Positions 1-33,320 of a stretch of 33,320 bases of DNA are shown here, in pieces. A program made the position numbers and the translations under genes. Position 1 is the stretch's first letter. The number at the start of each line of letters is the position of its first letter. The notes beneath the pieces were generated by a model. The model saw only the letters and a program-made list of their open reading frames with translations, did no database searches and was not told where the DNA came from. Location of the stretch: assembly GCA_001830835.1 (NCBI GenBank), contig MICJ01000030.1, positions 34,190 to 67,509 on the forward strand, read 5' to 3'. Origin of the DNA: Syntrophobacterales bacterium GWC2_56_13. Its GTDB lineage: Bacteria > Desulfobacterota > Syntrophia > Syntrophales > UBA5619.

Positions 1-2
1 GC

Positions 3-179
3 CTCAAACTGGCCCTGATCATCAACTACTGTTTCACCCTGTACTGGGGCTACATCGTCAACATTGATCTCTTTACCAGCGGGGGATTGATCAAACTCAA
101 CACCTTTACCCTTCTCTACTTCGGTTTTGGCATGATCATCCTGATCCTGGCCCTGATCGGACTCATGCACCGCGAATGA
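3..179 (+). CDS. C-terminal end of an unidentified membrane protein (5' truncated by window edge)
   Basis: Open frame from the window edge: ...LKLALIINYCFTLYWGYIVNIDLFTSGGLIKLNTFTLLYFGFGMIILILALIGLMHRE*, strongly hydrophobic. Confidence 0.55.
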   Translation, partial: LKLALIINYCFTLYWGYIVNIDLFTSGGLIKLNTFTLLYFGFGMIILILALIGLMHRE

Positions 180-189
180 GCGGGCCGGT

Positions 190-3153
190 TCAAGCCAGTT
201 TTTCCAGCTTCATTTTCGTGGTCAGGACCTCGTTGGCCCTCTTCAGTCGTTCCTCGGCAGCAAAAACAGCGACCACCTCGGCTCCGGCCGCCTCTGTAAA
301 GTAGCGTTGGGCGGTCTCCTGGATGATCTCCGGGGTGATGTCGAGGACCTCGCCCCGGAAACGGCGCCGGACGGGGTCGGTCATGTCGGAGAACTCCCGG
401 ATCAGAGCGGTGTATCCCCTGCCTGCCGGGTCCAGAGGTCTGTCCAAGGCGCCGATCGCGCCAATGACGGCCTTTTCCAGTTCTTCCCGGGAAACCGGGC
501 TCCTGCAGACAGACTCCGCCGCACCCCGATAGATATCCAATGTTTCCGTCAGATGAGGATCCCGGTAGGAAAGGAAGGCGAATACGCCGCTTGCCGGTTC
601 GTACCGGCAGGTGCCCCCATAGGCGCCCCCCTGAACCCGGATATGGCGGTAGAGGTAGCCGTTGGAAAGTTGTTTCGCCAGGACGAAGAGGGCAGCGGAA
701 AATGGATCGGTATAGGGCGGCCCTGCGAGTACCTTTGCCACATAACAGACCTGGGCCGGGATGGCGATGCCGATGTGGGTGCGGTCGCGGGTCGGTTCCG
801 TCATAACGCCTGCCGCGCTTCCCTCCGGCAGGGCCTCGATCAGCCTGCCTGCCGCCCCGGCGAGGCCTTTGAGCCCTTCCCCATCCGCCGTCAGATTCAC
901 GGTCAGGCGTCTCCGGGCAAAGACGATCTCTCTCAGACGCACCAGCTTCTCGTGGAGATCCTCCCGGAGATCGGGCAGGCGGTCGGCCGTTCCGGTGATG
1001 AAGCGTAGCTGGGTTCTCCCGTGCCATTGCTCATTCCGCCAGGCCGTCAGGGAAAGGGAGGCAGCGGCGGCCATCTGGGCGAAGAGATGACCGGAGGGGA
1101 CTACCGAGGCGTGGAGACCGTTCTTCTTCTCGAGGATCAGATCCCGCATCCGGGCGTCATCGGTCAGATCCCCCTCCATCAGGATGTCCCGGATGATCCC
1201 GAGAGCCTCATCCACGTTTCGGTAGAGGGCCTTCACGGAGAAGATCAGTTTCTGCCAGTTTCCGCTCCCGTCCGCGGTCAAACCGGCGGCGAGGCCGGCG
1301 CCCAGTCCGCCGGTCCGAAGGACGATCCGCTTCGCCATCTCTTCGTAGGAGAGCCCCGCAGCCCCCATCTGGGTGGTGAGTTTGCCTAACAGGGGGAGGT
1401 AGGGCTGCAGCTCCTCGGGGACGTCGGAGACGTCGAAGGCCAGATCGAGATAGGCGATCCCGTTGGTGAAGAGATCGTGACTAAGGACGGGAACGCCGCC
1501 GATGGCCGCTGTGTCTGTGGGAATTGTCTCGATCTCGCGGGAGATGTCGCTGATCTTCAGCTTCGGCAGTGTCGCGGTAGCCTCGGGGGAATCCGGCTGC
1601 TCCTGAAACTGCTTCAGCATTATGGTTTCCTGCCTGATCCGCTCCCGCTCCTCCTGGGAAAGGGAGGCCGCGAGGCGGGCCAGACGCTCGCGAACCGCCT
1701 GCTCCCGCTCTTCCTGAAAGGTCCTGCTCGGCTCCATGACGGAGAGCAGACGGTGGGGATTGTCGATCAACCATCTCCGCACGACCTCCTGGAAGAGGGC
1801 AGGGCGGGCCTCGCAATTCCGGCGGATTTCGATGATGGTGCGGGGGAAATTCAGGTCCGTCAGGGGGTTCCCGTCGTACAGCCAGGTGTGGTAGGCGCGT
1901 CCCATGAGAACGATCCCGTAAGGATAGGCGCCGCGGACCATCTCCCGTCCGTGGAATTCGATCTGGTGGAGGGTGCCCTCGATCAGGTCGCGGTCGAAAC
2001 CGTTTGCCGCCACGTCCCGCAGCGTATCGAGGATCAGGGCCTCGATACGCGGGGCCTTCTCCGGGTCTGTTCCCCGCAGGCCGACGGCGAAGGCGATCTG
2101 TTTCAGGTCCCTCTCCAGGCCTGTGACCGGCGAGAGATCCTCCCCGAGACCGGAATCGATAAGGGTCTTCCGGAGGGGGGCGGCGGCGCTGCCGATGAGC
2201 AGATCGGCGACGATCGTCAGCAGCATCGCCGTCTTTCTGTCGGTATTTTCCGCCGTCATCCAGGCGAGGTTGACCGTGGTTTTTCCGGTCAGCTTCTCCT
2301 CCCGGTTGATGGGATAGAAACCGCGAATGGACCGCGGTTCGCTCCAGCGATTCTGAAGGCCGATGGAGGAATCCACCGCGACGCGGTCGAAACAGGCCAG
2401 CACCTCCGCGAGGAAGCGCAGATGTTCCTCCGTCGGGATATCCCCATAGAGGAAGAAGCGGGCGTTCGTCGGCGAGTAGAAGGTCCGGTGAAATTCCCGG
2501 AATTGATTGAAGGTCAGATCGGGGATTGCCTCCGGGTCCCCCCCCGAGTCGCAGGCATAGGGAGTCTCTGGGTAGAGGTTTTCCTGGAGGGCTTTGAACA
2601 TCAGGGTCTCCGGCGATGAATAAGATCCCTTCATCTCGTTGTAGACGATGCCGGAGATGGTCAGCTCGCCATTCGCGTCGAACTCGAGATGATGACCTTC
2701 CTGGAGGAAGGTCTCCTTGAGGAGGCGCGGCCGGAGGACCAGGTCGGCATAGACCCGGGCAAGGTTGAAGAAATCGGTTCGCTCCTGGCTGGCGACGGGG
2801 TAAATCGTCTTGTCGGGGTAGGTGAAGGCGTTGATGAAGGTCTGGAGCGTCCCCCGGAGGAGTTCGTTGAAAACGTCCTTGAGTGGGTAGCGCTCGGACC
2901 CTGCGAGAACGGAATGTTCCAAAATGTGAGGGACGCCGGTCGAGTCCCGGGGCGGCGTCCGAAAGCCGACGGAGAAGAGGTTTTCCCGGTCGTTGCAGTG
3001 AAGGTGCAGGAGCTTTGCGCCTGTCTTTTCATGTTCGATCTCATAGGCGGTGACCCGGATCTCCGGGATCTGCTCGACCCGTCGTATCTGAAAACCGTAC
3101 CGCGTCTCCCCGGCGCCGAGCGTGGGGGGCGGACAGACGGTTTTTACATTCAT
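190..3153 (-). CDS. M16C-family zinc peptidase (presequence protease/PreP-like)
   Basis: 987 aa; inverted zinc motif HILEH followed by SVLAGSERYPLKDVFNELLRGTLQTFINAFTYPDKTIYPVASQ, typical of PreP/insulinase-like C subfamily. Confidence 0.93.
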   Translation of the reverse strand: MNVKTVCPPPTLGAGETRYGFQIRRVEQIPEIRVTAYEIEHEKTGAKLLHLHCNDRENLFSVGFRTPPRDSTGVPHILEHSVLAGSERYPLKDVFNELLRGTLQTFINAFTYPDKTIYPVASQERTDFFNLARVYADLVLRPRLLKETFLQEGHHLEFDANGELTISGIVYNEMKGSYSSPETLMFKALQENLYPETPYACDSGGDPEAIPDLTFNQFREFHRTFYSPTNARFFLYGDIPTEEHLRFLAEVLACFDRVAVDSSIGLQNRWSEPRSIRGFYPINREEKLTGKTTVNLAWMTAENTDRKTAMLLTIVADLLIGSAAAPLRKTLIDSGLGEDLSPVTGLERDLKQIAFAVGLRGTDPEKAPRIEALILDTLRDVAANGFDRDLIEGTLHQIEFHGREMVRGAYPYGIVLMGRAYHTWLYDGNPLTDLNFPRTIIEIRRNCEARPALFQEVVRRWLIDNPHRLLSVMEPSRTFQEEREQAVRERLARLAASLSQEERERIRQETIMLKQFQEQPDSPEATATLPKLKISDISREIETIPTDTAAIGGVPVLSHDLFTNGIAYLDLAFDVSDVPEELQPYLPLLGKLTTQMGAAGLSYEEMAKRIVLRTGGLGAGLAAGLTADGSGNWQKLIFSVKALYRNVDEALGIIRDILMEGDLTDDARMRDLILEKKNGLHASVVPSGHLFAQMAAAASLSLTAWRNEQWHGRTQLRFITGTADRLPDLREDLHEKLVRLREIVFARRRLTVNLTADGEGLKGLAGAAGRLIEALPEGSAAGVMTEPTRDRTHIGIAIPAQVCYVAKVLAGPPYTDPFSAALFVLAKQLSNGYLYRHIRVQGGAYGGTCRYEPASGVFAFLSYRDPHLTETLDIYRGAAESVCRSPVSREELEKAVIGAIGALDRPLDPAGRGYTALIREFSDMTDPVRRRFRGEVLDITPEIIQETAQRYFTEAAGAEVVAVFAAEERLKRANEVLTTKMKLEKLA

Positions 3154-3243
3154 TGATCTTCCTTCCCGTTTTACCGATTTTCATCTTCTGACGGAAAATT
3201 TATACCGGGATCGGGTGAAAAAGTCAAATGCCGCGGGAAGCCG

Positions 3244-3450
3244 TCAAACCTTCGGCTGCGGGAAAAACCCTGTCCGCGTCAGGATCTTCAAGAGCTCCTC
3301 CCGATCCGCTTCTCCCGTAGGCAAAAGGGGTGGCCGGGTGGCTCCGCCGTAAAGACCGATCATCTCCATGGCGGCCTTGAGCCCGGGGATTCCCCACCTA
3401 ACCGTGACCGCGTTGTTGCCGTCGATGAGATTCATCTGCAGGTCCCGGGC
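3244..3450 (-). pseudogene. C-terminal remnant of a DapA/dihydrodipicolinate synthase-family aldolase
   Basis: EARDLQMNLIDGNNAVTVRWGIPGLKAAMEMIGLYGGATRPPLLPTGEADREELLKILTRTGFF resembles the DapA-family C-terminus; no barrel core upstream. Confidence 0.6.
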
Positions 3451-3554
3451 CTCTTTTTCTGTATGGATTTTCTTTGGTTGACAATTTACCGATTGGCATT
3501 TTCTCCGTTTCCTCGGGTCGGGGGGTGGATCCCGGTCCGTTCGTTCAAATCCGG

Positions 3555-3724
3555 GTGATGCAGAACAGTTCGTCATGCCCCAGCAGCTCCCGCCCGGGAC
3601 GGTTCTCCGGATGCGATCCTGACAACTTTCTCGAGCAGCTCTGCTCCCACCTCCGCGATTGTCGCCCCCTCCACGATCCGGCCGGCGTCGAAATCGAGGT
3701 TTTTAATGCCTTGGCCATGCTTCT
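3555..3724 (-). pseudogene. C-terminal remnant of a UxaA-type (altronate/galactarate dehydratase family) protein, frameshifted
   Basis: Minus-strand frames join as NLDFDAGRIVEGATIAEVGAELLEKVVRIASGEPSRA/ELLGHDELFCITRI*, resembling the UxaA-family C-terminus; starts right after the LarA-like stop codon. Confidence 0.5.
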
Positions 3725-3725
3725 C

Positions 3726-4982
3726 TTACTCTTTTCTCCAGGGTTTTAAAAGGCCCTGTCCGTCGAATTCCCATTCGACGTCGCGCAGTTTTTCGAGGGC
3801 CGGCTCGCTTCCGCACTGGGCGAGCGCCGCCGGTGAGAGGGCGATCTGCTCGAGCTGATTGGTATTCCTTATCCAGGCGATCTTGAGCTGATCCTCCCGG
3901 ACGAGCGGAATGGAATAGGCGGCGTTTTCGATCGTTTCCCGGTCACTGCCGCCGATAATGGGGATCATCCCCCGCTGGACATAGGTGCTGGTCAGGGTGT
4001 TCTTATAGGTTTTCTGCAAATCGATGCTCCGGAAGAGCCGCTCCGTGATCATGTCGGCGAGGCCGACTCCCTGGGCGTTTCCATGCGAAGAAGGATCGAG
4101 AGCCAGGACCGCCACCCTCTGAATCCGGGGCGAGTCCGGTTCCGGCTCGCCCCAGATACGCCAGCGCCCGATGACATGGGGGTCGAGGCCCGTGCCGCTG
4201 TAGCGTTTGCCCATCTCCTCGACGACGAGGAGATCGAGTTCGGAAAGGGGCAGTTTGGCCGTGAGACGGAAGGCCTCCTGCAGGAGTCTCGCATCCGTCG
4301 CGGGGAACTCCTCCGGCCGGACCAGATCCAGCTTCGCAACCTCACCGTAGGCGTTCTCGACGATGCCGACGCCTGCCAGCACCGGCGCCCGGCGGGTCAG
4401 CGTAGAGGCCGCCTCCCGGATGATCGCCCCCATGCGGGAAGGGCCGTAACGGTGCAGGCGGGACGCCTGCTCCACCTTGCCCAGCCCCACCGTGCACATC
4501 TTGCAGAGTCCGCTCTGAATGGGACCGGTTACGGCAGTATGCGTTTTTATACGGTTGATGACGATGATGTGATCGGCCTGCGCCGCATTCCGGTCGCAGA
4601 GGACGGGAAAACCGTCCGCCAGTTCGCCGACCTGGAGGATTTCCATGTCTACGGTGACCGGACAGCCGAGCATCTCCTCCGTCATCCCCAGGGAGGCCAT
4701 GAGTTCCCGCTGTCCTTCGGTAGTCGCGCCGCCGTGGCTTCCCATGGCGTTGACGACGAAGGGCCGGGCGCCGAGTTCCTGAAGCACTGAAACTATCGCC
4801 TGCATGAGCTCCACGATAGCGCCAATGCCGCGGCTGCCGCCCGTGACGGCGACCGTCTGCCCCGGCCGGACCCTCTCCGGGATCCAGCTCGACCGCATGA
4901 GCGAGGTCAGGGTTTCTGCAGGCGCCGTTACAATATCCCGGAGGAAATGTTGACGGCAAAGGGTCATCTTCGGCAGCTTCAT
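3726..4982 (-). CDS. LarA/DUF2088 (nickel-dependent lactate racemase-like) family protein
   Basis: 418 aa; VNAMGSHGGATTEGQRELMASLGMTEEMLG, INRIKTHTAVTGPIQSGLCKMCTVGLGK motifs. Confidence 0.8.
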   Translation of the reverse strand: MKLPKMTLCRQHFLRDIVTAPAETLTSLMRSSWIPERVRPGQTVAVTGGSRGIGAIVELMQAIVSVLQELGARPFVVNAMGSHGGATTEGQRELMASLGMTEEMLGCPVTVDMEILQVGELADGFPVLCDRNAAQADHIIVINRIKTHTAVTGPIQSGLCKMCTVGLGKVEQASRLHRYGPSRMGAIIREAASTLTRRAPVLAGVGIVENAYGEVAKLDLVRPEEFPATDARLLQEAFRLTAKLPLSELDLLVVEEMGKRYSGTGLDPHVIGRWRIWGEPEPDSPRIQRVAVLALDPSSHGNAQGVGLADMITERLFRSIDLQKTYKNTLTSTYVQRGMIPIIGGSDRETIENAAYSIPLVREDQLKIAWIRNTNQLEQIALSPAALAQCGSEPALEKLRDVEWEFDGQGLLKPWRKE

Positions 4983-5242
4983 CTTTAATCCCTCCCCAAT
5001 GCGGCGCCCACGCCGCCCGCCTTGACGAACTGGGCCAGTTCATGATGTCCATGAAAAGGAATTTCTCCATATCCGAGCCATTCCCCCTTGTCAAGGACCT
5101 TCCCCCTTTTCTCTCGAGGAGAAAGACGGGGGATGTCTGCATCAGACCCTGCAAAACGGACCGGTTTTACCAGGGCTTCAACTTTTTGCGAGATGTGATA
5201 TGATAATATTAGACTACAACGAAAAAAGGGGGATATAAAAAG

Positions 5243-5713
5243 GTGTCGGAAAAAATAGTATTTGCTGATGATAAAGGTATGGTTTATCTGCTTTGTCCTT
5301 TTTGCGGGGAGGGCAGCAAGAGGCCGCTGGAACAGTTCCCGTATATTCATAAACCAGTCACCATATCCTGTTCATGTGGGAATACTTATGATGTCCAAAT
5401 CGATGCCAGAAAGACTTTCCGGAAAAAAACATCTCTTGAAGGTTTATATGCGAAGCTGGTTTCCCCCGGTGATTTCGAAAGGATGACTGTTGTCAATCTT
5501 ACGCTCGGCGGTTGCGGCTTGCTTGCCTCTAACGAACCTGCCCTTAATCAAGGCGACTGGATTAAACTGGTCTTTAAACTGGATGACGCCAAGCGCACCG
5601 AGATTAAGAGGAATGCGGTGGTTCGCAGGGTCACTGGGAATTACATAGGCTGCCAATTTACAGTCGCAACCGCCTATGACCCTGACATCGGGTTCTATCT
5701 CAGGATGGAATAG
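5243..5713 (+). CDS. PilZ-domain protein with N-terminal zinc-ribbon-like Cys pairs
   Basis: LCPFCGEG...CSCGN, then VNLTLGGCGLLASNEPALNQGDWIKLVFKLDD...RRVTGNYIGCQF typical of PilZ. Confidence 0.7.
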   Translation: MSEKIVFADDKGMVYLLCPFCGEGSKRPLEQFPYIHKPVTISCSCGNTYDVQIDARKTFRKKTSLEGLYAKLVSPGDFERMTVVNLTLGGCGLLASNEPALNQGDWIKLVFKLDDAKRTEIKRNAVVRRVTGNYIGCQFTVATAYDPDIGFYLRME

Positions 5714-5733
5714 TGCGCAATGCATTAGATGAA

Positions 5734-6303
5734 TCATTCTGCCAGTCTCTTCCCCGCCTCATATGCGTCCTTGAGCGCGGTGGAATGTTTCACGACATCT
5801 CCCTTGCCATCGACGCCGCCATAAGCCAGCGTTTCATGTTCCGGCACGCTGACGGTCCTGAAGAACCCCTTTGCCGTAATCTCGGCGCAGCGAAGGCCAT
5901 CCTCTTTTTTCATGCCGCCCACCAGTAGGAGCAGGCCCTTTCTGCCATGGGGGCCGGAGGGAATGGTCTTTTTCAGGAGGTACTTTTCGCACCAGAAGGA
6001 CTGGCACCGGTCCACCATGGCCTTGGCTTGGGCGCTCAGGCTGTAGAAAAAAATGGGGGAGGCGAGGATGATCCTGTCTGCTCCACGGATCGCAGCAAAG
6101 ATCTCGGTCATAGCATCCTTGTGGATACAGACGCCGGTCTTGACGCAGCCACTGCAATCCTGACAGGGCTTGATGTTCAAGGTATTGAGATGATAGACCT
6201 TGACGTCGTGTCCCGTTCCCTGGAGGGGTTTGAGCGCCTCGTTCATCAGGACCTCGGTATTGCCGCCAAGGCGCGGGCTTCCATTGAATGCTATGATTTT
6301 CAA
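5734..6303 (-). CDS. NADPH-dependent FMN reductase/flavodoxin-family protein
   Basis: MKIIAFNGSPRLGGNTEVLMNEAL...CQDCSGCVKTGVCIHKD...ADRIILASPIFFYSLSAQAKAMVDRCQ. Confidence 0.9.
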   Translation of the reverse strand: MKIIAFNGSPRLGGNTEVLMNEALKPLQGTGHDVKVYHLNTLNIKPCQDCSGCVKTGVCIHKDAMTEIFAAIRGADRIILASPIFFYSLSAQAKAMVDRCQSFWCEKYLLKKTIPSGPHGRKGLLLLVGGMKKEDGLRCAEITAKGFFRTVSVPEHETLAYGGVDGKGDVVKHSTALKDAYEAGKRLAE

Positions 6304-6427
6304 CTGCTGCTATCCCTGATCCGATGCCTTCTTATTTTAACGAAGATGATCAATATTTCAATGCGGCAGAGGTCTCTCCCGACCCCTGCAGCGAGATGCC
6401 TTTCCAGGGTTGATCGGACCTTCGCAC

Positions 6428-7039
6428 TTAACGGGACAGTTTAGCCGCGATCTCCGCAACGTGCTTACCCTGAAAGCGCGCTGCAGCGAGCTCGTTTTCG
6501 CTCGGCATCCGTTTGCCGTCGCCGCCGGCGATCGTTGAAGCCCCGTAGGGCGATCCCCCCGTGATCTCGTCGATGCGCATCTGGCCTGTAAAGGTATAGG
6601 GAAGGCCGACGATCACCATGCCTTGGTGCAGGAGCGTGAAATGGAAGGAGAGAATGGTCGATTCCTGCCCGCCATGCTGGGTTGCGCTGCTGGTGAAAAC
6701 GCTTCCCACTTTGCCGACCAGGGCGCCTTTGGCCCAGAGTCCGCCGGTTGCATCGAGAAACTGGCGCATTTGGCCGCACATGTTGCCGAAGCGGGTCGGG
6801 GTGCCGAAGATGATCGCGTCCGCCGCGGCCAGATCACCCACTTTACAGATTGGCACATGGGCCAGGGATTGTTGCGTTTCCAGAGCGCCCATCTTTTCCA
6901 GAACCTCCTCCGGGAGGGTTTCCGGGACGCGGCAGATCTGGACATTGGCGCCGCTCACGCTGCCGGCCCCTTCCTTCACGGCCTCCGCCATCCGGTGGAT
7001 ATGGCCGTACATTGAGTAGTACACGATTAAAACATTCAT
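6428..7039 (-). CDS. wrbA: NAD(P)H:quinone oxidoreductase, WrbA-like flavoprotein
   Basis: [25 protein letters not shown]...[30 protein letters not shown]...[15 protein letters not shown]. Confidence 0.94.
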
Positions 7040-7358
7040 GATGCGTCTCCTTTCTCTTCAAGAGGTTATTTCTTTTTCCATAACAAGCATCCCTTGCACC
7101 CGGAACAGATTATAACATAATACACTGCCATAAGATCAAAGTTAATCGAAAAAGAGGGCAAAGACAATGAGGATCGATGGTAAGTTCAACCGCCCGCATA
7201 TTGCGGCAGTTTTATATTGACACACAGCTCGCTTTTCCGTACACTTCCCGTTCAAAGAAGCGAATGCTTATCAAACAAATACACTAATGCCGTTTGCCGA
7301 TAATACTGAATTAATACCGGTGTCCCCCGAAGCTTTTTTTCGACCGGATAGGTAACGA

Positions 7359-8102
7359 ATGAAGAAAATGAGCGGGTCAACAGAAGCCAATCCAACCGAT
7401 AGGCGATCTGAATGGTTCGTGCCAAAATTCGGGCCTGCGGGATTCAGGTCTTTTGTCGGTCTCCTTTTTCTGCCTTACACAGGGATGGTTCTCTCTTTTT
7501 CCGTCATCGGCTCGATGCTCGCCGAAAGCGTCCACTGGGACAGGGTCCTTGCTATTGTCCTTATATATTTCCTCGGGCTGGGAATAGCGGCGCATGCTCT
7601 GGATGCCCTGGGAAGCAAAGGGATAAAACCATGGGGAACCGTTTTTACGAAGGTTCAATTGTGGCTCCTGGCGGTCATAGCCCTGGTGCTTGCTTACGCT
7701 ATCGGTATCTATTACATAGTTCGATATGCACCCCTTCTGTTGTCCATGGCCCTCTTAGAGGGCTTCTTTGTTTTCGCTTACAACCTGGAGTGGTTTCAAG
7801 GGAGATTTCACACGGATAGGTGGTTTGCATTTTCATGGGGCTTGCTGCCGGTCCTGTCCGGCTACATCATGCAGACGAACAGCATCTCTGCCGGGGCGTT
7901 GGCTCTGGCAGTATCCATGGCGCTCTTCAGCCTTGTTGAGATCACCGCCTCGCGTCCCTACAAGGATCTCAAGCGGTGTATACATACGCTCCGGGATGAA
8001 GAGAAGGCGCTGATGATCAGGTACGAAGCTATTCTGAAAAGTGTCAGTCTTGGCGTTATTCTCCTGGGCGGGGGATTATTGATCTGGCGGGTGGCCGGCT
8101 GA
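7359..8102 (+). CDS. Multi-pass membrane protein, UbiA-like prenyltransferase superfamily (tentative)
   Basis: 247 aa, multiple TM segments; GIAAHALDALGSKGIKPWGT occupies the position expected of a UbiA first motif; directly precedes a polyprenyl synthase gene. Confidence 0.5.
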   Translation: MKKMSGSTEANPTDRRSEWFVPKFGPAGFRSFVGLLFLPYTGMVLSFSVIGSMLAESVHWDRVLAIVLIYFLGLGIAAHALDALGSKGIKPWGTVFTKVQLWLLAVIALVLAYAIGIYYIVRYAPLLLSMALLEGFFVFAYNLEWFQGRFHTDRWFAFSWGLLPVLSGYIMQTNSISAGALALAVSMALFSLVEITASRPYKDLKRCIHTLRDEEKALMIRYEAILKSVSLGVILLGGGLLIWRVAG

Positions 8103-8104
8103 CG

Positions 8105-9079
8105 ATGATTGCAGACTTTCAGGAATATCTGCTGATGCGCAGGCCCCTGCTGGACGAGGCTTTCAAGAGAACCTTATCCGGCCTGTTAGGGGGTTACTCC
8201 CTGAGGGACGCCATTTCTCTCACGGCGGCCCTCGAGGGGGGGAAGAAACTGCGGGGATGCCTTTCCTGCCTGATCAGCGACGTTCTGGGCGGTCTCTTCG
8301 AGGCGGTGATTCCCAGGGCAATTGCCGTGGAACTGATCCAGGCCGCCACGTTAATCCATGACGACGTTGTGGATCAGGATACGATTAGGAGGAACAGGCC
8401 GGCCGTCTGGACGGTAGAAGGGGCGCGGAGAGCGGTTTTGATCGGCGACGTGATCTTTGCCTCAGCCATAAGAATGATGAGCGAGCTCAGCCGGGAGGAC
8501 GGCTTTGCCGCTTCCCACACGATTGCCGAGGTTTCGAAAGGGGCGCTCCATGAACCTTTTGATCCGTTGCGGATGGCAGAGGAGATAGCATCGGGCAGGA
8601 TAGATGAAGACTTATATGAAAAGATCATCTATCTCAAAACCGGCGTTCTTTTTGGAACCGCCTGCCGGCTGGGGGCCATTGCGGCAGGGGCCGGCAGCAG
8701 ACTGACTGAGACCTCTTACCGGTATGGACTGCGAATCGGGGAAGCATACCAGATAGCCGATGATCTTCAGGAAGTGAAGCAGCATCTGTTGAGGCGATCC
8801 ATCCAGCCGGACCGGATGGCGGCCCTGGCGCCGGCATTTCTTCATTTTATCAGGGAGACGGGTCCCTATGTTCTCGCTGCCTTGCAAGGAGAATGCACGG
8901 ATATGGACGAATCTGCGTCAGAATTCTTCGGCGCTGCCGCAAAGCTCATGGAGAATGAGATCGAGCGTCGCCTGCAGTCTGCGGTATCGGAAATGGAAGA
9001 GAATTTCCCCGATAATGAATATAGTCGAGTGGCGCGCAAGGCGCCGGGGGAAATCATCAGGATATTCAACGAATCCTGA
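8105..9079 (+). CDS. Polyprenyl synthetase family protein (trans-isoprenyl diphosphate synthase)
   Basis: GGKKLRG, LIHDDVVDQD (first Asp-rich motif), YQIADDLQE (second motif region). Confidence 0.88.
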   Translation: MIADFQEYLLMRRPLLDEAFKRTLSGLLGGYSLRDAISLTAALEGGKKLRGCLSCLISDVLGGLFEAVIPRAIAVELIQAATLIHDDVVDQDTIRRNRPAVWTVEGARRAVLIGDVIFASAIRMMSELSREDGFAASHTIAEVSKGALHEPFDPLRMAEEIASGRIDEDLYEKIIYLKTGVLFGTACRLGAIAAGAGSRLTETSYRYGLRIGEAYQIADDLQEVKQHLLRRSIQPDRMAALAPAFLHFIRETGPYVLAALQGECTDMDESASEFFGAAAKLMENEIERRLQSAVSEMEENFPDNEYSRVARKAPGEIIRIFNES

Positions 9080-9782
9080 GAGCGGCCTGATCCTTTGTGG
9101 CCGTGACGATGGCAGAAGTGTCGAAAGTGTGAAATTGCACGGTAATCCCCGAAAAATGGTTCGCTCGAAGGATACGGACCAGTTCGCTCACCCAGGCCGT
9201 TTCGCGAAGCAACCCGGGCAGGCCGTCAAAAATCGTCTTCCATTGCGGATATTTCCAGACCCCGAGGGTTTGCAGAAGCTTGAAATAACCCTCCCATAGG
9301 AGGGCAAAGGGTCTACGCGCAGGATAGGTAAAATCGTGCATGATCAGGATACCGCCGTCGCGAAGCATCTTTCTTATGTTCGGCACCAGGATTCCCAGCT
9401 CGGCATATTTGGCTAAATAGGAAGAGGTGATGCAGTCGAAGCTCCGCTCCAGAAGGACATCCTCGGCTCTGCCAAGAATAAACTCCACGTTCCTTAATCC
9501 CAGGTTTCCGGCCTTCGCCTTCGCGATCTCAAGGTACTCCTCCGTTACATCGACACCTACAATCTGAGAACGAGGAAACTTTTGAGCAATCCTGAAGGTG
9601 AGGATGCCTGTCCCGCAAGCCTGGTCCATAATCCTGGTCGATCCCGGCGGGATCTTCTCCAGTATCTTCCGTTTCCACCAACGGTCGCATCCAAACGTAC
9701 AGAGGTTCACTATATGGTCGTATGTCATTCCCGTGCCGGGAAAGAATTGCTGAACGATATCCGCTCCGCGATTGTCACTCAT
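9066..9782 (-). CDS. Class I SAM-dependent methyltransferase (UbiE-like)
   Basis: MDQACGTGILTFRIAQKFPRSQIVGVDVTEEYLEIAKAKA; start chosen at MSDNRG to reduce overlap with the neighbour. Confidence 0.85.
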   Translation of the reverse strand: MSDNRGADIVQQFFPGTGMTYDHIVNLCTFGCDRWWKRKILEKIPPGSTRIMDQACGTGILTFRIAQKFPRSQIVGVDVTEEYLEIAKAKAGNLGLRNVEFILGRAEDVLLERSFDCITSSYLAKYAELGILVPNIRKMLRDGGILIMHDFTYPARRPFALLWEGYFKLLQTLGVWKYPQWKTIFDGLPGLLRETAWVSELVRILRANHFSGITVQFHTFDTSAIVTATKDQAALRIR

Positions 9783-9808
9783 ACTGAATGCTCCGTTATG
9801 ATCATGGG

Positions 9809-10666
9809 TCAGTCCCCGTATTTTTCGTCGATTTCCAGCCATTTGGTTAGTTTGACGACTTTTTGATATTCCTTATACCTGAAAATGTCTTTTTTCAGAG
9901 CATCCGTAGAGCCGGTGGTTCTCAAGATGTTCACGGCTTTTTCCACCGCTTTCATGGCCGCGAACAGCGGTAAATGCCAGTACAATACCATCTTCACCCC
10001 TGTTTTCTTCCATTCGTCCACGCTGAAATTCGGCTGGAAGGAAAAATGGTCCTCGTCGGCGCCGCAGGCGACAATAGGCGCCTTTACTTCTTTGGCGATC
10101 CTGGTGTACTCATCGAAAGTATAGCCATCGCCCAGCATGCCCATATCGGCTCCACTATCGACATAAAGGTTTAATCTGCGGATGACCTCGTCGATCCCCA
10201 ACGCCTTGGCATCGGTCCGGGCGATGATAACGAACTCCTCGGAGTTACGAGCGGCGATGGCGGCTTGGATTTTTTTGGCGAAGGCCTCCGCCGTAATCAC
10301 CTTTTTCCCTGCCAGCAACCCGCATCTTTTAGGAAACGTCTGGTCTTCAATATGAATTCCGCCTACACCGGCCGCCTCGAACATTTTCACCGTGCGAACG
10401 AGATTGGTAACGCCTCCGAACCCTGTATCGGCATCACACACGACTGGAACATCAACCACTTGGGCGATGTTTGCCGCTTTCCGTATGATCTCCACAGAAT
10501 TCGTTAATCCAAGGTCGGGGCAGCCAAGATCGCTTGCCTCATTTCCCAGTCCTGTGATGTAGCAGACCGGGAACCCGGCCTTCTCGATAATCTGTGCAGA
10601 AACGACGTCGTAGGCCCCTGGAGCGATAATAATGCTTTCCTTTTTGAGAACGTCCCGGAATGACAT
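9809..10666 (-). CDS. Isocitrate lyase/PEP mutase superfamily protein
   Basis: GAYDVVSAQIIEKAGFPVCYITGLG...VVCDADTGFGGVTNLVRTVKMFEAAGVGGIHIEDQTFPKRCG. Confidence 0.92.
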   Translation of the reverse strand: MSFRDVLKKESIIIAPGAYDVVSAQIIEKAGFPVCYITGLGNEASDLGCPDLGLTNSVEIIRKAANIAQVVDVPVVCDADTGFGGVTNLVRTVKMFEAAGVGGIHIEDQTFPKRCGLLAGKKVITAEAFAKKIQAAIAARNSEEFVIIARTDAKALGIDEVIRRLNLYVDSGADMGMLGDGYTFDEYTRIAKEVKAPIVACGADEDHFSFQPNFSVDEWKKTGVKMVLYWHLPLFAAMKAVEKAVNILRTTGSTDALKKDIFRYKEYQKVVKLTKWLEIDEKYGD

Positions 10667-10725
10667 GGCAGATTCCTCCTTTGGAAAATCCTGAGTTGAT
10701 CGTTGTGATGCATCCCCCGACCAGC

Positions 10726-10778
10726 TTTATAAAATTCTCCCGCAGAAAACCCCGTCCTGTGGACGGGGATGAATGCGG
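10726..10778. repeat. Hairpin-bearing dispersed repeat, copy 1 (possible IS200/IS605-type end remnant)
   Basis: TTTATAAAATTCTCCCGCA shared with 31183; hairpin CCCCGTCC-TGT-GGACGGGG at 10750-10768. Confidence 0.55.
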
Positions 10779-10788
10779 AGTGGGGGTA

Positions 10789-10807
10789 AGGGGGATGCAA
10801 TCCCCCT
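10789..10807. repeat. Perfect hairpin AGGGGGAT-GCA-ATCCCCCT adjacent to repeat copy 1
   Basis: 8-bp perfect inverted repeat read directly. Confidence 0.6.
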
Positions 10808-10967
10808 CCTCGTAACACGGCGCGCGCACCACGGTCATCACCCGCACGGCATGCGGGCGATGTTCGTTGGTTAGTGCCGTCGCCATAGCCGAACAGCCCT
10901 AAAGGATATGCTCTGTCAGATGTTTTTTCCGGCTTAATTCCGGATGCGGGAACCTCTTCTTATCCTC

Positions 10968-12104
10968 TTATCCTTCCCGAATCTGCGGGTTAAGCCGGAG
11001 AAAGAGTGTCTGTGCTTCTTCTTTGGGCATTACCAGGGCTGCCTCCGGGCAGACTTCAGCGCAGCAGAAGCAGGAGACACACTTCGCTTCGTCCACCACG
11101 GGATATGGATCCAGCGCGATTGCGCCAGCCGGGCAGATCTCCGCACAAGAGCCGCAGGCGGTGCAGTTTTCTTCAATGAAACGGGGATGAAGCCGTCCCA
11201 CCTGTCCCCATACTTCATGGATTTCAGCCGCTTGGGCAACCTGGATGTTATCCATGGGCCGGCCGGAGTATGTGGAGGGCAGTTCGAAATTGGGCCAGGG
11301 CTCAAAGTCGCCCACCACCTCGATTTTTCCAAGGTCGCATTCACCTAAGCCGGCCTGGCTGGCCAATTGCAGGAATTTTAATCGATTTAACTGGAATCCC
11401 ATCATGGATGCCACCACTGCATCCACTTCCACACCGCTGGTTCCGGCGATGATCTTGCCTCCTTCCCGTATCTTGCCGTGGGTGGGGCCATCGCCCTCCA
11501 TGATGGTCAGAGCTTCCACGATGTTGAGTGTCGGCTTGAAGTACTTGTAAAGGTCAACCAGGAACTGGGTGAAGCGCTTGGCGTGACCGGCGTCATAGTG
11601 AATTTTGGCCTTAGCGGAACCTACCACGGCCCCGAACATGTTCTTCACGCAGCACGTGATCCCCGCGATCATGTGAGTCTTGGCCTTGGGCAGGTTAATG
11701 ATGGCATCGGCTTCCAGGAAGTATTCGCTGACGGGCATCTGCGCAATGATTTCCGACCCGATAGAGATAACACGGGCCTTGGCCCCCACATTCACATAGT
11801 AGCCCTGGCTCGCTTCATAAATGCCGCTTATCCGGGCCGAGTCGTCCACCCCGCCGCCGGCCTGAACCCGCATGGGATTGTCTCCCACCCAGATACGGTC
11901 GGTCTGCTTGCGCACCTCGCGCACCACCGCAGCCACGAGGCGGGGATCCGTGCAATTGCCGTGTTCCGGCGGAAAAGCGCCCAGCATATTGGGTTTGATC
12001 AGCACCCGCTTACCCCGGAGGTTAATGTCGTAGAGCGTAAAAATCTCGGCAATGAGCTGGTCCAGATTGTCATAGCTGGCTTTTTTTACGAATACACGTG
12101 ACAT
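10968..12104 (-). CDS. DUF362-domain protein with C-terminal 2x[4Fe-4S] ferredoxin domain
   Basis: LIKPNMLG...INLPKAKTHMIAGITCCVKNMFG; CTACGSCAEICPAGAI and CVSCFCCAEVCPEAAL. Confidence 0.9.
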   Translation of the reverse strand: MSRVFVKKASYDNLDQLIAEIFTLYDINLRGKRVLIKPNMLGAFPPEHGNCTDPRLVAAVVREVRKQTDRIWVGDNPMRVQAGGGVDDSARISGIYEASQGYYVNVGAKARVISIGSEIIAQMPVSEYFLEADAIINLPKAKTHMIAGITCCVKNMFGAVVGSAKAKIHYDAGHAKRFTQFLVDLYKYFKPTLNIVEALTIMEGDGPTHGKIREGGKIIAGTSGVEVDAVVASMMGFQLNRLKFLQLASQAGLGECDLGKIEVVGDFEPWPNFELPSTYSGRPMDNIQVAQAAEIHEVWGQVGRLHPRFIEENCTACGSCAEICPAGAIALDPYPVVDEAKCVSCFCCAEVCPEAALVMPKEEAQTLFLRLNPQIREG

Positions 12105-12408
12105 AGTCTGTCTCCTCTTCTGTTTTGGGATGAAATTTCACCTTGTCAGTGGCTATTCAGTCGCCTCCGGGCGAGTGAGGAGTTGCCCTGCACCCTCCAA
12201 AGATGGAAAACCGAACCCGGATGGTTATCCGTGTATACCATGACTGGTTTTTAGTGCAAGAGGATTTCTGCCTCCTTGCCCATGAGGTCGTCATGGCATT
12301 CTTAAGCGGATAACCCGGCCAGGAACGAATAGAATGAGTCCCAAAAGTACGAAAAACCCGTCCATCTAAAAGTTGGTGCTGGCACTTACGGATAGAAAAA
12401 TAATAATA

Positions 12409-12766
12409 ACATTACCTCGAATATTTATTATGGATAAACAAGAAAGATGCTTTCTTTCATAAGCCTGATTATTCATATTACTCCTACCCCGTATCCCATA
12501 TAAGCAAGGGCGGTATCGGCTTTCTATGCGATGATTCGTTCGATGCCGGCGCCAAAATGATGCTCAAATTGGTAGTACCTGATGAGGAACCGGTGATCAT
12601 GAAGGGAAAGGTGGTATGGACCGCAGTGAATCCGGAAAAGAGCTATAAATACCGGGTGGGCGTCCAGTTTGAACCCTACGGTGAAAAGAAAGGCCAGAAC
12701 CCTCCCGAACTCCTCGATAAAATAACGGCCTGGAAGCAAAGCTCTCGACCCCTAAATTCGGCTTGA
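12409..12766 (+). pseudogene. PilZ-domain protein remnant lacking the N-terminal RxxxR part
   Basis: Frame reads HYLEYLLWINKKDAFFHKPDYSYYSYPVSHISKGGIGFLCDDSFDAGAKMMLKLVVPDEEPVIMKGKVVWTA...YRVGVQFEPYG; stop codons immediately upstream and no start codon before the PilZ core. Confidence 0.5.
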
Positions 12767-12822
12767 CTCCCATCACGCAGTTGTGGTACGCGATATTATC
12801 ATACCATAACGGAGCATAAATA

Positions 12823-13077
12823 ATGAATACTCAAAAGATAGCGATTACCGTTCCATCCGACCTTCTGGATATCATCGATAAAACAACCGAACAGCGCGGC
12901 ATTTCCAGGAGCAAATTCATATCCCTGTTGCTTCGAGAGAAGTTGCTGGAGGAAAGAAATCGTCAATTAAAGGATCAATATGACAAAGTCTTTTCTGACA
13001 GCGCCATTTGTGATGAGCAGTTAAAAACCGCCATGTGGCTGGATGGGGCGGGAAGCCGGGAAGGGCAGGAATGGTAA
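12823..13077 (+). CDS. Ribbon-helix-helix antitoxin of a MazF-type module
   Basis: MNTQKIAITVPSDLLDIIDKTTEQRGISRSKFISLLLREKL; overlaps the downstream MazF-like gene. Confidence 0.85.
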   Translation: MNTQKIAITVPSDLLDIIDKTTEQRGISRSKFISLLLREKLLEERNRQLKDQYDKVFSDSAICDEQLKTAMWLDGAGSREGQEW

Positions 13078-13427
13078 TCCGAAGCGGTTCGATTTACTGG
13101 GTTGATTTTTCGCCCGGAAAAGAGTCTGAACCGATGGGCAGACGGCCCGGCCTTGTCATCCAGAATGATGCCTTAAACGACAGCAATATTAACACCGTTA
13201 TCATGCTCGCCATCACATCGACGCTAAAATTTGGTGAGTTGCCGGGAAACATTGTATTGCAAAAAGGGGAAGCAAATATGCCCAGACGTTGTGTAATCAA
13301 TGTCTCTCAGATAAAATCCGTTGATAAAAAAAGCATAAAGGAAAATATCGGCGCCCTGTCAGAAAAAAGGATGGCTGAGGTTTATCAAGGGTTAAGGCTT
13401 GTCATGAACATTCCTCTCATTGCTTAG
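13071..13427 (+). CDS. MazF/PemK-family toxin (mRNA interferase)
   Basis: MVIRSGSIYWVDFSPGKESEPMGRRPGLVIQND...NTVIMLAITSTL...GEANMPRRCVINVSQIKSVDK; start at ATG 13071. Confidence 0.92.
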   Translation: MVIRSGSIYWVDFSPGKESEPMGRRPGLVIQNDALNDSNINTVIMLAITSTLKFGELPGNIVLQKGEANMPRRCVINVSQIKSVDKKSIKENIGALSEKRMAEVYQGLRLVMNIPLIA

Positions 13428-13439
13428 GGGTTACGGAAT

Positions 13440-14848
13440 ATGAACCTGATTGAGAAGATACAGTCAAGAGAAGCCAAGGTCGGCGTGATCGGCATGGGGT
13501 ATGTCGGCCTCCCTCTCGCAATCGAATTCTGCCGGGCCGGGTTTTCCGTCACGGGCTTTGATATCGATGAATATAAAATATCTCTTCTCCGGGAGGGGAA
13601 AAGCTACATCAGGCATATCAATTCCTCGATTCTTGCAGGAATCCAGGGACATGACCCAATCTCACCAGAAATTAGGATTGTGACCCCCAATTCCCTCCCA
13701 ATTTCCCGGAATTCCATTTCCCCTCCCCTGGCGGGAGGGGACGAAGGGAAGGGGGCAAGTAGTCGCCGCGGTTTCCACCCCACAACCGATTTCTCGCTCC
13801 TGCAGAACATGGACTGCATCATCATCTGCGTTCCCACACCCCTGAACAAAAACAGAGAACCTGACGTGCATTATGTGTTCACCACGGCGCAAACCATCGG
13901 GAAATATCTGCGCAAGGGCCAGCTTGTCGTCCTGGAATCCACCACCTATCCCGGAACGACAGATCAGGACGTCCGGGCGATTCTTGAAGAAAGCGGACTC
14001 ATCGCCGGGCGGGACTTCCACTTGGCCTTTTCGCCGGAACGGGAAGACCCGAACAATAAGGATTTAAACGTGCGCACGATCCCCAAGGTGGTCGGCGGCT
14101 ACACCCCGGCATGCCTTGCCGCTGCGATGGCCATGTATGGCGCCATCGTGGACAGAACCGTTCCCGTCTCGTCGCCCCGCGTCGCCGAAGCGGCCAAACT
14201 GCTGGAAAACATCTATCGCTCCGTCAACATCGCCCTGGTCAACGAACTGAAGATGCTCTTCGACAGGATGGACATCGACGTCTGGGAGGTCATCGAAGCC
14301 GCCAAGACCAAACCCTTCGGCTTCCAGGCCTTCTATCCCGGCCCGGGGCTGGGAGGCCACTGCATCCCCATCGATCCCTTTTACCTGACCTGGAAGGCGC
14401 GGGAGTTTGAATTCAATACGCGCTTCATCGAGCTGGCGGGCGAAATCAACACCGCCATGCCCGATTACGTCGTCGAGAAAGTGATGAAGACGTTAAACGA
14501 TCATTGCAAGACCGTAAAGGGATCAAAGATCCTCCTCCTTGGATTAGCGTACAAGGCAAATGTGGATGACGACCGGGAATCGCCGTCATACCGCCTCATG
14601 GACAAACTGGAGGATTTGGGGGCGGAAGTTTTCTACAATGCCCCGTATATCCCGGTGATAGTCCGACGCGGAAATATGCGAAATTTGCGCAGAGGCAGTC
14701 GGTTGCGATCAGCGGCGCCTTTGACCTCATACTGATTGCAACGGCACATGACGAATACAAAAAAATCGATTTCAAATCATTCGGCATTCCGGTCGTAGAC
14801 ACGCGAAACGTCATCCCGAAAACAGGTGATTTTCCCTATCGAGCGTAG
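13440..14848 (+). pseudogene. UDP-N-acetylglucosamine 6-dehydrogenase-like nucleotide sugar dehydrogenase (WbpA-type) with in-frame insertion and C-terminal frameshift
   Basis: VGVIGMGYVGLPLAIEF, CVPTPLNKNREPDV, ESTTYPGTTDQ, FYPGPGLGGHCIPIDPFYL; after ~14658 homology continues one frame over: SPTRKYAKFAQRQSVAISGAFDLILIATAHDEYKKIDFKSFGIPVVDTRNVIPKTGDFPYRA* (ends 14848). Confidence 0.85.
13647..13769 (+). repeat. Palindromic repeat-derived in-frame insertion within the nucleotide sugar dehydrogenase
   Basis: Encodes roughly GHDPISPEIRIVTPNSLPISRNSISPPLAGGDEGKGASSRRG between IAxx and TTDFSLL; contains hairpin CCCCTCCC-CTGGC-GGGAGGGG at 13720-13740. Confidence 0.6.
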
Positions 14849-14957
14849 AGAACGCAGACGGCCTTCGCGTTCCTGAGTTATAAGCCCGGCGGGTTCCCCG
14901 TCAGCGAAGACGCCACAAAGCGCTAAATTTAAAGACATAACCCCCATGAATACTGGA

Positions 14958-14982
14958 GGAAAAGCCGGTACAACTCCCTTTT
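14958..14982 (+). repeat. Diverged copy of the hairpin arm found at 15599
   Basis: GGAAAAGCCGGTACAACTCCCTTTT vs GGAAAAGCCGGGGCGACTCCCTTTT. Confidence 0.6.
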
Positions 14983-15055
14983 CATCGACGCCTTGACATA
15001 GCCAGCCAAACTAAGGTAGAAGTAGTTTAATCCCTGAAAAACGGCCTTTATTTCC

Positions 15056-15331
15056 ATGAAACAAAATGGTGAAAACATGCTAAGCAAAGATATCAGAGTG
15101 GAAGCGTTTTGGGATGAGGAAGCTCAGGTTTGGGTTGCCTCCAGCGACGATGTCCCGGGGTTGATCACGGAAGCGGACACGATGGAGCATCTCATGAAAA
15201 AGCTGAAAATCTTAATTCCCGAATTGCTCCAGGCTAATGGCCTGCTCGATGAGCCGGGTGCGGTCGATATTCCCATTCATCTCCTCGGACAATGGCAGGA
15301 AGTCATCAAGACCAAATCCCGAAATGGCTGA
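15056..15331 (+). CDS. HicB-like/DUF1902 antitoxin
   Basis: IRVEAFWDEEAQVWVASSDDVPGLITEADTMEHLMKKLKILIPELL; overlaps HicA-like gene. Confidence 0.82.
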   Translation: MKQNGENMLSKDIRVEAFWDEEAQVWVASSDDVPGLITEADTMEHLMKKLKILIPELLQANGLLDEPGAVDIPIHLLGQWQEVIKTKSRNG

Positions 15332-15519
15332 CTACGCCCCGATCGTCAAAAAAATCCTTTCTGAATAATGATTGCCATTTTGAACGTCAGAGCAAAGGAG
15401 ATCACGAAATCTGGTACAGCCCCCTCACGAAGCTCCGCTTTCCCGTAGATGGTAAAATCAGGTCGCGCCACACCGCCAACGGCATTCTCAAACAAGCCGG
15501 TCTGCCGAAACAGTTTTAA
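15324..15519 (+). pseudogene. HicA-like (YcfA) toxin, frameshifted
   Basis: MADYAPIVKKILSE* then one frame over NDCHFERQSKGDHEIWYSPLTKLRFPVDGKIRSRHTANGILKQAGLPKQF*. Confidence 0.75.
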
Positions 15520-15598
15520 TGACTGAGCAGAAATACAACCCCCGTCGAAGAGGCCGAGGCAGCGGGGCGCCTGGCGACCGAGCTGAACTCCACCCGAA

Positions 15599-15660
15599 GG
15601 AAAAGCCGGGGCGACTCCCTTTTATCCCGAAGGGAAAAAGGGAGTCGCCCCGGCTTTTCC
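15599..15660. repeat. Long near-perfect hairpin: 25-bp perfect arms plus 4 bp, one bulged A, GAA loop
   Basis: GGAAAAGCCGGGGCGACTCCCTTTT-A-TCCC-GAA-GGGA-AAAAGGGAGTCGCCCCGGCTTTTCC. Confidence 0.85.
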
Positions 15661-15679
15661 GGGCCCCAGGCTGGGATTT

Positions 15680-15704
15680 AATAATCGGGAGCTGTCCCCC
15701 CTTT
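15680..15704 (+). repeat. Module-spacing repeat copy A: AATAATCGGGAGCTGTCCCCCCTTT
   Basis: Identical core with copies at 16471 and 17185. Confidence 0.85.
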
Positions 15705-15758
15705 TTCCACTTTTAATATTGCATAATGCTTCACTAAGTGGTATAGAGTAAATTAAAG

Positions 15759-16130
15759 ATGATTTTTAAAACTCGCAATTTTGCACGATGGGCACGAAAG
15801 TCCCGGTTGTCTGATTCGCTGCTGAAAATGGCTGTTCTCGAAATTCAGCGGGGGTTGCTGGAGGCTGATCTTGGCGGCGGGATTGTGGAAAAGCGTATTG
15901 CTTTGCCGGGGAGAGGCAAGCGTGGCAGTACGAGAACATTGTTGGCGACGAACAGGAATGACAGGTGGTTTTTTGTATTTGGTTTTGAAAAGAACGAGCG
16001 TGTAGATATTTCAGAAAACGAACTGGAATCTTTGAAGAAGCTGGCAAAAGACCTTCTGGATTTGACAGCGGCGCAGATTGCAGTTTCCTTAGGGGAAGGT
16101 TCTTTGGTGGAGGTCGAACATGAAGCGTGA
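15759..16130 (+). CDS. RelE/HigB-superfamily toxin
   Basis: MIFKTRNFARWARKSRLSDSLLKMAVLEIQRGLLEADLGGGIVEKRIALPGRGKRGSTRTLLATNRNDRWFFVFGFEKNER. Confidence 0.87.
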   Translation: MIFKTRNFARWARKSRLSDSLLKMAVLEIQRGLLEADLGGGIVEKRIALPGRGKRGSTRTLLATNRNDRWFFVFGFEKNERVDISENELESLKKLAKDLLDLTAAQIAVSLGEGSLVEVEHEA

Positions 16131-16446
16131 ACAAAATAAGAGCCGTCTTTTAGAAGCGGTTCATGAAACTGCGCAGGATCTGCATAAACTCGGATTTATA
16201 GGTAAACGCACGATGCGCGAGTATGATGTTTTGTGTGTTAAACCGGTTTCTGTTTATTCGGCAGAACAGATTCGTTCCCTGCGGGAACGTTATCGACTTA
16301 GCCAGGCCGTTATGGCGTCCGTGCTCAATACCAGCCTCTCTACCATTCAGAAGTGGGAGATCGGAGATAAGCATCCGAGCGGACCTTCTCTCAAACTCTT
16401 GACCATTCTTGACCGTAAAGGACTGGAAGCGATGATATGTGATTAG
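16120..16446 (+). CDS. HigA/XRE-family HTH antitoxin
   Basis: EQIRSLRERYRLSQAVMASVLNTSLSTIQKWEIGDKHPSGPSLKLLTIL; overlaps the toxin gene. Confidence 0.9.
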   Translation: MKREQNKSRLLEAVHETAQDLHKLGFIGKRTMREYDVLCVKPVSVYSAEQIRSLRERYRLSQAVMASVLNTSLSTIQKWEIGDKHPSGPSLKLLTILDRKGLEAMICD

Positions 16447-16470
16447 GAATTCCCCCACGGGACGGGAGCA

Positions 16471-16495
16471 AATAATCGGGAGCTGTCCCCCCTTT
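16471..16495 (+). repeat. Module-spacing repeat copy B
   Basis: GGGACGGGAGCAAATAATCGGGAGCTGTCCCCCCTTT. Confidence 0.85.
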
Positions 16496-16616
16496 CTAAG
16501 GTACTCATTGCTTAGTTCTGGAACGGGTGAGAAAATGGGAAAACGAGCGCTGTCTTTTTTTCGTAGAGAACATCATAATATGATAAAATGAGAATGGATA
16601 TGAGGAGGTGAAATAA

Positions 16617-16832
16617 ATGAGCACAGCAACGGTAAACAAGCTAATCGAGGAATTCAGCCACTTGCCCCTTGATGATAAGGAATATGCGACAGAAGTGATC
16701 AAGAAGCAGCTGATAGAGGCAAAAAGAGAGACCCTTGCCAAGAGGGCAAAAACAGCAATGGCCAGTTTCAGGAAAAAGATGACCAAGTGCGGAACTGTAA
16801 AAGAATTATACAAGGATCTGGAAAGTGATTAA
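16617..16832 (+). CDS. Small antitoxin-like protein of a RelBE-type module
   Basis: 71 aa charged helical protein overlapping the 5' end of a RelE-like frame. Confidence 0.6.
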   Translation: MSTATVNKLIEEFSHLPLDDKEYATEVIKKQLIEAKRETLAKRAKTAMASFRKKMTKCGTVKELYKDLESD

Positions 16833-17095
16833 AGTATCCTGGGACCAAGGCTTCAAGAGGGTTTACCGAAAGAAGGTAAAGTAACGATGCCGAACTCAAG
16901 GGCAGATTTTGGGACGCTGTGGAAATGTTTGTAAAAGATCCTTTTCACCCACGCCTGAGAACTCACAAATTGACGGGCAGGCTTGAAGGGCTCTGGGCAT
17001 TCAGCGTTAGCTTTGATTGCCGGGTAATCTTTAAGTTTTTAAGCAAGACCGAAATCCTTCTGATTGATATTGGCGGACACGACGAAGTTTATTGA
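16825..17095 (+). pseudogene. RelE/YafQ-like toxin, frameshifted
   Basis: GTG-start VIKVSWDQGFKRVYRKKVK* then one frame over NDAELKGRFWDAVEMFVKDPFHPRLRTHKLTGRLEGLWAFSVSFDCRVIFKFLSKTEILLIDIGGHDEVY*. Confidence 0.75.
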
Positions 17096-17184
17096 TCCCG
17101 CGCTTAGTTACTCCTCACTCATTGCCCATTGCCTATCACTCATTGCTCTTTGCTCATTAAAAACCGGGCAACAGGACGGGAGTT

Positions 17185-17209
17185 AATAATCGGGAGCTGT
17201 CCCCCCTTT
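17185..17209 (+). repeat. Module-spacing repeat copy C
   Basis: AGGACGGGAGTTAATAATCGGGAGCTGTCCCCCCTTTT. Confidence 0.85.
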
Positions 17210-17259
17210 TCCGGGCCACAGGAGGCGCAGGAAAATTTGACTTTGTGCAGATCTTTGTT

Positions 17260-17295
17260 TATGATGCACAAAAAATAAGATTTTTGTGCATCATA
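17260..17295. promoter_or_regulatory. Perfect 15-bp inverted repeat 8 nt upstream of the AAA ATPase start
   Basis: TATGATGCACAAAAA-ATAAGA-TTTTTGTGCATCATA. Confidence 0.65.
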
Positions 17296-17303
17296 GGTAA
17301 AAT

Positions 17304-18560
17304 ATGCTAAGAGATATCGCCCTTCTTCAAAAAAGAGAACTGGAAAGCCGTTTTCAGGAAACCTATGTCGAACGGAAGATATCGATACCCTGGGACCTCG
17401 GAAACGATCTGATCAAGGTCATCACCGGTCCGCGGCGTGCGGGGAAATCGTTTTATGGCTTTCATCTGATCCAACAAGCCGGATCTTACGGCTACATCAA
17501 CTTCGATGACGAACGGCTGACCGCCGTGGAAGATTACGATGAAATTGTCAGCGCCGTAAGCGCCGTCTACGGCAATCCTCGCTATCTGTTTTTTGACGAG
17601 ATCCAGAATCTTCCGCGCTGGGAAATGTTCGTCAATCGTCTGCAGCGCCAGGGGTTCAGGCTTCTGATCACCGGCAGCAACGCCAATCTGCTCTCTTCGG
17701 AACTGGCTACCCATCTTACGGGCCGTCATGCCTCTCTTGTTCTGTTTCCCTTTTCTTTCGGCGAGGTCTTGGCCGCATCAGAGGGACAGCGGACCGAGAT
17801 CGAGAAAATGGCCGTGCTGGACGCGTACGCGGAACAAGGCGGCTATCCGGAACCCCTTCTCAAAAAGATCGACCGCCGCGACTATCTTCGCAACCTGCTG
17901 CAATCTACATTGTACAAGGACATCGTCAAACGGTTCAAGATCAGGTCGGTCCAGGGGATCGAAGATCTGACCCTTTACCTGATGTCGAACATCGCGCGCG
18001 AGTATTCGTTCAACGCACTTTCCGGGGTAACGAAGTGCCGCAGCGTTCATACGATCGATAGATATATCCGCTATCTTCAGGAAGCCTATCTGGTTTTCTC
18101 GCTCCCGCGCTTCTCTTTCAAGGTGAAGGATCAGGCGGGACACAACAAGAAAATCTACTGCACTGACAATGGACTGGCGGTATCGGCAGGTTTCCGCTTC
18201 AGTGCGGACAGGGGGGCGCTTTATGAGAATCTCGTGGCCGTCGCTCTGAAAAAAGAGGAAATCGCCGGTCGAATTTCCCTATTCTATTGGAAGAGCCCGC
18301 AAAACGAGGAAGTGGATTTTATCATCAAAGAGGGGCTGCATGTGACGCGGCTGATTCAGGTCTGTTCGGACATCACGAATCCGAAGACGCTGAAGAGGGA
18401 AATGCGGGCGCTGCTCAAGGCTTCTCAGGAGCTGCATTGCGATGAGCTTTTGCTGCTCAACGACCGCGTTGACCGGACGGAGACGTTCCGATGGCAGGAT
18501 GCCGAGCGCCCGATCCAGTTGATGCCGTTATGGCAATGGCTGGAAACATCACCATCCTGA
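17304..18560 (+). CDS. AAA_14/DUF4143 family ATP-binding protein
   Basis: ITGPRRAGKSFYGF (Walker A), YLFFDEIQNLPRW (Walker B), LLITGSNANLLSSELATHLTGRHASLVLFPFSFGE, YLQEAYLVFSLPRFSFK, FYWKSPQNEEVDFIIKE. Confidence 0.93.
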   Translation: MLRDIALLQKRELESRFQETYVERKISIPWDLGNDLIKVITGPRRAGKSFYGFHLIQQAGSYGYINFDDERLTAVEDYDEIVSAVSAVYGNPRYLFFDEIQNLPRWEMFVNRLQRQGFRLLITGSNANLLSSELATHLTGRHASLVLFPFSFGEVLAASEGQRTEIEKMAVLDAYAEQGGYPEPLLKKIDRRDYLRNLLQSTLYKDIVKRFKIRSVQGIEDLTLYLMSNIAREYSFNALSGVTKCRSVHTIDRYIRYLQEAYLVFSLPRFSFKVKDQAGHNKKIYCTDNGLAVSAGFRFSADRGALYENLVAVALKKEEIAGRISLFYWKSPQNEEVDFIIKEGLHVTRLIQVCSDITNPKTLKREMRALLKASQELHCDELLLLNDRVDRTETFRWQDAERPIQLMPLWQWLETSPS

Positions 18561-18650
18561 CCCCATGTCCCTCCCCTGCAAAACGCTAAATTTGACGCTC
18601 CCGTTCTGATACCGGACGTTGCTACCGCTGCCATTGATCATAAAGACGTC

Positions 18651-18915
18651 GTGATCTTTATGGTCGACGAGTTTCCGATCGCATGTGTTTCTCTGTTTCC
18701 TGGCGCTCATGCTGGTGCGCATCGCGGAGAGAAAAACGGGGCTCACCTGGGACCGTATTCGTGGTGTGATGGAGCGTCTTCATCTGATAGAATTTTTTTC
18801 AAAAGATGGACGTGTTCTACAGACTACCGAACCGACATCGGAACAGCATAACATTTTTAAATTACTTAAAATATCACTACCGAAGCGAATGCAAAACATC
18901 CAAATGAACCCCTAA
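18651..18915 (+). mobile_element. C-terminal remnant of an IS1634/IS4-like transposase
   Basis: MFLCFLALMLVRIAERKTGLTWDRIRGVMERLHLIEFFSKDGRVLQTTEPTSEQHNIFKLLKISLPKRM resembles the C-terminus of these DDE transposases; no catalytic core. Confidence 0.65.
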
Positions 18916-19117
18916 AAACGTAGGCACACGACCAAAAAACGGGCACATCCTAAATGATCGCAATGACTCAGTTATCGCAAAACCGTTTGCCTACCACTGT
19001 CGAAGCCGGGCATTACACGTAAACTTCTGAGAACAATATTTGCCATGGTTCGCAATCATAAGACATATATGGAGAATTACGAGCAACGGCATCATGAAAA
19101 ATTAGCTGCTTAGTCTT

Positions 19118-19201
19118 GTGAAGACGGGGGGATTACCGCTGAGACCTTTAAGGCGATTACATCGACCTTCGTGCAAAGCTTCCGTAACCCCCCGTCGTCA
19201 C
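19118..19201. ncRNA. Candidate structured element: 84-nt imperfect hairpin downstream of the AOR gene
   Basis: GTGA-A-GACGGGGGGATTAC...GTAACCCCCCGTC-G-TCAC with one mismatch and one bulge. Confidence 0.35.
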
Positions 19202-19339
19202 CTTAGTTCCAATTAAGCTCGATTAGAGCTCTGTTGAGACTCTCTAAATACCAGGATCGGACAAGGTGACCCTCTCAATGACTGACCAGAATATTGAAAA
19301 AACTGTTGACTTAAATAAACCAGGTCTCAGCTAATGAAT

Positions 19340-21244
19340 TCAGCATCCCAAGTCTACGGCTACCTCTGTCAGACCTAATTCTTCCAATTTCTCCCTGGTC
19401 AGCCTTCCATTTTTGATATTCCATCCCCTCTCTTCATAATATTCATCTAAGAGCCTACTCGCCCTCTCTTCACCAATTCCCGGGAACTCCTTATCACCGA
19501 TCCTAATAGGTTCATTAAGCGCTCTACACGGGGGCATATCGTCTTTCCTGTCAGCTCCCTCCCGCTGGTTGAATGCCCTCTGGAGGTTCCATATACGCTC
19601 ACCAGATTGACGCAGCTCGGCTGGACTTATTTCAATTCCCGTTGTAGCCCTGTAAAGATCGGTAATGGTTTGTAGATTAAAGTGTTGTATTACAGGGGTC
19701 CGGTGGCACATACCCATACTAGCAAGCACCGTATTATAATCTTCCACCCACCTAGTCAGTCGAGACACATTAAACCCTTCAGGACCATCGCAAATTTTCT
19801 CTATTCTATCTTGGGAAACCCCAATTCCTGTACAAAACGGGGGGAAGGCTGTGGGCTTTCTCGGAATAAACGTCAGGGAGGGTGATCTCTCAAGGTGACC
19901 TCCCCTTGGATTAGTTAACTCCCCAAAATTTTCTGTAGAGAGCCTTCCCCTCAAACCAATCGCCAATTCAAGACCCTTCACATGCCCCGCATATGGGGCA
20001 GCCTCGGGGCCGAATTTTAATGCTGCTGCCCTGACGCCTTCCGCTAGAACATCTCCAATTCCTTCTCTGCGAACGATCTTTTCAATCAAGAGCCGAGTAG
20101 TCTCACTGCCCCAATTCAGCTCACTGCCCTCTGTATCTCCCTTGTTGATTACTCCTCTTTTATAGAGCTCAATGGCAAAACCCGCAACGCTTGCTAAACT
20201 GTTACTATCTAGACCGTATTTGTTCTCTATCTCAACACACTTAACAACCTCATCCCAGTTTTCAACACCTGCAAGGTTATGGTAACCCACCTGTGATCCA
20301 AGTGCCGCAACCTTAAAATTCAAACCCGCATATTTCCCATCCTTTATCTCAACCACCTGTTTACATCCAACGGGACAACCTGGACAGGCATAAGGTCTTT
20401 TCACTACACGACTTTTATACTGTTCTTTGCTGAAAACCGTTGCTACATCGGCAAATCCCTCCCCATAATTGAATAGCTCAAACAGACCCGTAGCCCCATA
20501 GGCAGGGAATGCTACTACAAAACCAAAATCCCTCCACATCTGTGTCACGGGATTGGCCTTGATTTTCCCTAATATCTCTTCAATGATCTTAAAAAAGGCC
20601 CTTTGGTCTGCCACAGTTATTCCTCTGGAACCCCTGGCTGCAATTGCTTTAAGGTTTTTAGAACCCATTACGGCGCCTATCCCTGTTCGACCATAGGTAG
20701 AGTGTTTGTTTGAAACCGAATTTGCAAACCTTATCAGGTTCTCTCCGGCTTGGCCAATACAGTTGATCCAATAGTCACCCAGTTCAGCCCAAAGTCTATC
20801 TGTTGTTTCAAAGACGTCTTTTCCCCAAAGGTGCCCCGCATCTAAGACTTCCACCTCCTCATTATTGATTTTTAAGTAGACAGGTTCCTCCGCTTTACCA
20901 CTGATGACCAGATGGTCATAGCCCGCAAACTTCAGCATGAGGGCTATGGAATCTCCTGCATTGGCTGATCCAAAAAGATTGGTGAGAGGCGATTTATAGT
21001 TTGCATTGGAACGGCTACAGGCTGGGGCCGTGGTCCCTCCCATCGGTCCAGTACCCAAGATGATGTAGTTCTCTGGTGAAAGAGGATCTATCCCCGGCTT
21101 GATCAAATCATATGCCAGTTTGGTATTAATACCTAAATTGCCGATATAACCTCTTATCAGCTCTTCGCTAAGCTGTTCCTCTTTTATCTTCTTTTTGGTC
21201 AAATCCACATGAAGAATTTTGCCAGCGTAGCCATGAAAATCCAT
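19340..21244 (-). CDS. aor: Tungsten-containing aldehyde:ferredoxin oxidoreductase (AOR family)
   Basis: GYAGKILHVDLTKKKIKEEQLSEELIRGYIGNLGINTKLAYDL...GTGPMGGTTAPACSRSNANYKSPLTNLFGSANAG; CPGCPVGCKQVV cluster ligands. Confidence 0.95.
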   Translation of the reverse strand: MDFHGYAGKILHVDLTKKKIKEEQLSEELIRGYIGNLGINTKLAYDLIKPGIDPLSPENYIILGTGPMGGTTAPACSRSNANYKSPLTNLFGSANAGDSIALMLKFAGYDHLVISGKAEEPVYLKINNEEVEVLDAGHLWGKDVFETTDRLWAELGDYWINCIGQAGENLIRFANSVSNKHSTYGRTGIGAVMGSKNLKAIAARGSRGITVADQRAFFKIIEEILGKIKANPVTQMWRDFGFVVAFPAYGATGLFELFNYGEGFADVATVFSKEQYKSRVVKRPYACPGCPVGCKQVVEIKDGKYAGLNFKVAALGSQVGYHNLAGVENWDEVVKCVEIENKYGLDSNSLASVAGFAIELYKRGVINKGDTEGSELNWGSETTRLLIEKIVRREGIGDVLAEGVRAAALKFGPEAAPYAGHVKGLELAIGLRGRLSTENFGELTNPRGGHLERSPSLTFIPRKPTAFPPFCTGIGVSQDRIEKICDGPEGFNVSRLTRWVEDYNTVLASMGMCHRTPVIQHFNLQTITDLYRATTGIEISPAELRQSGERIWNLQRAFNQREGADRKDDMPPCRALNEPIRIGDKEFPGIGEERASRLLDEYYEERGWNIKNGRLTREKLEELGLTEVAVDLGC

Positions 21245-21245
21245 A

Positions 21246-21518
21246 CTAAGCTACCTCCTTTTCTTCCTTTATCCAGGAAAGTGCGTCATACGGACAATGC
21301 TTTGCACAAATTCCACAAGCGTCACATTTCTCAGTAAATGAGATAAAATAATCTGTGCCTCCTTTAGTAAAACGGTTGACCTTAATAGCGGCCTTTTCAG
21401 GATTGAAAGCCTTTTCAAAACGAAATGAACATCGTAACTGACAAACCAAACAGCCATTGCATTTTTCGTCATCAGCTATGATACGTTTATTTTCTATCTC
21501 TTTATAAGCTAAGCCCAT
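21246..21518 (-). CDS. Ferredoxin-type 4Fe-4S subunit associated with AOR
   Basis: CNGCLVCQLRCSF and CDACGICAKHCPYDAL; 1 nt from the AOR start. Confidence 0.9.
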   Translation of the reverse strand: MGLAYKEIENKRIIADDEKCNGCLVCQLRCSFRFEKAFNPEKAAIKVNRFTKGGTDYFISFTEKCDACGICAKHCPYDALSWIKEEKEVA

Positions 21519-21568
21519 AAGCTGCCCCCTTGTATTGATTTTTTCAGGGTTGAAGATTTACCGTGATC

Positions 21569-21614
21569 CACCCTCTCCATGCCAATTCCTCAATGTCCTA
21601 ATCTACAGAGGGTG
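21569..21614 (-). promoter_or_regulatory. Hairpin in the leader of the ferredoxin-AOR operon
   Basis: Minus strand CACCCTCT...AGAGGGTG, 8-bp stem with 30-nt loop. Confidence 0.35.
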
Positions 21615-21875
21615 AAAGATAAAAACAACAAATTTAGGTTTTTAAACTGGACAATTGGAGATCCAATTTGTCAAGGGAAAAAATAATCTGTGCCCTCTGT
21701 GATGATAAAGGCGCTTTGCTCTTTTGGCCCCTTGTTTTTGTCGGTCATGGCTACAGTCAAATACAGATATGAATTTTTGACCTCTATCTCTGGAGAATCT
21801 TTGGTCCTCGATTCCGTCTCATGCAGACTGGGGCAGTGTGGAACCATGAGCAAACCTACTGACTTAGAGAAGCCA

Positions 21876-22055
21876 TTATTTCTTCCGGTAGACATTCAGC
21901 CCGACCTTAGCCTCCTCATGACCATCAACGGCGACATTTCCTTCTGTCGATGCAATAATAATGGTTTTCCCTGATGATGACGGGCCAAAGTCTTTCGTCA
22001 GATCAACCTTGATGGTCAGGATGTTGCCTTCCACCTTCATCTCTATGTTCTTCAT
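21876..22055 (-). CDS. Small conserved-looking hypothetical protein (59 aa)
   Basis: MKNIEMKVEGNILTIKVDLTKDFGPSSSGKTIIIASTEGNVAVDGHEEAKVGLNVYRKK; follows mucR in the same orientation. Confidence 0.6.
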   Translation of the reverse strand: MKNIEMKVEGNILTIKVDLTKDFGPSSSGKTIIIASTEGNVAVDGHEEAKVGLNVYRKK

Positions 22056-22083
22056 GATAGCCTTTCCCTTATCCCAGTGCGTT

Positions 22084-22587
22084 TTATTCGCCGGTCTGCT
22101 TTGCCTTTTTCGCCGCTCTTGCTTTTGCCAGGTTCTCTCCCAACCCCCTGTCCAGAGCCATCTGACGTCTCGTTGCAACATATTCCGCGGCTGCCAACGG
22201 CTGATCCTTGGGGATATTGAATTGCTTTCTATACTGACCAGGCTTCAAATTGTGGGCCGTTGTGAGATGACGTTTCAGGGTTGTCAGGCCCTTCTTTCCG
22301 CAGATCATGCAGGCTACCTGATCGGGCTTGAATGCCTCTTCGATGGTCAGGGCCGGCGCCGAAGGGATAGCAGGTTTTTCCTCTGGAATGGTTTCGACAG
22401 ATCCTTTCGCTTTTCTACCCCGCTTCTTTGGTTCAGGGGTTGAGAGTTCAATTTCGCCTTTTTCCAGCCCCTGTAGCATCGCATAGACCGCCTTGAGTTC
22501 CTTTAAAAGGTCATCCGACGACAATTCGTTCATATTAGCGTGGGCTATAACGATCTCAGCGGTTAATTCGCGTAAGTCTGTAGCCAT
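22084..22587 (-). CDS. MucR/Ros family transcriptional regulator
   Basis: CMICGKKGLTTLKRHLTTAHNLKPGQYRKQFNIPKDQPLAAAEYVATRRQMA. Confidence 0.93.
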   Translation of the reverse strand: MATDLRELTAEIVIAHANMNELSSDDLLKELKAVYAMLQGLEKGEIELSTPEPKKRGRKAKGSVETIPEEKPAIPSAPALTIEEAFKPDQVACMICGKKGLTTLKRHLTTAHNLKPGQYRKQFNIPKDQPLAAAEYVATRRQMALDRGLGENLAKARAAKKAKQTGE

Positions 22588-22705
22588 GGCGCTGATCCGC
22601 CTGAGTGATTTGTATTGTCATGTTTTCTGTAAAATCTGGCGTGAGTATAAGGGAAACATCGGCCAAGGTCAAAACAAATTCCAATAAGTACCTGTTTTTA
22701 TTATT

Positions 22706-22781
22706 TGGCGTCCCCACGGGGAGTCGAACCCCGGTTACCGGCGTGAAAGGCCGGTGTCCTAGGCCACTAGACGATGGGGAC
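22706..22781 (-). tRNA. tRNA-Glu (anticodon TTC), CCA encoded
   Basis: Minus strand GTCCCCATCGTCTAGTGGCCTAGGACACCGGCCTTTCACGCCGGTTACCGGGGTTCGAACCCCGTGGGGACGCCA folds as a cloverleaf. Confidence 0.97.
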
Positions 22782-22903
22782 GTTTCTGAACCCAGTTTTA
22801 TAAGACCAACATCCGATACTTTTGGCATTTGTTGCGAGGCGAGCCTTATATAATGCGACCGTGTCGATGTCAAGCGACAATTGGGAGACGAACTAAGGGA
22901 TGA

Positions 22904-25030
22904 TCATTCAAAAACAACCGGTTCGCGCAGGATAGCTTCGCGGGCCTTCCAGGCCAGCGCGGCCATTTCGGGATGGGTCTCCTTCAGGGAGGCGATCTGC
23001 CGGAGGTTGTCGGCGGTCCTCATGATCAGCATGGCCATATCCCCGTCGGCGATTCCCGCCTTCAGGATGATCCGGTTCCAGTCGCCGCCTGTAGCCCATT
23101 CGTAGATCACCGCCGCCGGCCAGAGGTAGAGGGGGGCGACCGGAAAGCCGCCCGCTTTCAGCCGCTCCGCAAGGTCTGCAAGGGTTTTTACCACCCGGTC
23201 GTAGGCGCGGGTCAGGCGGCGGGAGAGATCCTTTCGGATCACGGTCAAATCCTGATCCCCGTCATAGACGAAGGGAGCGATGACGGCCGCCAGAAGCCTT
23301 TCATCATCCCGGGGCAGGATGCCTTTCCGGAGAGACTCGGCGACAAGGAGGGGCTGGTCCAGGCGTAGCTTGGAGGCCCAGATCCCATTTTCCGTCAGGC
23401 GGCTGTTCCCATCCACGAACCTCTCCTCCCGAAGGAAGCGGAGGTGCCGCTGAAAACCGGTCCAGAGATCGGCCTGTTCTCCGGCGGACTGCCCCGGGGC
23501 CTTACCGAGGCGCCGCTGGTAGCTTGCCAGCGAATTCGCAAAGATCTCCCGGATGTCCTCCGGCGTCTGGGAAAGGAGGAGATTCAGGATCATCGAGAAG
23601 TCGCTCCGGATCCGGCTCGCGATCGCCTCCGGTTTCCGAAAGAGGAGTTTCCGGATGTGGATGAGGTCCATGAAACGTCCGGGCACGACGAGCATAAAGC
23701 CTACCCGGTCCTGCCCTCGCCGGCCCGCTCTTCCCGTCATCTGGTGGAATTCCGTGCCGCTGAGGGGGGAGAATTCATGACCGTTGAAGAGGTCCGAATT
23801 CATCAGGACGATCGTCCGGGCGGGGAAGTTGACGCCCGCGGCGACGGTGGAGGTGGCAAAGATCGCCTGGAGTTGTCCTTTTTTCATCAGCGTCTCCACC
23901 AGGAATTTCCAGGCGGGAAGCTGTCCGCCGTGATGGGCCGCCACGCGGGCCGTCCGGAGGTCGTGTAGCTGCCGGTGGTTCCGGAGGTAGGGAAAACGGT
24001 CCAGAAGCGCCTCCAGTTCGGTCAGGAATTCCTCATCCGCCTTTTCGCCTTCCGGCGGCGGGCAAGTTCCGAGGGCCGCGTCGCATTCGGAACGGGATTT
24101 GAGGAAAAAGATCGCCGGCAGGAGGTGAAATTTTTCCAGGACGTTGATCATCTCTCCGAACGGGGGAATGCCCCGCTCCGGACGGCCTTGAGACCGCCGG
24201 CCGATGAAATCGTCCACCTTTCCGAAGAGGCGGTTGGTTTCCATAAGGGGCATGAGACGGCCCGACGGATGGAGAAAGAGAGGGTAGAGCGGGACGGGCC
24301 GCTTCTCCTCCCGGATGACACGGCACGGTTTGCCGCGGATGGATGAGAGCCAGGCGGCGATCTCCTCTCCGTTGCCGATGGTCGCGGACAGCAGCAGGAG
24401 GTTGATCCGGACGGGGAGGTAGATCATGATCTCTTCCCAGACGAAGCCGCGGTCAAGATCCCCGAGAAAATGGGCCTCGTCGAGGATGACCAGATCGCAG
24501 TTCAGGTTTTCTCCGCTGTGCATGGCGTCATAGAGCTGATTCCGGAGGATTTCGGTGGTTCCGACGATGATGGGGGCGTCGGTGTTTTCCTTCGTATCGC
24601 CGGTTATGATGCCGACGTTGGCCGGATCGAAATGATTGCCGAATTCGACCCATTTGGCATTGGTCAGGGCCTTGAGGGGGGAGGCGTACCAGCAGCAGCC
24701 TCCCTTCTGGAATACGGACCGTATGGCCTCTTCGGCGATCCATGTTTTTCCCGAACCGGTCGGCGCCATGACGAGGCAGTCGGCATCGCGGATTGCCTCG
24801 AGAGAGGCGAGTTGAAAGGGGTCCGGCCGGAACTTCGCGGCCACAGGTTTGCCGATCTTCGCGAAGACAGGTTTCAATGCCGGTTCCGCCTCCGGTCTCA
24901 TCCGGCGCAGGGGGCTGCTCCGTCTGCCCTGGGGAGATTTTCCCGCAGGGCCTCTCTGTCGCCGCATTCCGGTTATTCTGGTTGGTTTCTTGCCGGGAGA
25001 TGATTTACGGGTCATGGGTGTGCTTATCAT
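22904..25030 (-). CDS. Ski2-like DEAD/DEAH-box helicase
   Basis: MAPTGSGKTWIAEEAI, LVILDEAHFLGD, LLLSATIGN, FATSTVAAGVNFPARTIV, FHQMTGRAGRRGQD. Confidence 0.92.
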   Translation of the reverse strand: MISTPMTRKSSPGKKPTRITGMRRQRGPAGKSPQGRRSSPLRRMRPEAEPALKPVFAKIGKPVAAKFRPDPFQLASLEAIRDADCLVMAPTGSGKTWIAEEAIRSVFQKGGCCWYASPLKALTNAKWVEFGNHFDPANVGIITGDTKENTDAPIIVGTTEILRNQLYDAMHSGENLNCDLVILDEAHFLGDLDRGFVWEEIMIYLPVRINLLLLSATIGNGEEIAAWLSSIRGKPCRVIREEKRPVPLYPLFLHPSGRLMPLMETNRLFGKVDDFIGRRSQGRPERGIPPFGEMINVLEKFHLLPAIFFLKSRSECDAALGTCPPPEGEKADEEFLTELEALLDRFPYLRNHRQLHDLRTARVAAHHGGQLPAWKFLVETLMKKGQLQAIFATSTVAAGVNFPARTIVLMNSDLFNGHEFSPLSGTEFHQMTGRAGRRGQDRVGFMLVVPGRFMDLIHIRKLLFRKPEAIASRIRSDFSMILNLLLSQTPEDIREIFANSLASYQRRLGKAPGQSAGEQADLWTGFQRHLRFLREERFVDGNSRLTENGIWASKLRLDQPLLVAESLRKGILPRDDERLLAAVIAPFVYDGDQDLTVIRKDLSRRLTRAYDRVVKTLADLAERLKAGGFPVAPLYLWPAAVIYEWATGGDWNRIILKAGIADGDMAMLIMRTADNLRQIASLKETHPEMAALAWKAREAILREPVVFE

Positions 25031-25065
25031 TTTATGTGGAGATATCTACGGCGGGAGCGTTCGTG

Positions 25066-26082
25066 TCACCGCCCTGTAGGTTTTTTCGGGATGCGACCCG
25101 TAGTAATACACTCTGAGCGAAGCCGGCGACCCAGGATGCGCTCATACATCCGGCCGATCTCCAGGACGCGGTCCACATCCAGCCCCGTCTCGATCCCCAT
25201 CTCGTCCATCATCACGACCATGTCCTCGGTGGAGGTCAGACCGACGATGTTGGGGTCGGCGTAGTAGTATTTGCCGGTTCCCGCCACCGGGCAGCCGTCC
25301 ACGAAGTTGGCCGGCTGCCCCCCGGTGCCGCCGAGAGTGGATTCGAAATGGGTGATTCCGGCCTGGAGGGCGGCCAATACATTCGCGAGACCCCAGCCGC
25401 GGGTCACGTGAAAATGGGCGATGTGCAGGCTCGGGTCCGGCATGGCGTCCAGGACCATGGAAAAATACTCGTAAACCTTGTTGGGGGGCGCCGAACCGTC
25501 ATGGTCGGCATGTTCGATGTCATCCGCCCCGATGTCCAGGAAACGCCGGGTGAACTCCACGGCCTTCTTCAGCTCGGTCGGCCCTTCGATAGGGCAGCCC
25601 CAGATGGTTGAGACCGTACCGTTGACCTTGATCCCGTTTTCGTGGGCCATCTTGATGTATTTTTCGCACATTTTCCAGTACTCATCCAGAGACAGGCCGG
25701 AATTGCGGCGGTGGTGAGATTCGCTGGTCGAGACCATGAAGAGGATGCGGTCCGGCCCCCAGCCCTTCTGCCGGGCATCGAAGGCCCGTTCGGCCGCCTT
25801 TTCCCGGATCGTCACGGCGGTGATTGCGAGATCCTTGCGCTTATCCTTCAGCAGCTTGCTGCTCTGGATGACCTGCAGCAACTGGTCGGCGTCGGCAAAC
25901 TGGGGCATGGCCTTGGGATTTCCCAGGTTGGTGACCTCCAACCGCTTGAAGCCGGCAAGGACGAGCTGCTCCACGAGCCAGAGCTTGGCCTGGGTGGGGA
26001 TGGTCTTCTCCTCATGTTGGAGCCCGTCGCGAACCGCGATTTCGCCGAGAACCACTTTGGTCGGATATTTCATCGCCGCCAT
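25066..26082 (-). CDS. HMG-CoA lyase-like/pyruvate carboxyltransferase domain protein
   Basis: VVLGEIAVRDGLQHEEKTIPTQAKLWLVEQLVLAGFKRLEVTNLGNPKAMPQFADADQLL...HVTRGWGLANVLAALQAGITHFESTLGGTGGQP; start at MAAMKYPTK. Confidence 0.88.
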   Translation of the reverse strand: MAAMKYPTKVVLGEIAVRDGLQHEEKTIPTQAKLWLVEQLVLAGFKRLEVTNLGNPKAMPQFADADQLLQVIQSSKLLKDKRKDLAITAVTIREKAAERAFDARQKGWGPDRILFMVSTSESHHRRNSGLSLDEYWKMCEKYIKMAHENGIKVNGTVSTIWGCPIEGPTELKKAVEFTRRFLDIGADDIEHADHDGSAPPNKVYEYFSMVLDAMPDPSLHIAHFHVTRGWGLANVLAALQAGITHFESTLGGTGGQPANFVDGCPVAGTGKYYYADPNIVGLTSTEDMVVMMDEMGIETGLDVDRVLEIGRMYERILGRRLRSECITTGRIPKKPTGR

Positions 26083-26199
26083 TTTTCCATGTCCCTTTCT
26101 TACTGTAGAGTATGCCTCAACCTTATTCGGAAACAATATTCCGAAATAGAAACGGTAAGTTACTAACACCTTCCGATAGTGACTGTCAAGTAAAAAAAC

Positions 26200-26745
26200 T
26201 CAGCCTTCTTTCCCCGCTATGCTCTCCTGTTCGGGGGGGAGGAGTCGGGAGAGGTGTTCGGAAACCTTTCCTGCGAGACGGCTGAGCAGGGTTGTATCCA
26301 TGCCGGGCTGATAACGGTCCGGCGAGGCATCGCCATGGTTCAGGCTGCCGATGAGCCGTCCGTGGAGGGCGAGGGGAGAGACGGCAAGAGATCTGATAAA
26401 ATATTTCCGATTGACCGGCAGGAGGCGGAAGAAGGGTCTGAGATCGCCATTGGCGAGGAGGGGAGGGCTTGCTTTGGGTACGACAGCGAGGAAGGCTTCC
26501 TCGTCGATGATGTTCAGGCGATCCCTCAGGATCTTTGATTCTTCCAGATCTTTCAGAAGGCCGGCCGCCTCCGGCCTGCGAATGACGGAGAGCCAAACGA
26601 AAGGGATTGCGAACTCCTCTCCAATACCCGTGAGCAGCGACTCGAAGAGTTCCGCTGCCGTCCGGCAGACGGCGAGATCTTCTTCAATCTTCCTGAATTT
26701 TCGCGCGGTCCCTTCATTGATCTTCAGAATGTCCGGATCGTTCAT
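26200..26745 (-). CDS. GAF-like/DUF484-like protein
   Basis: AELFESLLTGIGEEFAIPFVWLSVIRRPE...IRSLAVSPLALHGRLIGSLNHGDASPDRYQPGMDTTLLSRLAGKVSEHLSRLLP. Confidence 0.6.
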   Translation of the reverse strand: MNDPDILKINEGTARKFRKIEEDLAVCRTAAELFESLLTGIGEEFAIPFVWLSVIRRPEAAGLLKDLEESKILRDRLNIIDEEAFLAVVPKASPPLLANGDLRPFFRLLPVNRKYFIRSLAVSPLALHGRLIGSLNHGDASPDRYQPGMDTTLLSRLAGKVSEHLSRLLPPEQESIAGKEG

Positions 26746-26754
26746 CAGGCCTTC

Positions 26755-27543
26755 CTAAGCGATCGCAAATTCTGCGAAGAGGACGGTATGATCCGACGGT
26801 TTTTCGGCCAGCCGCGGATTCATGTCGATGTCGCAGCGGATAGATCTTGCGGCCAGCGGCGGCGTGGCGAGGATATGATCGATCCGCCAGCCAAGGCCCC
26901 GCTTAACCGCCCCTGGGACCCGATAATCGAAGAAGGTGTAACGGCCTGTCTCATCCGGATGGTGTTTCCGGAAGACGTCCTCAAGGCCCCACGACCGGAC
27001 AGAGGCGTAAGCCTCCCAGACCTCCGGCGTAAAGCAGACATGGCCGAGGAGTCGCTTGGGGTCGTGGACATCAATCGGCTCCGGTGCGACGTTGAGATCG
27101 CCGCACCAGATGAGCGGGGCAGCGGGGGACCAGGTTCCTGCCAGGAAATTCCGGAGACGGTCGTACCAGGCGAGCTTGTAAGCGAAAGGGGCGGTTTCCC
27201 GTTCCCGTCCCTGGGGGACGTAGGTGTTGACGACGGGGATTCCCGAAAAAACAGCTGCGATCAGGCGGTCTTCATCGGCCGGGCCGCCATCGGTAAGGCC
27301 GTAGTGGACCTCCTGCGGTTCCTCCCGGGAGATCAGAGCCACGCCGTTGTACTGCTTTGCCCCCCGGAAAATCACCTGATAGCCCGCCTCGGCAAACGCG
27401 CGGGCGGGAAACTGACCGTCCGCTACCTTCGTTTCCTGCAAGCACAACACGTCGGGCCGATTTTCGGCGAGCCAAGGGATGATGATGTGGATGCGGCTCC
27501 GGATGGAATTGACGTTGTAGGTCGCGATCCTGAAGGTCCCCAT
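26755..27543 (-). CDS. xthA: Exodeoxyribonuclease III
   Basis: RIATYNVNSIRSRI, LCLQETKV, PLIWCGDLNVAPEPIDVHDPKR, GLGWRIDHILATPPLA, SDHTVLFAEF. Confidence 0.95.
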   Translation of the reverse strand: MGTFRIATYNVNSIRSRIHIIIPWLAENRPDVLCLQETKVADGQFPARAFAEAGYQVIFRGAKQYNGVALISREEPQEVHYGLTDGGPADEDRLIAAVFSGIPVVNTYVPQGRERETAPFAYKLAWYDRLRNFLAGTWSPAAPLIWCGDLNVAPEPIDVHDPKRLLGHVCFTPEVWEAYASVRSWGLEDVFRKHHPDETGRYTFFDYRVPGAVKRGLGWRIDHILATPPLAARSIRCDIDMNPRLAEKPSDHTVLFAEFAIA

Positions 27544-27556
27544 CGATGCCGTTCTC

Positions 27557-28405
27557 CTATCTCAGATAGGCCGGCAGCTCCTCCGGTTCCTTTCCGTCAA
27601 AACTACAGGGCGCGCCGCAGCCCTTGCAGGGGCTCTTGACCGCGGGCAGGGGCGGCTCTCCCTTGATTCCCTCGATGAAGTCGAGGCATCGATTCACTAC
27701 GGCATCCTCCCCCTCGACGATCAGGGTGACGGATCCTTCCGCGCCCCCCCAGCCGCCGGAGGCGTAATGGACGGCCTTCAGGCCGAAGAGGGAATCGATG
27801 GCTTCGATTTCCGTCACGACCTTGCCGTCAGCGACGCAGGCCATCCCCACCCGGCAGCCGATGGACCGGCCCAGCAGCATTTTCCCGCCGTAAAAGGCCG
27901 CCTCCTCCACGGAAGGGATCAGCTTCTCGAGGCCGACTGGATAGATCGTCGCGACACCCTGGGCTTTCAGAGCCATATAGAACTGCCCCATCGTGCCGCC
28001 TCCCGGACCGGCCATGACCACGCCGACATTCCCGAACGGATCGACGGCGTTGGCCCCCTTGATCAGGACATCCCCGGGCACGAGTTTGTCTATGACGTCG
28101 CCCGGTTCCACTTCCAGAACCTCCCCCTTGTGAAAAGTCACAGGCCTGGTTCTCTGGCCCTTGCCCAGGACACATAATACCCCCTTTATGATCTGGCCGG
28201 CCGCGTATCTTTCCTTATCCACCTTTCCGTTCAGGAGTTCTTCCAGGATGAAGCCATTGGTTGAGCCGCGCCCGACGACCAGATAACCGTGATCTTTTGC
28301 CCGCTTCACTTCCGGCATCGCCGCGACCGCCTTGCCGAGCAGTCTTTTCGATTCCGAAGACGTCAATGTAAACAAGGCCTGCATAATTTTATGACCTCCC
28401 TGCAT
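27557..28405 (-). CDS. Uncharacterised protein with C-terminal Cys-rich tail
   Basis: 282 aa long ORF with good coding composition; C-terminal SPCKGCGAPCSFDGKEPEELPAYLR; family not recognised. Confidence 0.7.
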   Translation of the reverse strand: MQGGHKIMQALFTLTSSESKRLLGKAVAAMPEVKRAKDHGYLVVGRGSTNGFILEELLNGKVDKERYAAGQIIKGVLCVLGKGQRTRPVTFHKGEVLEVEPGDVIDKLVPGDVLIKGANAVDPFGNVGVVMAGPGGGTMGQFYMALKAQGVATIYPVGLEKLIPSVEEAAFYGGKMLLGRSIGCRVGMACVADGKVVTEIEAIDSLFGLKAVHYASGGWGGAEGSVTLIVEGEDAVVNRCLDFIEGIKGEPPLPAVKSPCKGCGAPCSFDGKEPEELPAYLR

Positions 28406-28517
28406 TATTTTCCTATTTATCTATACGCCTGAAGAGGGGCTGTCAATGTTTTTCCTTTCCCCTTGCAGCGTCATCCTTGCCGATCTCGTAACAAGTCGCA
28501 AAAGCCTTGAATTTAAG

Positions 28518-28642
28518 ACGGCTTCGTAAAAAGTTCCGCAGGCAAGGCGCGCGAACCCTGAGGTATGAGGCGTATTTTGGCGTACGCCGCAATGACGAAG
28601 GATGAAGCGCAACGCAGCATCCGGACTTTTTACGTAGCCGTC
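28518..28642. repeat. MITE-like element with ~20-bp terminal inverted repeats
   Basis: GACGGCTTCGTAAAAAGTTCC ... GGACTTTTTACGTAGCCGTC (near-perfect TIRs, 125 bp, no ORF). Confidence 0.7.
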
Positions 28643-28720
28643 ATCCTTGCCTGTCGCGTCTTCTCCTATGCCTCGCAAACCGTCAGCGACGGCGGGGGTG
28701 ACGCTTCTCGCAATGACGGG

Positions 28721-29593
28721 TCAGCGGGGGCGGTTGGTCAGGTAGACGCCGCTCAGGACCAGGGCCGCGCCCGTCAGGAGAGAGAGATTGACTGCCTCGT
28801 CGAGCATCAGCCAGCCGAAAAAGACGCCGCTCACGGGGACGAAATTGATAAAGACGGAAGCGCGGGAGGGGCCAATCGCCTTGATCCCCTGATAGTACCA
28901 GAAGAAGCCGAGGACGGTCCCGAAGAAGCCGAGATAGAGGATGCCGATCCAGTCCCGGAGGTAGAAGCCGCCGATGAGCCCCGTGATGTTTTCCAGGAGA
29001 GCCGGCGTGAGCAGGGCGGCGCCGCCGATGATGCAGGAATAGGTGACCGCGGCGAGCGGCGAGAAGTCCTTCATGATGATCTTGCCGACGAGGGAGTAGG
29101 CGACCCAGCTTGCGACGCAGCCAAGGACGTAAATCTCGCCCCACCCCACGCCCCCGGTGAAGATCGAAAGGGGATTCCCCCGGGAGATGACGAGCGTTGC
29201 GCCGGTCAGGCAGAGAATGATGCCCATTCCCTTCCCGGCATCCAGCCGTTCCCGGAAGAAGAAGGCGGACAGAAGCGTAATGAAGATCGGATTGGTGGCC
29301 ACGATGAGCGAAGCCCGTCCGGCAGCAATCGTCTTCATACCGAAGAAAAAGAAGACGTTGTAGGCGAAGACCCCCGTCATGCCCAGGAGGATGGCGGGGA
29401 TGACCTGATGCCGCTTCAGGCGGGGAATCCGACCTTCTTGCATGGTGATGATGGCGATCAGGAAAAGGGAGGCCGTGAAAAACCGCAGAAACGATGCGGA
29501 ATAGGGGGCGACATCCTGCGCAACGACCCTGGCCGCCACGAAGGTGCCGCCCCATAAGATCGCGGTCAGGAAGAGCTTGAGGTAGATGACCAT
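28721..29593 (-). CDS. EamA/DMT-family transporter
   Basis: LFLTAILWGGTFVAARVVAQDVAPYSASFLRFFTASLFLIAII, ten-TM pattern; start at MVIYLKL. Confidence 0.92.
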   Translation of the reverse strand: MVIYLKLFLTAILWGGTFVAARVVAQDVAPYSASFLRFFTASLFLIAIITMQEGRIPRLKRHQVIPAILLGMTGVFAYNVFFFFGMKTIAAGRASLIVATNPIFITLLSAFFFRERLDAGKGMGIILCLTGATLVISRGNPLSIFTGGVGWGEIYVLGCVASWVAYSLVGKIIMKDFSPLAAVTYSCIIGGAALLTPALLENITGLIGGFYLRDWIGILYLGFFGTVLGFFWYYQGIKAIGPSRASVFINFVPVSGVFFGWLMLDEAVNLSLLTGAALVLSGVYLTNRPR

Positions 29594-30082
29594 GAATGCC
29601 TCTGCATCATTAAAAAGCCGGCCTCTCCGGAGGGAGACGACCGGCGTTCGTTCGCCGAAACTTTTAACGAAATAGTCGGCTCTGTCAAGAAAAAAGAGCG
29701 GCGGCAGGCGTTGTCCTGACAGGAATGTTGACCGAATTATCACATCCTTTGTCCTGAACGGTACTGCTCATACTACTATCAAACATGATCTCTCGAGTTC
29801 TTCCTGAAATCCACAAAACGTCAACCTCGATGACATATACTGGATTTCAACCAGTTATCAATGATGTCATTTCCTCGATGAGTATGATATGGAAAGGCTG
29901 TTTTATGAGGTGCTGGGGCCAACGGATGTATGGTTGAAATATTGTGGCACCGCCGGGAAACCAAGCGGTAAACGGAGAAAACGATTCTCAACCTAGAACA
30001 TTTAGAGAAACCGGTCCACTCGACTCACTGCAGCGCCTTTGGAGAGTATTATTGATGTGATCGCTAGCAAAATAGGAAAGAT

Positions 30083-30871
30083 ATGGAGGTACGTTTCATG
30101 GACATTTCCGCGATGGGAAACAGTAGCTGGGAGGGGCCAAGCGCGATTGCTAAAGAGATACAGTACATCATTGATAAGGAGTACACCTGCCCGATTCTCA
30201 ACGCCAGGTTTATCCTCATTCCCGCCGGGACGTTTATAATAGGATCACCTGAAAATGAACCGAAGAGATGGGCTCACGAAACGCAACACCAGGTGACTAT
30301 TAGCCAGCCCTTCTATATGCAGACGACGCCGGTGACGCAGGGACAGTGGCAGAAGGTGATGGGGAGCAATCCATCATATTTTAAAGGAGATGACAATCTT
30401 CCAGTCGAGACAGTATCTTGGAGTGACGTCCAGGACTTAATCGGAAGACTAAATCGGCAGGAAGGGACGGGCAAGTACCGTCTTCCCACGGAGGCGGAGT
30501 GGGAATATGCCTGTCGGGCAGGGAGCACAACAGTGTATTGTTTCGGTGATGATCCAGGTCGTCTTGGTGAATATGCTTGGTATAATGATAATTCAGAAAG
30601 AACGACCCATCCCGTAGGAGGGAAGAAGCCCAATGCTTGGGGTCTGTATGACATGTACGGTAATGTTTGGGAGTGGGTAAAGGACTTGTATGGGGATTAT
30701 CCATCGGGTTCTGTTACTGATCCGGAGGGTTCCTCTGAGGGCTCGGCTCGTGTGCATCGTGGCGGCTCCTGGTACTACAATGCCAGGTACTGCCGGTCAG
30801 CGTATCGCAACTTCTATGACCCGGATCTCCGCAACCGCCACCTGGGCTTTCGCTTTCTCAGAACACGTTAG
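30083..30871 (+). CDS. Formylglycine-generating-enzyme (SUMF1/FGE-sulfatase)-domain protein, candidate DGR variable protein
   Basis: FILIPAGTFIIGSPENE...PFYMQTTPVTQGQWQKVMGSNPSYF...YRLPTEAEWEYACRAG...NAWGLYDMYGNVWEWVKDLYG...RVHRGGSWYYNARYCRSAYRNFYDPDLRNRHLGFRFLRTR*. Confidence 0.93.
   Translation: MEVRFMDISAMGNSSWEGPSAIAKEIQYIIDKEYTCPILNARFILIPAGTFIIGSPENEPKRWAHETQHQVTISQPFYMQTTPVTQGQWQKVMGSNPSYFKGDDNLPVETVSWSDVQDLIGRLNRQEGTGKYRLPTEAEWEYACRAGSTTVYCFGDDPGRLGEYAWYNDNSERTTHPVGGKKPNAWGLYDMYGNVWEWVKDLYGDYPSGSVTDPEGSSEGSARVHRGGSWYYNARYCRSAYRNFYDPDLRNRHLGFRFLRTR
30761..30868 (+). other. Candidate DGR variable region (VR)
   Basis: ggcggctcctggTACTACaatgccaggTACtgccggtcagcgTATcgcaacTTCTATgacccggatCTCcgcaacCGCCACctgggctttcgctttctcagaacacgt: NNC/NNT codons clustered where AAC/AAT is typical. 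Confidence 0.65.
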
Positions 30872-30907
30872 CTTTTGGTTTTTACCTTTTTACATTTTGC
30901 TGTGGGT

Positions 30908-30927
30908 ATGGGGGCTTTAGCCCCCAT
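30908..30927. promoter_or_regulatory. Post-VR hairpin, 8-bp stem with 4-nt loop
   Basis: ATGGGGGC-TTTA-GCCCCCAT, perfect stem, ~37 nt after the FGE-domain stop codon. Confidence 0.7.
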
Positions 30928-31182
30928 CGGCGGCGATTTCTATTTGAAATGGCTATCATCACGTCAATTGAAAATAGAAACCACTTGACTCGTAGGTGCC
31001 GCCAATGACGGACATCTTTCATATTTCCGTTGACCGATCTTACGCAGTACAGGTTGAAACCTGCGAAGGCTTGACAGCTTATTTTCTTTTCAGGTAGAAT
31101 CTGACTGTCTTCCTGTACTAAACACTGGCCTTCTTTTAGGAAAAGTAGCAGTTTTCTATCCGTAATAAGTAACTGGAATAGA

Positions 31183-31225
31183 TTTATAAAATTCTCCCGC
31201 ATTCATCCCCGTCCTGTGGGCGGGG
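31183..31225. repeat. Hairpin-bearing dispersed repeat, copy 2 (possible IS200/IS605-type end remnant)
   Basis: TTTATAAAATTCTCCCGCATTCATCCCCGTCCTGTGGGCGGGG; matches copy 1 at 10726. Confidence 0.55.
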
Positions 31226-31298
31226 TATTTTACTATTTCACATTGTTTGGAATTTTTGGTGGATAGAACGATTTCTATGGCGACGGATTACCGCATTA

Positions 31299-32051
31299 TT
31301 GTTTGTAGCTGTTTGTTTATTCTTTGCCGGGTATGTGATCCTTCCTAAAAATGATGTATTTAAATGCAATTTTAATATTGTAATGCGCTTCGGATATCCC
31401 GGCTATGTTTTTATGGTTTATCCTTCAGCATTGGGGAATACCATATCTTTTCCAAACATCGCTGTGTATGTAGAAGTTATTAATACTCGACCAACTGCCA
31501 CTCGTATTTTCAGCTATCAGTGTCGAGCGTTATTAAAATATGACGAAGGTGGCATTAGGATAATTAGCGTCAACCCATTGGATAGATGGGAAAAATATGA
31601 ATATAAACCAACTGGCAAGATAGTAGAGAAATGGCAGAAACTCCACAGTATGGGGTTTCTTAGTAATAATGTGTATTGGATGTGGCATGGTTTGGAAAAA
31701 TGCAGGCTTTTTGACTTTACACAAAATGGCTTTGATAATTTAGCTCATGATAAGCAGTTGCAACCTGGAGAGTCTATTAAGGGATGTATTTTTTTAGAAC
31801 TTGAAAGTGATGAATTAAGATTGCAATGACCCGAAATCAAGGAGATCGAACTTACAATTTGGAATTCTGTGGGTGAGCCTGAGACATGCCGAAGTAGCCA
31901 TGGCATAAAAACATCGGATTTTGCTAACAGTGTTATTAGTGCGGGAGATTGGCATCTTGAACCAGGGGTATATGATTTGACAAAAGAAAAATATGCTGCT
32001 GTACCTATGGTTGATTTACAGTCAGATAAAAAAATGGAGGCCATGCCTTAA
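31299..32051 (+). pseudogene. Hypothetical protein with N-terminal hydrophobic segment, interrupted by an in-frame TGA
   Basis: TTG-start frame MFVAVCLFFAGYVILPKND...ELESDELRLQ* (TGA 31827-31829), continuing in the same frame PEIKEIELTIWNSVGEPETCRSS...HLEPGVYDLTKEKYAAVPMVDLQSDKKMEAMP*. Confidence 0.5.
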
Positions 32052-32255
32052 AAAGCAAAGGTAATGGGAATTATCAAGGGCTGAAAATTAATAAGTATAT
32101 ACTTAAAATCATTATGCTACCCTGTGTAAAGTATATAATCACCCCAAAATTTCCTTGAAATTTGCTAAGATTAGGAGTATCGATTTATCCATGCAGTAAT
32201 ATATTGAATGATTTATAACCCTACACCCGGGGAGGGTGTGATGGACTGAATACTG

Positions 32256-32287
32256 AAACCCCGTTTTATAAAAGAGAGCGGGGTTTT
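32256..32287 (+). terminator. Terminator-like hairpin followed by T-rich tract
   Basis: AAACCCCG-(15 nt)-CGGGGTTTT GTGTTT. Confidence 0.5.
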
Positions 32288-32375
32288 GTGTTTATTGGAT
32301 AACTTCACTATTAATTTTCGTTTTATAGGAAAGTTAGAATAGAATCTTATTTAAATACTTCATGAGAGGAGTCCT

Positions 32376-32810
32376 GTGATGTTCAGAGCAATTTTGCAAA
32401 AGATGAAAAAGGGTCGGTTTACAAGAGTTCTAATTTACATTTTTTGTTCTATTTTTCTTTTCATGGGTTGTGCAAGCACAACAAACATCAAATCCCGGCC
32501 GGATGGCGCAGATGTTTTTGTAGACAACGTCAGAATCGGTGTAACTCCGATACAGTATTCTGATACATCTATTGCCGGCTCCACAAAGGCTCTCAAAATG
32601 AAAAAAGAAGGTTACAGACCATTTGAAACTGTGCTCAGAAAAAGCGAATTTCAAGTGGGGCCTTGTATTGGTGGTGTTCTTGTGCTTTTCCCGTTTATTT
32701 GGGTTCTCGGCTATCCTGAGACATACGAATTTGAATTAGAAAAGTTACCTGAACCGGAAAAGAAACTACAAACCGAAAAACCGGCGTTACCGGAAACAGA
32801 TAAGAAATAG
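32376..32810 (+). CDS. PEGA-domain lipoprotein
   Basis: Lipobox-like CSIFLFMGCAS; TTNIKSRPDGADVFVDNVRIGVTPIQYSD...LKMKKEGYRPFE. Confidence 0.85.
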   Translation: MMFRAILQKMKKGRFTRVLIYIFCSIFLFMGCASTTNIKSRPDGADVFVDNVRIGVTPIQYSDTSIAGSTKALKMKKEGYRPFETVLRKSEFQVGPCIGGVLVLFPFIWVLGYPETYEFELEKLPEPEKKLQTEKPALPETDKK

Positions 32811-33061
32811 CAATAATCCTATGGGAGATAATTAGGGACGGTTCTATTCAATGACAGAGAATAATCACAAATTATGGGGACATCATACTTAATTATCCTT
32901 GATTAGAAAAACAGCATTTCTGTCGTTAATTATCTATGCTTTCGCATATTAAAGAACGTTTGTTTGTAGGTGTTTTCAGCGAGCAGTCTCCCCCCTTAAT
33001 TGACGGATTTTGTGAAATATGTAAGATTATCATTATGAGTCAACGATCCCTTTTTCATCAC

Positions 33062-33320
33062 TGCCTTGGCAACATTTAATTTGAGGCAATTCAGAGTTGT
33101 CTTCAAGACAGATCAGCAGTCCTGGAAGGTCTATGTGCCCGGTGAGAGGAACGACTGGTATCAACCCGGCGTGGCAAAATCCTCGCCGAAGGTTCCGGTG
33201 ACTGTCCAGCCCAACCCTTGGTACCCACAGAATGACTTGAACAAGAAGTACGGCAATTCAGCTCTCTCAATCTGGGGAACGCCGGCGGAGACATTCTGCT
33301 ACCTGACTGCAACTGTCTCC
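33062..33320 (+). CDS. Open frame running off the window edge, unidentified
   Basis: LATFNLRQFRVVFKTDQQSWKVYVPGERNDWYQPGVAKSSPKVPVTVQPNPWYPQNDLNKKYGNSALSIWGTPAETFCYLTATVS...; no ATG, possible TTG start. Confidence 0.35.

Follow-up and report, generated by a model that had tools for sequence, protein, structure and literature searches.

Integron gene-cassette arrays that are rich in toxin–antitoxin (TA) modules consist of small, largely co-directional units separated by a repeat. REPINs are inverted doublets of REP sequences that form long hairpins and lie mostly between genes, whereas REP singlets are viewed as relics (Bertels and Rainey 2011, PMC3116915). The motif GGGGWSAS occurs in the terminal inverted repeats (TIRs) of RAYT-like genes known as “TIRtrons” or TIRYT, where the repeats can stand alone, pair up as dimers, or form clusters (Di Nocera et al. 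2013, PMC3733652). In Escherichia coli, according to work cited in PMC6006769, a TA operon can take the place of the REPtron locus. Within the open-licence PMC literature, we found no paper on REPs, REPINs, or RAYTs that describes TA arrays bounded by such elements.

Here, we analyzed a 33,320-nt stretch of DNA (“the window”) from Syntrophobacterales bacterium GWC2_56_13, a metagenome-assembled genome (MAG) of 2.6 Mb in 119 contigs that is 91% complete. The region is a decaying TA cluster of a Syntrophales bacterium that is TA-rich, REP-littered, and partly pseudogenized, and the 25-nt repeat found in it, referred to as R1, is ordinary in kind: it belongs to a set of short, dispersed REP-like elements of the sort associated with a “domesticated” transposase. 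The R1 family resembles REPINs and RAYT-associated REPs in that its inverted doublets form long hairpins and its copies are dispersed mostly between genes; it differs in lacking a conserved GTAG tag, in having far fewer copies, and in having singlets without a palindromic hairpin. With TIRtron TIRs, R1 shares the GGGGWSAS motif, a moderate copy number, and occurrence as singles, dimers, and clusters, and its inverted copies seem to accompany RAYT-like genes as well; unlike these TIRs, it is a Syntrophales family without the GTAG tag, forms mosaics with another repeat (R3), and has no cognate transposase that we could find in its own genome. The E. coli replacement is similar in that TA modules appear to be exchanged with REP/RAYT loci, but the REPtron is a single locus, whereas the Syntrophales case concerns several REP families in many spacers.

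Genes of the toxin–antitoxin array

The genes of the array and its surroundings, all on the forward strand, are as follows.

12823–13427, + strand, RHH antitoxin and PemK/MazF-like toxin (Pfam PF01402 and PF02452, E = 5.6e-26)
15056–15519, + strand, HicB-like (DUF1902) and HicA-like genes (Pfam; homology to G005)
15759–16446, + strand, HigBA-like pair of a RelE-family toxin and an HTH antitoxin (Pfam)
16617–16832, + strand, RelB-like antitoxin ORF (named by position)
16880–17095, + strand, YafQ/RelE-like toxin remnant, its frame broken relative to its start
17304–18560, + strand, AAA_14/DUF4143 ATPase gene (Pfam, E = 2e-32)
18600–19010, + strand, gene remnants (homology to G005 and G001)

An earlier note on this DNA had counted four TA systems. 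Three of these are supported by Pfam as adjacent genes of known type II TA families, namely HicBA, the HigBA-like pair, and, as the fourth pair, RHH/PemK, with a sugar-nucleotide dehydrogenase gene lying between it and the array. The HicB-like protein matched DUF1902 with an E-value of 4e-22, and the HicA match (E = 8e-6, 26.3 bits) fell slightly below the cut-off; in the HigBA-like pair, the toxin matched RelE/HigB (PF06296, E = 9e-42) and the antitoxin an HTH family (E = 4e-7). The third, RelBE-like, pair is broken: its toxin loses the frame near position 16880, with YafQ/RelE-like sequence going on in another frame, which reflects either a pseudogene or an assembly error. The antitoxin ORF of this pair had zero matches in Pfam or NCBIfam. 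Downstream of the ATPase gene, positions 18600–18680 match an AlbA_2 gene of G005 with 85% identity and positions 18680–19010 match G001:C110 with 86% identity. An Rfam search of the window returned a tRNA only. A plasmid origin of the region was considered and rejected, there being two weak gene-level matches only.

The R1 repeat within the window

The earlier note had reported a 25-nt repeat occurring three times in one orientation, and a search of the window confirmed this for the 25-mer AATAATCGGGAGCTGTCCCCCCTTT, with zero mismatches in each copy; in 100 shuffles, no such copies were expected by chance.

15680–15704, + strand, R1 copy A (exact match)
16471–16495, + strand, R1 copy B (exact match)
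17185–17209, + strand, R1 copy C (exact match)

The three copies occupy three successive gaps in the series HicBA, HigBA-like, RelBE-like, and AAA–DUF4143. Copy A lies 160 nt 3' of the hicA stop codon, with the next ORF 54 nt further on; copy B lies 24 nt past the preceding ORF and 121 nt ahead of the next; and copy C lies approximately 90 nt past the RelE-like remnant and 94 nt ahead of the AAA gene. Given these distances, the description of the repeat as standing between modules is right, whereas its placement “exactly after” each module is loose. All three copies are solitary half-elements without an inverted partner, and they fold no better than shuffled sequences (z = +0.26 to +1.24).

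Beyond the 25-mer, copies A and C resemble each other across 47 nt with 89% identity, copy B is 72% identical to copy A, and copies B and C have the longer upstream core that the earlier note had claimed (GGACGGGAGNNAATAATCGGG). The extended copy C (17159–17210) is 96% identical to the site in the sibling genome G002 where a DUF4143 gene and a VapBC pair meet. Among 156 genomes of the order, the extended left flank was found only in window copies A to C, in G002, and, weakly, in G010, where the copy has three mismatches and a non-TA location. Its presence in four TA-array junctions suggests local duplication or recombination, more than three separate insertion events, as the route by which the extended form spread among TA/DUF4143 spacers.

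The clustering of three of nine genome sites inside 1.5 kb and the 47-nt similarity of copies A and C would also be expected if local segmental duplication had produced the three copies, with no role for them in recombination. We consider this unlikely, as the genes between the copies are unrelated, the similarity ends near the repeat edges, and the sibling G002 has the same extended form beside different genes.

A regulatory element kept between adjacent TA operons, acting as a terminator, mRNA stabilizer, or insulator, would likewise occur once per gap, 3' of one operon and 5' of the next, and a sigma-70-like match does follow copy C. Yet no R1 copy carries a terminator-like site on the + strand, terminator-like counts equal those of shuffles, the singlets do not fold, and at its other sites R1 breaks into or adjoins unrelated genes in either orientation. 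A regulatory role is thus quite improbable, and a terminator or promoter function was rejected, with folding and terminator-like counts at shuffle level.

R1 in the rest of the genome and in relatives

Genome-wide counts were obtained by pattern searches. Using a 19-nt core, R1 was found at about nine sites in the genome, approximately six of them outside the window; this is far from the more than 100 copies per genome of REPINs. Outside the window, contigs C20, C37, C39, and C81 carry true copies, and C31 has both an inverted pair and a single copy; an apparent copy on C68 was discarded as a chance match within the atpD coding sequence. Perfect inverted doublets, the REPIN arrangement of two inverted REPs in a long hairpin, occur at C31:5612/5648 and C20:2404, and the C31 pair folds very strongly (DNA z = -10.7). 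The C31 doublet (L042, 5602–5670) lies in frame within a HAD-like ORF.

Elsewhere among GTDB genomes, the exact core was found on 35 contigs, nearly all from MAGs named Syntrophales, Syntrophaceae, or Syntrophobacterales, with a few named only Deltaproteobacteria. Many of these copies are inverted doublets with a short spacer, and most adjoin housekeeping genes, for example gyrB/gyrA. According to the earlier note, scattering of the repeat with no association to TA genes or accessory cassettes, together with module boundaries in relatives that fall elsewhere, would speak against its reading of the array. Half of this applies. R1 is indeed scattered, and in both the genome itself and the GTDB scan most copies are not beside TA genes, so that R1 was rejected as a TA-specific repeat; yet five of the nine sites in the genome, three being the window copies, adjoin TA or DUF4143 genes.

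Further repeat families and mosaics

Two further repeat families in the spacers, R2 and R3, had been overlooked by the earlier note.

14921–14944, + strand, R2 repeat CGCTAAATTTAAAGACATAACCCC, with two mismatches to the consensus (contig position G000:C30:49110–49133)
14958–14978, + strand, R3 half-copy upstream of hicB (sequence comparison)
15599–15660, no strand assigned, R3 inverted doublet with perfect 25-nt arms
18579–18593, + strand, R2 half-repeat CAAAACGCTAAATTT, just ahead of the gene remnants at 18600–19010

The R3 doublet forms a strong hairpin (DNA z = -9.5). The identical 21 nt of the R3 half-copy were also found upstream of a TacAT-like pair on contig C39 of the same genome. This TacA/GNAT TA pair (L043, 4619–5630) has the R3 half-copy on one side and an inverted R1 on the other. 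The mosaic of R3 doublet and R1 is also present in G012, where an AAA gene lies on each side; L100 has it in a looser form, with a VapBC-like pair and a HigBA pair as neighbors. At least copy A of R1, and probably copy C, arrived within a mosaic with R3. In the G012 contig C111 (L271, 1–2400), the 5' end of a wecB-like gene is present twice, once on each side of an AAA/DUF4143 insert, and an R3 doublet lies within the reading frame of one copy.

Link to RAYT-like transposases

The reverse strand of R1 contains GGGGACAG, which fits GGGGWSAS, and R2 contains GGGGTCAG; a GTAG/CGTC tag is absent from both strands of the R1 consensus. Y1 transposase genes of relatives were examined together with their flanks. 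Locus L245, from the same genome as L081, has an ORF of 233 aa that matches Y1_Tnp and, with a score below the NCBI cut-off, REP-associated tyrosine transposase. One R1 copy lies within a few nucleotides 3' of the stop codon of this RAYT-like gene and two inverted copies lie approximately 400 nt upstream; a DUF4143 fragment and copies of R2 separate the latter two from the gene. Inverted copies of R4 cleanly flank the RAYTs of G002 and G004, and inverted copies of R2 cleanly flank that of G005, which scores above the NCBI cut-off.

In the genome itself, none of six Y1 matches has R1 to R4 nearby, and these genes were rejected as the RAYT of R1; the flanks examined (L017–L019) resemble IS200-type elements. 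Because no R1-linked RAYT was found there, we infer the mobilization of R1 by such an enzyme from the relatives. The REP-like nature that the earlier note had assigned to the repeat is borne out by the copies across the genome, the inverted doublets, and the RAYT link in relatives.

Module edges and repeats in relatives

Pieces of such clusters in relatives often appear to begin or end at REP-like elements. The HicBA block (14990–15520) is 88% identical to G005:C22, where R2 lies just beyond both ends, and in the window its left end is about 8–12 nt from R3. The RelB-like block (16583–16831) is 86% identical to a region of G156 that lacks the toxin and in which the homology ends at a REP of another type. 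In that region (G156:C515; L262, 950–2390), a Y1 transposase and its neighbors are parted by a further palindromic repeat (GGTGCGTTACG...TAACGCACCCTAC), which severs the RelB-like gene from its toxin. The 3' end of the DUF4143 gene (18426–18545) recurs beside R1 in L111 and L245, which have in common a 310-nt block of R1, DUF4143 fragment, and R2 with 93.5% identity, and a 3' fragment of pemK (13337–13415) comes after R4 in the sibling G002. In six congeners compared for synteny, the array is absent or fragmentary, so that no clean gain or loss of modules can be read from them.

These edges bear on the proposal of the earlier note that a cassette-like array, resembling an integron or addiction island, was built by repeated insertion or homologous exchange at the repeat. 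The window array does resemble integron cassette arrays in having small, largely co-directional modules with a separating repeat. Were R1 the recombination site of a dedicated cassette system, either integron-like or based on REP-bounded transposition, with one repeat per module, one would expect the uniform orientation and the single copy per gap seen here, the movement of HicBA as a block with repeats next to both ends, the four genes or modules of G005 that are each followed by R2 in the same orientation, and the block common to L111 and L245. However, R1 is 25 nt long and not attC-like, most copies lie outside arrays and without a TA gene or cassette, and the “boundary” family differs between genomes (R1, R2, R3, or R4). 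No integrase was recognized in the ORF list and, as the earlier note had observed, the spacers contain no attC-like element, their common element being 25–50 nt long and unfolded. Moreover, among the relatives compared, neither an empty site nor an excised cassette was seen, and no locus was found with the same module between R1 copies on both sides. Given the scattered R1 copies, the weak TA enrichment (see below), and the lack of any integron-type feature, a cassette array made by insertion at the repeat is not established; nothing here requires integron- or transposon-like carriage of whole modules, and we regard a dedicated cassette system as very unlikely.

Strength of the association with TA modules

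For 21 genomes of the family, the occurrence of R1 to R7 near PIN and DUF4143 loci was compared with that near aminotransferase control loci. The loci with a REP family nearby numbered 10 of 65 for PIN and 13 of 69 for DUF4143, against 4 of 50 among the controls (Fisher p = 0.18 and 0.08 for PIN and DUF4143, respectively), the control count being slightly inflated by one locus (L225) that overlaps a DUF4143/PIN locus. With so weak an excess over controls, a strong TA association was rejected. Homology edges fell near REPs in 14 of 350 intergenic cases versus 6.5 expected at random intergenic positions, an excess of about 2-fold, to be read with the caveat that when a REP enters only one spacer of an orthologous pair, the insertion alone creates a homology edge. 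The view that the repeats mark module boundaries has partial support, from HicBA in G005, RelB in G156, the DUF4143 3' end, and the PemK fragment, and the general excess is small. The weak 21-genome test, the 2-fold excess of edges, and the fact that three of the five TA-adjacent sites are those of the window indicate that the association is real but modest. Much of it may reflect tolerance of repeats in accessory regions with many small spacers.

Proposed history of the array

We consider it highly probable that R1 is a REP-like family of the TIR type (GGGGWSAS) dispersed by RAYTs, the extended form of which spread by local duplication or recombination, with a putative role of the repeats in module swapping. 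This reading builds on the identity and distribution of R1, its inverted doublets, its linkage to RAYT-like genes in relatives, and the several homology edges at REPs. Against it stand the lack of an R1-linked RAYT in the genome itself, the unfolded singlets, the missing GTAG/CGTC tag, the separation of the upstream R1 copies from the RAYT-like gene of L245 by R2 copies and a gene fragment, and the five of nine sites beside TA or DUF4143 genes, which is above what blind scatter would suggest.

By analogy with the known families and with the relatives, RAYT-type (IS200-type, HUH) elements most likely seeded R1, R2, and R3 into intergenic DNA. Local duplication or recombination would then have copied mosaics of these repeats to several TA/DUF4143 spacers, a step supported by the extended flank that the copies have in common. 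We further infer that short identities, together with strong hairpins such as that of R3, could make the spacers breakpoints at which modules are exchanged, truncated, or lost; identical spacer repeats may act as short sites for recombination or replication slippage in such swapping, trimming, and loss, and TA addiction would slow the loss of intact modules.

The analysis adds a group of untagged REP/TIR families, together with their probable transposases, for an order of largely uncultured bacteria that has received little study. Concrete loci at which repeats coincide with the ends of TA modules that were exchanged or have eroded make the shaping of accessory clusters by REPs testable. Should no more than the ordinary reading be true, the locus is a useful caution that three occurrences of a repeat within a window may stem from a genome-wide REP. 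A bolder idea, to which we give very little credence, is that RAYT-like transposases mobilize or exchange Syntrophales TA and DUF4143 modules as units via the flanking REP/TIR elements; “domesticated” RAYTs would then move cargo and build TA arrays.

Other repeats and gene neighborhoods

The UDP-glucose/GDP-mannose dehydrogenase ORF (13440–14735), the 3' part of which continues in another frame, contains at 13714–13760 an in-frame repeat of approximately 40 nt (around CCCCTCCCCTGGCGGGAGGGGACGAAGG) that recurs at dozens of places in congeners. Approximately 100 nt at 12281–12382 recur with 92–93% identity on three other contigs of the genome, twice at contig ends, and are also present in G001. 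The REP/RAYT/TA clusters of L040, L245, L251, L271, and the window adjoin surface-polysaccharide genes, including wecB, nucleotide-sugar enzymes, and O-antigen genes.
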